A stretch of 64,000 nucleotides of DNA from Aggregicoccus sp. 17bor-14 (GTDB lineage: Bacteria > Myxococcota > Myxococcia > Myxococcales > Myxococcaceae). The position numbers and the translations under genes were made by a program. The stretch spans positions 62,001 to 126,000 of the forward strand of contig NZ_VJZZ01000017.1 in NCBI RefSeq assembly GCF_009659535.1, in the 5' to 3' direction. The notes under the pieces were generated by a model. It made no database searches. It saw only the letters and a program-made list of their open reading frames with translations, and was not told where the DNA came from. Below, piece after piece: positions 1-64,000 of this stretch; position 1 is the first letter of the stretch, and every line of letters begins with the position of its first letter.

Positions 1-30
1 CGCTTCTCCTCTCGCTCCCCGCTCCTCCAC

Positions 31-2259
31 GTGTTCCTGCGCCCCGCCTCCGTGCAGCCGCTGCGCCTCCACCTGCTGCGCCTGGTGGTGGGCGTGCTGT
101 TGCCGGCGGTGGCCTTCGCGGGGCTGCTCGTCTTCCAGCTGGCGGGTGCGGAGCGCGCGGCGGTGGAGCGCCGGGTGCAGGGCTCGGCGCGCGCGCTCAC
201 CGAGGCCTTCGACCGCGAGATGAGCGGCTCCATCCGCACCCTGCAGGCGCTCGCGCAGTCCTCGCACCTCGAGCGCGGCGAGCTGGAGGCCTTCCACGCC
301 GAGTGCCAGCGCGTGCTTCGCACCCAGCCCACCTGGCGCTCGGTGGCGCTCGCCACGCCGGATGCGCGCACGCTCGCGCACACGGCGGCCGCGTGGGGGG
401 AGCCGATGCCGCCGGTGGTGGAGCGAGAGAGCTTCGAGCGCGCGGTGGCCGCGGGCGCGCCGCTGGTGGGCAGCCTCGCGCGCGGCCCGAAGAGCGGCCT
501 CGCCTTCCCCATCCGCGTGCCCGTGCTGCACGAGGGGCGCGTGCGCTTCGTGCTCACCGCGGTGGTCACGCCCGAGACGCTCACGGACGTGGCCTCGCGC
601 CAGGTGGACGCGAACGTGGAGTGGACGCGCACCCTGGTGGACCTGCACGGCACGGTGGCCGCCCGCACGCGCGACCCGCAGCGCTACGTGGGCCACCCCG
701 CCTCGCCGCAGTTCCTCCAGAACACGCGCCAGGGCCGCGAGGGCGTGTACGCGGGCACCTCCCTGGACGGCGAGCCGGTGTACGTGGCCTACAGCCGCGC
801 GAGCCCCTCGGGCTGGACGGCGGCCGTGGTCGTGCCGCGCGCCGTGATGGAGGGCCCGCTGCGCAACTCGCTGCTCGCGCTCGGCGGGCTGGGGCTCTCG
901 CTGCTCGTGCTGAGCGGGGCGGCCGCGTGGCTCATCTCGCGGCGGCTCGAGCGCTCGCTGCTGGGCGCGGCGGCGGCCGCCGAGGCGCTCGCGCAGGGAA
1001 GCGCGCCGGTGCTGGGCCGCACGCGCGTGCTCGAGGTGCAGCGCCTGGGCGCCGCGCTGCAGCACTCGGCGCGCCTGCTCGAGCAGCGCGAGCGCGAGCG
1101 CGACGCGCACCTGCAGGCCGCGGAGGCGGCGCGCGCGGAGGCGGTGGCGGCGACGCAGGCGAAGGACGCCTTCCTCGCGATGCTCGGCCACGAGCTGCGA
1201 AACCCGCTCGCCCCCATCGTGAGCTCGCTCGAGGCGCTGCGGCTGCGCGGCCTCGGCGGCTCGCCCGAGCACGAGGTCATCTCGCGCCAGCTGCGCCACG
1301 TGGTGCGCATGGTGGACGACCTGCTGGACGTGGCGCGCATCCGCCGCGGGCAGCTGTCCCTGTCGATGCACAAGCAGCCCCTGGAGCTCGCGAGCGCGGT
1401 GGCCAAGGCCTGCGAGAGCGCAGCGCCGCTGGTGGAGCAGCGCCACCACGCGCTCGAGGTGCAGGTGCCTGCCCAGGGCCTGCGCGTGCTGGGAGACCCC
1501 GTGCGCCTCACCCAGGTGGTGGCGAACCTGCTCGTCAACGCCGCGCGCTACACGCCGCCCGGAGGGCACCTGCGCGTGCGCGCCGAGGCGCAGGGGGACG
1601 AGGTGCTGCTCGAGGTGCAGGACGACGGGCAGGGGCTCTCGGAGGAGCTCGCCGCGCGCGTCTTCGAGCCCTTCGTGCAGGGAGCGCGCGGCTTCGACCA
1701 GAGCGCGGGGGGCCTCGGCATCGGGCTCGCGCTGGTGCGCAGCCTGGTGCAGGCGCACGGCGGGCGCGTGCAGGCGCAGAGCGCGGGGCCCGGCAGGGGC
1801 AGCACCTTCCGGGTGTGGCTGCCGCGGCTCGCGGCCGGAGGCGAGCCCGCGGCGGCACCTGCCCCCGCTCGCGACGAGACCGGCGCGCCGCGCCTGCGCA
1901 TCCTGGTGGTGGACGACAACGTGGATGCGGCGAGCGCGCTCGGGGACCTGCTGGAACTGGGCGGGCACCAGGTGCGCGTGGCGCACGATGCACAGGGCGC
2001 CCTCCGGGCGGTGGAGGGCTTCAGCCCGCAGGTGGCCATCCTGGACGTCGGCCTGCCGGAGGTGGACGGCTACGCGCTGGCGCGGCGGCTGCGCGAGCAC
2101 CTGGGCGCAGCACCTCCCGCCTTCGCGGCCCTCACCGGCTTCGGGCAGGGCGAGGACCGCCGCCGCAGCACGGCCGAGGGCTTCCAGCGCCACTTCGTGA
2201 AGCCGGTGCGGCTGCAGGAGCTGGAGGCCTTCTTCCGCGAGCTGCGCGCAGCCGCCTGA
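31..2259 (+). CDS. hybrid sensor histidine kinase/response regulator
   Basis: Membrane-bound hybrid two-component kinase of 742 aa with a GTG start. It has a membrane segment at about 15-38, an extracytoplasmic sensor region (about 40-270, Cache-like by layout), a second membrane segment at about 279-302 and a HAMP/linker coiled coil. The HisKA H-box is GHELRNPL with phospho-acceptor His387. A GHKL ATPase domain carries NLLVNAARYT and GGLGIGLALV. A C-terminal receiver starts at LRILVVDDN (about 621) with acceptor Asp672 in ILDVGLPEVDG. Signals sensed outside would move by phosphorelay to the attached receiver; no DNA-binding output is present, so a separate partner is expected. Only 30 bases lie upstream in the window, so an earlier start cannot be excluded. 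Confidence 0.9.
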   Translation: MFLRPASVQPLRLHLLRLVVGVLLPAVAFAGLLVFQLAGAERAAVERRVQGSARALTEAFDREMSGSIRTLQALAQSSHLERGELEAFHAECQRVLRTQPTWRSVALATPDARTLAHTAAAWGEPMPPVVERESFERAVAAGAPLVGSLARGPKSGLAFPIRVPVLHEGRVRFVLTAVVTPETLTDVASRQVDANVEWTRTLVDLHGTVAARTRDPQRYVGHPASPQFLQNTRQGREGVYAGTSLDGEPVYVAYSRASPSGWTAAVVVPRAVMEGPLRNSLLALGGLGLSLLVLSGAAAWLISRRLERSLLGAAAAAEALAQGSAPVLGRTRVLEVQRLGAALQHSARLLEQRERERDAHLQAAEAARAEAVAATQAKDAFLAMLGHELRNPLAPIVSSLEALRLRGLGGSPEHEVISRQLRHVVRMVDDLLDVARIRRGQLSLSMHKQPLELASAVAKACESAAPLVEQRHHALEVQVPAQGLRVLGDPVRLTQVVANLLVNAARYTPPGGHLRVRAEAQGDEVLLEVQDDGQGLSEELAARVFEPFVQGARGFDQSAGGLGIGLALVRSLVQAHGGRVQAQSAGPGRGSTFRVWLPRLAAGGEPAAAPAPARDETGAPRLRILVVDDNVDAASALGDLLELGGHQVRVAHDAQGALRAVEGFSPQVAILDVGLPEVDGYALARRLREHLGAAPPAFAALTGFGQGEDRRRSTAEGFQRHFVKPVRLQELEAFFRELRAAA

Positions 2260-2359
2260 GGCTTGTCCAGCGCGCGTCCGCAGCGTGTGTGAGGCGGACC
2301 AGACCCACGGTGGAACTGGCGGAGAAAGCCCACATTCCGCGCGCGCGTCGCGAAGCGCT

Positions 2360-2770
2360 ATGGGGAGTGTCACCGTGACAGATCCCACGAGCGAGTTCGT
2401 CGTCCGCATCCACACGCGCGAGAACATCCTGGAGGTGGTGTACCCGCAGGCGCCCACGCGCGCGTCCTTCGAGCGCTACGACCGCGCCGTGCGCGACGCC
2501 GTGTCCCGCATGCCCAAGCCCTACCGCTGTCTCACCGACGTGCGCGCGGTGGGCCTCGTCCCCGCGGAGCTGCAGGGCGCGGCGCAGGCGCTCACGCAGT
2601 GGGCGAGCGCCCAGGGGCTGGAGCGGCTCGCGCGCGTCATCAACAGCAGCACGCTCGCCGGGATGCAGGCCCAGCGCGCCTTCCGCAGCGCGGGCGTGCA
2701 GGCGAGCGCGGGCGTCTTCCACTCCCGCGAGGAGGCCTGGGAGCACCTGGTGGGCACGCCCGCGCGCTGA
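2360..2770 (+). CDS. SpoIIAA/STAS-like hypothetical protein
   Basis: Soluble protein of 136 aa, ATG start in MGSVTVTDPTSEF. Short alternating beta/alpha segments (EFVVRIH, ILEVVYP, CLTDVRAV, ARVINSS, VFHSREEAWEHL) resemble the STAS-like SpoIIAA fold common in myxobacteria, where such proteins often sit beside two-component genes. No catalytic motif is visible. An in-frame GTG at 2285 would add 25 poorly conserved-looking residues, so the ATG is preferred. The family assignment is an inference from pattern only. Confidence 0.6.
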   Translation: MGSVTVTDPTSEFVVRIHTRENILEVVYPQAPTRASFERYDRAVRDAVSRMPKPYRCLTDVRAVGLVPAELQGAAQALTQWASAQGLERLARVINSSTLAGMQAQRAFRSAGVQASAGVFHSREEAWEHLVGTPAR

Positions 2771-2852
2771 AGGCGCGAGCGGGGATTGCCGGACGCCCGC
2801 TTCACGCGAGGCCTTGCGGCACGTGCGGCGGCCGCGCTCTGCTGGGCGCCCG

Positions 2853-4046
2853 ATGCCGCGTGACTACCGCACCTACGCGCAGGCGCTCGCCGGACGCCGC
2901 CTGCCCGCGGCGCTGGTGGACCTGGAGCTGTTCGACGCGAACGCCGCGGCCCTGGTGCGGCGCGCGGGCGGCAAGCCGCTGCGCCTCGCGACGAAGTCGG
3001 TGCGCTGCACCGCGCTGCTGCGCCGCGTGCTGCGCGCCGAAGCAGGCTTCCGCGGCCTGATGGCCTACCACCCGCGCGAGGCGGCCTTCCTCGCCGCGCA
3101 GGGCTTCGAGGACCTGCTCGTGGCCTACCCCACGCTGGATGCCGGGGCGCTCGCCGAGGTGGCGCGCGCGGTGGCCGGGGGCGCGAGCGTGACGCTCACC
3201 GTGGACGCGCCCGAGCACGTGGAGGCGGCGGCGCGCGCGGCGCGAGCGGCGGGCACCGCGCTGCCCCTGTGCATCGACGTGGACCTCTCGCTGCGGCTGC
3301 CCGGGCTGCACTTCGGCGTGCACCGCTCGCCGCTCACCACGCCGCGCGCCGCGCTCGCGCTCGCCGAGCGGGTGCGCGCCACGCCCGGGGTGAGGCTGGA
3401 GGGGCTGCTCGGCTACGAGGCGCAGATCGCCGGCGTGCCGGACCGCTCGCCCGGCGCGCCCCTGCAGTCGGCCGCGCTGCGGCTGCTCAAGCGCCGCTCG
3501 CTGCCCCGCCTCGCCGCGCGCCGCGCCGCCGTGCTGCGCGCGCTCGAGGAGGCGGGCTTCGCCTTGCGCTTCGTGAACGCCGGCGGCACGGGCAGCCTGG
3601 AGAGCAGCGCCGCGGAGGCCGGCGTCACCGAGCTCGCGGCGGGCAGCGGCCTCTTCGCGCCCACGCTCTTCGACGGCTACGCGCGCTTTCGTCACCAGCC
3701 CGCGGCCCTCTTCGCGCTGCCCATCACGCGCCGGCCCGCGCCGGACCTCTACACCTGCCACGGCGGGGGCTACGTCGCCTCGGGCGCGGGCGGGGCGAGC
3801 CGGCTGCCCACGCCCTTCCTGCCCGAGGGGTGCGAGCTCGTCGCGCACGAGGGGGCAGGGGAGGTGCAGACGCCCGTTCGCTACACGGGACCCGAGCCGC
3901 TCGCGCTCGGAGCCCCCCTCTTCTTCCGGCATGCGAAGGCCGGCGAGCTGTGCGAACACTTCGCCACCCTGCTGCTGGTGTCCGGCGGCCGGGTGGTGGA
4001 CGAGGTGCCCACCTACCGCGGGGAGGGACAGTGCTTTCTCGGGTGA
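2853..4046 (+). CDS. PLP-dependent amino acid deaminase/aldolase (alanine racemase-like fold)
   Basis: 397-aa fold-type III PLP enzyme of the D-threonine aldolase/D-serine dehydratase-like group. The N-terminal barrel begins LPAALVDLELFDANAAAL; Lys48 in LRLATKSVRC is the likely Schiff-base lysine. A C-terminal domain contains DLYTCHGGGYV, where this family usually holds its metal or substrate ligands. The start MPRDYRTYAQ is chosen over an in-frame codon 13 residues earlier because homologues begin near YRTYAQAL. The last four bases overlap the next gene (GTGA), so the two are probably translationally coupled. Substrate is unknown; a D- or beta-hydroxy amino acid is likely. Confidence 0.82.
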   Translation: MPRDYRTYAQALAGRRLPAALVDLELFDANAAALVRRAGGKPLRLATKSVRCTALLRRVLRAEAGFRGLMAYHPREAAFLAAQGFEDLLVAYPTLDAGALAEVARAVAGGASVTLTVDAPEHVEAAARAARAAGTALPLCIDVDLSLRLPGLHFGVHRSPLTTPRAALALAERVRATPGVRLEGLLGYEAQIAGVPDRSPGAPLQSAALRLLKRRSLPRLAARRAAVLRALEEAGFALRFVNAGGTGSLESSAAEAGVTELAAGSGLFAPTLFDGYARFRHQPAALFALPITRRPAPDLYTCHGGGYVASGAGGASRLPTPFLPEGCELVAHEGAGEVQTPVRYTGPEPLALGAPLFFRHAKAGELCEHFATLLLVSGGRVVDEVPTYRGEGQCFLG

Positions 4047-5356
4047 GTCACGGACGTGCGCCCTGGCGCAACTGGTCGGGCAGCGTGGTGGCGCACCCCG
4101 CGGAGGTGCACCGGCCGGACTCGCTCGAGGCGCTGCAGCAGGTGGTGCGCGGCGCCGCGGCGCGGGGGCTCTGCGTGCGGGTGGCGGGCAGCGGCCACTC
4201 CTTCACGCCGCTCGTCGCCACGGACGCGGTGCTGCTCTCGCTCGAGCGCCTCACCGGCCTCGAGCGCGTGGACCGCGAGCGCTGCGAGGCCACCGTCTGG
4301 GCGGGCACGCCCCTGCACGTGCTCGGGCGTCTGCTCGCGGCCGAGGGGCTCGCGATGGAGAACCTCGGGGACATCGACCGCCAGTCGCTCGCGGGCGCGC
4401 TGAGCACCGGCACGCACGGCACGGGCCTGGGCTTCGGCTCGCTCTCCACCCAGGTGGTGGGGCTCACCCTCGTCACCGCGCAGGGCGAGCTCGTGGAGTG
4501 CTCCGGGCAGGAGCGCCCCGAGCTCTTCAAGGCGGCCGCCGTGTCGCTCGGAAGCCTCGGCGTCATTGCGCGCGTGCGGCTGCGGCTGGTGCCCGCGTTC
4601 CGGCTCCAGTGCGCGCGGCGCACCGAGTCGCTCGAGCGCTGCCTGGACACCCTGCTGGAGACGGCGCGCGCGCACCGCCACTTCGAGTTCTTCTGGTTCC
4701 CGCACACCGACCGGGTGAGCGTGAAGGCGCTGGACGTCACAGAGGCCCCGGCGCGCGGCCACGGCGTGGGCCACCGGGTGAAGGACCTGGTGCTGGAGAA
4801 CGCCGCCTTCTGGCTCTTGAGCGAGGCGGTGCGCCGCAAGCCCGCGCGCGCCGCGGGGGCGAGCCGGCTGTGCGCGCGGCTCGCCGCCGAGGACCGCTCG
4901 GTGGGCGCGAGCCACCGCGTGTTCGCGACGCCGCGCCACGTGCGCTTCCAGGAGATGGAGTACGCGCTGCCGCTCGAGGCCGGCCCCGCGGCGCTGCGCG
5001 AGCTGAGCGAGCTGGTCCTGCGCGAGCGGGTGCCCGTGCACTTCCCGGTGGAGTTCCGGCTCGTGAAGGGCGACGACCTCTGGCTCAGCCCGATGCACGG
5101 GCGCGACAGCGCGCTCGTCGCCGTGCACCAGTACCGGGGCATGCCCTACGGCGACTACTTCGAGCAGGCCGAGGCGCTGCTGCGCCGCCATGGCGGCCGG
5201 CCGCACTGGGGCAAGCTGCACACGCTGGAGGCACACTCGCTCGCGCCGCTCTACCCGCGCTGGGAGGACTTCCAGCGCGTGCGCCGCGAGCTGGACCCCG
5301 CGGGCACCTTCCTCAACGCGCACCTGCGCCGGCTCTTCGGCACGCTCAGCGGATGA
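4043..5356 (+). CDS. FAD-linked oxidase, D-arabinono-1,4-lactone oxidase family
   Basis: 437-aa VAO/PCMH flavoenzyme. The FAD-binding half runs from about residue 15 to 190 and includes VRVAGSGHSFTPL; His52 in GSGHSF is the position that carries covalent FAD in alditol and aldonolactone oxidases. The C-terminal half has the ALO-type HFPVEFRLVKGDDLWLSP and ends LDPAGTFLNAHLRRLFG. It likely oxidises an aldonolactone or polyol. GTG 4043 overlaps the stop of the upstream PLP enzyme by 4 bases; GTG 4031 is an equally in-frame alternative. The tight coupling suggests a shared pathway. The 3' end overlaps the convergent rhodanese-like gene by 11 bases. Confidence 0.85.
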   Translation: MSHGRAPWRNWSGSVVAHPAEVHRPDSLEALQQVVRGAAARGLCVRVAGSGHSFTPLVATDAVLLSLERLTGLERVDRERCEATVWAGTPLHVLGRLLAAEGLAMENLGDIDRQSLAGALSTGTHGTGLGFGSLSTQVVGLTLVTAQGELVECSGQERPELFKAAAVSLGSLGVIARVRLRLVPAFRLQCARRTESLERCLDTLLETARAHRHFEFFWFPHTDRVSVKALDVTEAPARGHGVGHRVKDLVLENAAFWLLSEAVRRKPARAAGASRLCARLAAEDRSVGASHRVFATPRHVRFQEMEYALPLEAGPAALRELSELVLRERVPVHFPVEFRLVKGDDLWLSPMHGRDSALVAVHQYRGMPYGDYFEQAEALLRRHGGRPHWGKLHTLEAHSLAPLYPRWEDFQRVRRELDPAGTFLNAHLRRLFGTLSG

Positions 5357-5726
5357 AGGGCAGCGCCTCCGCGGCCCAGGCGCGCTTGCCGCCCGGGTAG
5401 CTGAGCACGCGCGTGTAGCCGAGCGCCGCGAGCGTCTCGCGCGCCTCCCGCAGCGCCGTGCACCCGCGGCCGCTGCCGTAGACGATGACGGTGGCCTCGC
5501 GATCCGGGAGCAACTGCGGCGCGAGCCGGTGCAGGCGGTGGGCCGGGGCGCTGAGCGCGCCCGGCAGGTGGCCCAGGGCGAAGAGCGCCGTGGGGAGCAC
5601 CTCCAGCAGCGTGAAGCTCAGCGGCTCCTCGAGCAGCAGGATGCACAGCGCCAGCGTGTCCAGCTCGCCCGGGAGCGGGGGCGACAGCGGGGCGAGGGAG
5701 ATGACGGAGGCCTCGGGGTGAGCCAT
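5346..5726 (-). CDS. rhodanese-like domain protein, catalytic Cys apparently missing
   Basis: 126-aa single-domain rhodanese fold: LLEVLPTALFALGHLPGAL is the usual substrate-side segment (LLDVR...GHIPGA), and ATVIVYGSGRGCTALREA is the active-site loop. Canonical rhodaneses have VYC followed by a five-residue loop. Here the Cys position is Gly84, with a Cys displaced to position 89, so sulfurtransferase activity is doubtful. The protein may be a binding or regulatory variant. It is convergent with the FAD oxidase, overlapping it by 11 bases. Confidence 0.7.
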   Translation of the reverse strand: MAHPEASVISLAPLSPPLPGELDTLALCILLLEEPLSFTLLEVLPTALFALGHLPGALSAPAHRLHRLAPQLLPDREATVIVYGSGRGCTALREARETLAALGYTRVLSYPGGKRAWAAEALPFIR

Positions 5727-5837
5727 GCCGCAAGGTTGGGGCCCGGACCTCGCGCTGCCTTGAACGGACTTGCGCTCCAAACGAGGCGGGCGGACGGGAG
5801 GCGAAGGGGTTATAGCGGCCATCATGCCGAGTTCACC

Positions 5838-7391
5838 GTGATCGCCCCGCAGCCGCTCGTGTCGCCCGCGGACGCCCGCAGCGCCCTGCTGCTCGTGGAC
5901 GACATCGATGCGAACCTCGTCGCACTGGAGGCGGTGCTCGAGCCGCTCGGGGCGCGGCTGGTGAAGGTGAGCTCCGGCGAGGACGCGCTCCGGGCGCTGC
6001 TGCAGGAGGACTTCGCCTGCATCCTGCTGGACGTGCAGATGCCCGGGCTGGACGGCCTCGAGACCGCCACCCTCATCAAGGCGCGCGAGCGCAGCCGCCA
6101 CATCCCCATCCTCTTCGTCACGGCCCACCCCCGCGCGGAGGCGGAGATCGTCCGCGCCTACTCGGCGGGGGCGGTGGACTACCTGCAGAAGCCCTTCAGC
6201 CCGGACCTGGTGCGCTCCAAGGTGCAGGTGTTCCTCGACCTCTCCAGGCACGAGCACGCGCTGCAGGCGGCCGAGCGCCAGCTCACGGAGCGCGCGCGCG
6301 CCGAGGGTGAGCAGCGCTTCCGCCACCTGCTGGACTCCACCAACGAGGGCATCTGGGGCCTCGACCTGCAGGGCCGCTGCATCTTCGCCAACCCGGCCTG
6401 CGTGCGGCTGCTGGGCTACGCCGAGGCAGGCGAGCTGCTCGGCCAGGACATGCACGCGGCCGTGCACCACTCGCGTGCCGACGGCAATCCCTACCCCGTG
6501 GAGGACTGCCGCATCCAGGCCGCCCCCCGGGACCGGCGCGCGGTGAGCGTGGAGGACGAGGTGTTCTTCCGAAAGGACGGCCAGCCCCTGTCCGTCTACT
6601 ACCTCGCCTCGCCCCTCTACGAGGGCGGGCAGGTCTCCGGCGCGGTGGTCGCCTTCTCCGACCGCACCGAGGGGCAGCGCCTGCAGGCCGCGCTGGAGGA
6701 GGCGGTGCGCCAGCGCGACGACTTCCTCTCGGCCGCCGCGCACGAGCTGCGCACGCCGCTCACGTCGCTCAAGGTGCAGCTCGAGCTCACGGCGCGGGCG
6801 CTGGGGACGTCGGCGCCGCCGGCCGCGAGCGCCCGGCTGAAGGCCGCCGGGACGCAGGTGGCCCGCCTCACCCACCTCGTGGAGGGCCTGCTCGTGGTGA
6901 GCCAGCTCAAATCGGGCGGCGTGCCGCTCGAGCTCGCCGCCGTGGACCTGGTGGAGGTGGCGCGCGAGGCGATCGCGCGCGTGGAGGAGCGCTTCGAGCA
7001 GACCGGCAGCCCCGTGACGCTGCAGGCGCCCGAGCCGGTGCTCGGGCGCTGGGACGCGCTGCGGCTCCACCAGGTGGTGGTGAACCTGCTCTTGAACGCG
7101 GTGAAGTACGGCGCGGGCGCTCCGGTGCAGGTGCGCGTCTGGAGGGACGCGGACGAGGCGCACGTGAGCGTGCAGGACGCGGGCCTGGGCATCGCCGCCG
7201 GCCTGCTCTCGCGCATCTTCGGCGGCTTCGAGCAGGGGCCGTCCGGACGCGAGCAGGGAGGGCTGGGGCTGGGGCTCTCCATCGCCCAGCAGATCGTGCA
7301 GGCGCACGGAGGCCGCCTGCGCGTCGAGAGCATGCTGGGCAAGGGCTCCACCTTCACCGCCACGCTGCCGCTCGCGGGCCCGGGCGACTGA
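5838..7391 (+). CDS. REC-PAS sensor histidine kinase
   Basis: 517-aa soluble kinase with an N-terminal receiver. REC spans about 15-130 (SALLLVDDIDANL; acceptor Asp65 in ILLDVQMPGLDG; Lys in YLQKPF). A short coiled linker leads to a PAS domain at about 150-280 (FRHLLDSTNEGIWGLD). The HisKA box is AAAHELRTPLTSL with His302, followed by a GHKL ATPase (VVNLLLNAVKYG, GGLGLGLSIAQQIV). REC-first kinases usually act mid-phosphorelay, with the receiver setting kinase activity. GTG 5838 is preferred because the receiver begins soon after it; GTG 5859 is possible. It stands alone. Confidence 0.88.
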   Translation: MIAPQPLVSPADARSALLLVDDIDANLVALEAVLEPLGARLVKVSSGEDALRALLQEDFACILLDVQMPGLDGLETATLIKARERSRHIPILFVTAHPRAEAEIVRAYSAGAVDYLQKPFSPDLVRSKVQVFLDLSRHEHALQAAERQLTERARAEGEQRFRHLLDSTNEGIWGLDLQGRCIFANPACVRLLGYAEAGELLGQDMHAAVHHSRADGNPYPVEDCRIQAAPRDRRAVSVEDEVFFRKDGQPLSVYYLASPLYEGGQVSGAVVAFSDRTEGQRLQAALEEAVRQRDDFLSAAAHELRTPLTSLKVQLELTARALGTSAPPAASARLKAAGTQVARLTHLVEGLLVVSQLKSGGVPLELAAVDLVEVAREAIARVEERFEQTGSPVTLQAPEPVLGRWDALRLHQVVVNLLLNAVKYGAGAPVQVRVWRDADEAHVSVQDAGLGIAAGLLSRIFGGFEQGPSGREQGGLGLGLSIAQQIVQAHGGRLRVESMLGKGSTFTATLPLAGPGD

Positions 7392-7433
7392 GGGCCTCCC
7401 CTCACATGGCACCCGGGTCCAGGGTCGCGCGCG

Positions 7434-7448
7434 CAACTTCCTTCAAGC
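7434..7448 (+). promoter_or_regulatory. shared CAACTTC-type motif, copy 1
   Basis: CAACTTCCTTCAAGC ends 56 bases before the first alpha/beta hydrolase. Near-identical copies precede the next two hydrolase genes and a related one precedes the convergent SDR. It is a candidate operator or alternative-sigma promoter element; its binder is unknown. Confidence 0.5.
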
Positions 7449-7470
7449 ACTCCAGCGGCGCGCGCGCCCA

Positions 7471-7497
7471 CCTTCGGCGGCACCTACCCCGAAGGAG
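7471..7497 (+). promoter_or_regulatory. leader hairpin covering the ribosome-binding site
   Basis: CCTTCGG (7471-7477) pairs perfectly with CCGAAGG (7489-7495) across an 11-base loop. The 3' arm contains most of the GAAGGAG Shine-Dalgarno for the ATG at 7505, so folding would hide the ribosome-binding site. Confidence 0.4.
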
Positions 7498-7504
7498 TCG
7501 CGCC

Positions 7505-8440
7505 ATGCCCCTGGAGCCCACCACGCAGAAGTTCATCGACAGCCTCGCCGGCGCCCCGCCGCTCTGGACGCTGCCCGCCGACGTCGCCCACAAGGTGCTC
7601 ACCGACCTGCAGTCCAAGCCGGTCGCGATGCGCCCCGCGGACATCGAGGACTGCACCTGGCCGGTGGGCCCCACGGGCAGCACGCGCATCCGCATCGTGC
7701 GGCCCCAGGGCGCGAAGGAGGTGCTGCCCCTGCTGATGTACTTCCACGGTGGCGGCTGGGTGCTGGGCGACAAGGTGACGCACGAGCGGCTGGTGCGCGA
7801 GATTGCGGACGGCGTGCGCGCGACCGTGGTCTTCGTGGACTACATCAACTCGCCCGAGGCGAAGTACCCCACCCAGAACGAGCAGGCGTACGCGTCCCTG
7901 GTGTACGCCGTGGAGCACGCGAAGGAGCTGCGGGTGGACGCCTCGCGCCTGGCCATCATGGGTGACAGCGTGGGGGGCAACATGTCCGCGGTCGTCACGC
8001 TGATGGCCAAGAAGCGCGGGGGGCCGAAGATCCTCTACCAGGTGCTGCTCTACCCGTTGACGGACTACCTCTCGGACGACAGCTCGTACAAGAAGTTCGA
8101 GGACGGGCCCTGGCTCAGCCGCAAGACGATGAAGTGGATGTTCGACCTGCAGGGGCTCACCGGGAAGGAGAAGGAGAGCACCGCGTTCCCGCTGCGCGCC
8201 TCGGTGGAGGAGCTGCGGGGGCTGCCGGACGCGCTCATCATCACGGACGACGACATCCTCCAGGACGAGGGCGAGGCGTACGCCGAGAAGCTCGCGCAGG
8301 CGGGCGTGCGCGTGACGTCCGTGCGCTACAACGAGACCATCCACGACTTCTGCCTCCTCAACCCGCTCGCGGACACGCCTCCCGTGCGGGGGGCCGTCGC
8401 GCAGTCCATCGACGCGCTGCGCAGGGTGCTGCACCCGTAA
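7505..8440 (+). CDS. alpha/beta hydrolase, HSL/GDXG carboxylesterase family
   Basis: 311-aa cytoplasmic esterase-like enzyme. The oxyanion-hole motif HGGGW is at 81-85 and the nucleophile elbow GDSVGGN has Ser155; a likely acid lies in ITDDDILQDEG and a histidine in ETIHDFCLLN. These are hallmarks of the hormone-sensitive-lipase (GDXG) family that hydrolyses short acyl esters. The ATG has a strong GAAGGAG site 7 bases upstream. It is the first of three hydrolase genes in a row, each with the same upstream motif, suggesting joint control. No signal peptide. The physiological substrate is unknown. Confidence 0.88.
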   Translation: MPLEPTTQKFIDSLAGAPPLWTLPADVAHKVLTDLQSKPVAMRPADIEDCTWPVGPTGSTRIRIVRPQGAKEVLPLLMYFHGGGWVLGDKVTHERLVREIADGVRATVVFVDYINSPEAKYPTQNEQAYASLVYAVEHAKELRVDASRLAIMGDSVGGNMSAVVTLMAKKRGGPKILYQVLLYPLTDYLSDDSSYKKFEDGPWLSRKTMKWMFDLQGLTGKEKESTAFPLRASVEELRGLPDALIITDDDILQDEGEAYAEKLAQAGVRVTSVRYNETIHDFCLLNPLADTPPVRGAVAQSIDALRRVLHP

Positions 8441-8455
8441 CAACTTCCTCCAAGC
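8441..8455 (+). promoter_or_regulatory. shared CAACTTC-type motif, copy 2
   Basis: CAACTTCCTCCAAGC begins at the base after the stop codon of the preceding hydrolase and lies 59 bases before the next start. It differs from copy 1 at one base. Confidence 0.5.
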
Positions 8456-8478
8456 GCCGGCGGCGCGGCGTCCACAGC

Positions 8479-8507
8479 CTCCTCGCGTAGGTCCCCTTCG
8501 CGAGGAG
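8479..8507 (+). promoter_or_regulatory. leader hairpin covering the ribosome-binding site
   Basis: CTCCTCGCG (8479-8487) and CGCGAGGAG (8499-8507) form a perfect 9-bp stem with an 11-base loop. The 3' arm holds the AGGAG Shine-Dalgarno of the ATG at 8515. Loop length and placement match the hairpin in front of the previous gene. Confidence 0.45.
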
Positions 8508-8514
8508 CGCTGCC

Positions 8515-9480
8515 ATGCCCATCACCACCGAACCCACCTCCACGGGCACCGTGCCCGCCGCCGTCGCCCTCAATGCGCGCGGACCTCAGGCGCGTCCCAC
8601 GTCTGCCCTCCCCGTGGTGCACTACCGCACCGCGAGCGTGTACGGCGTGGAGCTCTTCTACCGGGAGGCGGGCCCGGAGAACGGCGAGGTGGTCGTGCTC
8701 CTGCACGGCTTCCCCACCTCCAGCCACATGTTCCGCAACCTCATCCCCGCGCTCGCGGACCGCTACCGCGTCATCGCGCCCGACTACCCGGGCTTCGGCC
8801 TGAGCGCGATGCCGGACCGCAAGCGCTTCGCGTACACCTTCGCGAAGTACACCGAGCTGGTGGACGGGCTGCTCGAGCAGCTCGGGGCCATGCGCTACGC
8901 GCTCTACGTCATGGACTACGGCGCGCCGGTGGGCTTCCGGCTCGCGCTGCGGCACCCGGAGCGCATCACGGCGCTCGTCATCCAGAACGGCAACGCGTAC
9001 GAGGAGGGGCTCGAGAAGTTCTGGGACCCCATCAAGGCGCTGTGGCGCGAGGACACGCCGAAGAACCGCGACGCGCTGCGCTTCCTCGTCACGCCCGAGA
9101 CCACCCGCTTCCAGTACACGGACGGCGTGCGAGACGTGTCGCGCATCGACCCGTCGAACTGGGTGCACGACCAGGTGCTGCTCGACCGGCCCGGCAACGC
9201 GGACATCCAGCTGGACCTCTTCAAGGACTACGGCACCAACGTCACGCTGTACCCACAGTTCCAGGCCTTCTTCCGCGACTACCGCCCGCCCACGCTCATC
9301 ATGTGGGGCGCGAACGACACCATCTTCCCGCCCTCCGGCGCGCACCCGTACCTGCGCGACCTGCCAGACGCCGAGCTGCACCTGCTGGACACCGGCCACT
9401 TCGCGCTCGAGGACAAGGCGGACGAGATGATCCCCCGGATGCGCGACTTCCTCGACCGCCGCTTCGCGCCCACGCACTGA
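8515..9480 (+). CDS. alpha/beta hydrolase with Asp nucleophile (haloalkane dehalogenase/epoxide hydrolase-like)
   Basis: 321-aa alpha/beta hydrolase. [10 protein letters not shown] (64 onward) forms the oxyanion region. The nucleophile elbow reads [10 protein letters not shown], placing Asp134 where esterases have Ser; an aspartate nucleophile is typical of haloalkane dehalogenases, epoxide hydrolases and haloacetate dehalogenases. The catalytic His is probably in LDTGHFALE and an acid in [10 protein letters not shown]. The first ~35 residues are low-complexity and may be a disordered tail. It shares its upstream motif with the flanking hydrolase genes. Whether it cleaves C-halogen bonds or epoxides cannot be told from sequence. 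Confidence 0.87.
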
Positions 9481-9495
9481 CAACTTCGTCCAAGC
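9481..9495 (+). promoter_or_regulatory. shared CAACTTC-type motif, copy 3
   Basis: CAACTTCGTCCAAGC starts directly after the stop codon of the preceding hydrolase. It matches copy 2 at 14 of 15 bases. Confidence 0.5.
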
Positions 9496-9505
9496 GCCCG
9501 CCGCC

Positions 9506-9572
9506 GCTCCTGACCACGTTCGAATCGAGCCGCGCGTGACGCGTCGGTGCCTCGAAGGTGACGACCAGGAGC
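9506..9572 (+). promoter_or_regulatory. longer leader stem covering the ribosome-binding site
   Basis: GCTCCTG (9506-9512) pairs with CAGGAGC (9566-9572), which contains the AGGAG site for the ATG at 9579. Inside it, CACGTTCGA (9515-9523) pairs with TCGAAGGTG (9552-9560) with one mismatch, giving a two-part stem. Confidence 0.35.
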
Positions 9573-9578
9573 CCTCTC

Positions 9579-10466
9579 ATGAACAACCATCGGTTTCCCC
9601 CTGCTCCCCGGAGGGCAGCCGCCCTGCACGGGGCGTGGCTGTGCGCAGCCCTCCTCGCGCTCGGCGGCACGGCGCTCGCCCAGCAGGCGCAGCCCACGGC
9701 CGCGCACCCCACGGCAGCGCACCCCACCGTCGTGCTGGTGCACGGCGCCTTCGCGGAGAGCTCCAGCTGGGACGGCGTCATCACCCCGCTGCTGCGCGAG
9801 GGCTACCCGGTGCGGGCGATCGCCCTGCCGCTGCGGGGCCTCGCCTCCGACGTGCAGTACGTGGCCAGCACGCTGCGGTCCATTCCCGGCCCCCTCGTGC
9901 TCGTGGGCCACTCCTTCGGTGGCATGGTGGTGAGCGGCGCTGCGCAGGGCAACGCACAGGTGAAGGCGCTCGTCTTCGTCAACGCCTTCGCGCCCGAGCA
10001 GGGCGAGACCGCCTCGGACCTCGCCGGCCGCTTCCCCGGCGCGACGCTCGGCCCCACCCTCACCTCGGTGACGCTGCCGGACGGGGGCAAGGACCTCTAC
10101 ATCCAGCCGGCGAAGTACCACGCGCAGTTCTGCGCGGACGTGCCGGCGGCGCAGGCCGCGCAGATGGCCGCCACCCAGCGACCCATCCTCGAGTCCGCGT
10201 TCAGCGAGAAGGCCGGGGCGCCGGCCTGGAAGCAGGTGCCCTCCTGGTTCTTCTTCGGGAGCGCGGACAAGAACATCCCTGTCGCCGCCCACCGCTTCAT
10301 GGCCCAGCGCGCAGGTGCCCGGCAGACCATCGAGGTGAAGGGCGCCTCGCACGTCGCGGGCATCACCCACGCGGCCCAGCTCGCGCGGCTCATCGAGGAC
10401 GCCGCGAAGGCGACCGCCGGTGCGCCCTCCGCCGAGCGCCAGGGCCGCAGCGCGGGCGCGCCCTGA
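9579..10466 (+). CDS. exported alpha/beta hydrolase
   Basis: 295-aa hydrolase with an N-terminal signal-peptide-like segment (hydrophobic about 17-34, ending ALAQQ), unlike the two hydrolases before it, so it probably acts in the periplasm or outside. HGAFAESSSW (55 onward) and the nucleophile elbow VGHSFGG with Ser112 define the catalytic core; a likely His is in KGASHVAGITH. The fold resembles the YdeN/pyrethroid-hydrolase-like group found in many soil bacteria. The ATG at 9579 has AGGAG 8 bases upstream; an in-frame codon at 9558 would spoil the signal peptide. Its 3' end faces the SDR gene 6 bases away. Confidence 0.85.
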   Translation: MNNHRFPPAPRRAAALHGAWLCAALLALGGTALAQQAQPTAAHPTAAHPTVVLVHGAFAESSSWDGVITPLLREGYPVRAIALPLRGLASDVQYVASTLRSIPGPLVLVGHSFGGMVVSGAAQGNAQVKALVFVNAFAPEQGETASDLAGRFPGATLGPTLTSVTLPDGGKDLYIQPAKYHAQFCADVPAAQAAQMAATQRPILESAFSEKAGAPAWKQVPSWFFFGSADKNIPVAAHRFMAQRAGARQTIEVKGASHVAGITHAAQLARLIEDAAKATAGAPSAERQGRSAGAP

Positions 10467-10472
10467 GCCCTG

Positions 10473-11240
10473 TCAGATCTGGGCCTGGCCGCCGTCCACG
10501 AACAGCTCGGTGCCGGTGATGAAGCTCGCCTCGTCGCTGGCGAGGAAGGACATGGCGGCCGCAATCTCCTCCGGCTGCCCCGTCCTGCCCAGGGCGGTGG
10601 AGGCGGCCGCCTGCTCCACGAAGCCCGCCAGCTGCGCGTCGTCCAGGCCGAGCTCCGAGCGGTAGGCGGGGGTGACCACGGTGCCGGGGGCCACCACGTT
10701 CACCCGGATGTCGCGGCCCTTGAGGTCCGTGGCCCAGCTGCGCGCGAACGAGCGCAGGGCCGCCTTGGACGCCGCGTACACGCTGAAGGCCGGCAGCCCC
10801 TTGGAGGCGGCGATGGAGCCGGTGATCACGATGGCCGAGCCCGCGCGCATCAGGGGCAGCGCCTTCTGCACCGTGAACAGCGTCCCCTTCACGTTGATGT
10901 CGAAGTACTTGTCGAACTGCTCCTCGGTGATCTGCCCGAGCGGAACGAGCTGGCCGCCGCCTGCGTTCGCGAACAGCAGGTCGAGGTGGTCGTGTGACCG
11001 GCGGATCTGCGCGTAGATGCGATCGAGGTCCTCGAGCCGGGAGATGTCGCCCCGGATGCCCGTCACGTTGCGGCCGATCAGCCCCACCGCGGCGTCGAGC
11101 TCGGGCTGCCTCCTTCCGGTGACGTAGACGTACGCGCCCTCCTCCACGAGCCGCCGTGCCGTGGCGAGCCCGATGCCGGAGGTTCCGCCGGTGACGAGCG
11201 CCACCTTGCCTTGATGCCGCGTGGGATGGACCGGGTGCAT
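10473..11240 (-). CDS. short-chain dehydrogenase/reductase (SDR)
   Basis: 255-aa classical SDR. The cofactor motif TGGTSGIG is at 17-24, NAGGG at about 92-96, catalytic Ser142 in ITGSIAAS and YAASK with Tyr155/Lys159. TGRR after the second strand (41-44) suggests NADP(H) preference. It ends with a typical FVDGGQAQI tail. It likely oxidises or reduces a small alcohol/ketone. It is convergent with the hydrolase cluster but its upstream region carries a related copy of the motif found before the three hydrolases, so the four genes may form one regulon. Confidence 0.9.
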
Positions 11241-11309
11241 GGCGTTCGCTCCTGGGTGGGGGAGACCGAATGGATCTCACCCCCGGAGATGCACCCCCTT
11301 TCGCCAGAG

Positions 11310-11324
11310 GCTTGAAGGATCGTG
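11310..11324 (-). promoter_or_regulatory. related motif upstream of the SDR gene
   Basis: On the minus strand this reads CACGATCCTTCAAGC and matches CAACTTCCTTCAAGC at 12 of 15 positions, with the last ten identical. It ends 69 bases before the SDR start. A hairpin (GGGG-bulge-GAGA with TCTCCCCC) lies between it and the AGGAG site. Confidence 0.4.
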
Positions 11325-11451
11325 CGAATCGGCGCGGGCGAGCGGACGCGCTGCCCGGGTGCATGCCCGTCGTCGAGCCGGGCGAAGCGCTCGTGCGCAG
11401 GCACGCCCTCAGGCGCGGAGGACTACCGTGAGGCTCGCCGCCCCGCAGCAG

Positions 11452-15204
<3,753 letters not shown>

Positions 15205-15216
15205 GTTCCCGCCAGT

Positions 15217-16656
15217 TTAGACGGTCCGATCCTCGACAGCGAACTCCCCTCCCTTTTCCGCTGGAGGTGGAAGGCGGGGCCCCTCGCGGGCGGGGAGGTG
15301 CTCGGTGAAGAGGGGCGCGGTGCGGGGCGGGGTGCGCCCGGGGCGCAGCTCGCGGCAGGGGGCCTGGAAGTAGGAGACGGTGGCGGCCGCCCCCTGCAGC
15401 TCGAGCAGGGCCCAGGCGTGGAAGTCCAGCAGCCCGTCGTCCGAGAGGCGGGTGTGGGGCAGCACCGAGGGCGGGGCGCGCTCGCCCTCGGGCAGCCTCA
15501 GGCCGGGCAGGGGGGAGCGGCGCTGCGGGTGCACGAGCCGGGGCACCGCGCCCGCGCCGATGCAGCGGCCGCGCGCGAGGCCCGCGTAGGGGGCGAAGAC
15601 GAGCAGGTCGTGCTCGTGGCCCCAGAGCCACAGCGCCACGCGCTCGAGCAGCTCCCCGAGCCCTGCGCGCAGGTGGGGGTTCACCGCCACGCTGCGCCCC
15701 TCGGCGTCCTGCCCCACGCCGCTGAAGGACAGGTAGGGGTGGTGGCTGAGGAGCACGCTGCGGCGCCCGCCCGCGTTCAGCAGCTTGTCGCGGTGCCAGG
15801 CCAGCTCGCTCCTCTCCAGGGTGGTGAGCGTGTGGCCCGCCTCGCGCGGGGAGGGGTCGTGCAGGCCGGTGTCCAGGGCGAGCAGCTGCCAGTGCGCGTT
15901 GCGCAGGCAGAAGTAGCTCGCGGGCTGGCCCAGCGCCGCGAGCAGCTGGCGGTAGCCCTCGCCGCCCGAGTAGCGGTCGTGGTTGCCGGCGAGCGCGAAG
16001 ACGGGTGGGCGCCCCTGCGGGAAGGCGCGCGCGAAGAGGTCCAGGAAGTGGGCGCGCACCTCGTGCGGCGTGCCCGCGTAGTAGATGTCCCCCAGGTGCA
16101 GCACCACGTCGGGGCGCGCCTGGGCCACCTGCTCCAGCAGCCCCTCGGCGTCCGGCATGCCGGTGCCCCAGTCCGCGAGCAGCGCCACGCGCGCGGGGTC
16201 CGGCAGCACGCCGTCCAGCACGAAGTCGGAGAGCTGCCGGTGGCGCACGTAGGCGGGGGGGCCGCCGCGCTCGAGCGCCCGCTCGTAGGCGACCAGCGCC
16301 TCCAGCCACAGCGGGTCGCAGCTGAGGTAGCGCACCTCGCTGCGCAGCAGCGCCACACCCGCGGCGTCCCGGCGCGCGTGCGCGAGCGCGAGTTGCACGA
16401 AGAGGCGCGCGCACTGCAGCGCCTCGCGGCGCAGGGGCAGTCCGTCCGGGTGCGGCGCGGGCGGCTGCGGCAGGCCCGGCTGCAGCGCCTCGCGCGCGGC
16501 CGCGTGCGTGGCCCGCATCGCCTCGTGCTCCGCGCTCAGGTGCAGCCCCTCGCCCGGCATGCCCGCGAGCCCCGCGCGGCGCGCGAGGGTCTCGTGCAGG
16601 GCGGCCTGCCAGAGCGAGAGGGCCGGATGGCGGAAGGTGGCGTCGTGCCGCAGCAT
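15217..16656 (-). CDS. metallophosphoesterase family protein
   Basis: 479-aa protein with calcineurin-like phosphoesterase motifs in order: LADWGTGMPDA, HLGDIYYAG (GD), LAGNHDRYSG (GNHD), LLSHHPYLSF (GH-type) and LWGHEHDLLVF (GHxH). Two metal ions would be bound for phosphoester hydrolysis. A 190-residue N-terminal region rich in Ala/Leu/Arg and a C-terminal ~80-residue beta-rich tail flank the catalytic core, making it longer than plain phosphoesterases. The ATG in MLRHDATFRHP is chosen because upstream codons give only low-complexity sequence. It is 12 bases from, and likely cotranscribed with, the propeller kinase gene downstream. Confidence 0.85.
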   Translation of the reverse strand: MLRHDATFRHPALSLWQAALHETLARRAGLAGMPGEGLHLSAEHEAMRATHAAAREALQPGLPQPPAPHPDGLPLRREALQCARLFVQLALAHARRDAAGVALLRSEVRYLSCDPLWLEALVAYERALERGGPPAYVRHRQLSDFVLDGVLPDPARVALLADWGTGMPDAEGLLEQVAQARPDVVLHLGDIYYAGTPHEVRAHFLDLFARAFPQGRPPVFALAGNHDRYSGGEGYRQLLAALGQPASYFCLRNAHWQLLALDTGLHDPSPREAGHTLTTLERSELAWHRDKLLNAGGRRSVLLSHHPYLSFSGVGQDAEGRSVAVNPHLRAGLGELLERVALWLWGHEHDLLVFAPYAGLARGRCIGAGAVPRLVHPQRRSPLPGLRLPEGERAPPSVLPHTRLSDDGLLDFHAWALLELQGAAATVSYFQAPCRELRPGRTPPRTAPLFTEHLPAREGPRLPPPAEKGGEFAVEDRTV

Positions 16657-17137
16657 GCAGGGGGAGGGTAGGTCCGCCCGCCGCCACGCGCCGCTGCGAG
16701 CGTTCAGCCGTGGGCGCTCGGGGCGCTGCGGCTGGCTGCCCTCGCTGTCGCGCGTCCGATAGAGAGGGGGCCCGCGAGGGACAGCTCCGGGGCTGATCGC
16801 CCAGGCCCCCGGCCGTGCGCCGCGAGCGCGGCGTCCGCTCCCACCCCGGTGGTCCCCACGCCCCTGTTGGAAATCCCTCGGATTCCGGAGGGTTGGGAAG
16901 GCCGGGGAATGGGGCCGGCCCACCGGGCGCCCGGGCCGCCTGCTGCCCCCCGGCCGGAGGAGGAGCCCACGCCCTTGGCCCAGGCATTCCGCACACTTCT
17001 GGCTCCAGATGGGGCATGAGCCGAGCCGGTTGCACCGTGCGCGACTTCAGTGCTAGGAGCCGCGCGCGCGCAGGGTGTCGGAAGGGCGGGGCAGGGCGGC
17101 GAGGGCGCACAAACCCACCGTGTTGTCGGGGAGTTGG
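16657..17137. other. 481-base intergenic region upstream of the ATP synthase F0 operon
   Basis: Divergent spacer between the metallophosphatase and atpZ. No convincing reading frame is present on either strand. Short inverted repeats occur (for example CCCTC...GAGGG around 16880-16900), ordinary for this GC content. The most promoter-like sequence is near its right end (17030-17057). Confidence 0.6.
17030..17057 (+). promoter_or_regulatory. candidate sigma-70-type promoter for the F0 operon
   Basis: TTGCAC at 17030-17035 followed by GCTAGG at 17052-17057 (16-base spacer) resembles -35/-10 elements. It would start a transcript about 75 bases before the atpZ ATG. Weak evidence. Confidence 0.3.
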
Positions 17138-17416
17138 ATGGCGGAGCGGCCGCAGGACGAGCGCAAGCAGGAGGGCGCTGACCGCGAGGGCGAGGAGCTC
17201 AGTCCGGTGGCGCGGCAGATGCGCACCTCGGAGCCGTACATCTCCGCGGTGTGGCAGCTGGTGAATGGGGCGATCTTCGGAGTGGTCGGGGGCTACCTGC
17301 TCGACCGGTGGTTGGGGACGGGCCCCTGGTTCCTCCTGGGGCTGAGCGTGGCGGGCATCGGGGTGGGCTTCTACGCCTTCCTGCGGACCATGCTGCGGCT
17401 GGGGAAGAAGAAGTGA
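17138..17416 (+). CDS. atpZ: AtpZ/AtpI-family ATP synthase accessory membrane protein
   Basis: 92-aa protein with a charged N-terminus and two membrane helices (about 36-56 and 64-82; [21 protein letters not shown] is typical of the AtpZ family). AtpZ/AtpI proteins help c-ring assembly and may carry Mg2+/Ca2+. The ATG in [10 protein letters not shown] has GGGGAG 5 bases upstream. It is first in a tight operon: its stop overlaps the next GTG by 4 bases. Confidence 0.85.
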
Positions 17417-17820
17417 CGGTGCAGGAGCAGGGCGCGGGCCGCTTCGGCGTGCACGCGGGGGCGGCGGCGGGCGTGGTGGTGGGAGCGGCCCTGGCCGCGT
17501 GGCTGCTCGCGCAGCCGGGTGGGACGCGCGAGAGCGCGCTGGTGGGCGTGGGGCTCGCGGGGGCGAGCAGCGCGGTGGCGCTGCTGCTCAAGCGGCGGGC
17601 GGTGCAGGGCGACCTGAAGGCCGCGCTGAAGGTGATGGGGATGGTGTTCGGCCTGCGGGCCGTGCTGGTGGCGGTGGGGCTCGCGGTGGCGGTGAAGCAG
17701 GGCGGGTCGGCGGTGGCGTTCGTACTGGGCTTCTTCGGCGCGTACTTCGCGCTGCAGTGTATCGAGTTGAGCTACGTGGTGGCGGCGGCCCGCAGGGGCC
17801 CCGACGGAGACGCGCGATGA
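17413..17820 (+). CDS. atpI: ATP synthase subunit I-like membrane protein
   Basis: 135-aa protein with four predicted membrane segments (about 13-32, 38-55, 73-92, 97-118), as in ATP synthase I-chain proteins preceding atpB. It overlaps atpZ (GTGA, 4 bases) and atpB (ATGA, 4 bases), so all three are translationally coupled. A second GTG lies two codons on. Function is inferred mainly from position and topology; the sequence is poorly conserved in this family. Confidence 0.7.
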
Positions 17821-18929
17821 AGAAGGCAATGGTCCTGCTCGCAGTGCTGATGACGGGTGCCGCGTTCGGCCAGGAGCCCGAGCACGGTGCGGCCGCCGAG
17901 CACGGCACGGCTGCGCACGGCGCGAGCGCCGCTGGCGGCGAGCACGCCGAGAGCTACGGCGAGAGGGTCGAGGAGCACGAGGAGAACACGGCGGAGTACA
18001 TCCTCCACCACGTCTCCGACTCCAACGAGTACGAGTTCGAGGTCCCGCTCAGCCGCACCCGCCACGTGGTGCACCTGCCCCGCATCCTCATCCCCACCCG
18101 CGAGGGCGGCTGCGCGGTGGATGCGCACGGCAACGCGGGCCCGGGCTGCATCGACCTCTCCATCACCAAGCACACGGTGATGATGTGGCTCGCCGCGGTG
18201 CTCCTCCTCCTCGCGATGCTGCTGGGCACCAACCGCAACAAGAACAAGCTGGTCCCGCGCGGCACCAGCCAGAACCTGTTCGAGATGCTGGTGCTCTTCG
18301 TGCGCGACGAGCTGGCGATCAAGAACATCGGCAAGGAGGACGGCCCCCGCTACACGCCGTACCTGCTCACCGCGTTCTTCTTCATCCTCTTCATGAACCT
18401 GCTGGGCCTCTTCCCCTGGATGGCCAGCGCCACGGGCAACATCGCGGTGACCTGCGGGCTCGCGCTCTGCACCTTCTTCGTGACGCAGGCGGCGAGCATC
18501 CGCGCGGCCGGCCTCAAGGGCTACCTCGCGCACCTCACCGGCGGCGTGCACTGGGCGCTCTGGCCCATCATGATCCCGGTGGAGTTCCTGGGCCTCTTCA
18601 CCAAGCCCTTCGCGCTCACCATCCGCCTCTTCGCCAACATGCTGGCGGGGCACATCGTCATCTTCTTCCTGCTCGGCCTCATCTTCATGCTCGGCCACCC
18701 CGCGGTGGCGCTGGTGAGCGTGCCCTTCGCGCTGGGCATCTACCTGCTCGAGCTCTTCGTGGCCTTCGTGCAGGCGTACGTGTTCACCATGCTCTCGGCG
18801 CTCTTCATCGGCATGGGCGTGGCCATGGGCCACCACGGCCACGGCGACCACCACGACCACGGCGATGCCGATGCCGGCCACGTCGAGGGCGCCCACAGCC
18901 ACGACCACGGCGCCGGGCACCACATCTAG
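17817..18929 (+). CDS. atpB: F0F1 ATP synthase subunit a, with signal-like N-terminus and His-rich tail
   Basis: 370-aa subunit a, the proton half-channel of F0. The essential arginine is Arg270 in [14 protein letters not shown]; other signatures are MNLLGLFPW and [17 protein letters not shown]. It is longer than the usual 230-280 aa. It begins with a cleavable-signal-like segment ([18 protein letters not shown]) and a His/Glu-rich soluble stretch to about 120, and ends with some 35 residues in which roughly 40% are His, alternating with Asp and Gly ([17 protein letters not shown]...). Extended N-termini on subunit a occur in delta-proteobacteria/Myxococcota; the tail suggests metal binding, which is an inference. 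Confidence 0.93.
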
Positions 18930-19049
18930 AGTTTCGGGCAGCCGCCCGAGTGAAGGCACCCGCCGGGCGAGAGTCCGGCGGAGGTAGTCCAAAAGGGCCC
19001 TAACGACCCCCCCACAAGCGGGTCCGCAGCACGAAAGAGAAGAACCCCC

Positions 19050-19280
19050 ATGACCTCCGTCGCTCTTGCATTCCTCGCCGCCGGTATCGGCGCCGGCCTC
19101 TCCATCATCGGTGCCGCGCTCGGCATCGGTAAGCTCGCCGCCGCCGCCATGGACGCGACCGGCCGCCAGCCCGCCGCCGCCGGCGACGTGCGCACCACCA
19201 TGATCATCGCCGCGGCGCTCATCGAAGGCGCGACCCTGTTCGCGCTGGTGGTCTGCATCCTCCTCGCGATCAAGGCTTAA
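19050..19280 (+). CDS. atpE: F0F1 ATP synthase subunit c
   Basis: 76-aa hairpin proteolipid: helix 1 (GIGAGLSIIGAALGIG), loop RQPAAAGD and helix 2 (IIAAALIEGATLFALVVCILLAIK). Glu59 in ALIEGATL is the ion-carrying carboxylate. The position that is Gln in Na+-binding rings is Ile here, and Glu is followed by Gly rather than Ser, so proton coupling is expected. It is separated from atpB by 120 bases. Confidence 0.95.
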   Translation: MTSVALAFLAAGIGAGLSIIGAALGIGKLAAAAMDATGRQPAAAGDVRTTMIIAAALIEGATLFALVVCILLAIKA

Positions 19281-19432
19281 GGCCCCGCGAGGCAGGTCCC
19301 GGGCTCCGGCGCTCCCGCGGTGGGGGCGCCGGACTCTGGGGACCCTGGAAGCACCGAGTCATCGAAGCACCCACGGCCTCACCCGCCCACCACCGCACCC
19401 CTTCCTTCCTCACCCCACGAGAGCAACCGACC

Positions 19433-19987
19433 ATGGTCCTGCCCTACGTCCTCGCCAGCAGCTTCACGGAGGTCCGCCCGGGCCTCATCTTCTGGACGAT
19501 CGTCACCTTCCTCATCGTCTTCTTCGTTCTGCGCGCCAAGGCGTGGGGCCCCATCCTCAGCATCGTCTCGGAGCGCGAGCGCCAGATCGAGAACTCGATC
19601 GAGAGCGCCAAGAAGGAGCGCGCCGAGGCGGAGCGCCTGCTCGCCGAGCAGAAGACGGCCGTGGCCGAGGCCCGCCGCGAGGCGGCCGAGAGCCTGCGCC
19701 GCAACCAGGCGGAGATGGAGCGCTTCCGCGAGGAGCTGATGGCCAAGAGCCGCAAGGAGGCCGAGGAGCTCAAGCTCAGCGCCCGCCGCGAGATCGACGA
19801 GCAGAAGACCAAGGCCATCGCCGAGGTGCGCGCCATGGCGGTGGACCTGGCCATGGAAGTGGCCGGCAAGCTGCTCAACGAGCGCATGGACGACACCCGC
19901 CAGCGCGCGCTGGCCGAGCAGTTCGTCGCCGGGCTCCCCGTCGCCGGCCACACCGCTCCGGGCGCGCAGCCCGAGAAGCGCATCTAG
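19433..19987 (+). CDS. atpF: F0F1 ATP synthase subunit b
   Basis: 184-aa peripheral-stalk subunit: one N-terminal membrane helix (LIFWTIVTFLIVFFVLRAKAWGPI) followed by a long charged coiled coil (about 40-165; ERERQIENSIESAKKERAEAERLLAEQ). It would link F0 subunit a to F1 delta/alpha. The next gene, 10 bases on, is ychF instead of atpH; atpH, A, G, D and C are absent from the window, so F1 must be encoded elsewhere. Confidence 0.93.
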   Translation: MVLPYVLASSFTEVRPGLIFWTIVTFLIVFFVLRAKAWGPILSIVSERERQIENSIESAKKERAEAERLLAEQKTAVAEARREAAESLRRNQAEMERFREELMAKSRKEAEELKLSARREIDEQKTKAIAEVRAMAVDLAMEVAGKLLNERMDDTRQRALAEQFVAGLPVAGHTAPGAQPEKRI

Positions 19988-19997
19988 GAGTCACACC

Positions 19998-21107
19998 GTG
20001 GCGCTTTCCATCGGCATCGTGGGCCTGCCCAACGTGGGCAAGAGCACCCTCTTCAACGCGCTCAGCGCGGCGGGCGCTCAGGCGGCCAACTACCCCTTCT
20101 GCACCATCGAGCCCAACGTGGGCGTGGTGCCGGTGCCGGACGAGCGCTTGGAGAAGCTCACCGCGCTGGTGAAGCCTCTCAAGAAGATCCCCACCAGCCT
20201 CGAGTTCGTGGACATCGCGGGCCTGGTGCGCGGCGCCTCCAAGGGCGAGGGCCTGGGCAACCAGTTCCTCGCGAACATCCGCCAGGTGGACGCGGTGCTG
20301 CACGTGCTGCGCTGCTTCGAGGACGACAACGTCACGCACGTGGAGGGTGGGGTGAACCCGCTGCGTGACCGCGACGTGGTGGACACGGAGCTGTGCCTCA
20401 AGGACCTGGAGACGGTGGACAAGCGCCGCGAGCGCACGAGCAAGAACCTCAAGGTGGGCGGGAAGGCCGCCGAGGAGGCCAAGGCCGAGATGGCCCTGCT
20501 CGACCGCATCAAGGCGGGGCTCGACAACGCCGTCACCATCCGCGCGCAGAAGCTCACCGCGGACGAGCGCGCCGTCATCCGCGACCTCTTCCTGCTCACC
20601 GACAAGCCCGTGCTCTACGTGGCGAACATCGGCGAGAGCCAGATGGGCAAGGAGGACTCGGACCCGCGCGTGATGGCGGTGCGCGAGATGGCCGCGAAGG
20701 AGGGCGCTGAGGTCGTGGTGCTCGCCGCGGGCATCGAGAGCGAGATCCAGCAGCTGCCCGAGGGCGAGCGCGCCGGCTTCCTGGAGAGCGTGGGGCTCAC
20801 CGAGCCGGGCCTGCACAAGGTGGTGCGCGCCGGCTACAAGCTGCTGGGCCTGTGGACCTACTTCACCGTGGGCGAGCAGGAGTGCCGCGCGTGGACCATC
20901 CACCAGGGCTACAAGGCCCCCCAGGCCGCCGGCGTCATCCACTCGGACTTCGAGCGCGGCTTCATCAAGGCGGAGGTCCTGCGCTGGGAGGACCTCATCA
21001 AGTACGGCAGCGAGGCGGCCGTGCGCGAGAAGGGCCTGCTGCGCATCGAGGGCAAGGAGTACGTCGTCCAGGACGGCGACTGCATGCACTTCCGCTTCAA
21101 CGTGTAG
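19998..21107 (+). CDS. ychF: redox-regulated ATPase YchF
   Basis: 369-aa Obg-family NTPase, GTG start. G1 is GLPNVGKST (9-17), DIAGLV the G3 region, and NIGE replaces the GTP-specifying NKxD, which in this family gives ATP preference. A C-terminal TGS domain ends with [22 protein letters not shown]. YchF binds ribosomes and is linked to oxidative-stress control. It lies 10 bases after atpF, so it is probably read through from the F0 operon, and is followed by a strong bidirectional terminator. Confidence 0.96.
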
Positions 21108-21131
21108 CGGCCTCCCGCTGCCCGTGCGCCT

Positions 21132-21171
21132 GCGCCTCCGTGACCCCGGGTCACGGGGGCGCTGTGCTTTT
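21132..21171. terminator. bidirectional intrinsic terminator
   Basis: A 14-bp stem with one G-U wobble (21132-21145 with 21149-21162), a 3-base loop and a following TGTGCTTTT. It lies between ychF and the convergent small membrane protein gene. Confidence 0.8.
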
Positions 21172-21473
21172 CAGCCCTGCGCGGGCAGCCCGCGCACCGC
21201 CGTCACCACCCAGAAGCCCGCGGCGAGCAGCGTGACCACGGTGTAGAGCACCGCGCGCCGGCGCGCCGCCCGGCCCTCCTCGCCCTCCTGGCGCAGCGCG
21301 AGCAGCCACATGCCGCCCACGCGCAGGAGGAAGAAGAGCGCGATGCACACCGCGCCCATCACCTGCCACTGCGCGGGCTGCTTGAAGGCGAGCAGCCAGG
21401 CGCCGAGGTAGGCGAGGTTGCCGACGAGGAAGAGGCCCTGGAAGGTGGCGGGAGGGATGGAGGCGGTGCGCAC
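21171..21473 (-). CDS. small membrane protein, three helices
   Basis: 100-aa protein with three predicted membrane helices (FLVGNLAYLGAWLLAF, QVMGAVCIALFFLLRVGGMWLLAL, VLYTVVTLLAAGFWVVTAV) and an Arg/Glu-rich cytoplasmic loop (RQEGEEGRAARRR). The GTG start gives MRTASIPPATFQG; upstream codons are low-complexity. No family is recognised. It ends at the bidirectional terminator after ychF and is preceded by a lipoprotein gene on the same strand. Confidence 0.6.
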   Translation of the reverse strand: MRTASIPPATFQGLFLVGNLAYLGAWLLAFKQPAQWQVMGAVCIALFFLLRVGGMWLLALRQEGEEGRAARRRAVLYTVVTLLAAGFWVVTAVRGLPAQG

Positions 21474-21517
21474 GGGCCGCGAGTCTCCACCCCCTGGGCC
21501 CCGCGTCAACCGCTGCG

Positions 21518-22135
21518 TCAGTGGGCGTAGCCGGGAGTGACCAGGCTCTGGTCCGAGACCGTCCAGCTCACGGGGCGCTGCACGCCCATGTAGCGGCGCT
21601 CCAGGTGCGGCGAGAGCGTGAGCGCGAGCAGCGCGGCCTGCTGGCCGAGGGGCTTCTCGGTGAGCTCCTCCGAGAAGGCGAGCTCCGAGTCGCGCTGGCG
21701 CGCACCGCCGCACGCCGTGGGCCCGCGGAAGCCGCCCTTCACGCGGAACAGCGCGTAGTGGCACTCGCCCACGCGCCCCGAGAGCCCGCCCTTCTCGATG
21801 ACCAGGTCCACCGGCATGCCGGCGAAGGAGCCCAGCAGCCGCGTGTCGTCACCCTGCGCGAGCTCGAGGCGGGTGAGCTGTCCGCCCACCACCCCCTTGA
21901 GGTACTGGCCGTTCCAGGAGAGGTCCACCGGCACCTCGCGGAAGCGGCCGCGCATGCTGCTCTCGCTCACGCGCAGGTCGGTGGTGCGGCCCACCACGCC
22001 GCGCGCTCCCACCACGAGGTCCTCGCTGCTCGTCGCACCGATGCGCGGCGCGTCCGCCTCCGCGCGCACGCCGCTGCCCGTGCCCGAACACGCGCTCGCA
22101 CCCACTGCCAGCACTGCGATTGCCCATGCCTTCAT
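21518..22135 (-). CDS. hypothetical lipoprotein
   Basis: 205-aa protein with a signal peptide and lipobox (VLAVGASAC, Cys at about 16), so it should be lipid-anchored in the cell envelope. The mature part is predicted mostly beta (WNGQYLKGVVGG, RLLGSFAGMPVDLVIEKGGLSGRVG) with two Cys in GECHYALF and GPTACGG that may form a disulfide. AGAGGAG lies 7 bases before the ATG, fixing the start. Function unknown. Confidence 0.75.
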   Translation of the reverse strand: MKAWAIAVLAVGASACSGTGSGVRAEADAPRIGATSSEDLVVGARGVVGRTTDLRVSESSMRGRFREVPVDLSWNGQYLKGVVGGQLTRLELAQGDDTRLLGSFAGMPVDLVIEKGGLSGRVGECHYALFRVKGGFRGPTACGGARQRDSELAFSEELTEKPLGQQAALLALTLSPHLERRYMGVQRPVSWTVSDQSLVTPGYAH

Positions 22136-22341
22136 GTCGCGCTCCTCTGCGGTCGTCGCGCTCGCGCGCCCAGGTGGGCTCGCCGCGCTTCGTCCGGGGA
22201 ACGCGCGCGTTTTTCCGCGCATATCGTTGCGTTTCCGAGGCGTGCGGAAGGCCGCTCGCGCGAGCGCGCGCGCAACGCGGAGGTGCTCGCGCCATATCGC
22301 CGGTGTCCTTCTGCCGCGCACCGCGCGAGACTGGGCGCGCC

Positions 22342-22839
22342 ATGTCCCGCCTCCTCGAAACGCTGCAGTCCCTCAAGCTCGTGCGCGACGCCGCAGCGGC
22401 GCGCGCGCTCGTCCCCGCGGGCGAGCGCCCGGAGGTCTCGCTCCTGCGCCTGTGCGACGGCGGGCAGCTGGTGGGCGGGCTCTCGGTGTCGCTCGGCGTG
22501 CGGCCCGACGAGCTGGTGGGCCCGCTCACGCTCGCGATGGGCGGCGCGGCGCGCGGCCTGCGCGTGCTCGACGTGCGCGAGCGCCCGGTGCTCGAGCTGC
22601 AGGTGATGGCGGGCACGCTCACCGAGCGCTGGGAGGTGGAGGACCTCTACGCGCTGGTGCACAACCTCAACGACCTGTACCGCGACGCCGCGGACACCGC
22701 GCGCATCGCGGTGCTGAGCGAGTGGGAGGACGCGCTGCAGCTGTGGTGCGTGCCGCGCACGGCGCTCGCGCGCCTGCTGCAGGAGCCCTTCTTCCAGCCG
22801 CAGAACCGCCGCGCCCTCCTGCCCGCGGCCGCGCGATGA
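22342..22839 (+). CDS. hypothetical protein
   Basis: 165-aa soluble protein, ATG in MSRLLETLQSLKLVRD. It contains repeated LRVLDVRERPVLELQVMAG-type beta segments and a helical LYALVHNLNDLYRDAADTARIAVLSEWEDALQLW region. No signal peptide, membrane helix or known motif. It is divergent from the lipoprotein gene across 206 bases that include an AT-richer stretch (GTTTTTCCGCGCATATCGTTGCG, in two parts) that may hold promoters. Confidence 0.6.
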   Translation: MSRLLETLQSLKLVRDAAAARALVPAGERPEVSLLRLCDGGQLVGGLSVSLGVRPDELVGPLTLAMGGAARGLRVLDVRERPVLELQVMAGTLTERWEVEDLYALVHNLNDLYRDAADTARIAVLSEWEDALQLWCVPRTALARLLQEPFFQPQNRRALLPAAAR

Positions 22840-22909
22840 CGCCGGGACGGAGGCTCGCCCCGGGGAGCGGCCTGGGCGATGCTCGGAGCGGACCGGAGGC
22901 TGCTGCGCC

Positions 22910-23227
22910 ATGGGACTGAGAGAGCTCGACGACACGCCGGCGAAGCCCACGGAGCCCGAGGCCGGTGCCTCGGGCTGTGGCTCGATGTCCCTCGCCTTCC
23001 TCTCCGCGTTCGCCGGGCTGAGCGGCCTCCTCGCGGGCGTCGTGGGAGTCGTGGCCGGCTTCTTCTTCGCGGCACTGGGGGCCTTCAGCGTGTTCGCCCT
23101 CGTGTACGAGGCGAAGCAGCACGACCGTTGGGGCCGGGTCGTCGTGGCGGCGCTGATGGGCGCTCTCGCGGGGGTCCTGCTGCTCGCGGGACTGCGCTCG
23201 CTCCTCACGCCCTGGCCCTTCGGCTGA
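22910..23227 (+). CDS. hypothetical membrane protein
   Basis: 105-aa protein with a polar N-terminus (MGLRELDDTPAKPTEPE) and probably three hydrophobic helices (about 27-43, 45-63 and 78-97). Gly/Ala-rich GLSGLLAGVVGVVAGFFFAALGAF suggests tight helix packing. No family recognised. It is 70 bases after the preceding gene on the same strand. Confidence 0.6.
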   Translation: MGLRELDDTPAKPTEPEAGASGCGSMSLAFLSAFAGLSGLLAGVVGVVAGFFFAALGAFSVFALVYEAKQHDRWGRVVVAALMGALAGVLLLAGLRSLLTPWPFG

Positions 23228-23283
23228 CCCGTTGGCTGTAGAGCAGGGGAGCAGGCGCGGGGGAGGCCGGCGGGCGCCGCCGT

Positions 23284-23303
23284 GCATACCGTGCGCGGTA
23301 TGC
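23284..23303 (+). promoter_or_regulatory. hairpin over the start codon of the ATP-grasp ligase gene
   Basis: GCATACCG (23284-23291) and CGGTATGC (23296-23303) form a perfect 8-bp stem with a TGCG loop. The 3' arm includes the ATG (23300-23302). It could be an operator palindrome or an mRNA hairpin. Confidence 0.4.
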
Positions 23304-24355
23304 CCAAGCCCTTGAAGATCGCCGTGTTGCACTACCAGCCTCAGGGTGAAGAGGTGGACCCGGTGGTGCTGCAGGTGCAGGACGCGCTGCAGAAGAACGG
23401 TCACGAGGCCAGCCTCATCGGCGTGGACGACCGGGTGACGGACGTGCTGCAGCAGATCGAGCGCGCCAAGTGCGACCTCGTCTTCAACGTGTGCGAGACC
23501 TTCGCGGACGACTACCGCATGGAGGTGAACATCGCCGCGCTGATGGAGATGGCGGGCGTGAAGTTCACCGGCTCGGGCACCGCGGGGCTGCTGCTCGCGC
23601 AGGACAAGATCCTCACCAAGCAGCTGCTCGAGTTCCACCACGTGCTCAGCCCGCGCTTCGCCATGTTCGACGAGCACAGCTTCGCGACCAGCGGGGACAT
23701 CGCCTTCCCGCTCATCGTGAAGCCCGCCAAGAGCGATGCGTCCATCGGCATCGGCAAGAAGGCGGTGGTGAAGGACATGAAGGAGCTGTCCGCGCGCGTG
23801 GCGGAGATCCGCGAGCAGCTGGACGACGACGCGCTCGCCGAGGAGTTCATCGAGGGGCGCGAGATGTACGTCGCGGTGCTCGGCCCCCCGAGCGCCCCCG
23901 AGGTGCTGCCCATCGTGGAGCTGGACTTCGGCAAGTGGGACGCGAGCAAGCCCAAGGTGGCCAACCGCGACGTGAAGTTCGGCCCCGAGACGAAGGACAG
24001 CCCGCGCCTGCTCATCGCGCGCGACGTGTCCGACGAGCTGCAGGAGCGCATCGAGCGCGCCGCCACCAGCGCCTACCGTGCGCTCAAGCTGCGCGACTAC
24101 GCGCGCATCGACTTCCGGGTGAGCGCGCGCAGCAACGCGCCCTACCTGCTCGAGGTGAACCCCAACCCCTACCTCGAGAACCGTTGCGAGGTGGCGCTCG
24201 CGGCGATGGCCGCAGGCCTCAGCTACGAGCGCCTCGTGGGCCGCATCGTGGACAGCGCGGTGCAGCGCTACAAGCTGCTGCGCCCGCCGCGCGGCCCCGC
24301 TGCGCAGACGGCGGCGCCCGCGAAGCTCGAGGTGCTCGAGGGCGCGAAGAGCTAG
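23300..24355 (+). CDS. ATP-grasp ligase, D-alanine--D-alanine ligase-like
   Basis: 351-aa ATP-grasp enzyme. It has an N-terminal Rossmann part (IAVLHYQPQGEEVDP), the Ddl-like VFNVCETFADDYRMEVNIAALMEMAGVKFTGS, an ATP-binding FPLIVKPAKSDASIGI and a metal-site LEVNPNPYLENRCEVALAA. Ddl enzymes join two D-Ala for peptidoglycan; distant paralogues ligate other amino acids. No mur/ddl neighbours occur, so a specialised dipeptide ligase is possible. The ATG at 23300 (MPKPLKIAVLHYQ) is chosen; a GTG at 23282 would add six residues. Confidence 0.85.
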   Translation: MPKPLKIAVLHYQPQGEEVDPVVLQVQDALQKNGHEASLIGVDDRVTDVLQQIERAKCDLVFNVCETFADDYRMEVNIAALMEMAGVKFTGSGTAGLLLAQDKILTKQLLEFHHVLSPRFAMFDEHSFATSGDIAFPLIVKPAKSDASIGIGKKAVVKDMKELSARVAEIREQLDDDALAEEFIEGREMYVAVLGPPSAPEVLPIVELDFGKWDASKPKVANRDVKFGPETKDSPRLLIARDVSDELQERIERAATSAYRALKLRDYARIDFRVSARSNAPYLLEVNPNPYLENRCEVALAAMAAGLSYERLVGRIVDSAVQRYKLLRPPRGPAAQTAAPAKLEVLEGAKS

Positions 24356-24364
24356 CGCGCGCCG

Positions 24365-25162
24365 CTACTCGTCCCCGCCCAGCAGCGCGCCCAGCCCCAC
24401 GCCGCCCAGCACGCTGCCCTCCTCGCGCTGACCGAGCGGCCCCGCGGCCGCGATGATGCGGCCCGAGAGCCGGCTGAGCGGCAGGGACTGCAGCCACACC
24501 TTGCCGGGGCCGCGCAGGGTGGCGAAGAAGAGCCCCTCGCCGCCGAAGAAGGTGCTCTTGATGCCGCCCACCATCTGGATGTCGTAGGCCACGCTGGGCT
24601 GGAACGCGACGATGCAGCCGGTGTCCACGCGCAGGAGCTCCCCGGGCGCGAGCGTGCGCTCGTGCAGGGTGCCGCCCGCGTGGATGAAGGCGAGCCCGTC
24701 TCCCTGCAGCCGCTGCATGATGAAGCCCTCGCCGCCGAAGAGCCCGGCGCCCAGGCGCTTCTGGAAGGCGATGCCCACGCTCACGCCCTTCGCGGCCGCG
24801 AGGAAGCTGTCCTTCTGGGTGATGAGCTCGCCGCCCAGCTCGCCCAGGTGGATGGGGAGGATCTTCCCCGGGTAGGGCGCCGCGAAGGCGACGCGGCGCT
24901 TGCCCTGGCCCTGGTTGAGGAACACCGTCATGAAGAGGCTCTCGCCGGTGAGCAGCCGCTTGCCCGCGCCCATCAGCGCGCCGAGGAAGCCGCTCTGCTT
25001 CTTGGAGCCATCCCCGAAGATGGTCTCCATGGCGATGCCGTCCTCCATGAACATCATCCCGCCGGCCTCGGCCACCGCCGCCTCGCCGGGGTCCAGCTCC
25101 ACCTCCACGAACTGCATCTCGGAGCCGTGAATCTCGTAGTCCACCTCGTGCATCTGCGACAT
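24365..25162 (-). CDS. AIM24/TIGR00266 family protein
   Basis: 265-aa protein of the AIM24 family, which folds as tandem double-stranded beta-helix domains. Characteristic stretches are [53 protein letters not shown] and [25 protein letters not shown]. Glycine-rich turns recur. Function in bacteria is unknown; the yeast homologue is mitochondrial. It is convergent with the ATP-grasp ligase (9 bases apart) and divergent from the dipeptidase. Confidence 0.85.
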
Positions 25163-25273
25163 GCGCGTGACCTCGGGGCGAAGGAGTAAAGCTGCCCCGG
25201 GGATACGCAGGAGCGGGGCGGACTATTGCCGCCGCACGCCCGCTCGCTCCCGCCTGCACTAAACTGTCCGCCC

Positions 25274-26572
25274 ATGACCTTCCTGCGCTCTGTCCTCTCC
25301 TTCGCGCTGTGTGCTGCTGCCCTCGCGCCGGTGCTCGCCCATGCCGCGTCCCCCGACGACGCCGCCGCGCGCCTCGAGCGCGCGCGCAAGCTGCTGCGCG
25401 AGGTGCCCCTCGTCGACGGCCACAACGACCTGCCCTGGCAGGTGCGCGAGCGCGAGGGCAACCGGCTCTCCCAGCTGGACCTGATGGCCGACGGGCGGAA
25501 GCTGACGCCGCCCCTGCACACCGACCTGCCGCGGCTGCGCGAGGGCGGGGTGGGCGGCGTGTTCTGGAGCGTGTACGTGCCCGCGGACCTGCCCGGCTCG
25601 GACGCGGTGCTCGCCACGCTGGACCAGATGGACGTGGTGCACCGCCTGGTGGAGCGCTACCCGAAGCAGCTCTCGCTCGCGCTCACCGCGGCGGACGTGG
25701 AGCGCGCGCACCACGAGGGCAAGGTGGCCTCGCTCATCGGCATGGAGGGAGGCCACAGCATCGGCGGCTCCGTGGGCGCGCTGCGCCAGCTCTACCGCGC
25801 GGGCGCCCGCTACATGACCCTCACCCACTCGAAGAACGTGGGCTGGGCCGAGTCCGCCACGGACGCGCCCCAGGCCGAGCCCCTCACCGAGCAGGGCCGC
25901 CTCGTGGTGCGCGAGATGAACCGGCTCGGCATGCTCGTGGACCTCTCGCACGTCTCCGCGCGCGTGATGCACAAGGTGCTCGACGTGGCGCAGGCCCCCG
26001 TCATCTTCTCGCACTCGGCCACCTTCGCCCTCACGCCCCACCCGCGCAACGTGCCGGACGACGTGCTCGAGCGGCTCCCGCAGAACGGCGGCGTGGTGAT
26101 GGTCGCCTTCGTGCCCGACTTCGTCTCGGACGCCGTGCGCCTGCACAACGCCGAGGTCGCCGCCAGCGCCGAGCGCTTCAAGGCGCTCAACACCGGCAAC
26201 CCCGACGCCGGCAAGGCCGCCTTCGAGGCCTGGCTGAAGGCGCACCCGTACCCCGCCGCCACGCTCGCGCAGGTGGCGGACCACATCGACCACGTGCGCA
26301 AGCTCGCCGGCATCGACCACGTGGGGCTCGGCTCCGACTTCGACGGCATCACCCGCACGGTGGAGGGGCTCGGCGGCGTGGAGGCCTACCCCGCGCTGAT
26401 GGCCGAGCTGCTGCGCCGCGGGTACTCGGACGAGGACGTGCGCAAGGTCGCCGGCAAGAACCTGCTGCGCGTGATGCGGCAGGTGGAGGCCACGGCGCAG
26501 CGGCTGCAGAAGGCCGGGCCCGCCGAGGACCCGCTGCCCGGCAGCATCAAGGTGGAGAAGGAGGGGCACTGA
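25274..26572 (+). CDS. membrane dipeptidase, peptidase family M19
   Basis: 432-aa zinc dipeptidase with a Sec signal peptide (hydrophobic 5-22, cleavage near AHA-AS), so exported. Metal ligands follow the M19 pattern: His50 and Asp52 in DGHNDLPW, Glu in IGMEGGHSIGG, His in DLSHVSARV, His in IFSHSATFAL and Asp in GLGSDFDG. It hydrolyses dipeptides, including D-residue-containing ones in some members. Convergent with a small exported protein; TGACCTGGGTCA spans both stop codons. Confidence 0.93.
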   Translation: MTFLRSVLSFALCAAALAPVLAHAASPDDAAARLERARKLLREVPLVDGHNDLPWQVREREGNRLSQLDLMADGRKLTPPLHTDLPRLREGGVGGVFWSVYVPADLPGSDAVLATLDQMDVVHRLVERYPKQLSLALTAADVERAHHEGKVASLIGMEGGHSIGGSVGALRQLYRAGARYMTLTHSKNVGWAESATDAPQAEPLTEQGRLVVREMNRLGMLVDLSHVSARVMHKVLDVAQAPVIFSHSATFALTPHPRNVPDDVLERLPQNGGVVMVAFVPDFVSDAVRLHNAEVAASAERFKALNTGNPDAGKAAFEAWLKAHPYPAATLAQVADHIDHVRKLAGIDHVGLGSDFDGITRTVEGLGGVEAYPALMAELLRRGYSDEDVRKVAGKNLLRVMRQVEATAQRLQKAGPAEDPLPGSIKVEKEGH

Positions 26573-26578
26573 CCTGGG

Positions 26579-26881
26579 TCAGCTCGCCTCGCTGCGCAGG
26601 GGCGCCAGGAGCGTGGCGCCGTCCTGCAGCGGCACCCAGCTCACGAAGCCCGGGTAGGCCCAGTCCATGAGGTGGTCTCCGGCCGCCGCGCGCTCCACCT
26701 CCAGCTGCTGCTGCTGCTGCTTCGGGCAGCGGTGCGGGCCCAGCGGGCGCGCCTCACCGCCGAGCGAGGCCACGTGGCGCGCGACGATGGCTCGCGGGGT
26801 GACGGCGCTCTCGGTGTGCGCGAGCAGGGGGAGCAGCCCCAGGCTGGTGACGAGCAGCGCGACGGCGGGACGGGCGAACAT
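26579..26881 (-). CDS. small exported hypothetical protein
   Basis: 100-aa protein beginning MFARPAVALLVTSLGLLPLLAHTES, a clear signal peptide. The mature 75 residues contain a run of five Gln (CPKQQQQQLE) and WAYPGFVSWVPLQDG. A perfect AGGAGG lies 7 bases upstream of the ATG and fixes the start. No family recognised. Confidence 0.65.
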   Translation of the reverse strand: MFARPAVALLVTSLGLLPLLAHTESAVTPRAIVARHVASLGGEARPLGPHRCPKQQQQQLEVERAAAGDHLMDWAYPGFVSWVPLQDGATLLAPLRSEAS

Positions 26882-27019
26882 GCAGGGCCTCCTGGGCACA
26901 GGGTGTGGCAGGTGCACCTTGGCCATCGCGCGGCGCCCGTGCGCGCAGCCTTCAGGCAACGGGCGCACCGGTGCAGCGGAAGGTGCGGGCGCTGCAGCGA
27001 GTGGGCCTCGCGGGCGGCC

Positions 27020-27829
27020 TCAGGAGAGGTGCTGGAACTTCTCGCGGTAGCTGCGCGCGACCCGCAGCACTGCACCGCAGGACAGGACCGCCATCAGGTC
27101 GCGCCGCCCCTCGCTGCGCAGCTCGCGGATGCGCCCCTGGTTCACGATGGCCGAGCGGTGGATGCGCATGAAGCACGCCGGGTCCAGCCGCTCCTCCAGG
27201 CTCTGCATCGTCTCGCGGTGCAGGTAGGTGTGGGGGCCTGCGTGGATCTGCACGTAGTAGTCCGCCGCCTCGATCCAGTCGATCTCCGCCACGTCGAGGA
27301 ACACCACCCGGCCCACGTCCTTGATGGCGAGCCGGGTGAGGTAGGTGGGCTGCTGCGGCTGCGGGGCGGGGGGATTGGCCGCGCCCGCCTCGGCGCCCTG
27401 GTAGGTGGCGAGCGCGCTGAGCAGCTGCGCCTTGAGGTCCTGCACGTGGTGCAGCCGCAGCTGGTCCTTCGCGCGGCGCAGCGCCTCGTAGAAGCGGTCG
27501 TCGTCGTAGGGCTTGAGCAGGTAGTCCATCGCGTGGATCTCGAAGGCCCGCAGCGCGTAGCGGTCGTACGCGGTGACGAAGATGACGGCCGGCAGGGGCT
27601 CGGGGGCCAGGCGGGCGAGCACCTCGAAGCCGTTGAGCTCGGGCATCTGCACGTCGAGCATCACCAGCTCCGGGCGCAGGCGCCGCAGCGCTTCGAGCGC
27701 CTCGCGGCCGTTGGCCGCCTCGCCCACGATGTCCACCTCGGGGTCCTGGGCGAGCAGCATGCGCACCCCCTCGCGCGCGAGCGGCTCGTCGTCCACCACC
27801 AGGGTGCGGATGCGCTCGTGGGTGCTCAT
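27020..27829 (-). CDS. LytTR-family response regulator
   Basis: 269-aa regulator. The receiver (1-120: VVDDEPLAREG) has acceptor Asp59 in VMLDVQMPELNG and Lys in YLLKPY; a Pro/Gln-rich linker follows at about 150-165. The LytTR DNA-binding domain (about 165-269) has VVFLDVAEIDWIEAADYYVQI, LEERLDPACFMRIHRSAIVN and ends VARSYREKFQHLS. It overlaps its kinase gene by 4 bases, forming a cotranscribed pair. Targets are unknown. Confidence 0.93.
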   Translation of the reverse strand: MSTHERIRTLVVDDEPLAREGVRMLLAQDPEVDIVGEAANGREALEALRRLRPELVMLDVQMPELNGFEVLARLAPEPLPAVIFVTAYDRYALRAFEIHAMDYLLKPYDDDRFYEALRRAKDQLRLHHVQDLKAQLLSALATYQGAEAGAANPPAPQPQQPTYLTRLAIKDVGRVVFLDVAEIDWIEAADYYVQIHAGPHTYLHRETMQSLEERLDPACFMRIHRSAIVNQGRIRELRSEGRRDLMAVLSCGAVLRVARSYREKFQHLS

Positions 27830-28995
27830 GGGGCGCGCTCCGCAGGGGCGAAGGGGATCTCGAGCCAGGCGCGCACGCCCCCGTCCGGGTGGTTCTCCAG
27901 CGTGAAGCGGTGCGCGTCCCCGTAGAGCTGGCGCAGGCGCGCGCGCACGTTCGCGAGCCCGATGCCGCTGCCCTCCTGCCAGTCCGCGCGCAGCCCCGGG
28001 CCGTCGTCGCGCACCTCGAGCTGCAGCCAGTCCCCGCGCCGCGCCGCCGAGAGCTCCAGCGTGCAGGCCGAGCTGCAGCGCGCGATGCCGTGCTTCAGCG
28101 CGTTCTCCACCAGCGGCTGCAGGAGGAGGTTGGGCACCTGGGCGTCCAGGGTCGCGGCCTCGATGCGCCGGTGCACGTTGAGCCGGTCGTGGAAGCGCGC
28201 CTGCTCGAGGTCGAGGTAGCGCTCGAGGAAGTCCAGCTCCTCCTTCAGCGGCACGTGCTGGCGCCCGGTGTTGTGCAGCGCCATGCGCAGCAGCTCGCTC
28301 ACCCCGGTGAGCATGCGCACGGCCGCCCCCGTGTCCTGCTTGCGCACCAGCACGCTGATGGCGTTGAGCGTGTTGAAGAGGAAGTGCGGGTGCAGCTGCA
28401 TCTTCAGCGCGTCCAGCTGCGCCTGGGCGAGCTGCGTGGCGAGCTGCGCCTGGGCGAGCTCGCCCTCGCGGAAGCGCCGGTGGTAGTCGAGCGCGGAGCC
28501 CACCGCGAGCACCCCCAGGTAGCTGACCAGCTCGAAGGGCAGGCTCTTGAGCACGCTGAGCGGCAGCATCTGCGCGAGCGTGTTCTGCAGGTACCAGGGC
28601 CGCCCGGCGAGCTGCCCGCAGTAGAGCGCCGCGGCGGTGTGCGCGGTGCTCACCGCGAAGAGGGCCGCCAGGTGCACGGGGACCGCGTTGCGCAGCGTGC
28701 CCGGCTCCAGCCGGAAGCGCCGGCCCAGCGCGAGGATGGGCAGGGTGACCAGCGCCCAGAAGAGCCAGGGCGGGTACTGCCAGATGAGCGCCGTGCGGAA
28801 GCGCAGCCCCGGCTCCTCGTGCTGGATGACGAAGTAGAGCGCGGTGGCGGAGAGCAGCCCCGGCACGCTCCAGAGCAGCAGCATCGGGACGAGCCGGTGC
28901 AGCAGCCAGTGCCCCGCAGCCCGCACGGCCGCGGCCTCCGCGTGCCGCCGGGGGGCGACCGGGAAGGGCAGGGTGGCGGAGGGGCGTGGATCCAC
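27826..28995 (-). CDS. LytS/YehU-type sensor histidine kinase
   Basis: 389-aa membrane kinase, GTG start. About four to five membrane helices lie between residues 30 and 168, then a cytoplasmic coiled coil. The His_kinase box is HPHFLFNTLNAISVL with His204 (or His202), and the GHKL domain has PLVENALKHGIA and GSGIGLANVRARL. Kinases of this type pair with LytTR regulators; the partner starts within its last codons. A second such pair lies at 46984-48848. Confidence 0.92.
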   Translation of the reverse strand: MDPRPSATLPFPVAPRRHAEAAAVRAAGHWLLHRLVPMLLLWSVPGLLSATALYFVIQHEEPGLRFRTALIWQYPPWLFWALVTLPILALGRRFRLEPGTLRNAVPVHLAALFAVSTAHTAAALYCGQLAGRPWYLQNTLAQMLPLSVLKSLPFELVSYLGVLAVGSALDYHRRFREGELAQAQLATQLAQAQLDALKMQLHPHFLFNTLNAISVLVRKQDTGAAVRMLTGVSELLRMALHNTGRQHVPLKEELDFLERYLDLEQARFHDRLNVHRRIEAATLDAQVPNLLLQPLVENALKHGIARCSSACTLELSAARRGDWLQLEVRDDGPGLRADWQEGSGIGLANVRARLRQLYGDAHRFTLENHPDGGVRAWLEIPFAPAERAP

Positions 28996-29157
28996 GGCCC
29001 CTCAAGCTAAGGATGGACGGCTCCGGTGGGGCAGCACCCTGCAGTCGCAGGCGCCTGCGGTGCAGCGAGCGGCGCGCCGCCTGCAGCGAACGGGCGGAGG
29101 CTCGCCCCGCTCCACGCCGCTCCCGGGAAGCGAAGCCCACAGGCCCGCGCGGCGTGC

Positions 29158-30600
29158 TCAGGGCCACAGCCGCACCGTCCCGTCGTAGGAGGCGCTGGCG
29201 AGCCGGCCGTCGCGGAGGGTCGCGAGGCTGCGGACGAAGGCGCCGTGCGGGTGTGTGCCGCGCGGCGTGAGCTGCGCGGCGTCGAGCAGTCGCAAGAGGT
29301 CGTCCTCTCCGCCGCTCGCCAGCGTGCCATCCGCGCGCAGGGCGAGCGCGCACACCGCGCCGCTGTGGACGGCCGCGCGCTGCGCCGGCGTGCCCCGGAG
29401 CAGCCGGGTGATGCGCCCCTCGGCGTCTCCCGCGTAGAGCGCTCCGTCCGCGGCGGCCGCGAGCGCGCGCAGCGGGGGTCCGGCCTCGACGGGGCGCGCC
29501 TCCTCGCGCCGTCGCGCGAGGTCCCACACCCGCAGCGTGCCGTCCTCGGAGGCCGAGGCGAGGCGGCCGCCCGGCAAGCCCGCCAGCGACCACACCCAGC
29601 CCGCGTGGCCCTCGAGGACCCCTGCGGCCTTGCCCTCCTCCGACCACAGCCGGATGAGGCCGTCCGCGCCGCCGCTGGCCAGCAGCCCGGGCGCCACCCT
29701 CGCGAGGCAGAGCACGGCCCCCGCGTGCCGGCCCACCTCGCGCGGGCGGCCCCCCTCCCAGCAGAGGACGCGCCGGTCTCGCGAGCCGCTCCACAGCCGC
29801 CCGCCCGCGTCCTGCGCGAGCGCCACCACCGAGGCCGTGTGCCCGCGCAGCTCGCCGTCCGGCTGCCAGCCTTCGCCCGCGCGGCGCCACAGGCGCACCG
29901 TGCAGTCGCGGGAGCCCGTGGCGAGCCGGCCGTCCTGCAGCGCGAGCACGCTCCACACGTAGCCCTCGTGGGCGCCGAGGACGTGGGGCTCGTGGTGTGG
30001 CGCCGCGTCCTCGCAGGTGTAGAGCACGTCGGTGCGCATCACGTACTTCGTGCCCTGCGTGACGGCCTCTCCGTCGTGCCAGAGCGCGTGGTCGAAGACG
30101 ATGGCGGTGCCGGCCTCGGGCTGCACCGTGCCGAGCAGCGCCGAGTCCGCACCCCGCTCGGCGTAGTAGCGGGTGTGGCCTCCTCGGAAGTCGCGCGCAT
30201 CGTTCAGGTAGAGCATCAGGGTGAGCTGCGAGCGCACCCCAGGCCGCGGCGACCAGGCCCCGTCCTGGTGGATGCAGAAGCGCTGGCCCTCGCGGTAGCG
30301 GCAGTAGCGAAAACGCGGGTTGAGCCCGTGCAGCCGCCAGTGGCGGCCCTGCGCGTCCTCGAGCTGCGCGGGCAGCAGGGGACGCAGCCGCGCGAAGAGC
30401 CGCTCGGCGAGGCCTGCGTCGTCCCGCACGAGCCGATCGTTGTCCCGGTACGAGGGCGGGTAGTCGCGGCCCGTGGCCGAGAAGTGCGCGGCCTCGGCCT
30501 CGGAGATGACCTCTGCGCACTCCGCCCGGGACAGCGCCTCCCGCACGAGGAAGCAGGGAAGGCCGGTCTGCACGTCCGCACTTGCGTAATTTGGGTGCAT
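29158..30600 (-). CDS. 2-oxoglutarate/Fe(II) oxygenase fused to a seven-blade WD40 propeller
   Basis: 480-aa two-domain protein. Residues 1-205 form a prolyl-4-hydroxylase-type dioxygenase: FCIHQDGAW supplies His111 and Asp113, LWHDGEAV supplies His175, and Arg189 in KYVMRTDVLY should bind 2-oxoglutarate. From about 207 to the end are seven WD-type repeats, each ending in VRLW, VLCW, IRLW, LRVWD, ITRLL, LLRLL or VRLW, enough for one closed propeller. The oxygenase probably hydroxylates a protein held by the propeller. The ATG at 30600 is used; the upstream TTG adds two residues. The start codon lies within a dyad likely bound by the divergent TetR protein. Confidence 0.9.
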   Translation of the reverse strand: MHPNYASADVQTGLPCFLVREALSRAECAEVISEAEAAHFSATGRDYPPSYRDNDRLVRDDAGLAERLFARLRPLLPAQLEDAQGRHWRLHGLNPRFRYCRYREGQRFCIHQDGAWSPRPGVRSQLTLMLYLNDARDFRGGHTRYYAERGADSALLGTVQPEAGTAIVFDHALWHDGEAVTQGTKYVMRTDVLYTCEDAAPHHEPHVLGAHEGYVWSVLALQDGRLATGSRDCTVRLWRRAGEGWQPDGELRGHTASVVALAQDAGGRLWSGSRDRRVLCWEGGRPREVGRHAGAVLCLARVAPGLLASGGADGLIRLWSEEGKAAGVLEGHAGWVWSLAGLPGGRLASASEDGTLRVWDLARRREEARPVEAGPPLRALAAAADGALYAGDAEGRITRLLRGTPAQRAAVHSGAVCALALRADGTLASGGEDDLLRLLDAAQLTPRGTHPHGAFVRSLATLRDGRLASASYDGTVRLWP

Positions 30601-30608
30601 GACCAAAT
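30589..30608. promoter_or_regulatory. candidate TetR operator between divergent genes
   Basis: ATTTGG (30589-30594) and CCAAAT (30603-30608) are perfect inverted arms around 8 bases, in an AT-rich patch unusual here. Outer bases add partial symmetry (GCG/CGC). The centre contains the start codon of the oxygenase-WD40 gene and it lies 51 bases before the TetR start. Confidence 0.5.
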
Positions 30609-30659
30609 AATGCGCAGGTGCTCGGGATGGTGCAAGGTGACCTGGAGGGAGAGCGCCGG

Positions 30660-31271
30660 ATGGGAAGACCGTCGAACAGCGAGGAGCGCCGGGGGCAGAT
30701 CGTGGACGGGCTGCTCGAGGTGATGGCGCGCCAGGGCTACGCGCAGGCCACCATCGCGGCCATCGGCAAGGCGGCGGGGCTCACGCCCGGGCTGCTGCAC
30801 TACCACTTCGAGACGAAGCAGGACATCCTCGTCGCGCTCGTGGAGCGGCTCACCGGCGCGCTCGCGCTGCGCGTACAGCGAAGGCTCGAGGCCGCGGGCG
30901 ATGCGCCGCGCGCGCGCCTGCACGCCTTCCTGGATGCCTACGTGGCGATGGGCGAGGACGCAGACCCTCGCGCGGTGGCCGCCTGGGTGGTGGTGGGCGC
31001 GGAGGCGGTACGCGAGCCGCAAGTGCGCGCGCTCTACACGCAGGCAGTGGGGGAGACGCTGCGGCAGCTGCGCGAGCTGCTCGGCGAGTGCCTTCGCGAC
31101 GAGGGCCGCGGCACGCGGCAGGTGGGGCGCATGGCCGCGGGGCTGCTCAGCGCCATCGAGGGCGCCTACCGCGTGAGCGCCGCGGCACCCGGCGTGCTGC
31201 CCGAGGGCTTCGCTGCGCCCACGCTGCGGCGCATGGCGGACGGGATGCTGGATGCAGAGGAGCGGACATGA
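30660..31271 (+). CDS. TetR-family transcriptional regulator
   Basis: 203-aa TetR repressor. The N-terminal helix-turn-helix runs through ATIAAIGKAAGLTPGLLHYHFETKQDILVAL, the standard TetR signature; the rest is an all-helical ligand/dimer domain. The start MGRPSNSEERR is typical for the family and has GAGGGAGA upstream; in-frame GTG 30618 would add 14 residues. It is divergent from the oxygenase-WD40 gene with 59 bases between, and overlaps the HD-domain gene by 4 bases (ATGA). It probably represses itself and the oxygenase gene. Confidence 0.92.
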   Translation: MGRPSNSEERRGQIVDGLLEVMARQGYAQATIAAIGKAAGLTPGLLHYHFETKQDILVALVERLTGALALRVQRRLEAAGDAPRARLHAFLDAYVAMGEDADPRAVAAWVVVGAEAVREPQVRALYTQAVGETLRQLRELLGECLRDEGRGTRQVGRMAAGLLSAIEGAYRVSAAAPGVLPEGFAAPTLRRMADGMLDAEERT

Positions 31272-31876
31272 ACGTGCCCTTCGAAGTGCCCTTTCCCATT
31301 CCCGAGCCGCTGATGGGCGCCGTGCTTGCGGCCTACGCCGAGCCGCAGCGCGCGTATCACGATGTGCGGCACCTCGCGGACGTGGTGGCGCGCTGGGCCG
31401 AGGTGGCGGAGGAGAACGGCTGGACGCATCCGCGCGAGGTGTACCTGGCGCTGCTCTTCCACGACGCCGTGTACGTGCCCGGCGCGCACGACAACGAGGA
31501 GGCGAGCGCGCAGCTCGCGCTGCGCATGCTGGGCGCGGAGATGCCGGAGGTGGACGCCGAGCACGTCGCGCACCTGGTGCGGCTCACTGCGCGCCACGGG
31601 CACCTGTCGCCGTCCGACGTCACGGGCGAGGAAGCGCTGTTCCTCGACTGCGACATGGCGGTGCTGGGCGCAGCGCCCGACGCCTATGACACGTACGAGC
31701 GGGACATCGCTCGGGAGTACGCGGCCGTTCCTCCGGAGATGTTCGCCGCGGGGAGGCGGCGCTTCCTCGAGGGGCTGCTCGAGCAGGAGCGCATCTTCCT
31801 CTCGCAGCGCTTCCACGCGCGGCTCGACGAAGCGGCGCGCGAGAACCTGGAGCGCGCGCTCGGCCTGCATGGCTGA
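31268..31876 (+). CDS. HD-domain metal-dependent phosphohydrolase
   Basis: 202-aa predicted HD-fold hydrolase. His31 and His35 in YHDVRHL, the His65-Asp66 pair in LLFHDAVYV and Asp in FLDCDMAVLG match the metal-binding pattern of small HD proteins. Substrate is unknown; relatives cleave nucleotides or cyclic dinucleotides. Translation is coupled to the TetR gene by an ATGA overlap, so it belongs to that operon. Confidence 0.85.
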   Translation: MNVPFEVPFPIPEPLMGAVLAAYAEPQRAYHDVRHLADVVARWAEVAEENGWTHPREVYLALLFHDAVYVPGAHDNEEASAQLALRMLGAEMPEVDAEHVAHLVRLTARHGHLSPSDVTGEEALFLDCDMAVLGAAPDAYDTYERDIAREYAAVPPEMFAAGRRRFLEGLLEQERIFLSQRFHARLDEAARENLERALGLHG

Positions 31877-31909
31877 GCTGCCCGCTGGGCCGCTCGTGTG
31901 GGATTGCGA

Positions 31910-32233
31910 CTACCGGCCTTCCGGAGGAGGCGCGTCGCGCTCGAGCCCACAGTTCGCGCACTTCTCAGGGTCCGACCTCGCGCGCAGGAAGAAGCGGTCA
32001 CAGCGTGGGCATCGCGCGGAGGCCAGCTGGATATTCGAAGTGACGCCGATGGCGGCCGCCGCGAAGATCAGCCACGCGAGGTACCTGACCAGGTCCAGGC
32101 CCAGGAAGCCCAGCACGAGGGCGAGGACCCATATGCCCAGTGCGCTGCCCATGCCCAGCGCCATGCGACGCTCCAGCCTGGAGAGCTCCTCCCAGGCCTC
32201 CGCGTAGCGCTGCGCTTCATTCGACTCGGCCAT
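31910..32233 (-). CDS. small membrane protein with C-terminal zinc ribbon
   Basis: 107-aa protein with two membrane helices (about 28-45 and 50-66) followed by a CPRC...CANC zinc-ribbon-like motif near residues 77-99. An N-terminal helix (NEAQRYAEAWEELSRLERRM) is charged. The ATG in MAESNEAQRY is chosen since upstream residues look non-coding. Such proteins are common but uncharacterised. Its stop faces the HD gene 33 bases away. Confidence 0.7.
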   Translation of the reverse strand: MAESNEAQRYAEAWEELSRLERRMALGMGSALGIWVLALVLGFLGLDLVRYLAWLIFAAAAIGVTSNIQLASARCPRCDRFFLRARSDPEKCANCGLERDAPPPEGR

Positions 32234-32349
32234 CGCGGCACAGTCTCCATCGCTCCAGAGCTGGGTGCCACCGCTACCGGAGCGCGTGGGTATCGCCGCG
32301 TTCAGGTGCACTGCTTGCCGGAAGGGGCGTCGGGACTGGAAGGATGACG

Positions 32350-32397
32350 GAGCGCTGCGGCCGCTCGCGGTGGGGCGTTGTCGACTCCGCAGCGCTC
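32350..32397. repeat. 11-bp inverted repeat
   Basis: GAGCGCTGCGG (32350-32360) and CCGCAGCGCTC (32387-32397) are perfect reverse complements across a 26-base spacer. Confidence 0.6.
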
Positions 32398-32493
32398 AGG
32401 GGTGACACGCTGGCGTCCATGGGTTCGCGTCCCCAGCGCTGCGCGGGATGAAGCTTCCGTCCTCGCTTGCACCCGCGCCGTCGGCCCTCCTCC

Positions 32494-32520
32494 GCGTGGA
32501 ACGAAACGTCCGTTCTACGC
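32494..32520. repeat. 10-bp hairpin
   Basis: GCGTGGAACG (32494-32503) pairs with CGTTCTACGC (32511-32520) with a single G-U pair; loop AAACGTC. Confidence 0.55.
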
Positions 32521-32591
32521 GAGAGCCCTCCGGCTCCGGGGCGCGCTTCACTCTGCGTGCGTCCCCCCTCGGGAGCGGCGGCCCGCGTCGC

Positions 32592-32624
32592 GCAAAAACG
32601 TAAAATAGGATTTTACGTTTTTGC
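32592..32624. repeat. AT-rich perfect palindrome, 15-bp arms
   Basis: GCAAAAACGTAAAAT (32592-32606), loop AGG, then ATTTTACGTTTTTGC (32610-32624). The arms are about three-quarters A/T in a very GC-rich genome. The flanks show weak mirrored similarity for a further ~30 bases (CGCGGGCCGCCGCTCCCGAG on one side, CGCGCCCGTCCGCGCCCGGG-like on the other), suggesting a larger imperfect inverted repeat. Confidence 0.75.
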
Positions 32625-32896
32625 ATCGCGCGCCCGTCCGCGCCCGGGAGGGGCGTCTCCTTTCGGGACAGCCGTCCCGTGCGTCGTGGACGGCTTCACC
32701 CACCTGGAGAAGCCCCGTCCCCTCCCGGCCTCTCCTTCTCGAGGCCGTGGGCCGCGCGCCACTCTCGCGTGTCATCGAAGCGGGCCAGGTGAGTGCGTGC
32801 CGTTGGGAACGAATCATCCGGAAGCGTGGCATCCACTCGCTGGTGCATCGACTGCACGGCGGCCCTGCTCCGTCGCTGCTGTGCGCGGAACGTCCG

Positions 32897-33238
32897 CTAT
32901 CGCGCGCGCAAGGGAACGAGGCACAACCGCTCAGGCTGGGCCCGAAGGTCTGCCGCATTGCTCAGTCGCCGAGTGTGGTCCTCGTATCCAACCTTCGAGA
33001 AGCGCAGGGTCCCCGGCCACCCGTGCGAAGCGATGAGGTCCAGCTCATACGCGCCGTCCTCGGCTGAAGTGGTCCCCTGGCGGCGGGTGTGGTCCCCCTG
33101 CTCGACGACGAGAAGGACCGACACGCCGTCGAGAGGCCCCGAGGTAGCGCAGTCGAGCACGTGCCCCTGGAAGTTCCATACAGGGTCGCCGATGCACCCG
33201 GCGAAGGCAGGCAGCAGCAGCACGAGGGGGACGCGCAT
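32897..33238 (-). CDS. lipoprotein with carboxypeptidase-regulatory-like domain
   Basis: 113-aa protein with a short signal peptide and lipobox (LPAFAGC, Cys15). The mature part has the pattern of a carboxypeptidase-regulatory-like/transthyretin-type beta-sandwich: GHVLDCATSGPLDGVSVLLV, TTSAEDGAYELDL and LRFSKVGYEDHTRRL. Such domains are usually modules of large surface proteins; here it stands alone, with two further Cys (30 and 105) possibly paired. GC is a little lower than neighbours. An in-frame ATG at 33259 would add seven residues. Confidence 0.7.
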   Translation of the reverse strand: MRVPLVLLLPAFAGCIGDPVWNFQGHVLDCATSGPLDGVSVLLVVEQGDHTRRQGTTSAEDGAYELDLIASHGWPGTLRFSKVGYEDHTRRLSNAADLRAQPERLCLVPLRAR

Positions 33239-33373
33239 GCAGGTGGCAGTGTGCGGCATGCGACCGCCGCTGCACAAGAAGGGGCTCTGCGTGCCGCAGC
33301 CGTTGCAAGCACTGTCCGCTCGCCTGTAGGTGCCAGGGCCACGAAGGCCGCGGATGTGGCGCACGCGTGAGCC

Positions 33374-34267
33374 TTGCCCGCGCACCCGCACAGCGGCGAC
33401 GCTTCGCCTCCCGTGCAACCCGCTGTGCTCCTGTCGCTGCTGCTGCTCGTCCTGGTCTGCGCTGCGTTCGCGGCGCGCTGGGCGCTGCGCCGGCGCAGGC
33501 AGGTGCGCGCGGTGCGCCGCGCGGCGCGGCCGCTGCGCCATCCCATCGTGCTCGCGCACGGCGTGCTGGGCTTCGACGCGCTGGAGCTCGGCGGCAAGCG
33601 CCACGAGTACTTCCGCGGCATCCCCGCGCACCTGCGCACGCTGGGCTGCGACGTGCACCTCGTGCAGGTGCCGCCGGTCGGCTCCGTCGCCGAGCGCGCC
33701 GAGGCGCTCTCGCGCGCCGTGCGCTCGCTCGATGCGGAGCGCGTGCACATCATCGCGCACAGCATGGGCGGGCTGGATGCGCGCTACGCCATCAGCCGGC
33801 TCGGGCTCGCCTCGCGGGTGGCCTCGCTCACCACCATCGGGACGCCGCACCACGGCACGCCGCTCGCGGACCTGGGCACCGACCTGCTCGGAGAGAAGCT
33901 CGGCCTGAGGCGGCTCGCGGGCGCGCTGCGCGTGGGCACGGATGCCTTCTACGCGCTCACCACCGCGCGGATGCTCGCCTTCAACGCCGAGGTCCCCGAC
34001 GTGCGCGGCGTGGCCTACGGCTCCTACGTCGCGGCGTTCGAGTCCGCGAGCCGCGCGCTGCACCCGCTGCTCGCGCCCGGCTACCTCTACCTCTCGCGCC
34101 GCGCAGGGCCCAACGACGGCCTCGTGCCCGCCTCCTCGCAGCGCTGGGGCGAGGTGCTCGGCACGGTGGAGGCGGACCACTGGGCGCAAGTCGGCTGGGG
34201 CTCGCGCTTCGATGCGCCCGCGCTCTACGCCGCGCTCTTCGCACAGCTGCAGCAACGCCGCGAGTAG
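33374..34267 (+). CDS. triacylglycerol lipase-like alpha/beta hydrolase
   Basis: 297-aa lipase of the bacterial family I type. HPIVLAHGVLGFDALELGG is the oxyanion strand/loop, IIAHSMGGLDARYAIS the nucleophile elbow (Ser in AHSMGG), and TTIGTPHHGTPLAD and RRAGPNDGLVP are typical for this family. An N-terminal hydrophobic helix (about 16-34) followed by RRRRQVRAVRR suggests a signal anchor. The start is uncertain: TTG 33374 gives the whole helix with a polar leader, GTG 33413 begins at the helix; neither has a good ribosome-binding site. Confidence 0.8.
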   Translation: MPAHPHSGDASPPVQPAVLLSLLLLVLVCAAFAARWALRRRRQVRAVRRAARPLRHPIVLAHGVLGFDALELGGKRHEYFRGIPAHLRTLGCDVHLVQVPPVGSVAERAEALSRAVRSLDAERVHIIAHSMGGLDARYAISRLGLASRVASLTTIGTPHHGTPLADLGTDLLGEKLGLRRLAGALRVGTDAFYALTTARMLAFNAEVPDVRGVAYGSYVAAFESASRALHPLLAPGYLYLSRRAGPNDGLVPASSQRWGEVLGTVEADHWAQVGWGSRFDAPALYAALFAQLQQRRE

Positions 34268-34408
34268 TGCGCGTACGCACGCGCCGTCCGCACTTCCGCC
34301 GAGCCTGAAGAAATGCACGCGCACATGTGTGTGCCCTGCGCCCTTCACTCGCGCGCATCCGGCATTAAGTTGCGCGCTCTCACGCATCCGCTCTGGAGGA
34401 GCCCACCC

Positions 34409-35260
34409 ATGAAGCCGCTGCTCACTGCCCTCGCGCTGCTCACCGCCCTCACGGGCTGCGTCTCGCAGGGCACCTACGATGCGCTGCGCACCGAGCACGA
34501 GACCACGCAAGGCCTGCTCGAGGAGCGCAACCTCGCCCTCAAGAAGCGCGAGGAGGAGCTCGCGGCGGGGCAGAAGCGCGAGCAGGACCTGCAGGCGGCG
34601 CTGGCCTCGGAGAAGGACAACGTGAAGGAGCTCAACGAGCGCATCTACGCGCTGGAGGCCGAGCGCGCGCGCGTGCTCAAGGACCGCAGCGCGATGGAGG
34701 CCTCGGTGGCGGAGATGACCACCGCGCTCAACGAGCTGCAGCAGCGCAAGGAGGAGGCAGAGGCGCGCATGGGCGAGTACCGCGCGCTGCTCGCGAAGTT
34801 CCGCGGCCTCATCGACGCCGGCAAGCTCAAGGTGCGCATCGTGGAGGGGCGCATGGTGGTGGTGCTCGCCTCGGACGTGCTCTTCCCCTCGGGCAGCGCG
34901 AGCCTCAGCAAGGAGGGCAAGGCGGCGGTGGGCGAGGTGGCCACGCTGCTCGCCTCCATCCCGCGCCGGCAGTTCCAGGTGGAGGGCCACACGGACAACG
35001 TGCCCATCGCCACCGCGCAGTACCCGAGCAACTGGGAGCTCGCGGCGGCGCGTGCGCTCACCGTGGTGAAGACGATGCGCGAGGTGGGGATGCCCCCGGA
35101 CCGCATCAGCGCGGCCTCCTTCGGCGACAGCAAGCCGGCCGTGCCGAACGACTCCGCGGAGGGCCGCGCGCAGAACCGGCGCATCGAGATCACCATCGTC
35201 CCGGACCTCTCCACGCTGCCCGGCTTCGACGAGCTGCAGCGGGTCGAGAAGGAGTCCTGA
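34409..35260 (+). CDS. OmpA-family lipoprotein with coiled coil
   Basis: 283-aa outer-membrane lipoprotein: lipobox LTALTGC (Cys17), a coiled coil from about 20 to 135 (EEELAAGQKREQDLQ...), and a C-terminal OmpA/MotB peptidoglycan-binding domain with FPSGSASLSKEG, VEGHTDNVPI, NWELAAARALTVV and GRAQNRRIEI. It probably ties the outer membrane to peptidoglycan. GGAGGAG precedes the ATG by 8 bases. Coiled coil plus OmpA resembles stator- or motility-associated envelope proteins, but no motility gene adjoins it. Confidence 0.92.
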   Translation: MKPLLTALALLTALTGCVSQGTYDALRTEHETTQGLLEERNLALKKREEELAAGQKREQDLQAALASEKDNVKELNERIYALEAERARVLKDRSAMEASVAEMTTALNELQQRKEEAEARMGEYRALLAKFRGLIDAGKLKVRIVEGRMVVVLASDVLFPSGSASLSKEGKAAVGEVATLLASIPRRQFQVEGHTDNVPIATAQYPSNWELAAARALTVVKTMREVGMPPDRISAASFGDSKPAVPNDSAEGRAQNRRIEITIVPDLSTLPGFDELQRVEKES

Positions 35261-35478
35261 GCCGCGCGCGGAAACGGCCCGGTTCCGTTCCCGCACAACT
35301 TCTCTCGCAGTGCGAGTGGCAGGCAGGCGCGAAACCGCGCCTGCGCAGCAGCCGGGCAAGCGCGATGCCTACCCCGTGCCTTGTTGTCCTACGCGCCCGC
35401 ATTGCCCTCTACGCCTCCGAAACCGGGAACTCCGCGTGAAGAGCGCGGCACAAACCTTCCCCCGGTGCAGGGAGTGCG

Positions 35479-37404
35479 ATGAAGGCTTCGAGACTGAGCG
35501 TGTGGGCGCTGGGAGTGCTGCTGGCCGGTTGCGGCGCGGCACCGGACGACGGCAGCGCGGACACCGAGCCCACCGCGGAAGTGCAGGGTGAGCTCGCGAG
35601 CAACTCTCCCGTCTTCACCGACGCGCTGGGCACGGGCTGGCAGGACTGGTCCTGGGCGAGCCACTCGCTCACCAACGCCTCGCCCGTGGGCAGCGGCACG
35701 CGCTCCATCGCGGTCACCTTCGGCGCCTGGCAGGGCCTGTACTTCCACCACTCGCCGCTCACCACCGCGGCGGGCGACGCGCTCGAGCTGATGGTGAACG
35801 GCGGCGCCACGAGCAACCCGGCGCTCAACGCCTACGTGACGGTGAACGGCGCGGCGCGCACGCAGCTCGCCATCAACGCCTTCTGCACCGGCGCGCGCAT
35901 CCCCGCGAACGCGTGGACCACCTGCCGCATCCCGCTCTCCAACCTCGGCGCCGCGGCGGCGCAGGTGGACGGCGTGGTGCTCATCGAGGGCGCGGGCAAG
36001 AGCCTGCCGCCGCTGTACGTGGACGGCGTGCGCCTCGTGGCGGCGACCCCGGCCCCGACGCCCACCCCGACCCCGACCCCGACTCCGGCCGTCAGCGTGG
36101 CCCTCACGCCCGCGAGCACCACGCTCGCGCCGGGCGCTTCCCAGGCCTTCACGGCCACGGTGAGCGGTACCACCAACACCGCCGTCACCTGGAGCGTGCA
36201 GGAGGGCAGCGCGGGCGGCACCATCAACAGCTCGGGCGCGTACATCGCGCCGGGCGCGGCCGGGACCTACCACGTGGTCGCCAAGAGCAGCGCGGACGCG
36301 ACGAAGGTGGCGAGCGCCACCGTCACCGTGACCTCGGGCACCACCCCCCCGCCGCCTCCCACGTCCACGAGCGGCAAGTGGGTGTCCGCCTACTACGTGG
36401 GCTACCAGCAGGACCTCTACCCGGTGGACAAGGTGGACATGAGCGCCATCACCCACCTGATGGTGAGTCGCGTCATCCCCAACGCGGACGCCTCGCTGAA
36501 CACCGGCTTCGACACCTACCAGGGCGAGGCCATGGCGACGAAGCTCACGGCGCGCGCGCACGCGGCCGGCAAGAAGGCGATCATGATGGTGGGCGGCGCG
36601 GGTGAGCACGGCGGCTGGGTGGGCGCCTCGAGCGACGCGAACCGCACCCGCTTCGTGCAGAACCTGCTCGCGACCATGGACCGCCTCGGCTTCGACGGCA
36701 TCGACCTCGACTGGGAGCCGGTGGACACCGCGGACAAGCCGCTGCTGCTCGCGCTCGCGCGCCAGCTGCGCAGCACCCGCCCCAACGTCATCCTCACCTT
36801 CCCCATCCGCTGGCTCAACAGCAACGCGGGCAGCGCGGACGCCTGGTACGCCACGCTGGCGCAGTCGCTGGACCAGGTGAACGTGATGGCCTACGAGATG
36901 GCGGGCGCGTACTCCGGGTGGGTGAGCTGGCACAGCTCCGCGCTCACCGGCGAGGGCGCGGACCACCCCTCGAGCAACGCCTCCAGCCTGCGCATGCTCG
37001 CCGCCGCGGGCATCCCCAAGTCGAAGCTGGGCATGGGCATCGGCTTCTACGGCATGGCGTGGCGCAACGAGACCGGCCCGCTGCAGCGCATCGCGAGCGG
37101 CAGCGACCTCAAGGGCAGCGACAACTACGTCACCTACGCGTACGTGATGCGCTACTACTCGGACGCCGCCTACCGCTGGGACGCGAACGCGCAGGCCGGC
37201 TACCTCACCTTCACGAGCCCCGTGGACGGTGACGTGAAGTTCATCTCCTACGAGAGCCCCCAGGCCATCGCGGCGAAGGGCAAGTTCACCAAGGACAACG
37301 GCTATGGCGGCACCATCATCTGGACGGTGAACCAGGGCTGCACCAACGCGAGCACCGGCGCGAATCCGCCACTGGACGCCGTGAAGGCCGCCTTCCTGCA
37401 GTAA
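35479..37404 (+). CDS. GH18 chitinase-like lipoprotein with N-terminal beta domain and Ig-like linker
   Basis: 641-aa exported enzyme. Lipobox VLLAGC (Cys18) anchors it. Residues 40-190 form a beta-sandwich resembling a carbohydrate-binding module; a PTPTPTP linker follows, then an Ig-like domain (VSVALTPASTTLAPGASQAF) to about 285 and another Pro-rich linker. The catalytic barrel from about 295 has the GH18 motif FDGIDLDWEP with Asp406, Asp409, Asp411 and catalytic Glu413, plus QVNVMAYEM. It would cleave chitin or related beta-1,4-GlcNAc polymers at the surface, fitting a predatory lifestyle. Confidence 0.92.
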   Translation: MKASRLSVWALGVLLAGCGAAPDDGSADTEPTAEVQGELASNSPVFTDALGTGWQDWSWASHSLTNASPVGSGTRSIAVTFGAWQGLYFHHSPLTTAAGDALELMVNGGATSNPALNAYVTVNGAARTQLAINAFCTGARIPANAWTTCRIPLSNLGAAAAQVDGVVLIEGAGKSLPPLYVDGVRLVAATPAPTPTPTPTPTPAVSVALTPASTTLAPGASQAFTATVSGTTNTAVTWSVQEGSAGGTINSSGAYIAPGAAGTYHVVAKSSADATKVASATVTVTSGTTPPPPPTSTSGKWVSAYYVGYQQDLYPVDKVDMSAITHLMVSRVIPNADASLNTGFDTYQGEAMATKLTARAHAAGKKAIMMVGGAGEHGGWVGASSDANRTRFVQNLLATMDRLGFDGIDLDWEPVDTADKPLLLALARQLRSTRPNVILTFPIRWLNSNAGSADAWYATLAQSLDQVNVMAYEMAGAYSGWVSWHSSALTGEGADHPSSNASSLRMLAAAGIPKSKLGMGIGFYGMAWRNETGPLQRIASGSDLKGSDNYVTYAYVMRYYSDAAYRWDANAQAGYLTFTSPVDGDVKFISYESPQAIAAKGKFTKDNGYGGTIIWTVNQGCTNASTGANPPLDAVKAAFLQ

Positions 37405-37486
37405 GGGCAGCCGGGCGCACCTTGTTCTTGCGGACGGGGCAGGGACCTATAGGGTTCCCGCCCCGTCCCGCAGACAAGGAGCTCCC

Positions 37487-39598
37487 TTGAAGAAGAGCCT
37501 TCTCCTCCTCGGTGCGACCGCGGCCTGTGCCGCCGGTTGTGCCACCAGCAAGTCCCCCGCGCCGCAGCCCGCGGCTCCCGTCCAGCAGCAGGCCGCTGCC
37601 CCCGCTCCGGCTCCGGCCCCTGCTCCGGAGCAGAAGCCCGAGCTGGGCAGCTTCGGCTTCGACGTGGCCGGCATGGACCGTCAGCAGCAGCCCGGCGTGA
37701 GCTGGACGGGCTACGCGAACGGCACGTGGACGAAGACCACGGAGATCCCCGCGGACCGCGCGCGCTACGGCATGTTCAACGTGCTGGACGACCGCGCCCG
37801 CGAGCAGAACCGCGCCCTCATCGAGGAGGCCGCGAAGGCCCACGCCGCACAGGGCACGGACGCGCAGCGGGTGGGTGACTACTTCGCGTCCTTCATGGAC
37901 GAGCAGGCCATCGAGCAGAAGGGCGCCGAGCCGCTCAAGCCCGCGCTCGCGCGCATCGCTGGCATCAAGACGAAGGCGGACCTCGCGCGCGTGCTCGGCG
38001 AGCACCTGCGCCAGACCAACCCCACGCCCTTCGGCGTGTACGTGAACCAGGACGCGAAGAACCCGGACCGCTACATCCCCATCTTCGTGCAGAGCGGCCT
38101 GGGGCTGCCGGACCGCGACTACTACCTGCAGGACAACCCCAAGTTCGCCGAGGTGCGCCAGAAGTACCAGGAGCACATGGCGCGCATGCTGGTGCTCGCC
38201 GGCGTCCAGCAGGCCCAGGCGGCCGCGAAGGCCAAGGGCATCTACGGGCTGGAGGAGAAGCTCGCCCGCGCGCACTGGAGCCGGGTCGAGAGCCGCGACG
38301 ACGACAAGACCTACAACAAGTGGATGAAGGCGGACTTCGCGAAGAAGGCGCCCGGCTTCGACTGGGGCACCTTCCTCAAGACGGCGGGCCTGGACGCGCA
38401 GGGCGAGTTCATCGTCTCGCAGCCCAGCGCGCTCACCGGCACGGCGAAGCTGCTGGGCAGCCAGCCGCTCGCGGTGTGGAAGGACTGGCTCACCCTGCAC
38501 ACGACGAAGGACTACGCGCCGCTGCTCAGCCGCGCCTTCGTGGACGAGGACTTCGCCTTCGACGGCACGGTGCTCAGCGGCCAGCCGCAGAACCAGGAGC
38601 GCTGGAAGCGCGGCGTGGACCACGTGAGCCACGCCATGGGTGAGGCCGTGGGCAAGCTGTACGTGGAGAAGCACTTCCCGCCCGAGGCCAAGGCCGAGGC
38701 CGACCGGCTGGTGAAGAACGTCATCGCCGCCATGGACGCGCGGCTCGCGAAGCTGCCCTGGATGGCGCCCGAGACGCGCGAGAAGGCGCGCCAGAAGCTC
38801 GCCTCCTTCAAGCCGAAGATCGGCTACCCGGTGAAGTGGCGCGACTACTCGGCGCTCGAGGTGAAGCGCGACGACCTGGTGGGCAACGCCGAGCGCGCGG
38901 CCGCCTTCGAGTACAACCGTAACCTCGCGAAGCTGGGCAAGCCGGTGGACCGCGACGAGTGGTTCATGCCGCCCATGCAGGTGAACGCCTACGCGAACCC
39001 CACCATGAACGAGGTGGTGTTCCCGGCCGCCATCCTGCAGCCCCCCTTCTTCGACAAGAACGCGGACCCCGCGGTGAACTACGGCGCCATCGGCGCGGTG
39101 ATCGGCCACGAGATTTCGCACCACTTCGACGACCAGGGCCGCAAGTACGACCCCCAGGGCCGCCTCACCGACTGGTGGAAGCCCGAGGACGTGCAGCGCT
39201 TCAAGACGTACACCGACCAGCTGGTGGCCCAGTACAACCAGTACGAGCCGCTGCCCGGCGCGCACGTGAACGGCGCGCTCACCCTGGGCGAGAACATCGC
39301 GGACCTGGCCGGCCTGCTCGTGGCCTATGACGCGTACCAGCTGTCGCTCGGCGGCAAGCCCGACCGCGTGCTCGAGGGCTTCACCGGCGACCAGCGCTTC
39401 TTCCTCGGCCACGCGCAGGTGTGGCGCAGCAAGTACCGCGAGGAGGCCCTGCGCCAGCAGCTGGTGGTGGATCCGCACACCGCGGGCCACTTCCGCCCCA
39501 ACGTCAGCCGCAACATCGACGCCTGGTACACCGCCTTCGACGTGAAGCCGGGCCAGCCGCTGTTCCTCGCGCCCGAGCAGCGCGTGCGCATCTGGTAG
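37487..39598 (+). CDS. M13 family metallopeptidase lipoprotein (neprilysin/PepO-like)
   Basis: 703-aa lipoprotein endopeptidase. The TTG start is supported by AAGGAG 4-9 bases upstream and by the signal peptide it begins (MKKSLLLLGATAACAAGC, Cys18). An Ala/Pro linker precedes the M13 N-terminal domain (about 60-440). The zinc site is IGHEISHHFD with His541, Glu542 and His545, and GENIADLAG with Glu602 and Asp606. VNAYANPTMNEVVFPAAILQPPF is a further M13 signature. It likely degrades peptides at the outer membrane or outside. Confidence 0.95.
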   Translation: MKKSLLLLGATAACAAGCATSKSPAPQPAAPVQQQAAAPAPAPAPAPEQKPELGSFGFDVAGMDRQQQPGVSWTGYANGTWTKTTEIPADRARYGMFNVLDDRAREQNRALIEEAAKAHAAQGTDAQRVGDYFASFMDEQAIEQKGAEPLKPALARIAGIKTKADLARVLGEHLRQTNPTPFGVYVNQDAKNPDRYIPIFVQSGLGLPDRDYYLQDNPKFAEVRQKYQEHMARMLVLAGVQQAQAAAKAKGIYGLEEKLARAHWSRVESRDDDKTYNKWMKADFAKKAPGFDWGTFLKTAGLDAQGEFIVSQPSALTGTAKLLGSQPLAVWKDWLTLHTTKDYAPLLSRAFVDEDFAFDGTVLSGQPQNQERWKRGVDHVSHAMGEAVGKLYVEKHFPPEAKAEADRLVKNVIAAMDARLAKLPWMAPETREKARQKLASFKPKIGYPVKWRDYSALEVKRDDLVGNAERAAAFEYNRNLAKLGKPVDRDEWFMPPMQVNAYANPTMNEVVFPAAILQPPFFDKNADPAVNYGAIGAVIGHEISHHFDDQGRKYDPQGRLTDWWKPEDVQRFKTYTDQLVAQYNQYEPLPGAHVNGALTLGENIADLAGLLVAYDAYQLSLGGKPDRVLEGFTGDQRFFLGHAQVWRSKYREEALRQQLVVDPHTAGHFRPNVSRNIDAWYTAFDVKPGQPLFLAPEQRVRIW

Positions 39599-39624
39599 CG
39601 CAGCGGAAACGCTGAAGCAGGGGA

Positions 39625-39654
39625 GGGGCCGGCGGGTGACTGCCGGCCCCTTCT
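39625..39654 (+). terminator. intrinsic terminator after the M13 peptidase
   Basis: GGGGCCGGC (39625-39633) and GCCGGCCCC (39642-39650) form a perfect 9-bp stem with an 8-base loop, followed by TTCT. Confidence 0.7.
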
Positions 39655-39700
39655 GCGTTCCGGAGCCTGTTCAGCGCGACACGTTTCGCAACCGCGTTGC

Positions 39701-39803
39701 ATTCACTCCGCGTGGGACCCGGCGCCACAGTGCGCGGCGTGCGCGTCCCGGGCTGAAGTCGGCGGGAGCGCCGTCCACGCAGCGCTCTCACGCCGGAGTG
39801 AAT
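39701..39803 (+). promoter_or_regulatory. long-range stem sequestering a ribosome-binding site
   Basis: ATTCACTCCG (39701-39710) is the exact complement of CGGAGTGAAT (39794-39803), which contains the GGAG site for the ATG at 39807. After one bulged base, CGTGGGA (39711-39717) pairs with TCTCACG (39786-39792, one G-U). Total about 17 bp with a 68-base loop. Confidence 0.5.
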
Positions 39804-39806
39804 CCC

Positions 39807-40676
39807 ATGAGGTCTCTCACGCTCGTCCTCGCCCTTCTCGCCGCAGGCCAAGCCTCGGCCACGAACTACTCGCTGTGGATCCACGGCAAGAACGGCGGCG
39901 GCACCCAGCCCGGCAACTACGCGGACTTCAGCAACTGGGGCCCCGCCACGGTCTCCGCCGGCGTGAACAAGAAGGCGGTGAACTGGGACGGGCGTCAGCG
40001 CATCGGCGGGCAGAACTACCGCATCCGCGACGCCCTGGACTGCTTCTGCACCGGCAGCAACTGGTGCTACATCGCCGTGCACTCGGCGGGTGACCTGCAG
40101 ATCGGCTACGCGCTGTCGCTCTATGGCACCAGCGCCCGCTACAAGAAGAACGCGGTGCCCAACTCGAGCGGCGTGTGTGGCAACACGGATGGCACCACGC
40201 AGACGGGCTGGAACATCAAGTGGGTGGACGTGGCGAGCGGCGCGGGCGGCGGCAGCGAGCTCGCGGACAACGGGGCCTGGGCGACGAGCGACGCCATCGT
40301 CGATGACCTGAAGACCACCACCGCGCGCGCCATGTACAACCACAACACCACGCAGGCGCACTGGTTCTACATGTTCGCGGGTGCCAAGGGCACGGCCTAC
40401 TCCGGCATCCTCCCCGGCCAGGACGACGAGGCGGTGGCCTACCACTCCACCGGCGGCGTGGCGGGCAGCAGCGGCGGCGCGTACTGCAACCCGAGCGACT
40501 GGCTCTGCAACGACCTCACGCTCGGCACCAACGCGTGCGAGGGCAACCACGCGAAGTGGAGCTACCACACGGTGGACTTCCGCGACGACGCCGAGGCCTA
40601 CAGCCACTCGGGCAACGGCAACTGGGAGGGCATCGTGTCCAAGGTGCGCGCGGACATGGCCGCGTACGCGCTCTGA
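39807..40676 (+). CDS. secreted hydrolase-like protein with HSAG motif
   Basis: 289-aa exported protein: signal peptide MRSLTLVLALLAAGQASA. The mature start NYSLWIHGKNGGG looks like the first strand and oxyanion loop of an alpha/beta hydrolase, and WCYIAVHSAGDLQIGYAL has an HSAG elbow in place of GxSxG. A possible catalytic His lies in GNHAKWSYHTVDF. Eight or so Cys (CFCTGSNWC, CGNT, CNPSDWLC, ACEG) probably form disulfides. I do not recognise the family with certainty; a secreted lipase/esterase-like enzyme is the best guess. Its ribosome-binding site can pair with its own leader. Confidence 0.7.
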   Translation: MRSLTLVLALLAAGQASATNYSLWIHGKNGGGTQPGNYADFSNWGPATVSAGVNKKAVNWDGRQRIGGQNYRIRDALDCFCTGSNWCYIAVHSAGDLQIGYALSLYGTSARYKKNAVPNSSGVCGNTDGTTQTGWNIKWVDVASGAGGGSELADNGAWATSDAIVDDLKTTTARAMYNHNTTQAHWFYMFAGAKGTAYSGILPGQDDEAVAYHSTGGVAGSSGGAYCNPSDWLCNDLTLGTNACEGNHAKWSYHTVDFRDDAEAYSHSGNGNWEGIVSKVRADMAAYAL

Positions 40677-40677
40677 G

Positions 40678-41163
40678 TCAGCGGCCTCGCGGAATGCGCG
40701 CCCGCACGGCCGCGGGCAGCGGGACCCCGAGGCTGCGGCACAGCTGCGCCAGCGTTGTGTCGTCCACCCCGGCAAGCTGGGCGAGCTCGAGCGCCCGCTC
40801 CGGGGAGGCGCGGCTGATCCAGCCCCACCGGTAGGAGAGGAACATCCCCGCGGTGCACAGCGCCGCCACGGCGCCGGGCCCCATTGCCGCATGGGGGCCC
40901 GAGCCGGCGTAGGCCGAGACGACCCCGAGCCAGGCCACGACGCCGACGATCACGAAGGCCGCGCGCGCCCACGCCACCAGCACGGACTTGCCGCTCATGG
41001 GGATGACCCGCCCCGTCCACCCCTCGCGGCCCTCGCTCGCCACGAGCCATCCCTCGCGCGGGAGCAGCGGCACGAAGTTGAGGTGGCTGAACTTGGTGGC
41101 CACGTGGCCCACGCCAGGCACCTCGTCGACCTTCCCGTACAACCGCGAGCCGTAGATGAGCAC
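40678..41163 (-). CDS. hypothetical membrane protein (MLIYGSRLYGKVD-type)
   Basis: 161-aa protein, GTG start. The N-terminus (MLIYGSRLYGKVDEVPGVGHVATKFSHLNFVPLLP) is a pattern seen in a widespread uncharacterised family of small bacterial membrane proteins. Two membrane helices lie at about 62-83 and 94-112, and the C-terminal 45 residues are helical and Ala/Leu-rich. Stop codons of this and the convergent secreted protein are one base apart. Function unknown. Confidence 0.65.
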   Translation of the reverse strand: MLIYGSRLYGKVDEVPGVGHVATKFSHLNFVPLLPREGWLVASEGREGWTGRVIPMSGKSVLVAWARAAFVIVGVVAWLGVVSAYAGSGPHAAMGPGAVAALCTAGMFLSYRWGWISRASPERALELAQLAGVDDTTLAQLCRSLGVPLPAAVRARIPRGR

Positions 41164-41527
41164 GAGCCTCTCCCGGAGAAATCGGTGGGGCCACCATGCT
41201 GCGCGAGGGCGGGCGGAGGGCGCAACCCTACCTCCGGCGGGCCGGGCCCGACCCCGGGGCTCGCGCTGACGGTTCTCCGGACACGCCTGTCCTGAAACGC
41301 GTCACGTATGCGCGGGTGGGAAAGCCTCGTGGTCGCGAGCACTTCGTTTGTGTACCAACGCTCGGGCGTCGCCCAGGGGACAGAGGGCTGGAGCACGGAC
41401 GCTCCACTCCGGCGCGCGCCCACCTCTGGAGGCCGTGTGGCCCGGGTGTTGCTGCACACCGCCCCTGCCGTCCGCATCGGGCGCGGTGGTCACGTGGCGG
41501 CGTCACCCAAAGAGAGAGGGATCGATC
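41164..41527. other. 364-base intergenic region
   Basis: Divergent spacer between the small membrane protein gene and the M57 protease gene. No reading frame looks coding. GAGAGAGGGATC ahead of the ATG at 41528 serves as the protease ribosome-binding site. No clear promoter or repeat is recognised. Confidence 0.5.
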
Positions 41528-42301
41528 ATGCTCAAGAAGGCGGCAGTCCTCGTGGCGAGCTGCGGTGCACTGATGGTCGGCTGTGGCGGCTCCGAGAAGG
41601 AGGCCGAGCAGCAGCAGATCATCAGCAACCTGATCGAAGCCGGCTTCCCCGAGAGCGACATCCGGGTCGCCGACGGCCAGGTCATCGTGGGCAACGACGC
41701 CGTGGCGGACCTCGAGTCGTCCAGCGAGATGCTGCAGACGGGCAAGAACATCCCGGAGCAGTACCGGACGACGAACCTGGTCGGCACGAGCGTGACCCGC
41801 ATCTGCGTGAACCCCACCGCCGACTTCAACACCTACAGCCGCCTGAGCGCGGGCCTCGACCTCGCCATCGAGAACTACAACCAGCAGAACCTGCGCATCA
41901 CCTTCGTGCGCGGGCCGGCCACCGGCTGCACCGCGAACATCACCGCGAAGACCACCTCCGGCGTGGGCGGTTCCTCGGGCTTCCCCAAGGGCGGCAAGCC
42001 CTACGGCACCATCAACATCGGCGTCGGCCTGCAGAGCTACAGCGTGGACGTGAACGAGCACGTCATCACCCACGAGATCGGCCACACCATCGGCTTCCGC
42101 CACTCGGACTACTACGACCGCAGCATCAGCTGCGGCGGCGCGGCGAGCAACGAGGGCGCGAGCAACGTGGGCGCCATCCTCATCCCCGGCACCCCGAGCA
42201 CCGCCACCGTGGGCGGCTCGGTGATGAACAGCTGCTTCCGCTCGAACGAGACCGGCGAGTGGACGAACACGGACAAGACGGCGCTCAACTACCTGTACTG
42301 A
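41528..42301 (+). CDS. M57-type HEIGH metalloprotease lipoprotein
   Basis: 257-aa lipoprotein (lipobox ALMVGC, Cys19). The zinc motif is VITHEIGHTIGFRHSDY with His182, Glu183, His186 and His192, the HExxHxxGxxH metzincin pattern shared by the myxobacterial M57 protease family. The pro-like N-terminal region (25-85) is acidic; four Cys in the mature chain (RICVN, TGCTA, SCGGAA, NSCFR) may pair. It would act as an extracellular or surface protease. Confidence 0.9.
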   Translation: MLKKAAVLVASCGALMVGCGGSEKEAEQQQIISNLIEAGFPESDIRVADGQVIVGNDAVADLESSSEMLQTGKNIPEQYRTTNLVGTSVTRICVNPTADFNTYSRLSAGLDLAIENYNQQNLRITFVRGPATGCTANITAKTTSGVGGSSGFPKGGKPYGTINIGVGLQSYSVDVNEHVITHEIGHTIGFRHSDYYDRSISCGGAASNEGASNVGAILIPGTPSTATVGGSVMNSCFRSNETGEWTNTDKTALNYLY

Positions 42302-42321
42302 TCCGTCCCGGGCCGTGAAGA

Positions 42322-42364
42322 AACGCCGCGCCGCCCTCCGGGGCTGCGCGGCGTTCGTCGTTTT
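42322..42364 (+). terminator. intrinsic terminator after the M57 protease
   Basis: AACGCCGCGC (42322-42331) and GCGCGGCGTT (42346-42355) form a perfect 10-bp stem, 14-base loop, followed by CGTCGTTTT. Confidence 0.8.
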
Positions 42365-42385
42365 CGGGCACACTGCGGCCCCCCC

Positions 42386-43237
42386 ATGCTCCCGCCCGGC
42401 TTCCGCTCTCCGCTCCCGCCCCGACCGCTGCCGCTGGACCCCACGGCGCTCGGCGCGCGGCGGCGCAGCCGCTGGCTGCAGACCACCGGCGCGGTGCTCC
42501 TGCAACTCCTCGCGCTCGCCGGCGCCCTCTGGCTGAGCGTGCGCGCGGTGGACGCGGTGGGCACCTGGCGCGAGGGCGTGCGTGCCGAGGTGCTGGGCAA
42601 CACGGTGGAAGCCCAGGTGGAGGACTTCTACGGCCTCGAGCTCGCGGCCGTCTACGACGTGGCCGCCACCTTCCGGGAGGAGGGCGGCCGGCCGCACTAC
42701 GGCCACCGCCACTTCGTCTACGTCTGGAGCCTGCTCGACGAGGACGAGCCGCTCGAGGTCCGCTACCGGGAGGGCGACCCCGAGCACTTCGCGCTCTCGT
42801 GGGAGGTGCGCGGCGCGAGACCGTGGATCGGCCTCGTGGCCTGCTGGCTGCTGACCATCGGCTGGGCGTGGGTGCTGCGCGACCACCTCCGCGACCTGCA
42901 CATGGTGCAGGTGCTGCCGCAGCGCTGCGCCGAGGACGGGCGCGAGGTGCTGCTGGAGCTCTTCTCCTGCCGCGAGGTGAAGGAGCGCTTCGAGGTAACG
43001 TACCGGCTGCCCCGCCGCCGGCGCTGGCGCAGCGCGACGCTGGGCGCCGAGCCCTACCGCGTGCAGCACGAGGGGCGCGAGTGGGTGCTGGCGCTCGAGT
43101 CGCCCCGTGCATCGGGGCACTACCTGGTGCTGGAGGAGACGCTGGCCCCGCTCTCGCTCGCCGCGGTGGAGGGTGGCACCGCCGTGGTGCTCGACCCCGC
43201 CGACCGCTCCAACGTCTTCAGCCTCGGGCGCGGCTGA
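42386..43237 (+). CDS. hypothetical membrane protein (DUF3592-like topology)
   Basis: 283-aa protein with a Pro-rich N-terminus, a membrane helix at about 34-54 (TTGAVLLQLLALAGALWLSV), an extracytoplasmic beta-rich domain (about 60-145; EAQVEDFYGLELAAVYDVAATF) and a second helix at about 152-168. The cytoplasmic C-terminal 110 residues are also beta-rich. Two helices around a small beta domain resembles DUF3592-type proteins, but I cannot assign it. It starts 22 bases after the M57 terminator. Confidence 0.65.
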   Translation: MLPPGFRSPLPPRPLPLDPTALGARRRSRWLQTTGAVLLQLLALAGALWLSVRAVDAVGTWREGVRAEVLGNTVEAQVEDFYGLELAAVYDVAATFREEGGRPHYGHRHFVYVWSLLDEDEPLEVRYREGDPEHFALSWEVRGARPWIGLVACWLLTIGWAWVLRDHLRDLHMVQVLPQRCAEDGREVLLELFSCREVKERFEVTYRLPRRRRWRSATLGAEPYRVQHEGREWVLALESPRASGHYLVLEETLAPLSLAAVEGGTAVVLDPADRSNVFSLGRG

Positions 43238-43297
43238 CGCCCGAGGGTACGGCTTCCACGCCACGCGGCGTTCTCCGTTTCGAGGCCTCCCCCCAGC

Positions 43298-43930
43298 TCA
43301 CAGCGGCCCTGCGCAGTTGACGGTGCAGCTGTTGGTGCAGGCGTCGGTGTTGACGAAGTTGCCGTCGTCGCACTGCTCCCCCGCGCTCGTGATGCTGTCG
43401 CCGCAGAAGGGGATCGTGCACCTGTTGGTGCAGGCATCCGTGTTCACGTTGTTGCCGTCGTCGCACGGCTCGCTCTCCACGTCCCGGAAGCCGTCTCCGC
43501 AGCGGTTGGCCACGCAGGTATTGAGGCAGGCGTCGCTGTTGGTGGTGTTGCCGTCGTCGCACTGCTCGCCGGCCGCTGAGTCGACGATGCCGTTGCCGCA
43601 GGTCTCCAGGGAGTGACAGTCCGACGAGCAGCCGTCGCCGCTCTGGGTGTTGCCGTCGTCGCACACCTCGCCGCGCGTGCGGTCCACCACCCCGTTGCCG
43701 CAGTACTCGAGGGAGCGACAGTCCGCGGAGCAGCCGTCCCCGCTCACCGTGTTGCCGTCGTCGCACACCTCGCCCCGGTTCGGCTCCACGCGGCCGTTGC
43801 CGCAGCGCTCGGGCGGAGCGGCCCAGGCATGCAGCGAGCAGAGCACGCCGGCGAGGGCGAAGAGCCGAAGCGGCAGTCCTCGCGGACGAGAGGGGGAGAC
43901 GCGGACGGCCGGGAGCAGGGCAGGGGACAT
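43298..43930 (-). CDS. Myxococcus-type cysteine-rich repeat protein (DUF4215 repeats)
   Basis: 210-aa exported protein: signal peptide to about residue 37 ([14 protein letters not shown]), then five tandem repeats of about 33 residues with the consensus CGNG-GE-CDDGN-GDGC-C, as in the Myxococcus cysteine-rich repeat (DUF4215) family. Each has four Cys, implying disulfides and perhaps Ca2+ binding through CDDGN. Unlike large family members, no other domain or sorting tail follows; it stops at [15 protein letters not shown] 7 bases before the ATG fixes the start. Confidence 0.9.
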
Positions 43931-44104
43931 GGCATACCTCCAGTCCCGCTCCTGTGCGTCGTGCCGGTGGCTGCGGACAGGGAGCGCCGGCGCTGCGCCG
44001 CTCGCGCTGGACATGCGGGCCGTACCGCAGGCGCAGGGGGCGTCGAGCGCTCGACGAACGACGCCCGCGCCAGGGGCAGCCGGCCGGGGTATAGGCCTTG
44101 GGCC

Positions 44105-45358
44105 ATGACCTTCACCTCGCTCGGCCTCTCGGAGCCGCTCGCCCGCGCCGTCGCGGAGCTGGGCTACGCCGCGCCCACCCCGGTGCAGCGCGCCGCCCTC
44201 CCCGCGGTGCTGCGGGGGGGAGACGTGTGGGCCTCGGCGCAGACGGGCTCGGGCAAGACGGCCGCCTTCCTCCTGCCCCTGCTTCAGCGCCTCGCCGCGC
44301 ACGCGCCCCGCTCGCCGCGCCCCGTGCGCGCGCTGGTGCTGGTGCCCACGCGCGAGCTGGCGGCCCAGGTGCTGGAGGCGGCGGGACAGTACGCGCGCCA
44401 CCTGCCGCGGCCGCCCAAGACTGTGCTCGCGGTGGGCGGCGTCTCGGCCAACCCGCAGATGCTCGCGCTGCGCGGCGGCGCGGACCTGGTGGTGGCCACG
44501 CCCGGGCGCGCGCTGGACCTCGCCGAGCAGAACGCGCTGCGCCTGGGCGCCGTGGAGACGCTGGTGCTGGACGAGGCGGACCGCCTGCTCTCGCTCGGCT
44601 TCGCGGAGGAGCTCGGCCGCGTGCTCGCGCTGCTGCCCGCGCAGCGGCAGAACCTGCTCTTCAGCGCCACCTTCCCCCCCGGGGTGCAGGCGCTCGCGGC
44701 GCGGCTGCTGCGCGAGCCCACGCGCATCCAGGTGGAGGCGAGCGAGGCGGCCCCCGCGCCCGACATCCACCAGCGCGCCCTCGCGGTGGACACCGACAAG
44801 CGCACGCCGCTGCTGCGCCACCTGCTCGCCACGCACCCCTGGCCCCAGGTGCTCGTCTTCGTGGCGAGCCGCTACGCCGCGGACCACGTGACGCTGAAGC
44901 TGCAGCGCGCGGGGCTCTCGGCGTCCGCGCTGCACGGCGAGCTGAGCCAGGGCGCGCGCACCGCCGCGCTCGAGGACTTCAAGGCGAAGCGCGTGCGGGT
45001 ACTCGTGGCCACCGACGTCGCCGCGCGCGGCCTGGACGTCGCGCAGCTGGCCGCGGTGGTGAACTACGAGCTGCCCCGCTCGCCCACGGACTACCTGCAC
45101 CGCATCGGGCGCACGGGGCGCGCGGGCGAGCGCGGCACGGCGGTGAGCTTCGTGACGGCGGACACCGAGGCCCACTTCCGCCTCATCGAGCGGCGCCACG
45201 GGCTGCGCCTCGAGCGCGAGCGGCTGCCGGGCTTCGAGCCCACCGAGGCCGCCGCGCCGGTGCTCGACCCGCAGGGCGGCGTGAAGGGCAAGCGCAAGAG
45301 CAAGAAGGACAAGCTGCGCGAGGCGGCCGCCGCCAAGCCTTCCGGACCCAAGCGCTGA
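44105..45358 (+). CDS. DEAD-box RNA helicase, RhlE-like
   Basis: 417-aa ATP-dependent RNA helicase. Motifs in order: Q-motif [14 protein letters not shown]...YAAPTPVQ, Walker A AQTGSGKT (45-52), [18 protein letters not shown] at 156-159, SAT, and [10 protein letters not shown] (VI). A short basic tail ([18 protein letters not shown]) probably binds RNA. It unwinds RNA duplexes in ribosome assembly or decay; RhlE-type is the closest match by layout. Confidence 0.93.
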
Positions 45359-45488
45359 GCAGGCCGCCCGGGCCCCTGGGCCGCTCGGCCTCGCCTTTCG
45401 ACCGCTCGCGCCGGTGCAGCCCGCGCGCTGCACCCTGCTGCGCTACCTCTCTCTCACCCGGCACTCCCGCCGGGCGAGGGGTGCGACG

Positions 45489-46055
45489 ATGGTGATGCAC
45501 GGTGACAGGGCAGCGGCAGGAGAGGGACGCGGCAATCGCTGGAGGCCCGCCCTCTGGGGCAGCGCGGCGCTCCTCCTGCTGCTGCCGCTGGTGGCGATGC
45601 GCTTTACCCACGAGGTCCACTGGACGCCGTTCGACTTCGCCGTGATGGGCACGATGCTCGCGGTCGCCTGCGGCGGCTACGAGCTCGCGGCGCGGATGAA
45701 GGGCAGCACCGCGTACCGGGCGGGCGCGGGCCTCGCGATCCTCGCGGCCTTCTGCATGCTCTGGGTGAACCTCGCGGTGGGCATCATCGGCAGCGAGGAC
45801 AACCCGGCGAACGGTCTCTTCGTCGCCGTGCTCGCCGTCGGCGTGGCGGGCGCCATCGTCGCGCGCGGCGAGGCGCAGGGGATGGTGCGCGCGCTGACCG
45901 TGACCGCGGCGGCGCAAGCCCTGGTCGCGCTCGTCGCCCTGCGCCACGGGTCGCCCGAGGGCACGGCGTTCAGCGTGCTGCTGTGCGCCGCGTGGCTCGC
46001 CTCCGCGGGGCTGTTCCACCGGGCAGCGCGGGAGCGCACGGGCACAGCGCCCTAG
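45489..46055 (+). CDS. hypothetical membrane protein
   Basis: 188-aa protein with probably five membrane helices after a charged N-terminus (MVMHGDRAAAGEGRGNRWR): about 22-38, 48-66, 77-102, 107-125 and 130-175. No family recognised. Its stop codon overlaps the stop of the convergent DUF4386 gene within the 4-base palindrome CTAG (46052-46055). Confidence 0.7.
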   Translation: MVMHGDRAAAGEGRGNRWRPALWGSAALLLLLPLVAMRFTHEVHWTPFDFAVMGTMLAVACGGYELAARMKGSTAYRAGAGLAILAAFCMLWVNLAVGIIGSEDNPANGLFVAVLAVGVAGAIVARGEAQGMVRALTVTAAAQALVALVALRHGSPEGTAFSVLLCAAWLASAGLFHRAARERTGTAP

Positions 46056-46783
46056 ACGGCGAGCCCCTCTGTCCCCACGCGCGCCTGCGCCTCCCAGCGC
46101 GGCGCGTTCACGCCGACCACGAGGAGCCAGAGGATCATCGCGAGCGCTCCCGCGAGGCCGACGGCCGCGACCGCCGGGAACAGCCGGACGCCCAGCGTGG
46201 GGGAGAGGAACGTGAGCAGGCCCAGGCCTGCCACGGCCGAGACAACGCCGAAGATGCGCGGCAGGAACGTGGACCGGAAGATGAGGTAGCCCTTGAGCAG
46301 CCCGTGGAAGCCGAAGAAGGCGAGGGCCATTCCGGCGCCCTGCTCGTTCACCTGGAGGGAGAGCAGCGCGAGCGACTGCAGCTGCGCCGGGCCGAAGGCG
46401 CTCGAGGCGTGCCCACCGTCCAGCAGGAAGAGCGGGGCGATGTAGAAGACGCGGCTGAAGGTCTCGATGGCGCAGCCGACGAGCCCGAGCAGCGCCGAGA
46501 GCAGCGCGACCCTCCGGTTCACGGGCAGGAGCAGCTCGTAGAAGAGCGAGGTGATGGCGACGTTGCAGGCCATCTCGACGAGGTAGACGGCGAAGCCCAG
46601 CTCGAACAGGCCCCGGTGGGTGAGGATGTTCGCCGCGGTCGCCGCCGCGTCGCCGGAGACGACGAGCCTGCCGCTGACGAAGCCCTGCGCGAAGAGCCCC
46701 GTCAGCACGGTGAGGAGGTAGAGAGCGCCGGTCGTCCGGGCGAGGGCGAGCGGTGAGGAGGAGGGGGAGCGGCTTGCGTTCAT
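46052..46783 (-). CDS. DUF4386-type membrane protein
   Basis: 243-aa membrane protein with six or seven helices. The pattern ARTTGALYLLTVLTGLFAQGFV, then ANILTHRGLFELGFAVYLVEMACNVAITSLFYELLLPVNRRVALL, matches DUF4386, a family of uncharacterised membrane proteins found in many phyla. It is divergent from the LytS/LytTR pair across 200 bases, so could be under its control. Confidence 0.8.
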   Translation of the reverse strand: MNASRSPSSSPLALARTTGALYLLTVLTGLFAQGFVSGRLVVSGDAAATAANILTHRGLFELGFAVYLVEMACNVAITSLFYELLLPVNRRVALLSALLGLVGCAIETFSRVFYIAPLFLLDGGHASSAFGPAQLQSLALLSLQVNEQGAGMALAFFGFHGLLKGYLIFRSTFLPRIFGVVSAVAGLGLLTFLSPTLGVRLFPAVAAVGLAGALAMILWLLVVGVNAPRWEAQARVGTEGLAV

Positions 46784-46983
46784 GGGGAGGACCTCGGGCG
46801 GATCAGGGGGGCACGGGACGAGGATGAGCAGGCCGCGGCACGCCCGCCACGCGCTTGCGACGGGCGACGGTTCGGGCGGGACCGGCCACGGCCCGCGCCG
46901 ACGGACGGCGCACCACGGGTGAGGGGCCGGCCTGCACCTGCCGCCGGGATGCCGCGCGCACGGTGGACGCCTATCCTCTGGGC

Positions 46984-48066
46984 ATGCGCGCCATGGCCTC
47001 CTCGCAGAAGCCCCAGGGCCTCGCCCGCGTGCTCGGTCTGCGGCGCCTGGGCATCACGCTGCTGTTCTCGGGCGTGCTCGGGGCGCTGGTGGGCCTGCAC
47101 TGGACCACCGGGCCGGGCTCGGCGGCGGTGCGCGCCCTGCTCGTGGGGCTCGTCGCGCTGGGGGTCTTCGGCCTCTTCGAGCGCTGGCCCCGCCGGCTCC
47201 CGCGCTGGCTCGCCCGCTGGGTGCTGCAGGTGCTCGGGGTGGCGGCGGCCGTCCCCGTGACGACCTTCGCCCTCTTCGCGCTCTCCACCCCGGCGGGTGC
47301 TCCGCCCTTCTGGCGGGTGGCGGAGCGTGTGAACGGCTTCCTCATGCTCAGCGTCGTGGGGCTGCTGTTCGCGCCGTGGGTGGCGCTGGCAGCGCTGGTG
47401 CGGCAAAAGGACGCGCTGGCGCGGCACCAGGCACTCGCCTTCGACCTCGAGCGCAGCGAGCTGGAGCGGCGGGCCCTCGATGCGCGGCTGCGCCTGCTGC
47501 AGGCGCAGGTCTCCCCGCACTTCCTCTTCAACACGCTGGCGAACGTGCGCGAGCTCGTGGACGCGGGCGCGCCCCAGGCCTCGCAGGTGCTGGGCAGCCT
47601 CATCGCCTACCTGCGCGCCGCGGTGCCCCGCCTGCAGGAGCCCGCCACGACGCTGGGCCAGGAGCTCGAGTTGGTGCGCGCCTACCTGGAGCTCATGCAC
47701 ATGCGCATGCCGGACCGCCTGCAGTACGCCCTGCACGCGGACGAGGCCGCCCTGGCGCTGCCCTGCCCGCCGATGACGCTGCTCACGCTCGTGGAGAACG
47801 CGGTGCGACACGGCATCGACCCGAGCGAGGAGGGCGGCCACATCGAGGTGCGCGTGACGGAGGCCGGCGGGCGCTGCCGCGTGCAGGTGAGCGACACCGG
47901 CGTGGGGCTCGGGCGCGCGGAAGCGGGATTGGGGACGGGCCTGTCCACCCTGCGCGAGCGGCTGCAGCTCGTGTTCGGTCCCGAGGCCCAGCTGCAGCTC
48001 GCCCCGCTCGCCCCGCACGGCGTGCGCGCCGAGGTGCAGTTCCCCTCGCGCGGGAGTGGCCGATGA
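46984..48066 (+). CDS. LytS/YehU-type sensor histidine kinase
   Basis: 360-aa kinase with four membrane helices (about 22-38, 48-65, 80-101, 117-139), a coiled coil, and the His_kinase box VSPHFLFNTLANVREL with His179. The GHKL domain has TLVENAVRHGID and GTGLSTLRERLQLVFG. ATG 46984 is used; ATG 46993 is possible. Its end overlaps the LytTR regulator start by 4 bases (ATGA). It is the second such pair in the window and shows only family-level similarity to the first. Confidence 0.9.
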   Translation: MRAMASSQKPQGLARVLGLRRLGITLLFSGVLGALVGLHWTTGPGSAAVRALLVGLVALGVFGLFERWPRRLPRWLARWVLQVLGVAAAVPVTTFALFALSTPAGAPPFWRVAERVNGFLMLSVVGLLFAPWVALAALVRQKDALARHQALAFDLERSELERRALDARLRLLQAQVSPHFLFNTLANVRELVDAGAPQASQVLGSLIAYLRAAVPRLQEPATTLGQELELVRAYLELMHMRMPDRLQYALHADEAALALPCPPMTLLTLVENAVRHGIDPSEEGGHIEVRVTEAGGRCRVQVSDTGVGLGRAEAGLGTGLSTLRERLQLVFGPEAQLQLAPLAPHGVRAEVQFPSRGSGR

Positions 48067-48848
48067 CGGAGCGCACCCCGACGGCCCTCATCGCCGACGA
48101 CGAGCCGCTGCTGCGCCAGTCGCTCGCGCGCCTGCTCGCGCAGGCCTGGCCCGAGCTGCGCATCGTCGCCGAGGCCCGCAACGGCCGCGAGGCGGTAGAG
48201 CAGTTCGAGGACCTGCAGCCCGACGTCTGCTTCCTCGACGTTCACATGCCGGGGTTGTCGGGGGTGGATGCGGCGGGCCACATCGGGCGGCGCGCGCACC
48301 TGGTGTTCGTCACCGCGTTCGACCAGTACGCGGTGCAGGCCTTCGAGCACGGCGCGCTCGACTACCTGGTGAAGCCCGTGGAGCCGGCGCGCCTCGCGGA
48401 GACGGTCTCGCGCCTGCAGGAGCGGCTGCGCGCGGGCGAGCCGCGGGAGGCGGGCGCGGCGCTGCTCGAGCAGCTGGCCACGAAGCTGCGCCAGGGCCGT
48501 GCGCCCGCGCCCCTGCGGTGGATCCGCGCCTCGGTGGGACCCAAGCTGCGCTTCATCGCGGTGGAGGACATCGACTTCCTGCGCTCGGAGGAGAAGTACA
48601 CGCGCATCGCCTGGCGCAGCGAGCAGGGCGCCCCCGCCGACGCGCTCGTGCGCACGCCCCTGAAGGAGCTGCTCGCGCAGCTCGACCCCGCGGACTTCGT
48701 GCAGGTCCACCGCGCGGTGGTGGTGAACCTGCGCTCGGTCAGCCACCTGCTGCGAGGGGAGAACGAGACCGGCGAGCTGCACCTGAAGGGCCGCAGCGAG
48801 GTGCTGCCGGTCAGCCGCAGCTACCTGCACCTGTTCCGGCAGATGTGA
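48063..48848 (+). CDS. LytTR-family response regulator
   Basis: 261-aa regulator: receiver 1-120 (LIADDEPLLRQS; Asp59 in CFLDVHMPGLSG; Lys in YLVKPV), a linker, and a LytTR domain from about 150 (LRFIAVEDIDFLRSEEKYTRIAW, LDPADFVQVHRAVVVN, VLPVSRSYLHLFRQM). Cotranscribed with the kinase just upstream. The divergent DUF4386 gene is a plausible target. Confidence 0.93.
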   Translation: MTERTPTALIADDEPLLRQSLARLLAQAWPELRIVAEARNGREAVEQFEDLQPDVCFLDVHMPGLSGVDAAGHIGRRAHLVFVTAFDQYAVQAFEHGALDYLVKPVEPARLAETVSRLQERLRAGEPREAGAALLEQLATKLRQGRAPAPLRWIRASVGPKLRFIAVEDIDFLRSEEKYTRIAWRSEQGAPADALVRTPLKELLAQLDPADFVQVHRAVVVNLRSVSHLLRGENETGELHLKGRSEVLPVSRSYLHLFRQM

Positions 48849-48910
48849 GGCCGCTGCGGCGCGGCGCTTTCGCAGGTGCGCGGGGCGCCCGCCGGGCCTA
48901 GCCTCCGGTC

Positions 48911-49519
48911 ATGGTCCCGCCCCCCTCGCCGCCTCCCCCCGTGCGCCCTCCCGCCGCCTCCTACGTGCTCATCGACGCGGAGAACGTGGACTGGGCGGTG
49001 GCCAGCGTGCTGGGCCGCAAGCCCGAGCCGCAGGACCGCGTGCAGTTCGACCGGCTGGTGGCCTTCTGCGAGAGCCACTTCCCGCAGCCGGTGCGCTGCG
49101 TGGTGGTGCTCAACGCGCGCGGCGAGCAGCTGCCGGACGTGATGATCGGCTTCGTGCGCGCGCTCAAGACGGCCGGCTGCGAGGTGGCGCTCTTGCACGG
49201 GCGCCCCGAGCAGAAGGTGGTGGACCTGGGCATCCTCAAGCTGCTCGAGGCCATCCGCACCCAGCGCCCGCGCGCCGCGGTGGTGCTCGCGAGCCACGAC
49301 GGCGGAGACTTCGCGGGCGCACTTCGCCCGCTGCTCGAGGAGAAGCGGCGCGTGGCGGTGCTCGGCCTGCGCGAGTACGTGAGCCAGCGCTTTCGCGAGC
49401 TCACCCCGCTGGGGCTGGAGATCCTCGACCTGGAGATGAACGCGCGCGTCTTCCAGCGCCCGCTGCCGCGCCTGTTGCCGGTGAACGTGGACGAGTTCGA
49501 CCCGGGCTTCTTCCTCTAG
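48911..49519 (+). CDS. NYN-domain (PIN-like) putative RNase
   Basis: 202-aa protein. After a Pro-rich tail, YVLIDAENVDWAV (Asp22) is the first NYN strand. KVVDLGILKLLEAI and VLASHDGGDFAGAL give the remaining acidic residues of the PIN-like metal site; the region before the C-terminus is YVSQRFRELTPLGLEILDLEM. NYN/LabA (DUF88) proteins are predicted metal-dependent ribonucleases. It stands between a two-component pair and a PAS kinase on the same strand. Confidence 0.85.
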   Translation: MVPPPSPPPPVRPPAASYVLIDAENVDWAVASVLGRKPEPQDRVQFDRLVAFCESHFPQPVRCVVVLNARGEQLPDVMIGFVRALKTAGCEVALLHGRPEQKVVDLGILKLLEAIRTQRPRAAVVLASHDGGDFAGALRPLLEEKRRVAVLGLREYVSQRFRELTPLGLEILDLEMNARVFQRPLPRLLPVNVDEFDPGFFL

Positions 49520-49568
49520 CGCGCGCAGCACGATGGCCCGGGGCGCGGGCGTGGCTAGCTTCCTGCGC

Positions 49569-51371
49569 ATGGAGAGCCCGCAGCCAGGCGCAGCGCCGGC
49601 AGCCTCGGAGGAGGAGAGCCCCTGGCTCGAGGCCTTCGTGCACGCGCCCGTGGCGCTCGCGCTCGTCCGGCCGGACGGCGTGCTCGCGGCGCTCAACCCC
49701 TGCGCGCGGCGGCTGCTGGACGTGGAGCCAGGCGAGCCGCTCGGCGCGGCCCTGGGGGACGAGGCGGCGCGCGCCGAGCTGGAGGGCGCGCTGCAGCGGG
49801 CGCTGCACGGTGAGGCCGCGGGAGGGGAGTGGTGGCTCGGCCGGCGCCGGGCGCGCGTGCGGCTGCAGGCGCCCGCGGGAGGCCGCTGGGTCGTGGCCTC
49901 GCTCGAGGACGTGACGGAGGCGCAGCAGCGGGAGGCGGACCTGCGCCACGCGCTGGGCGCGACGGCGGACTCGCTCGAGCGCGTGACGGACGGCTTCGTC
50001 GCGCTCGACGCGGACTGGCGCTACACGCTCGTGAACTCCGGCGGCGCGCGCCTGCTGGGACGCACGCCGGAGCAGCTCGTGGGGCGCCACATCTGGACCG
50101 AGTTCCCAGAGGGGATGGGCCAGCCCTTCCACCTCGCGTACGAGCGCGCCTTCGCCACGCAGCAGCCGCAGACGCTGCTCGAGTACTACCCGCCCTTCGG
50201 CCGCTGGTTCGAGAACCGCATCTACCCCTCGCCGGACGGGCTCTCCATCTACTTCCACGACGTCACCGAGCGCGTGCAGACGGGCCAGCAGCTCGAGGCG
50301 CTCAACGCGCAGCTGGGGCGCGAGCGGCAGTGGCTGCGGGGCCTGCTCGAGCAGCTGCCGGTGGCCATCGCACTGGTGCGGCCCGGCTCGGGACAGCTGC
50401 TGCTCGCCAACGCGCTCGCCGCGCGCACCCTGGGCGCGCTGCTCGAGGGGAGGGCGCCGGGCGAATGGCAGGCCGAGGACGGCCGTCCCCTCACGCCGGA
50501 GACGCTGCCCCAGGTGCGCGCGGCGCGCGGCGAGGTGCTCGACGCGCTGGGGCTCGCGTGCGGCGAGCGGCGCTGGGTGGTGACGTCCGCGCGCATCGCC
50601 GAGGGGCTGGGGCACGAGGCCACCTGCGTGCTCGCCTTCCAGGACGTCACGGAGCTCAAGCGGGCGGAGCAGGCGCTGGAGCGCAGCGTGCGCGACCGCG
50701 ACGAGTTCCTCTCCATCGCGAGCCACGAGCTGAAGACGCCGCTCGCCGGGCTCACGCTGCAGGTGCACCGGCTGCTGCAGGTGGCGGCCGCGCCACACGG
50801 CCCGGGCGAGCTCGCGCGGCGCGCCGAGCCGATGCGCCGCAGCGTGGCGCGGCTGGACAAGCTGGTGCAGAGCCTGCTCGACGTGTCGCGCATCCGCAGC
50901 GGGCGGCTCGCGCTCGAGCGCGAGGTGCTCGACCTGTCCGAGCTCACGCGCGAGGTGCTCGAGCGCCTCGCCGAGCCGCTTGCCCAGGCAGGCTGCGCGC
51001 TCGAGGCGCGCATCGCGCCCCAGGTGGTGGGCTTCTGGGACCGGCTGCGCCTCGAGCAGGTGCTGGTGAACCTGGTGACCAACGCGAGCAAGTACGGCGC
51101 GGGCCGCCCGGTGCAGGTGGTGCTCGACGCGGAAGGCCCGCGCGCCCGGCTGTGGGTGAGCGACCAGGGCATCGGCATCGCTGCCGAGGAGCAGGTGCGC
51201 ATCTTCGAGCCCTTCGAGCGCGCGGTGAGCAGCCGCCACTACGGCGGGTTCGGGCTGGGGCTGTGGATCGTGAGGCAGGTGGTGGAGGCGCTGGGCGGCA
51301 GCGTGCGCGTGCAGAGCCGGCCCGGCGAGGGCGCGACCTTCGTCGTGGAGCTGGAGCGCGCGGCGAGCTGA
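49569..51371 (+). CDS. multi-PAS sensor histidine kinase
   Basis: 600-aa soluble kinase. Three PAS-like domains are seen: about 20-130 (HAPVALALVRPDGVLAALN), 140-245 (ERVTDGFVALDADWRYTLVN, ending YFHDVTER) and 255-365 (LEQLPVAIALVRPGSGQLLLAN). The H-box is IASHELKTPLAGL with His386, followed by a GHKL domain (VNLVTNASKYG, GGFGLGLWIVRQVV). No receiver is attached and no regulator adjoins it. The ATG in MESPQPG is preferred over GTG/ATG codons 12 residues earlier. Confidence 0.88.
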   Translation: MESPQPGAAPAASEEESPWLEAFVHAPVALALVRPDGVLAALNPCARRLLDVEPGEPLGAALGDEAARAELEGALQRALHGEAAGGEWWLGRRRARVRLQAPAGGRWVVASLEDVTEAQQREADLRHALGATADSLERVTDGFVALDADWRYTLVNSGGARLLGRTPEQLVGRHIWTEFPEGMGQPFHLAYERAFATQQPQTLLEYYPPFGRWFENRIYPSPDGLSIYFHDVTERVQTGQQLEALNAQLGRERQWLRGLLEQLPVAIALVRPGSGQLLLANALAARTLGALLEGRAPGEWQAEDGRPLTPETLPQVRAARGEVLDALGLACGERRWVVTSARIAEGLGHEATCVLAFQDVTELKRAEQALERSVRDRDEFLSIASHELKTPLAGLTLQVHRLLQVAAAPHGPGELARRAEPMRRSVARLDKLVQSLLDVSRIRSGRLALEREVLDLSELTREVLERLAEPLAQAGCALEARIAPQVVGFWDRLRLEQVLVNLVTNASKYGAGRPVQVVLDAEGPRARLWVSDQGIGIAAEEQVRIFEPFERAVSSRHYGGFGLGLWIVRQVVEALGGSVRVQSRPGEGATFVVELERAAS

Positions 51372-51397
51372 GGTGCCGGGGGCGCCGGCGCGCCTCA
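51369..51397. terminator. possible bidirectional hairpin between convergent genes
   Basis: TGAGG/CCTCA outer and GCCGG/CCGGC inner pairs (51369-51379 with 51385-51397) straddle the convergent stop codons. There is no T-tract, so this is weak. Confidence 0.3.
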
Positions 51398-52411
51398 GTC
51401 CTGCACGTGCAGGCACACCTTGCCGAAGTGCGCGCCGCTCTCCAGGTACTCGAGCGCGGCGCGGCCCTCGGCGAGCGGGAAGGTGCGGTCGAGAACCGGG
51501 CGCAGGCCGTTGGCCGAGATGGCGCGGTTCATCGCCTCGAAGGAGTCGCGGTCACCCACCGTGATGCCCTGCACGCGCACGTTCTGCATCAGGATGGGAA
51601 AGAGGCTGAGCTCCGCGGCGCCACCCGCGAGCACGCCGATGAGGCTCACCTGGCCGCCCGTGCGCACCGCCTTGAGCGACTGCTCGAGCGTGCCCGCGCC
51701 GCCCACCTCCACGATGTGGTCCACGCCGTCCCCACCCGCGAGCTTTCGCGCCTCCTTGCCCCACTCCGGCTGGCGCCGGTAGTTGATGAGGCCATCCGCT
51801 CCGAGCGCCTTCGCGCGCGCGAGCTTCTCGTCGCTGCTGCTCGTCACCAGCACGCGCGCGCCCAGGAGCTTTGCGAACTGCAGCGCGAAGAGGGCCACGC
51901 CGCCAGTGCCCTGCACCAGCACCGTGTCCCCGGGCCGCACGCTCCCGCGCACCGTGAGCGCGTTCCACGCGGTGAGCGCGGCGCAGGGCAGGGTGGCCGC
52001 CTCCGCGTCGCTCAGGTGCTCCGGCACGGTCACGAGTCCCTGCTCGTCCAGCAGCCACAGCTCCTGGAAGGCGCCGTCCACGGGGCCTCCCAGCGTGCGC
52101 CGGCACTTCTCGCGGCTGGGCTCGCCCGAGACCCAGTCCTGGAAGAAGGTGCCCGCCACGCGCGCGCCCACCGCCACGCGCCTCACGTGCGCGCCCACCG
52201 CCACCACCGTGCCCACCCCGTCCGAGCCGGGCACCAGGGGCAGCGGCTGGCGCGGGTTGTACAGGCCCTGCACCATGCGGAAGTCGCGGTAGTTGAGCGA
52301 GGCGGCGCGCACGCGCACCAGCACCTGCCCGGGACCTGGCACGGGCTCGGGGCGCTCCGCGAGCACCAGCGAGTCCATTCCGAAGCTGCCGCGTACCTCG
52401 AGCGCCTTCAT
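51395..52411 (-). CDS. zinc-type/quinone-oxidoreductase-like MDR dehydrogenase
   Basis: 338-aa medium-chain dehydrogenase/reductase. GroES-like N-terminal half (LVRVRAASLNYRDFRMVQGLY, PLVPGSDGVGTVVAVG) and a Rossmann NAD(P) domain (VLVQGTGGVALFALQFAKLLGARVLVTSSSDEKLARAKALGAD). The zinc-binding Cys of true alcohol dehydrogenases is replaced in SLNYRDF, so it is probably an NADPH-dependent quinone or enone reductase. It is 21 bases downstream of the GHKL/STAS-like gene on the same strand. Confidence 0.88.
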   Translation of the reverse strand: MKALEVRGSFGMDSLVLAERPEPVPGPGQVLVRVRAASLNYRDFRMVQGLYNPRQPLPLVPGSDGVGTVVAVGAHVRRVAVGARVAGTFFQDWVSGEPSREKCRRTLGGPVDGAFQELWLLDEQGLVTVPEHLSDAEAATLPCAALTAWNALTVRGSVRPGDTVLVQGTGGVALFALQFAKLLGARVLVTSSSDEKLARAKALGADGLINYRRQPEWGKEARKLAGGDGVDHIVEVGGAGTLEQSLKAVRTGGQVSLIGVLAGGAAELSLFPILMQNVRVQGITVGDRDSFEAMNRAISANGLRPVLDRTFPLAEGRAALEYLESGAHFGKVCLHVQD

Positions 52412-52432
52412 GGGTGTGCCTTCTCCAGAGGT

Positions 52433-53677
52433 TCAGCCTGCGAGCGCGTAGTTCTCCAGCAGATCCAGCGTGCTCCGCACCGCAGGGGCGACGTTCGTGA
52501 CGTAGATGGGCGTACGCAGGGCCCATGCGAGCCGCAGCGGCTCGTAGAGCAGGGAGTGCAGGTAGCTCTGCGTGACGATGTCGAGCCCCGCGAAGTCGAG
52601 CAGGACGGGCTCGCGCCGCACGATGCGCGGGACAAGCTCGTCGCGCGCGAGCGCGGTTGCCTTCGCGGTGTCCTCTGCGCGGGAGCGGATCTCGAAAGCG
52701 GCCGCGGCTGCCGGCGCAGGATCGAAGCGCAGCCAGCGGTGCGTCGCCCGCTGAGGGGTCCGGGCCTTCGCTCTGTCCTTGATGGTCTCGATCAGCTCCG
52801 GATAGTCGACGACACTGCCCACCGGGAGCTCGAAGACTACGAGCGTGCCCGGGTAGCCCGTGCCTTGGGGGTCGATGAAGCGCAGGGTGGGGGCGCTGAT
52901 TCCATCGGAGCTGCCGGTCAGCACCAGCGTCGCTCCCCGGGTCGCGATGAGCAGCGTGCCCCCGGTGAGCTTCGCCATCTCAGCGATGAAGAACAGGCCC
53001 ATGCCTGCGTTCTGCGCCGTTCCGGTCAGGCCCTCCTCGAAGGTTCCCGAGATGTGAGGCCAGAGCGCGCGCTCCAGTGCCACGCGCGGGTTGGCGGCGG
53101 AGGGGTGAAGTGTGCGCAGGCTCTCAGGGATGCCGATGCCCGCGTCCGCCACGGTGACCTGAACCATTTGACGGTTGCCCTCGAAAACACTGAGGTCGGC
53201 GCTCACCAGGCCGCCGCGTGGATCGAGACTGTGCTGGACGGTATTTCGCAGCAACTCCACGAGGACGTAGCGAATGGTGTGACGCGTGTCCTCGAGCTCT
53301 TCCTGCGGAACGAGGCGCTCCGCGAGCGTGCGCGAGACGGATTCGACCTGGGTGATGTCGGAGACGAGTTGATCGATCCACTTGTGGGCGAGATCGTCCA
53401 CCGTCAGTCGCCCATCGGCCATGAGATGCTGGAGAAGTGCGCTCCGGGTCTCTTGGTGCTCGGGTGTGGCGATATCGCGCGCCAGCTGAAGCATCCGCCC
53501 CCATGCCTCGTCGACCTCGGGCCGGATACGGCGTGTCTTTGCGATGGCGGTGTGCACCCAATTGCGTGCGAGCGCGAGGAACTCCAGCCGCTCGGGCTCG
53601 GGCCCGGTTCCATCGAGCCAGCGCAGCAGCGGCGCAGGATCTTCGAGCGAGAGCGGGAGTGGCTGTCCGGGGGACAT
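52433..53677 (-). CDS. GHKL ATPase with C-terminal STAS-like DUF4325 domain
   Basis: 414-aa protein. A helical N-terminal region (1-150) precedes a GHKL ATPase domain: YVLVELLRNTVQHSLDPRGG (N box) and VADAGIGIPESLRTLHP with TAQNAGMGLFFIAEMAKLTGG (G boxes). There is no phospho-acceptor H-box, so it is not a classical kinase. The C-terminal ~85 residues (PVLLDFAGLDIVTQSYLHSLLYEPLRLAW) match the STAS-like DUF4325 fold. This ATPase-plus-STAS layout recalls anti-sigma/anti-anti-sigma modules in one chain. GC is lower than neighbours (two sampled 60-base lines are 63% and 55%), hinting at transfer. GTG 53749 is an alternative start. Confidence 0.82.
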   Translation of the reverse strand: MSPGQPLPLSLEDPAPLLRWLDGTGPEPERLEFLALARNWVHTAIAKTRRIRPEVDEAWGRMLQLARDIATPEHQETRSALLQHLMADGRLTVDDLAHKWIDQLVSDITQVESVSRTLAERLVPQEELEDTRHTIRYVLVELLRNTVQHSLDPRGGLVSADLSVFEGNRQMVQVTVADAGIGIPESLRTLHPSAANPRVALERALWPHISGTFEEGLTGTAQNAGMGLFFIAEMAKLTGGTLLIATRGATLVLTGSSDGISAPTLRFIDPQGTGYPGTLVVFELPVGSVVDYPELIETIKDRAKARTPQRATHRWLRFDPAPAAAAAFEIRSRAEDTAKATALARDELVPRIVRREPVLLDFAGLDIVTQSYLHSLLYEPLRLAWALRTPIYVTNVAPAVRSTLDLLENYALAG

Positions 53678-53760
53678 GGCTCGAACACCATGGACGGCAG
53701 GAGGAGGACGGTCAATCCCCGCTTCACTGCATTCAGGAGACAGCGTCACCCGGTACGGAA

Positions 53761-53810
53761 CCCGGCACCCTCACCCCGACCCTCTGCCCCCAGGAAGAGG
53801 GAAAGGGAGA
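53761..53810. repeat. short REP-like GC-skewed repeat
   Basis: CACCCTCACCCCGACCCTCT followed by GCCCCCAGGAAGAGGGAAAGGG. CCCTC (53780-53784) can pair with GAGGG (53797-53801). Similar CCCTCTCCC/GGGAGAGGG elements are scattered between genes in many proteobacteria; a related hairpin is at 59916-59938. Confidence 0.4.
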
Positions 53811-53816
53811 ACGCGG

Positions 53817-54164
53817 CTACAGCAGCGGCTGCGGCTGCGGGAAGGGGCGCGGGGGGAGCGTGAAGAGCTCGCCGGGCACCGGCTGCAGCTCGCCCACCAC
53901 GCTGTTGCGCCGAGCGCCGCGCAGCTTCTCGAGGCGCACGTTGAGCGCCCGCAGGCGCGCGCTGCGCAGCGATAGCTCCGCCACCGCCACGTGCCGGCGC
54001 GCGAGCGCGAGCTGCGACTGGTAGGGCGTCGCCTCCTTCCAGCGGCTGCTGGTGGGCGGTGCCTCCTCCAGCTGGGTGAGGGCCGCGCGCGCGTGCAGCA
54101 GCGCCTCCAGCGCGGGCGCGATGAGGGAGTCCACTTCGATGCCGGTTGCGGGAAGACGGACCAT
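53817..54164 (-). CDS. hypothetical helical protein
   Basis: 115-aa soluble protein, mostly alpha-helical and Ala/Leu/Arg-rich (APALEALLHARAALTQLEEA, LALARRHVAVAELSLRSARLRALNVRLEKLR), with a Pro-rich C-terminus (LPPRPFPQPQPLL). No known domain. It lies 27 bases after the AlkB-like gene on the same strand and may be cotranscribed. Codon use is the genome norm. Confidence 0.55.
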   Translation of the reverse strand: MVRLPATGIEVDSLIAPALEALLHARAALTQLEEAPPTSSRWKEATPYQSQLALARRHVAVAELSLRSARLRALNVRLEKLRGARRNSVVGELQPVPGELFTLPPRPFPQPQPLL

Positions 54165-54191
54165 GCGACAGCTCCAGGCGGGCCTCCACGT

Positions 54192-54794
54192 CTACCCGAG
54201 CTTTGGCGCGAGCACGAATTTCCGGCCGGTCTCCCCCGGCCGCCTCTTCAGGGTCCGGAAGCTCAGCGAGTAGCGCAGCGCCTTGAGCGGGCTGAGGGTG
54301 TGCTGCCACACCGAGCGCGCCTCCCCGCCCAGCACGTAGGCCGAGCGCGGCGGCAACTCGAGCGTGTACGTGTCCCAGCCCGCGCCGGCCCCGCCGCGCG
54401 CCCGCCGCAGCCGCATCCGCGCCGGCGCCCCCAGGCTCACCCCCACCACCTCCGGGCCGAACATGGGCGCGTCGCGGTGCCAGCCGATGCTCGCCCCCGG
54501 CGGGTAGCGGCTCACCAGCGTCTCCTCCAGCGCCTCGGGGAGCAGCCCCACCAGCGCGGCCGCCCGGGCGCGCACCGGCTCGAGGAAGGCGGGCAGGGCG
54601 GGGCCCGGGGTGAGGCTCCACGCCTCGTAGCCGTACACCCAGCCGAAGTGCGCCGTGGTGCGGCGCGCCACCTGGCCGCGCATCACGATCTCCTGCGTGG
54701 GCAGCGCCTCCAGCTGCGCGAGCAGCGCCGCCTCCTCCCCGGGCGCGAGGAAGTCCGGCACGTAGCGCAGTCCCTGGGGCAGGTGCTCGCTCAC
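54192..54794 (-). CDS. AlkB-family 2-oxoglutarate dioxygenase
   Basis: 200-aa AlkB-like oxygenase, GTG start. Fe(II) ligands are His106 and Asp108 in IGWHRDAP and His165 in WQHTLSP; RYSLSFRTL supplies Arg174 and Arg180 for 2-oxoglutarate and substrate, as in AlkB. YPPGASIGWHRDAPMFG is a typical nucleotide-repair AlkB stretch. It probably removes alkyl lesions (1-methyladenine, 3-methylcytosine) by oxidation. No ada or alkA gene is nearby. Confidence 0.92.
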   Translation of the reverse strand: MSEHLPQGLRYVPDFLAPGEEAALLAQLEALPTQEIVMRGQVARRTTAHFGWVYGYEAWSLTPGPALPAFLEPVRARAAALVGLLPEALEETLVSRYPPGASIGWHRDAPMFGPEVVGVSLGAPARMRLRRARGGAGAGWDTYTLELPPRSAYVLGGEARSVWQHTLSPLKALRYSLSFRTLKRRPGETGRKFVLAPKLG

Positions 54795-54847
54795 CCCTCA
54801 CGAGGTGCGCAGCGCGGGCGCCGCCGGCAAGCGGGCCCGGGGGCCCT

Positions 54848-55219
54848 TCACGCGTAGCGGGCGAGGAAGCTTCCGAGCAGGGGGCCTCCCGCGCGGCGCG
54901 CCTCGGCGCTGCCCGCCCCGTCCGCCGGCAGCTGCTGCAGCAGCGCCTCCAGCGCCTCGCGCATCTCCGCCTGCGCCGCGAGCGCCGCGGCCGCGTCCGG
55001 CAGGTAGCGCGTGTAGAGCAGCCAGCCGCTCACCGCGTAGGTGAGCGCGTAGAGCCCGCGCGACGGGTCCTCCTCGCGGGTGAGCCGCGCGCGTGCCGTG
55101 CCCTCCGCGTCCAGCAGCACCTCGTCCTCCACGATGAGCGCGCCGGCCTCACCCATCTGGCCCAGGGTGGCGCCGTCGAAGGCGGGGCTCCAGGCGGGGT
55201 TCGGGAGGGGTGGGCTCAT
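54848..55219 (-). CDS. hypothetical protein
   Basis: 123-aa soluble protein. The N-terminal half is beta-like (GALIVEDEVLLDAEGTARARLTREEDPSRGLYALTYAVSGWLLYTRYL) and the rest is helical (AALAAQAEMREALEALLQQL). ATG at MSPPLPNPAW chosen; upstream in-frame sequence is Pro-rich and non-coding in look. No family recognised. Upstream of, and likely in one unit with, the AlkB-like gene. Confidence 0.55.
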   Translation of the reverse strand: MSPPLPNPAWSPAFDGATLGQMGEAGALIVEDEVLLDAEGTARARLTREEDPSRGLYALTYAVSGWLLYTRYLPDAAAALAAQAEMREALEALLQQLPADGAGSAEARRAGGPLLGSFLARYA

Positions 55220-55330
55220 GAAGGGAAACCTGGGAGGGGGTGGCAAGGTGACAGTGCTCATGCGCCCGGGAGATGCTAGAGGGCCGCCGCATTCTGCCTG
55301 CGGTGGCAATTTTCAGGGGTCCCTCTCAGC

Positions 55331-57202
55331 ATGTGGCGTCGTCGCTCCGCGTCCCTGTCCTTTCTCGTTCTCCAGCTCTCCCTCGCCCTGACCGCGGCCG
55401 GCTGCATCGACTTCGACGCCGAGCGCGCGCGCTACTGCAGCGGGGGCGGCAGCGGCTGTCTCCCGGCCGTGGAGGGCGAGGGCGGCCCGGACGCAGGCCC
55501 TGACGCGGGCCCCCCGCCCGCGGCGCTCTCGCTGCAGGCCGTCCCCGCGAGCCAGTCGCAGCGCCGCCGCGTGGGCGACCGCTTCGCGCTCGCCGTGTCG
55601 GTGACGGACGCGCAGGGCGCAGGCGTGGCGGGCGTGGCGGTGCACTTCAGCGCGCCGGCGCTCGAGGGGCCCAGCGGCACCTTCGCGGGCGCGCTCGCGC
55701 TCACGGTGCAGACGGATGCGCAGGGCGTGGCGAGCGCCGAGCTGACGTCCAACGCGGTGGCGGGCGCCTTCGAGGTGCGCGCCGAGGCCGAGGGCGCAGA
55801 GGGCACCGCCTCCTTCGCGCTCACCACGGTGGTGCCCGCGCCCTCCACGCTGGAGCTGCTGACGCCCACGTCGCTCGACGTGCCGGTGGGCGGCACCCTG
55901 CCCACGGTGCGCGCGCGGGTGCTGGACCAGCTGGGCGAGGTGCTCGTCGGCAGCAGCATCTCCTTCGACATGCCCACCACGCTCGCGGGTGCGAGCTGGC
56001 CCGGTGGCACGCGCCACCTGAAGGTGGTGAGCAACCTCGAGGGCCTGGTGGAGAGCCCCTCGGGCACGGCCAACACGGTGGCCGGCGGCTACGAGGTGGC
56101 GCTCAGCAGCGCGGGCGGCGAGGTGAGCGTGAGCGTCCCGGTGCGCAACCTGCCGGCCGCGCCCACCCACGTGCAGGCCCCCGCGGCCAGCGCGCTCTCC
56201 ACCCCGGTGATGCAGGCCTTCCCCGCCTCCGCGTTCACGGTGCTGGACCGCTACGAGAATCCCGTGCCGGGCCACACCCTGCGGCTCACCACGCGCCCCA
56301 CCAGCAGCTCCGCGTGGGCGCGCTTCGGCACGGGTGACACCGCCGTCGTCACGAGCGGAGCGGACGGCCGCTTCACCCTGCCCACCCTCACCGCGAACCA
56401 GTTCGCGGGCAGCTTCCTGCTCGAGGCCTTCCTCACGCAGGCCGACATCCTGCCCAACAGCAGCTTCTCGCTCGAGCAGGTGGCGGGCCCGGCTGCGCAG
56501 CTGGCCATCGTCTCCGGCGACGCGCAGGGCACGCTGGTGGGCAGCCTCTTCCTGCCGCTCGCGGTGTCGGTGAAGGACGCCTGGGGCAACCCGGTGCGCA
56601 CCGGGCGGGTGGGCTTCACCTCGCCGCCCGAGCTGGGCACCACCTCGCCCACCGCGCTCTTCGGCCCCTCGGGCAGCGCGAGCGCCACCAGCCTCTCGGT
56701 GGACCTGGCCGGCACCGACACCCCTGGCGTGGCCCAGGTGACGCCGCGCGCGAACGCCACGCCCGCCGGCACCACGTACGCGGTGACGGCGCAGTACGAG
56801 AGCAGCGCCACCCTCAAGGTCCTCTTCAAGCTGGCCAACGACAAGTACTCGCTGCGGCTCTCTCCCAACACGGCCCAGACGCTGACCGACGACGCCTCGG
56901 TGCAGCTCTCGGTGCGCGTGCTGGACGTGAGCAACGGGGCCGTCGCCGCGCTGCCGCTCGTGTTCGAGGGCCCCATGGGCTACGGCGCCTTCCCGGCGAG
57001 CCCCGCGGCCGACAAGCTCACGCTCGAGCAGAGCACGAACAACACGGGCGACGCCTCGGCGCAGTGGAACTCCAACCACTGCACCGTTCCGCCCTACACC
57101 GTGGACGTGCACGTGATGGACCCGAAGAACCCCTCTCAGCCTCTGCTCGCCTTCCCCGCGCGCTTCAACCTGCAGAACGCCTCCACCTCCACGGACTGCT
57201 GA
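55331..57202 (+). CDS. Ig-like (Big-1/invasin-type) repeat lipoprotein
   Basis: 623-aa surface lipoprotein: lipobox LTAAGC (Cys25), an Asp/Gly/Pro-rich linker (GGPDAGPDAGPPP), then about five beta-sandwich repeats of 90-105 residues. They have the Big-1 pattern of FALAVSVTDAQGAGVAGVAVHFSAP, TVQTDAQGVASAELTSNAVAGAFEVRA and LPLAVSVKDAWGNPVRTGRVGFTSP. Such repeats form rigid rods holding adhesive tips. No adhesin tip is obvious; the end is NASTSTDC. The next gene starts 2 bases after its stop. Confidence 0.85.
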   Translation: MWRRRSASLSFLVLQLSLALTAAGCIDFDAERARYCSGGGSGCLPAVEGEGGPDAGPDAGPPPAALSLQAVPASQSQRRRVGDRFALAVSVTDAQGAGVAGVAVHFSAPALEGPSGTFAGALALTVQTDAQGVASAELTSNAVAGAFEVRAEAEGAEGTASFALTTVVPAPSTLELLTPTSLDVPVGGTLPTVRARVLDQLGEVLVGSSISFDMPTTLAGASWPGGTRHLKVVSNLEGLVESPSGTANTVAGGYEVALSSAGGEVSVSVPVRNLPAAPTHVQAPAASALSTPVMQAFPASAFTVLDRYENPVPGHTLRLTTRPTSSSAWARFGTGDTAVVTSGADGRFTLPTLTANQFAGSFLLEAFLTQADILPNSSFSLEQVAGPAAQLAIVSGDAQGTLVGSLFLPLAVSVKDAWGNPVRTGRVGFTSPPELGTTSPTALFGPSGSASATSLSVDLAGTDTPGVAQVTPRANATPAGTTYAVTAQYESSATLKVLFKLANDKYSLRLSPNTAQTLTDDASVQLSVRVLDVSNGAVAALPLVFEGPMGYGAFPASPAADKLTLEQSTNNTGDASAQWNSNHCTVPPYTVDVHVMDPKNPSQPLLAFPARFNLQNASTSTDC

Positions 57203-57204
57203 AA

Positions 57205-58092
57205 ATGCTCGCCCCCCTGCTCACCCTCTCCCTGCTCGCGGCGGCGCCGGCGGAGCCCTCCCTCAAGCTCGCCGCGCCGGGCTTCTCCTGCGTCGACGCG
57301 GAGGCGAAGGCCTGCGACTTCTTCAACGACTACTTCGCGCAGCAGCTCGCCGCCGAGGCGCACGCGCGCGTCACCACCAAGACCGAGGTCAGCGCGCTGC
57401 TGGGCTTCGAGCGGCAGAAGCAGCTGCTGGGCTGCTCGGAGGAGTCCAGCAGCTGTCTCGCGGAGATCGCCGGCGCGCTCGGCGTGGACGGCGTGCTGGT
57501 GGGCAGCGTGGCCACCTTCGGCAAGGAGCTCGCGCTCACCGTGAAGGTGGTGGGCGCGAAGGACGGCGAGCCGCTCGCCTCCTGGAGCACCCGCGCGCGC
57601 AAGGACGGCGTGCTGGATGCGCTGGGCGAGGGCGCGCGCGCCATCGCCCGGCAGCTGCGCCCCGCCGGGGCGCCCCTCGCTGCGGCTCCCGCCGTGCAGG
57701 CGCCCCCGGCGCAGGCGCCCGATGCGGCGCTCGCGCTCTCCTCCGCGCCGGCCTCCTCCGGCGCTCCCTCCACGCTGCGCAGCCGCGCGTGGATTCCGGC
57801 GGCCGCGGGCGGCGCGCTGCTCGCTGGAGGCGGCGCCTTCTACGCGCTCGCGCGCTCGCAGAAGGCCGAGCTGCAGAAGCCGGACGTGGTGCGCACCACC
57901 GCGCAGCTGGACGCGCTGGTGTCCGGCGGCAAGCGCAACCAGACGGTGGGCTTCGCGCTGATGGGCGCGGGCGCTGCGGGGCTCGCCACGGGCGCGGGCC
58001 TCTACCTGCTCGCGCCCCGGGCGCCGGCGCGCGTGGCGGTGGTGCCCACCGGGCACGGCGGCGCGCTCGTGCTGGGCGGCTCGCTGCCCTGA
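57205..58092 (+). CDS. exported protein with CsgG/TolB-like domain and two C-terminal helices
   Basis: 295-aa protein with a short signal peptide. The N-terminal domain (LKLAAPGFSCVDAEAKACDFFNDYFAQQL, VTTKTEVSALLGFERQKQLLGC, CLAEIAGALGVDGVLVGSVATFG) is the nucleotide-independent TolB/CsgG-like fold seen in myxobacterial proteins that also use PEGA modules. After a Pro/Ala linker (155-190), two hydrophobic helices lie at about 195-215 and 247-270. It starts 2 bases after the Ig-like lipoprotein, so the two are coupled and may act together at the envelope. Confidence 0.75.
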   Translation: MLAPLLTLSLLAAAPAEPSLKLAAPGFSCVDAEAKACDFFNDYFAQQLAAEAHARVTTKTEVSALLGFERQKQLLGCSEESSSCLAEIAGALGVDGVLVGSVATFGKELALTVKVVGAKDGEPLASWSTRARKDGVLDALGEGARAIARQLRPAGAPLAAAPAVQAPPAQAPDAALALSSAPASSGAPSTLRSRAWIPAAAGGALLAGGGAFYALARSQKAELQKPDVVRTTAQLDALVSGGKRNQTVGFALMGAGAAGLATGAGLYLLAPRAPARVAVVPTGHGGALVLGGSLP

Positions 58093-58167
58093 GCGGCGGG
58101 CGTGCCGCTGCGCCCCCGGGCGGGCGGGGCAGTTCCCCCGCGCCCCGGATGGGTGCATGAGGGGCCC

Positions 58168-59904
58168 ATGGCCTCTCCTCCGCTCCCCCGGGATCTCGAG
58201 TCGCGCCGCGCGCAGATGTTCCCCACCCTCAGCGAGCCGGACCGCGAGCGGCTGACGCGCTTCGGCCAGGTGGTGCACTTCCGGGACGGGGAGCGGATGG
58301 TGGAGGCCGGGGTGGCGGGGCCCGGCATGCACGTCATCCTGCGCGGCAGCGCGCAGGCCACGCGGCGCGACGGGCTGGGCCACTCGCGCCCCATCGTGGA
58401 GCAGGGGCCCGGCTCCTTCTTCGCGGAGGTGGGGCAGCTCTCTGGCCGCCCCGCGCTGGTGGACATCGACGCGGTGGGGGACGTGGAGGCGCTGCTCATC
58501 CCGCCCGAGCGCCTGCGCGCCCTGCTGGTGGCGGAGGCGGAGCTGGGCGAGCGCATCATGCGCGCGCTCATCCTGCGGCGCGTGGGGCTCATCGAGACGG
58601 GCGCGGGCGGCCCCATCCTCGTGGGCCCGCCGGATGACGCGGACACCGTGCGGCTGCAGGGCTTCCTCGCGCGCAACGGACACCCCTACTCGGTGCTGGA
58701 CCCGGCGAGCGACCCGGACGCGCAGGCGCTGCTCTCGCGCTACTGCTGGCGCGAGCGCGAGCTGCCGCTCGCGGTGCTGCCCAATGGCAGCGTGCTCAAG
58801 AACCCCTCCGAGGAGCAGCTCGCGCACGCCCTGGGGATGCTCGCGGACGAGGCGCCCGACACGCTCTACGACGTGGCCGTGGTGGGCGCGGGGCCCGGCG
58901 GGCTCGCCACCGCGGTGTACGCCGCGAGCGAGGGCCTGCGCGTGCTGGTGCTGGACGCGCACGCCTTCGGCGGCCAGGCCGGCGCGAGCGCGCGCATCGA
59001 GAACTACCTGGGCTTCCCCACCGGCATCTCCGGCCAGGCGCTCGCGGGGCGCGCGTACGTGCAGGCGCAGAAGTTCGGGGCCGAGATGGCCATCCCCACG
59101 CGCGTGGCTCGCCTGCGCTGCGAGGCGCCCGGGCGCCCGCTCCTGCTCGAGCTCGCGGACGGGCGGCGCGTGCGCGCGCGCAGCGTGGTGGTGGCCAGCG
59201 GCGCGAGCTACCGCCGCCCCGCGCTCGCGAACCTGAATCAGTTCGAGGGCCGCGGCGTCTCCTACTGGGCCAGCCCCATCGAGGGCCGCATGTGCGGCGG
59301 CGAGGAGGTGCTGCTGGTGGGCGGCGGCAACTCCGCCGGCCAGGCCGCGGTGTTCCTCGCGGGCCACGCGCGCCGCGTGCGCGTGCTGGTGCGCGGGCCC
59401 GGCCTCGCCGAGAGCATGTCCAGCTACCTCATCGAGCGCATGACGGCCTCGCCCCGCATCGAGCTGCAGCTGGAGACCGAGGTGGTGGCGCTGGAGGGCT
59501 CGCGCGCCGCAGGGCTGCAGCGCGTGCGGGTGCGGCACCGGCCCACGGGAAGGGAGGTGGACCACGACGTGCGCCACCTCTTCCTGTTCATCGGCGCGGA
59601 CCCGGCGACCGAGTGGCTCACGGGCTGCGGCGTGAAGCTGGATGCGAAGGGCTTCGTGCGCACGGGGGCCGAGGCGCTCGGAGAGGATGCGCCGTGGCAG
59701 GAGCGCTTGCCGCTGCCGCTCGAGTCCAGCGTGCCCGGCGTGTTCGCCGTGGGGGACGTGCGCTCGGGCTCGGTGAAGCGGGTGGGCGGGGCGATTGGTG
59801 AGGGGGCCGCGGTGGTGGCGCAGGTGCACGCGTACCTCGCGCACGCGATGGAGGCGCGGGGGGCGCGGGTAGGTGGGGGCGCGGAGGCCGTGCAGCACGC
59901 GTGA
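58168..59904 (+). CDS. cyclic-nucleotide-binding domain fused to a thioredoxin-reductase-like FAD oxidoreductase
   Basis: 578-aa fusion. The N-terminal domain (about 15-140) is a CRP-type cyclic-nucleotide-binding fold (FGQVVHFRDGERMVEAGVAG, FAEVGQLSGRPALVDIDAVGD). A middle thioredoxin-like segment follows (about 150-225). The C-terminal part is a thioredoxin-reductase-type flavoprotein: VAVVGAGPGGLATAVYAA, VLLVGGGNSAGQAAVFL and FAVGDVRSGSVKRVGGAIGEG. The redox CxxC is absent: the equivalent stretch reads VSYWASPIEGRMCGG. Similar YYAA-type reductases lacking CxxC occur in actinobacteria and myxobacteria. Its 3' end faces the SLOG-TIR gene. Confidence 0.88.
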   Translation: MASPPLPRDLESRRAQMFPTLSEPDRERLTRFGQVVHFRDGERMVEAGVAGPGMHVILRGSAQATRRDGLGHSRPIVEQGPGSFFAEVGQLSGRPALVDIDAVGDVEALLIPPERLRALLVAEAELGERIMRALILRRVGLIETGAGGPILVGPPDDADTVRLQGFLARNGHPYSVLDPASDPDAQALLSRYCWRERELPLAVLPNGSVLKNPSEEQLAHALGMLADEAPDTLYDVAVVGAGPGGLATAVYAASEGLRVLVLDAHAFGGQAGASARIENYLGFPTGISGQALAGRAYVQAQKFGAEMAIPTRVARLRCEAPGRPLLLELADGRRVRARSVVVASGASYRRPALANLNQFEGRGVSYWASPIEGRMCGGEEVLLVGGGNSAGQAAVFLAGHARRVRVLVRGPGLAESMSSYLIERMTASPRIELQLETEVVALEGSRAAGLQRVRVRHRPTGREVDHDVRHLFLFIGADPATEWLTGCGVKLDAKGFVRTGAEALGEDAPWQERLPLPLESSVPGVFAVGDVRSGSVKRVGGAIGEGAAVVAQVHAYLAHAMEARGARVGGGAEAVQHA

Positions 59905-59915
59905 GAGGGCGCCTT

Positions 59916-59938
59916 CCCCTCTCCCAGAGGGAGAGGGG
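59916..59938. terminator. symmetrical hairpin between convergent genes
   Basis: CCCCTCTCCC (59916-59925), AGA, GGGAGAGGGG (59929-59938): perfect 10-bp stem. It is placed as a bidirectional terminator between the oxidoreductase and SLOG-TIR genes and resembles dispersed REP-like elements. Confidence 0.55.
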
Positions 59939-59957
59939 ACACCTTCGCCCTCGTTCC

Positions 59958-61073
59958 TCAGCGCTTCTCTCTCGAGGGCGCGGCGCGCAGCTCGTCGAGG
60001 GCGCGGCGGATGCCTCGCGCGACGTCCGCCCACGCGCGCTCGCGGCTGCTCCACTCGCGCACGGGGCGCCCGCCCGCGGGCAGCGCCTGCAGCCGCGCGT
60101 AGGGCTGCCGGCTCCAGTCCACCGCGCCGAGGATGACCGGGATGACCCGCGCCTCCCCGGCCGCGTGGCGCGCCATCGCCTGCGCCACCTCCACCTCCGC
60201 GCAGTAGCTCGAGGCGATGAAGTGCACGCTCACCAGCAGCAGGACGACGTCCGCGCGCGCGAGCTGCTCGCGGATGGTGCGGTCCCACTCGCGCCCCGCG
60301 CCGATGTCCCCGTCGTGCCAGCCCGTGAGCATCCCCTCGCGCTCGAGGATGTGCAGGTGCTTGTTGAGCACCGCGCGCGCCTTCCGGTCCTCGTGCGCGT
60401 AGCTGTAGAAGAGCCGCAGCGGGCGCTGCGCCGCAGGGGCCGCCGCCTCGGGGGGAGTGCCGCCCCGCGCGAGCGCGCGCGCCAGCTGCACGTGCAGCGC
60501 CCCCACCACCTGCAGCGCCGCGCCGGCGCTCGCGAGCGGCAGCGGCCGCAGGGGCTCGGCCACCTCGGGCCACGCGTCCGCGAGCCCGCCCGTCCCCGGC
60601 ACCGCGAGCACCGGCAGCCCGCGCGCCCGCGCCTCGCGCAGCTCCGCGCGGCAGCCCGCGCTGCCGCCCACCAGCACCAGCGCGCCCACGCCCTCGAGCA
60701 GCCGCGCGCGCACCTCGGCCGCGCCCGCCCCCGCGTGCACCACCGTGCCCAGCGCGGGGCCGCGCGCGCCGCCCGAGCGCAGCGGCATCACGAGCCGCAG
60801 CCGCTCCGGCTCGGGGCACAGCCGGTGGAAGCCCGCCGCCGCCGCGAGCCCCACGCTCGCGCAGGTGCCCGGCGCCGAGAGCTCGAAGCCCGCGCGCGCG
60901 AGCGCTTCCCCCAGTGCGCGTGCGAAGGCGCACACCTCGGGCCGCCGGCTGCCGCCCACCAGCGCGACGCGCGTGCGCAGCGACGGCCACGGCTGCAGGC
61001 CCGCGGCCGTGGCCCACGCGCCGTCCGCCCGCACCGGTGCCTGCTGCAGTCTGCGTGCGCTCAGCCTCGACAT
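59958..61073 (-). CDS. SLOG-TIR protein, putative immune NAD+ nucleosidase/sensor
   Basis: 371-aa two-domain protein. Residues 33-180 form a Rossmann-like SLOG (LOG/DprA) domain: RVALVGGSRR first strand and GALVLVGGSAGCRAEL (130-145) with the GGxxGxxxE signature, which in this superfamily binds nucleotide ligands. Residues 219-365 are a TIR domain: LRLFYSYAHEDR, then VSVHFIASSYCAEVEVAQAM, where Glu295 (less likely Glu293) is the expected NADase glutamate, and PVILGAVDW...LQALPAGGRPV. TIR domains make signals from or destroy NAD+; SLOG domains sense such signals. GGGGAG precedes the ATG. It is divergent from a patatin phospholipase gene. Confidence 0.88.
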   Translation of the reverse strand: MSRLSARRLQQAPVRADGAWATAAGLQPWPSLRTRVALVGGSRRPEVCAFARALGEALARAGFELSAPGTCASVGLAAAAGFHRLCPEPERLRLVMPLRSGGARGPALGTVVHAGAGAAEVRARLLEGVGALVLVGGSAGCRAELREARARGLPVLAVPGTGGLADAWPEVAEPLRPLPLASAGAALQVVGALHVQLARALARGGTPPEAAAPAAQRPLRLFYSYAHEDRKARAVLNKHLHILEREGMLTGWHDGDIGAGREWDRTIREQLARADVVLLLVSVHFIASSYCAEVEVAQAMARHAAGEARVIPVILGAVDWSRQPYARLQALPAGGRPVREWSSRERAWADVARGIRRALDELRAAPSREKR

Positions 61074-61165
61074 CGCTCCGCTCCCCTCGCTCTCTCCCCT
61101 GCGCGCACGCGTCCGCACCTTCCGTGGCTCACGGGGGCACGCTGCGGCCACGGTGCCAGCGGGGC

Positions 61166-61204
61166 CTGACATCGCTGCGCGTTGGCGAAGCGCGCGCGTG
61201 TCAG
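61166..61204. promoter_or_regulatory. inverted repeat between SLOG-TIR and patatin genes
   Basis: CTGACA (61166-61171) and TGTCAG (61199-61204) are perfect arms with GCGCG-rich inner symmetry, within the 157-base divergent intergenic region. Candidate operator. Confidence 0.35.
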
Positions 61205-61230
61205 ACCGCGGGCGCAGGGTGCACGGCACC

Positions 61231-62409
61231 ATGGGGAGCTTCGGTGGGGAGAGCGGGGAGGGGAGGGCGCGCGCGCGGCGGCTGCTCGCGCTGGACGGGG
61301 GCGGCCTGCGCGGGCTCGTGGCGCTGGGGCCCCTCGCGCAGCTGGAGGCGGAGCTGCGCGCGGCGCTGGGTCGGCCGCGGCTCGTGCTCGCGGACTGGTT
61401 CGACTTCATCGCCGGCACGAGCACGGGCGCGCTCATCGCCACCTGCCTCTCGTGGGGCATGCCGGTGGAGCGCGTGCGCGCGCTCTACCTCGCGCACGGC
61501 CCGGAGTTGTTCCGCCGCGCGCCCCTGTGGCGCAGGCTCTGGTACCGCTTTCGCGAGGAGCCGCTCGCGGCGCTGCTGCAGGAGACCTTCGGCCGCGACA
61601 CGCAGCTGGGGGACGCGCGGCTGCGCACGCTGCTCGCCCTGGTGCTGCGCAGCGCCGGCACCGACTCGCCCTGGCCCCTCACGAACCACCCGCGCGCGCT
61701 CTACAACGCGCCGGAGCGCGAGGACTGCGGCCTGCGCCTTCCCTTGTGGCAGCTGGTGCGCGCGAGCTGCGCGGCGCCCACCTACTTCGCGCCGCAGTGG
61801 CTGCGCGTGGGGAGGCAGGCGCGGCTCTTCGTGGACGGCGGGGTGAGCGCGTACAACAACCCCGCGCTGCTGCTCTTCCTCCTCGCCACGCTGCCCGCCT
61901 ACCGCGTGGGCTGGCCCACGGGCGAGGAGCGGCTCCTGCTCGTGTCCGTGGGCACGGGCGGTGCGCGCGCCCTGGACCCCGCGCTCTCGCCCCTGCGGAT
62001 GCACCTGCTGCACCACGCAGCGCAGGTGCCCCAGGCGCTGCTGCGCGCGGCCTCCGTGGAGCAGGACCTGCTCTGCCGCGTGCTGGGCCGCTGCCGCCAC
62101 GGCGCGCCCCTGGACCGGGAGCTGGGCAGTCTCGTGGAGCCTCCGGGTGCGCCGGGCCCGCTGCCCGAGCGGCTCTTCACCTACGTGCGCTACGACGCGG
62201 ACCTCTCGCCCGCCGGGCTGCAGGCGCTGGGGCTGGGGGCGCTCGAGTCGAAGCGGCTGCAGCGCCTGGACGCGGTGGACCAGCTGCAGGCCCTGCAGCA
62301 GGTGGGGGCAGCCGCGGCGCGGCAGGTGCACCGCGAGCACCTCTCGGGATTTCTCGGAGCGCACGTCCGCGAGCAGGCAGGCGAGCGTGATCGCGGATGG
62401 GTCGCGTAG
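61231..62409 (+). CDS. patatin-like phospholipase (CapV-like)
   Basis: 392-aa soluble patatin. The oxyanion motif DGGGLRG is at 22-28, nucleophile Ser64 lies in AGTSTG, and Asp202 in VDGG completes the Ser-Asp dyad; SVGTGGARALDP is another patatin stretch. It would cleave membrane phospholipids. Patatins of this size serve as nucleotide-activated effectors in CBASS (CapV). Here the neighbour is a SLOG-TIR protein instead of a nucleotide cyclase, suggesting a TIR-linked signal. No signal peptide. GTG 61219 is an alternative start, four codons earlier. Confidence 0.87.
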   Translation: MGSFGGESGEGRARARRLLALDGGGLRGLVALGPLAQLEAELRAALGRPRLVLADWFDFIAGTSTGALIATCLSWGMPVERVRALYLAHGPELFRRAPLWRRLWYRFREEPLAALLQETFGRDTQLGDARLRTLLALVLRSAGTDSPWPLTNHPRALYNAPEREDCGLRLPLWQLVRASCAAPTYFAPQWLRVGRQARLFVDGGVSAYNNPALLLFLLATLPAYRVGWPTGEERLLLVSVGTGGARALDPALSPLRMHLLHHAAQVPQALLRAASVEQDLLCRVLGRCRHGAPLDRELGSLVEPPGAPGPLPERLFTYVRYDADLSPAGLQALGLGALESKRLQRLDAVDQLQALQQVGAAAARQVHREHLSGFLGAHVREQAGERDRGWVA

Positions 62410-62514
62410 GCGCGCGTTCGGGGGCGGACAGGGCACCGGGGATGCATGGCTGCCAGGTGGGCAGGGCAGTGCTTACCCCTGGGGGCGCAGTGGGTAGGAC
62501 GGAGGAGGTCGGGG

Positions 62515-64000
62515 ATGGGTGCGCGGTGGCTGAGGAACGTGGTGGGGGCGGCGGTGCTCGCGAGCGCGGCCGCGGCGTGCGGAGGCGGCGGGGGGGTGCA
62601 CACCGGAGGCGACGTGCCCCCGACGCCCGCGGCTCCCTCCGCGCCGGATGCCGGGTCCGGGCAGCAGACGCCGGACGGGGGGCCTCCGGATGCGGGGCCC
62701 GTGGAGGAGGCGCACCGCTGTGACCCCACCGCGGGCGAGGCGCGCTGGGTGCTCGAGGGCGAGCCGGTGAGCGCCACCGTCAGCTGCGCGACGGGCCTCA
62801 CGGGCGCGGCCGTTCGCTTCTCCATCACCCACCTGCCCGCGGGTGCCACCTGGGATGCGGCGAGCGCGACGCTGCACTGGACGCCCACGCGCGACCAGGC
62901 CGCGGTGTACCTGCTCACCCTGCGCGAGGAGAGCACCGGCGAGACGGGGACGCTCAAGGTCGGGGTGGCGGACAACGGAGGCGCGAAGGTCGCGGACCCG
63001 ATGACGTACACCGAGGAGCTCGGCCTGCCGGTGGTGCACCTCTTCTTCGACGCCGCCACGGGCCTGAGCGCCGGCGGCTACCGCCCGGTGCAGGTGGTGT
63101 ACCGCGGCCATCGCTACACGGCCGAGGCCCAGTACCGCGGCGCCACCAGCAGCACCTTCCCCAAGCGCAGCCTCACGCTGAAGTTCCCGGATGGAGACCT
63201 CTTCAACGAGCCGGTGTTCGGCGACGGCTTCACCGACCGCAAGCGCGTGGTGCTGGTCACCACGTTCAACGAGAACTCGTACCTGCGCTCGCGGCTCGCC
63301 TTCGACCTGTGGAACCGCATGTCGCCCGAGCACGTGCAGATCCACACCTACAGCGCCGTGCTCTACATGAACGGCAGCTACAAGGGCCTGTTCACCGTGG
63401 CGGACCACGTGGACAAGCGGATGCTGCAAGGCGTGGGGATGGACAAGGACTCGGACCTCTTCAAGGCGGTGCTGGAGAACGCGAACTTCAGCCGCCTGCG
63501 CCAGGACGGCACGCCCAAGGACAGCCTGCACGAGGACGTCGAGAAGAAGGAGGGCTCGGAGGGTGCCGGCGCCTGGGCCACCTACGACGGGCTCGTCGCC
63601 TGGGTGAGCGACGCGGACGCGGGCACCTTCCGCACGGGCTTCGCGCAGAAGCTGAACGCCCAGGACTACGCGGACTGGTGGATCTTCAACACGCTCATCG
63701 TGGGCACCGACTCGATGGCGAAGAACAGCTACCACGCCTACGACCCGAAGGCGGGCGGCCCCTGGCGCTACATCCCCTGGGACCTGGATGCGACCTTCGG
63801 GCAGAACTTCGACACCACGCGCATCGGTCCTACCGCGCGCCTCACCTTCGAGGGCGACAACCTGCTCTTCCGCAAGATGCTGCAGGAGCCCAGCATCGCG
63901 GGGCCCATGCGCGAGCGGTACCGCACCCTGCTGCGCACGCAGCTGAGCGAGAGCGTGGTGCAGGGGCTCATCGACCAGTACGTGAAGGAGACGGCTCCTT
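62515..64000 (+). CDS. CotH kinase family lipoprotein (3' end beyond window)
   Basis: Open from ATG 62515 to the window edge (495 codons, no stop). GGAGGAGGT 5 bases upstream fixes the start. A signal peptide with lipobox (SAAAAC, Cys22) is followed by a Gly/Pro/Asp-rich linker and a putative-Ig (cadherin-like) domain (about 75-145; FSITHLPAGATWDAASATLHWTP). A CotH domain follows: AQYRGATSSTFPKRSLTLKF, YKGLFTVADHVDKRML and YIPWDLDATFGQ are its signatures. CotH proteins are atypical surface protein kinases. The reading frame is missing from a simple stop-to-stop scan because it runs off the end. Confidence 0.9.
   Translation, partial: MGARWLRNVVGAAVLASAAAACGGGGGVHTGGDVPPTPAAPSAPDAGSGQQTPDGGPPDAGPVEEAHRCDPTAGEARWVLEGEPVSATVSCATGLTGAAVRFSITHLPAGATWDAASATLHWTPTRDQAAVYLLTLREESTGETGTLKVGVADNGGAKVADPMTYTEELGLPVVHLFFDAATGLSAGGYRPVQVVYRGHRYTAEAQYRGATSSTFPKRSLTLKFPDGDLFNEPVFGDGFTDRKRVVLVTTFNENSYLRSRLAFDLWNRMSPEHVQIHTYSAVLYMNGSYKGLFTVADHVDKRMLQGVGMDKDSDLFKAVLENANFSRLRQDGTPKDSLHEDVEKKEGSEGAGAWATYDGLVAWVSDADAGTFRTGFAQKLNAQDYADWWIFNTLIVGTDSMAKNSYHAYDPKAGGPWRYIPWDLDATFGQNFDTTRIGPTARLTFEGDNLLFRKMLQEPSIAGPMRERYRTLLRTQLSESVVQGLIDQYVKETAP

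Follow-up and report, generated by a model that had tools for sequence, protein, structure and literature searches.

A prolyl-4-hydroxylase-like oxygenase fused to a complete WD40 propeller in Myxococcota, with a linked TetR regulator

Introduction

What could a bacterium gain by carrying an oxygenase and a WD40 propeller in a single chain, and what would such a protein act upon? The question is posed by one gene in a stretch of 64,000 nucleotides from Aggregicoccus sp. 17bor-14 (hereafter the window; features in Table 1), in which an earlier sequence-only reading saw a 2-oxoglutarate (2OG) oxygenase with its own docking platform, i.e. a protein hydroxylase with a built-in substrate receptor. 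To our knowledge, bacteria have yielded few protein hydroxylases so far, and the finding of their substrates is the bottleneck.

Table 1. Features of the fusion locus and its surroundings (window coordinates)
Feature	Position	Strand	Basis
Fusion gene, 480 aa, ATG at 30600	29158..30600	-	Pfam, AlphaFold2, orthologues
Oxygenase domain, aa 12-196 (approx.)	30013..30567	-	PF13640; invariant columns; P4H alignment; fold matches
Linker between oxygenase and propeller	about aa 197-206 of the fusion		
WD40 propeller, about aa 207-480, seven blades	29161..29982	-	PF00400; DSSP of model; 5yzv
Operator-like palindrome TTGGTCATGCACCCAA (minus strand), overlapping the fusion start codon	30591..30606	.	Lies between fusion and TetR, which diverge
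Predicted promoter	30607..30635	-	Layout common to 8/8 orthologues checked
-10-like CATTAT, 6 bp to ATG	30607-30612	-	
-35-like TTGCAC, 17-bp spacer to -10	30630-30635	-	
TetR-family regulator, BetI-type C-terminal domain, transcribed away from the fusion	30660..31271	+	PF00440, PF13977
HD-like gene overlapping the TetR stop codon	31268..31876	+	Pfam HD, sub-threshold (15.5 bits; cut-off 22)

Two domains in one reading frame

The join of oxygenase and WD40 repeats in a single open reading frame (ORF) is confirmed by Pfam, by AlphaFold2, and by nine further Myxococcota genomes and a Lysobacter MAG; as independent genomes keep the same fusion, an artefact of assembly or gene calling is ruled out. 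Structure prediction, which the sequence-only reading had proposed as a check, yields a confident two-domain model (mean pLDDT 89.8, pTM 0.85, the input alignment comprising ten natural fusions), with an oxygenase fold followed by a seven-bladed ring.

An intact-looking oxygenase of the P4H/PKHD group

Pfam finds 2OG-FeII_Oxy_3 (PF13640) over residues 99-188 at 41.9 bits, against a gathering threshold of 27, and the orthologues score between 36.5 and 40.9 bits. The iron ligands are His111, Asp113 and His175, just as first read from the sequence, whilst the 2OG anchor had to be reassigned: alignment with prolyl-4-hydroxylases (P4Hs) puts it not at Arg189 but at Lys185, ten residues beyond the distal His175 and matched to the lysine of 'LHGGAPVTKGEK' in the B. 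anthracis enzyme. His111, Asp113, His175 and Lys185 are invariant across fused and solo homologues; Arg189 is likewise invariant, but lies at His+14. Judged from these residues, the catalytic set of the 2OG-Fe(II) oxygenase appears complete and intact.

Since a fold search with the full-length model filled up with WD40 structures, the oxygenase was also modelled alone with 13 homologues, which gave a double-stranded beta-helix (pLDDT 90.2) with structural matches up to Z 19.2. Heading these are the PKHD hydroxylase 3dkq (Z 19.2), an algal P4H (18.2) and PiuC (18.0), followed by a viral collagen P4H (17.4), the lysyl hydroxylase LH3 (16.9), the P. putida P4H (16.5), PHD2 (16.4) and OGFOD1 (16.2); PolD is also among the matches. 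The model thus places the domain in the P4H/PKHD structural group, most members of which use protein substrates. The nearest solved structures are mostly protein hydroxylases (P4H, PHD2, LH3 and OGFOD1), whilst PiuC and PolD point to no protein substrate; PolD, from Streptomyces cacaoi, presumably acts on a small-molecule precursor. The architecture, catalytic set and fold behind the proposal of a protein hydroxylase stand, but the structural neighbours do not all speak for a protein substrate.

How far does the likeness to known enzymes go? With the bacterial P4Hs of B. anthracis (3itq, 5hv0, 5v7y) and P. putida (4iw3, 4j25), the domain has in common its fold (Z 15-16.5) and the H-x-D...H...K layout with lysine at His+10, and the family profile matches the Bacillus enzyme at E 2.5e-17. 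These enzymes, two of which (5v7y and 4iw3) are linked to EF-Tu by their PDB titles, are however stand-alone proteins with no WD40 domain, and are about 16-23% identical to the fused oxygenase. PKHD-type hydroxylases (3dkq; PiuC 9ghl and 9qn0-9qn4) are the top structural match at Z 18-19, yet they too lack a propeller, and the fusion falls far under the NCBIfam PKHD equivalog cut-off (PRK05467; best 29.7 of 143 bits). Closer relatives exist within the Myxococcaceae, many other members of which carry propeller-less homologues only (~195 aa, 38-43% identity); these belong to the same subfamily and have all the catalytic residues in common, but are encoded in ORFs without WD40.

A closed seven-bladed propeller

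The C-terminal 275 residues match WD40 (PF00400) at 126 bits (E 2e-37) and fold, in the model, into seven blades whose inner strands start at residues 215, 258, 296, 336, 377, 416 and 456 (DSSP). They superpose on the WD40 domain of T. curvata PkwA (5yzv; TM 0.89 by target, 34% identity), as well as on WDR61 and WDR5. The seven repeats counted in the sequence, and deemed sufficient for a closed propeller, are thus borne out by both the model and the superposition. PkwA has the same seven-bladed WD40 architecture, but its annotation is that of a probable Ser/Thr kinase, not of an oxygenase. With the fusion, an oxygenase would join the catalytic partners already known for WD40 propellers in bacteria.

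WD40 propellers of seven blades usually serve to bind proteins, although nucleic acids and small molecules can be ligands of propellers too, and some may simply dimerise. In seven representatives, the most distant included, Y214, W216, R231-D232, R274, W335, E432-D433, F455 and Y472-D473 are invariant; some of these are structural residues of WD40 domains, and those with aromatic side chains may form a binding face. Towards the distant members the propeller is 33-40% identical, versus 50-56% for the oxygenase. A role as built-in substrate receptor is plausible. A functional analogy to the fusion comes from C. elegans, where the prolyl hydroxylase EGL-9 works with the WD-repeat protein SWAN-1, as shown by two-hybrid and co-immunoprecipitation (PMC2928816). 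Unlike the fusion, these are two separate eukaryotic proteins, with no family relation to it.

Could the propeller instead be an output? In that case the oxygenase would sense O2, iron or 2OG, and what the propeller binds would change once the cofactor is bound or hydroxylation takes place. Such a device would suit a set of proteins in which both domains are always joined, and whose pTM suggests a fixed domain arrangement; however, the hydroxylases of the P4H/PKHD group are mostly ordinary catalysts, and we regard a sensor as improbable.

Distribution and evolution of the fusion

The intact fusion is present in 10 of the 195 Myxococcota genomes searched, the window's own included. Six belong to species of one genus (group g7; 60-63% identity to the window's protein), two to the genomes G051 (60%) and G087 (45%), and one, G150, to another family of the phylum. 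A Lysobacter MAG carries a single intact copy (43% identity), and none was found in 78 relatives of this MAG. A relic lies in Nocardia pseudovaccinii (L005, 6001-6450), 52% identical over residues 138-278 and so spanning the domain junction, but with an internal stop, most of the propeller deleted and the last propeller motif in another frame. Beyond the Myxococcota and the relatives of the Lysobacter MAG, the search consisted of one pattern-based scan from a single sequence, so this spread is a lower bound.

Might the fusion be accidental or decaying, with no function of its own? Its patchy spread and the Nocardia relic would fit, but the catalytic residues are invariant, the fusion is kept across families along with its promoter and operator-like site, and dN/dS in close pairs is well below 1 in both the oxygenase (0.07-0.20) and the propeller (0.15-0.40), so that both domains appear to be under purifying selection. 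The same two-domain protein kept in other genomes under such constraint is more than chance, and we consider the accidental reading largely refuted, with only a very slight probability left to it.

On whether the fusion arose once, the tree is equivocal: it nearly splits fused from solo oxygenases and the best tree needs two label changes, yet one change suffices in 36% of bootstrap trees and branches are long, so that one and two changes of state are both compatible with it. A phage or mobile origin was rejected, as no fusion was found in viral contigs or plasmids and the phage search gave one match, to the oxygenase only. A defence system was likewise rejected, PADLOC matching only repeat-type and generic 2OG entries.

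In line with the first impression that the fusion is not a described family, we found no description of an oxygenase-WD40 fusion in the open-access literature, a weak sign of its absence, since most subscription journals lay outside that search. Both domains, and P4H-like bacterial enzymes, were already known; the novelty would lie in the conserved joining of the oxygenase to a whole WD40 ring and in the TetR regulator linked to it.

A linked TetR regulator and an operator-like palindrome

The gene divergent from the fusion encodes a TetR-family regulator (PF00440, TetR_N, 46.2 bits versus 24; PF13977, 50.5 bits) that fails the BetI equivalog TIGR03384 (68.6 of 201.3 bits), and is a TetR with a BetI-like C-terminal domain rather than BetI itself. 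The sequence-only reading mentions neither this gene nor its operator-like site. The two genes diverge in the same way in G051 and G087, while in G150 TetR follows the fusion directly, on the same strand, making four lineages in all with a TetR gene adjoining the fusion; in the g7 genomes a relative (52-55% identity) is located away from it.

All ten Myxococcota fusion starts, i.e. those of the four TetR-adjacent lineages and of the six genomes with an unlinked TetR, carry a palindrome of consensus TTGGTYnnnnRACCAA. In the window, g7 and G051 this site overlaps the start codon; in G087 it stops 3 bp short of the ATG, and in G150 about 20 bp short. In 15 whole genomes the exact palindrome occurs 13 times, eight times at fusion starts, three times at TetR promoters (G039, G041 and G063) and twice inside unrelated ORFs (L082 and L083), the last two taken as chance; a reversed control pattern gave two sites in the same genomes. 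The version in the window and in G051 (TTGGTCATGCACCCAA) has one mismatch to the consensus, and counts with one mismatch allowed (three sites versus one control site in the window's genome, two versus three in G051) prove nothing alone, so the evidence for the palindrome lies in its position and conservation. That it is kept at the fusion even where TetR is distant is, to our eyes, the strongest sign that palindrome and regulator belong together, and TetR would be expected to bind it. Such regulation is not universal, however: no such palindrome was found at the Lysobacter fusion start, nor at the TetR locus itself in G035-G037, so that autoregulation is not universal either.

Upstream of the start codon, TTGCnn - 17 bp - CATWWT - 6 bp - ATG recurs in all eight fusion genes checked (window, g7 and G051). 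This layout puts the predicted transcription start on the A of the ATG, implying a leaderless mRNA with the operator lying across its start.

What, then, would the regulator sense? TetR regulators typically respond to small molecules, and two kinds of neighbour, both named by reading their sequences, hint at a signal of this sort: a transporter-like gene that TetR overlaps in G063 and G041, and, in G150, an ORF after TetR that clusters with a metallo-hydrolase-like ORF near TetR in g7 and other genomes. From here arises the chief rival to a propeller-docked protein hydroxylase, namely that the oxygenase acts on a small molecule (a xenobiotic, an antibiotic or a metabolite), either the TetR ligand itself or something like it, whilst the propeller only scaffolds or oligomerises the enzyme. 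The usual ligands of TetR regulators, these neighbours and the structural match to PolD all speak for it; on the other hand, P4H-type enzymes, which for the most part hydroxylate proteins or peptides, give the best matches in both profile and fold, and the general habit of seven-bladed WD40 propellers is to bind proteins, and on balance we find a small-molecule substrate rather unlikely, if worth keeping in mind.

At the TetR loci of G063 and G041 (L091 and L092), the palindrome lies at the TetR promoter and the transporter-like gene is overlapped by a few bases; in G063 this arrangement is present though the fusion is absent. The transporter-like gene is possibly a second target of the regulator.

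A proposed mechanism

We posit that the fusion is a protein hydroxylase repressed by TetR until induced, with the target docked on its WD40 propeller; to this proposal we would give even chances. The repressor would sit across the transcription start and start codon, keeping the gene normally off; when its ligand appears, repression would be lifted and the leaderless mRNA made. The propeller would then, most likely, hold a protein or peptide and present a side chain to the oxygenase, which with Fe(II), O2 and 2OG would hydroxylate it.

Several lines converge on this proposal: the invariant iron and 2OG residues, a fold nearest to PKHD and P4H enzymes (Z 15-19) and the profile match to a bacterial P4H; a closed WD40 ring, with both domains kept jointly across families and in another phylum under purifying selection; and a TetR gene adjacent in four lineages, a palindrome rare elsewhere and a promoter layout found in every case checked. 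Against it we count the lower conservation of the propeller and the other uses to which propellers can be put, as well as the Lysobacter copy without an operator, the mismatch in the window's site and the operator-less TetR loci of G035-G037. A more specific version, in which a single chain is both enzyme and receptor and a small molecule induces it by way of a TetR with hardly any other target, is held more tentatively, at somewhat short of even.

With its likely receptor in the same chain as the hydroxylase, the system offers a direct experimental route: a propeller pull-down could yield the substrate itself, whilst the TetR gene beside it, with an operator met almost nowhere else, provides a clean genetic handle and a way to the inducing molecule.

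Other genes at these loci

Conserved neighbours were considered as a clue to function and dropped, since TetR is the sole consistent partner: the g7 fusions sit in at least two unrelated places, and the remaining neighbours vary among genomes. The HD-like gene occurs near TetR only in the window, G051 and G087, and its membership of the system is uncertain. Just downstream of the fusion, the window carries a LytS-type histidine kinase and a LytTR response regulator (27020-28995, minus strand), a pair that was not seen beside the other fusions.

A different oxygenase fusion was met in G037 (L038, 2695-4959, minus strand), where a single ORF of 754 aa combines 2OG-FeII_Oxy_3 (29.5 bits) with adenylate kinase (73 bits) and an APH-type phosphotransferase (81 bits); matching ORFs of similar length are found in G035, G036, G038 and G042. 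Further along the window (34412-39598, plus strand) genes for OmpA-family proteins, a GH18 chitinase-family protein with a linker of Pro-Thr repeats, and M13 peptidases stand in a row.

What the first reader, a model, noticed from the sequence alone, without database searches (positions are those of the whole stretch)
32350..32680. Structured non-coding block with a perfect AT-rich palindrome
Within about 330 bases lie an 11-bp inverted repeat, a 10-bp hairpin, a 33-base palindrome with perfect 15-bp arms made mostly of A/T, and a smaller hairpin, with no gene. The palindrome is compositionally foreign here and its flanks mirror each other imperfectly. It is unlike an intrinsic terminator, whose stem should be GC-rich and followed by T. 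Options: structured RNA, miniature transposable element, recombination site or replication-linked element.
Basis: seen in the sequence. Interest (0 to 1): 0.55.

Follow-up and report, generated by a model that had tools for sequence, protein, structure and literature searches.

The report
Modular intergenic repeat with AT-rich palindrome
The odd block is one of 25 copies of a DNA repeat lying between genes in this bacterium, part of a larger set of mix-and-match repeats not found in the other genomes searched, and is probably a small mobile element that spread without a gene of its own.

Summary
The 15-bp-arm palindrome (32592-32624) is real and beyond chance. The block is one copy of a repeat spanning about 32313-32776. 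Its own genome has 25 copies, none overlapping a predicted gene; 12 of 25 lie between convergent genes. No element-length match occurs in 39 relatives (one 30-nt hit), and the exact palindrome is absent from the species-genome and viral collections.

This family ('A') belongs to a modular set. Its 5' domain is homologous to an 84-nt domain of a second family ('B', about 38 loci). In B, all 21 loci with two model hits carry them as inward-facing inverted pairs, that is, terminal inverted repeats. One locus (C11) has the AT palindrome between two B-type ends; another (C2) has one A-type and one B-type end. Hairpin modules and other central palindromes are shuffled among elements.

Best reading: lineage-specific, non-autonomous, MITE-like mosaic repeats, comparable to pneumococcal BOX. 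Covariation gives almost no support for a structured RNA. No target duplication, clean empty site or autonomous partner was found. It is a new member of a known kind; what the palindrome does is open.

The parts
32313..32776 (+). this copy of the family A repeat (conserved unit; older ends may reach up to about 140 bp further out on the 5' side and about 80 bp on the 3' side in other copies)
   Evidence: blastn of the window against 24 other copies; end motifs in other copies
32327..32409 (+). 5' domain, homologous to the terminal inverted repeat domain of family B
   Evidence: alignment A4 of 24 copies; B profile hits 24 of 25 family A loci here, 11 of them above HMMER's inclusion threshold
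32350..32397 (+).
   Evidence: not conserved as a perfect 11-bp pair in the other copies
32410..32546 (+). variable middle; holds 0 to several hairpin modules; absent in four copies
   Evidence: alignments
32445..32462 (+). hairpin module of the GGAATGAAGCTTCCTTCC type
   Evidence: sequence; module search in own genome and 23 relatives
32495..32519 (+). hairpin module CGTGGAACGAAACGTCCGTTCTACG, related to the module in which an insertion sequence lands elsewhere in this genome
   Evidence: sequence; compare
32547..32769 (+). 3' domain, the best-conserved part (mean column identity 83% in 24 copies)
   Evidence: alignment A3
32563..32653 (+). imperfect 44-nt inverted repeat around the palindrome
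32592..32624 (.). AT-rich central palindrome, 15-bp arms, AGG spacer
   Evidence: 24 genome positions with at most 3 mismatches
32655..32669 (+). small hairpin GTCTCCTTTCGGGAC
   Evidence: sequence, alignment A3
32664..32679 (+). small hairpin CGGGACAGCCGTCCCG
   Evidence: sequence
32726..32747 (+). hairpin CGGCCTCTCCTTCTCGAGGCCG
   Evidence: sequence, alignment A3

Best explanation
The block is one copy of a lineage-specific, non-autonomous mobile repeat of the MITE / intergenic-mosaic kind. Shown: 25 dispersed intergenic copies; modular build (5' end domain, variable array of hairpin modules, 3' domain around an AT-rich palindrome); homology of the 5' domain with the inverted terminal domain of a second family; hybrid loci joining the two families; a short subfamily at four unrelated places. 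Inferred: the ancestor was an element bounded by roughly 84-nt terminal inverted repeats that a transposase supplied in trans copied or moved; copies then exchanged or lost modules by recombination among themselves, so that different central palindromes sit between related ends; family A lost or never kept a recognisable 3' end domain; copies survive where they do least harm, beside the 3' ends of genes. The palindrome most likely serves as a binding or strand-extrusion site for that machinery or for a host protein; this last step is a guess.
For: 25 copies in the own genome, none overlapping a predicted gene, flanks unrelated beyond the element apart from a 5' extension of about 134 bp shared by two copies and three short or coding similarities elsewhere. 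12 of 25 between convergent genes and 3 of 25 between divergent ones, against 9 and 9 of 54 neighbouring gene pairs in the window (one-sided Fisher p = 0.0046); with 18 family B loci counted, 22 of 43 (p = 0.0003). Model R1 of the 84-nt domain gives 63 hits in the own genome and 0 in 59 relatives; the 63 fall into 21 loci with two hits, all 21 inward-facing (+ left, - right, span 270 to 1038 bp), 18 loci with one hit (one of them C11), and 3 family A copies. The B profile hits the 5' domain of 24 of 25 family A loci, 11 above the inclusion threshold. L032 (C11) has the palindrome between two inverted B-type ends, E 1.4e-9 and 6.4e-5. L127 (C2:240) has one B end and one A-type end, E 4e-16. Four copies (L022, L025, L026, L027) lack the middle and all four share GGGGA where the other 20 aligned copies have GGGGT: a subfamily at four places. 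In one relative (G006), where the fabI junction of copy L023 is kept, the gap is about 280 bp instead of about 560 and that genome has no family A match.
Against: No target-site duplication was recognised at any locus (ends read by eye). The outer ends of family A are diffuse; the end motif CTTCAGKTSGGTCGCG is not enriched genome-wide (60 hits at up to 2 mismatches against 115 for the backward control), although 3 of its 10 hits with at most one mismatch lie at element ends in the expected orientation. No autonomous element with these ends was found, and the REP-type transposase family PF01797 is absent from the genome. The G006 site is not a clean empty site: the neighbour match is weak (E 7e-4 for 38 residues) and the gap holds other repeats. 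Relatives are distant (70-85% at conserved genes), so absence there does not date the spread. The single-family E-values are mostly weak (down to 1.1).
Confidence: 0.6

Rival explanations
1. Host-serving REP/BIME-like elements: a recurrent intergenic site that acts in the DNA (binding of a nucleoid or supercoiling protein) or at gene 3' ends (stabilising or ending transcripts), spread long ago but now kept for that function.
For: High conservation of the 3' domain (83% mean identity) and of the left palindrome arm (unchanged in 19 of 25) compared with decayed flanks; excess between convergent genes; inverted modules; an insertion sequence lands in one module, as known for REPs (PMC1525189, abstract).
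Against: Much longer than REPs; no REP-type transposase; four copies lack the whole middle and the palindrome is perfect in only 6 of 25; 13 of 25 are not between convergent genes. Homogenisation by recombination among copies could also explain the conservation. Host function itself was not testable.
Confidence: 0.22
2. A family of structured RNAs (small RNA genes or a cis-regulatory RNA).
For: Many conserved hairpins; folded consensus energy of -54 kcal/mol for the 3' domain.
Against: Both-side changes in 1 of 55 and 2 of 17 predicted pairs, covariation terms about 0; the right arm carries an uncompensated G-to-C change in 14 of 25 copies; no Rfam match at gathering, and the best of four sub-threshold matches has E 0.2 to a plant-type microRNA family far below its cut-off; gene order (12 convergent, 3 divergent of 25) does not suit a riboswitch; no fixed reading direction to a downstream gene.
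Confidence: 0.1
3. A relic of retron msDNA retroposition, as reported for Nannocystis repeats.
For: Only a recalled lead: myxobacterial repeats similar to msDNA were reported by Lampson and Rice 1997, seen here as a reference-list entry.
Against: No Rfam match, which would include the msr family if it is still held there (recalled), at gathering or at E 5; inverted end domains are not a retron feature (recalled). I did not search for a reverse transcriptase, and did not compare with the Nannocystis sequences.
Confidence: 0.03

Closest known systems
BOX elements of Streptococcus pneumoniae (PMC3049150; abstract and section 5 read)
   Same: Modular intergenic repeat with end modules and a middle module in variable number, total 67-637 bp, predicted hairpins, found in essentially one lineage, judged by its authors to be probably parasitic; a second and third repeat family in the same genome.
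   Different: No sequence relation was tested or expected; BOX has end repeats and target duplications described, which I could not show for family A; here the host is GC-rich and the families share an end domain; AT-rich central palindromes are exchanged between families.
REP / BIME / REPIN sequences
   Same: Extragenic, palindromic, mosaic, high copy; targets for specific insertion sequences (PMC1525189, abstract).
   Different: REPs are much shorter (recalled) and go with a tyrosine transposase of the PF01797 family, absent here; this unit is about 460 bp with a long conserved domain.
RIME / ABC intergenic mosaic elements of rhizobia
   Same: Intergenic mosaic of palindromic modules (recalled; the listing only shows that the term is in use).
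   Different: Not compared at sequence level.
MITEs in general
   Same: Short, non-coding, multicopy, inverted ends (in family B), lineage-specific.
   Different: No target duplication and no parent element recognised.

Membership tests
MITE (non-autonomous DNA transposon) | many dispersed non-coding copies with unrelated flanks | tested here: met
   25 copies; flanks; gene predictions
MITE (non-autonomous DNA transposon) | terminal inverted repeats | tested here: inconclusive
   met in family B (21 of 21 two-hit loci inward-facing) and in the hybrid L032; in family A only weak end motifs in a few copies
MITE (non-autonomous DNA transposon) | target-site duplication | tested here: inconclusive
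   none recognised by eye at element ends; precise ends are not defined
MITE (non-autonomous DNA transposon) | parent transposase with matching ends | not tested
   no general transposase survey was made; none of the listed two-ended loci spans more than 1038 bp, and no predicted gene lies between the ends in the 18 family B loci checked or in L121
MITE (non-autonomous DNA transposon) | occupied versus empty sites | tested here: inconclusive
   window site: flanks not syntenic in 23 relatives; fabI site: one relative keeps the junction without the repeat, weakly supported
REP/BIME/REPIN | REP-associated tyrosine transposase (PF01797) in the genome | tested here: not met
   0 matches; control genomes ring in 5 of 14
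structured RNA family | pairing kept by compensatory changes | tested here: not met
   1 of 55 and 2 of 17 pairs
structured RNA family | match to a known family | tested here: not met
   Rfam
structured RNA family | transcript | not testable with these tools
   no RNA-seq
intrinsic terminator | GC-rich stem followed by a T run | tested here: not met
   the palindrome is AT-rich and is followed by ATCGCGCGCC
BOX element | boxA/boxB/boxC sequence | not tested
   only architecture compared,

The most novel reading that the evidence does not exclude
The exchangeable central palindromes (the AT palindrome of family A, ACAAACCTCGGG...CCCGAGGTTTGT, and the TGTTCTGAGATGTCGGGGGTTTT block) are addresses read by different DNA-binding proteins, so that one shared mobile chassis with common inverted ends has been loaded with several alternative recognition cassettes and now forms a dispersed set of sites for genome organisation or for insulation between convergent genes.
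Probability: 0.1. Interest if true: 0.65.

Novelty: new member of a known kind. Interest (0 to 1): 0.42.

Why it matters
It shows how a bacterial genome can carry a self-contained set of about 60 mix-and-match repeats that has left no trace in the relatives searched, with hybrids that let module exchange be read directly. Such sets are the raw material for gene-end structure, for recombination between copies and for insertion-sequence targeting; here all four right ends of one insertion sequence found genome-wide lie in the same hairpin module. The exchangeable palindromes make it possible to ask by pull-down whether repeat families carry distinct protein addresses.

Tried and rejected
Own gene in the block: mechanical ORFs cross it, but one-base indels between copies and the gene caller speak against coding. 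tRNA, tmRNA and Rfam: nothing at threshold; the four sub-threshold matches are implausible. Intrinsic terminator: rejected for the palindrome. Phage origin: 0 exact matches of the palindrome core in viral contigs. Other species: 0 exact matches of the palindrome core and 0 of the family B end pattern in genome contigs; these are exact-pattern scans and the tool warns that records near the window's own genome may be left out. Relatives: 2 of 40 genomes match, the own one and G027 with a single 30-nt stretch (E 2.4e-5), taken as chance., a family B query: besides the own genome, five of 23 relatives give short weak matches (E 3e-5 to 8e-4), not followed up. (59 relatives) scored only the 75 best candidates per genome with strict filters, so distant relatives could be missed; the end motif is rarer than its backward control, so it is used only as a hint; the window site cannot be tested for an empty site because its flanks are not together in relatives. 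One search gave no hit in one of 25 family A loci (L028) and one off-target hit (L018, E 5.5). One search timed out without output and was replaced; the 38-residue tail of the insertion-sequence protein has no Pfam match; its likeness to IS4/Tn5-type transposases is recalled only. Alignment A1 misaligns family A ends and was not used further. Dropped before counts: L033 (a module-only hit) was fetched but not counted as a copy; L032 was left out of alignments A3 and A4; 15 of the 33 fetched family B loci, among them L121, were left out of the gene-orientation count. Literature: searches found no paper on such repeats in myxobacteria in the held library (0 to 3 papers each, none on the subject by title and abstract start); this is no proof that none exists, and I do not know the species name.

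Full report
What is there. The palindrome at 32592-32624 has perfect 15-bp arms, 30% GC in a 73% GC window, and no equal in the window or in 20 random sequences.

It is a repeat. A 451-bp query from the block finds the own genome full of copies. With flanks fetched I count 25 copies, including the window's: 24 genome positions carry the palindrome with at most 3 mismatches and one more (C6, L020) has a more changed one. The conserved unit is about 32313-32776. The arms are perfectly paired in 6 of 25, with one mismatch in 14, two in 4 and four in 1; 14 of 25 have the same uncompensated G-to-C change in the right arm.

Anatomy. Three parts: a 5' domain of about 83 nt; a variable middle with hairpin modules such as TGGAATGAAGCTTCCTTCCA and TGGAACGAAACGTCCGTTCCA, missing altogether in L022, L025, L026 and L027; and a 3' domain of about 223 nt centred on the palindrome. 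The four short copies also share a base change that the 20 other aligned copies lack, so they look like a subfamily. By eye, L010 resembles L012/L013 in its 5' part and L011 in its 3' part, as if copies had recombined. A few copies show a further end motif, about 141 bp upstream (L022, L031) and, inverted, about 56 bp downstream (L027); genome-wide that motif is rarer than its backward control, so it is only suggestive.

Setting. With a codon-usage gene caller written for this purpose no copy overlaps a gene. Twelve of 25 lie between convergent genes, 10 between tandem and 3 between divergent genes; neighbouring gene pairs in the window are 9 convergent, 36 tandem and 9 divergent of 54, the pair around the element left out. 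The excess between convergent genes is p = 0.0046, and 0.0003 with 18 family B loci added. Homology between loci stops at the element in most pairs.

A second family. The hairpin module occurs in many places outside the 25 copies and in none of 23 relatives. Those places are elements of another family, B, with its own blocks: CTGTTCTGAGATGTCGGGGGTTTT... and, in L119, L120, L121 and L135, a palindrome ACAAACCTCGGG...CCCGAGGTTTGT. Family B is bounded by an 84-nt domain. A covariance model of that domain (built from 41 of these ends, so those match by construction) gives 63 hits in the own genome and none in 59 relatives. They fall into 21 two-hit loci, 18 one-hit loci and 3 family A copies. All 21 two-hit loci face inward. 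One of the one-hit loci is C11 (L032), which I count with family A; that leaves 38 family B loci, some of which may be halves of one element cut by a contig end.

Links between the families. The B end profile hits the 5' domain in 24 of 25 family A loci, 11 above HMMER's inclusion threshold, the rest weaker. The reverse search with the A 5' domain finds B ends, 8 above threshold. In L032 the AT palindrome stands between two inverted B-type ends. L127 has a B end on one side and a strongly A-type end (E 4e-16) on the other. So the palindrome is one of several exchangeable centres between related ends.

Elsewhere. The family A query finds nothing element-like in 39 relatives (one 30-nt hit). The exact palindrome core is absent from genome contigs and viral contigs, and so is an exact B end pattern from genome contigs. 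One relative of 23, G006, seems to keep the junction of fabI and its convergent neighbour at which copy L023 lies; there the gap is about 280 bp, against about 560 here, without this repeat (and 0 matches for G006), but the neighbour match is weak and the gap holds other repeats.

RNA or DNA? The consensus fold is stable, but the covariation terms are +0.02 (3' domain) and +0.13 (5' domain), and both-side changes occur in 1 of 55 and 2 of 17 pairs. Copies are alike in sequence rather than in pairing. This disfavours, but does not exclude, an RNA role; recombination among copies would also hide covariation.

An insertion sequence in the modules. Four contigs (C2, C7, C18, C24) begin with the same 119 bp, the right end of an insertion sequence; these are all the matches in the genome, and all four are followed by half of the hairpin module, GAACRYTTCGTCCA, and then by a B end. 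Four left ends seen at contig ends (start of C19 and C25, end of C14 and C19) abut the matching half GGACGGAACRYTT; these were looked at because B ends lie there and no genome-wide search for left ends was made. Insertion sequences that target REP palindromes are known (PMC1525189, abstract).

Interpretation. The closest architecture I know is pneumococcal BOX: modules in variable number, 67-637 bp, lineage-restricted, probably parasitic (PMC3049150, abstract and section 5). That paper, too, could not establish target duplications for one of its families because no comparable empty site was available. I therefore read the block as a non-autonomous, MITE-like mosaic repeat (confidence 0.6). Mobility by a trans-acting transposase is inferred; target duplications, a parent element and clean empty sites are not shown. 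A kept host function (0.22) is the main rival.

Noticed in passing
own genome C2, C7, C18, C24 (contig starts; L157, L158, L086, L160) and C14 end, C19 both ends, C25 start (L079, L136, L159, L135): An insertion sequence lies at one position inside the hairpin module GGACGGAACRYTTCGTCC of these repeats: 4 of 4 right ends found genome-wide and the 4 left ends looked at; it seems to break the assembly there. No Pfam match for its 38-residue tail.
   Followed up: partly
window 59915-59939: TCCCCTCTCCCAGAGGGAGAGGGGA, the only other perfect hairpin with arms of 11 bp or more in the window; it resembles the outermost sequence next to several family B ends (CCCTCTCCCTCTGGGAGAGGGTCGGGGTGAGGG).
   Followed up: no
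L074 1-420 (C14 start) and L082 1000-1720 (C28 end, reverse strand): Two nearly identical stretches of several hundred bases at contig ends with hairpin modules followed by a T run, looking like intrinsic terminators.
   Followed up: no
L121 576-1613 (C13:35275-36312): The longest family B element, 1038 bp; its interior of several hundred bases is unexplained; the gene caller finds no gene in it.
   Followed up: no
L181 2281-2564 (relative G006): The fabI junction of an unnamed relative holds its own short direct repeats, unrelated by eye to families A and B.
   Followed up: no
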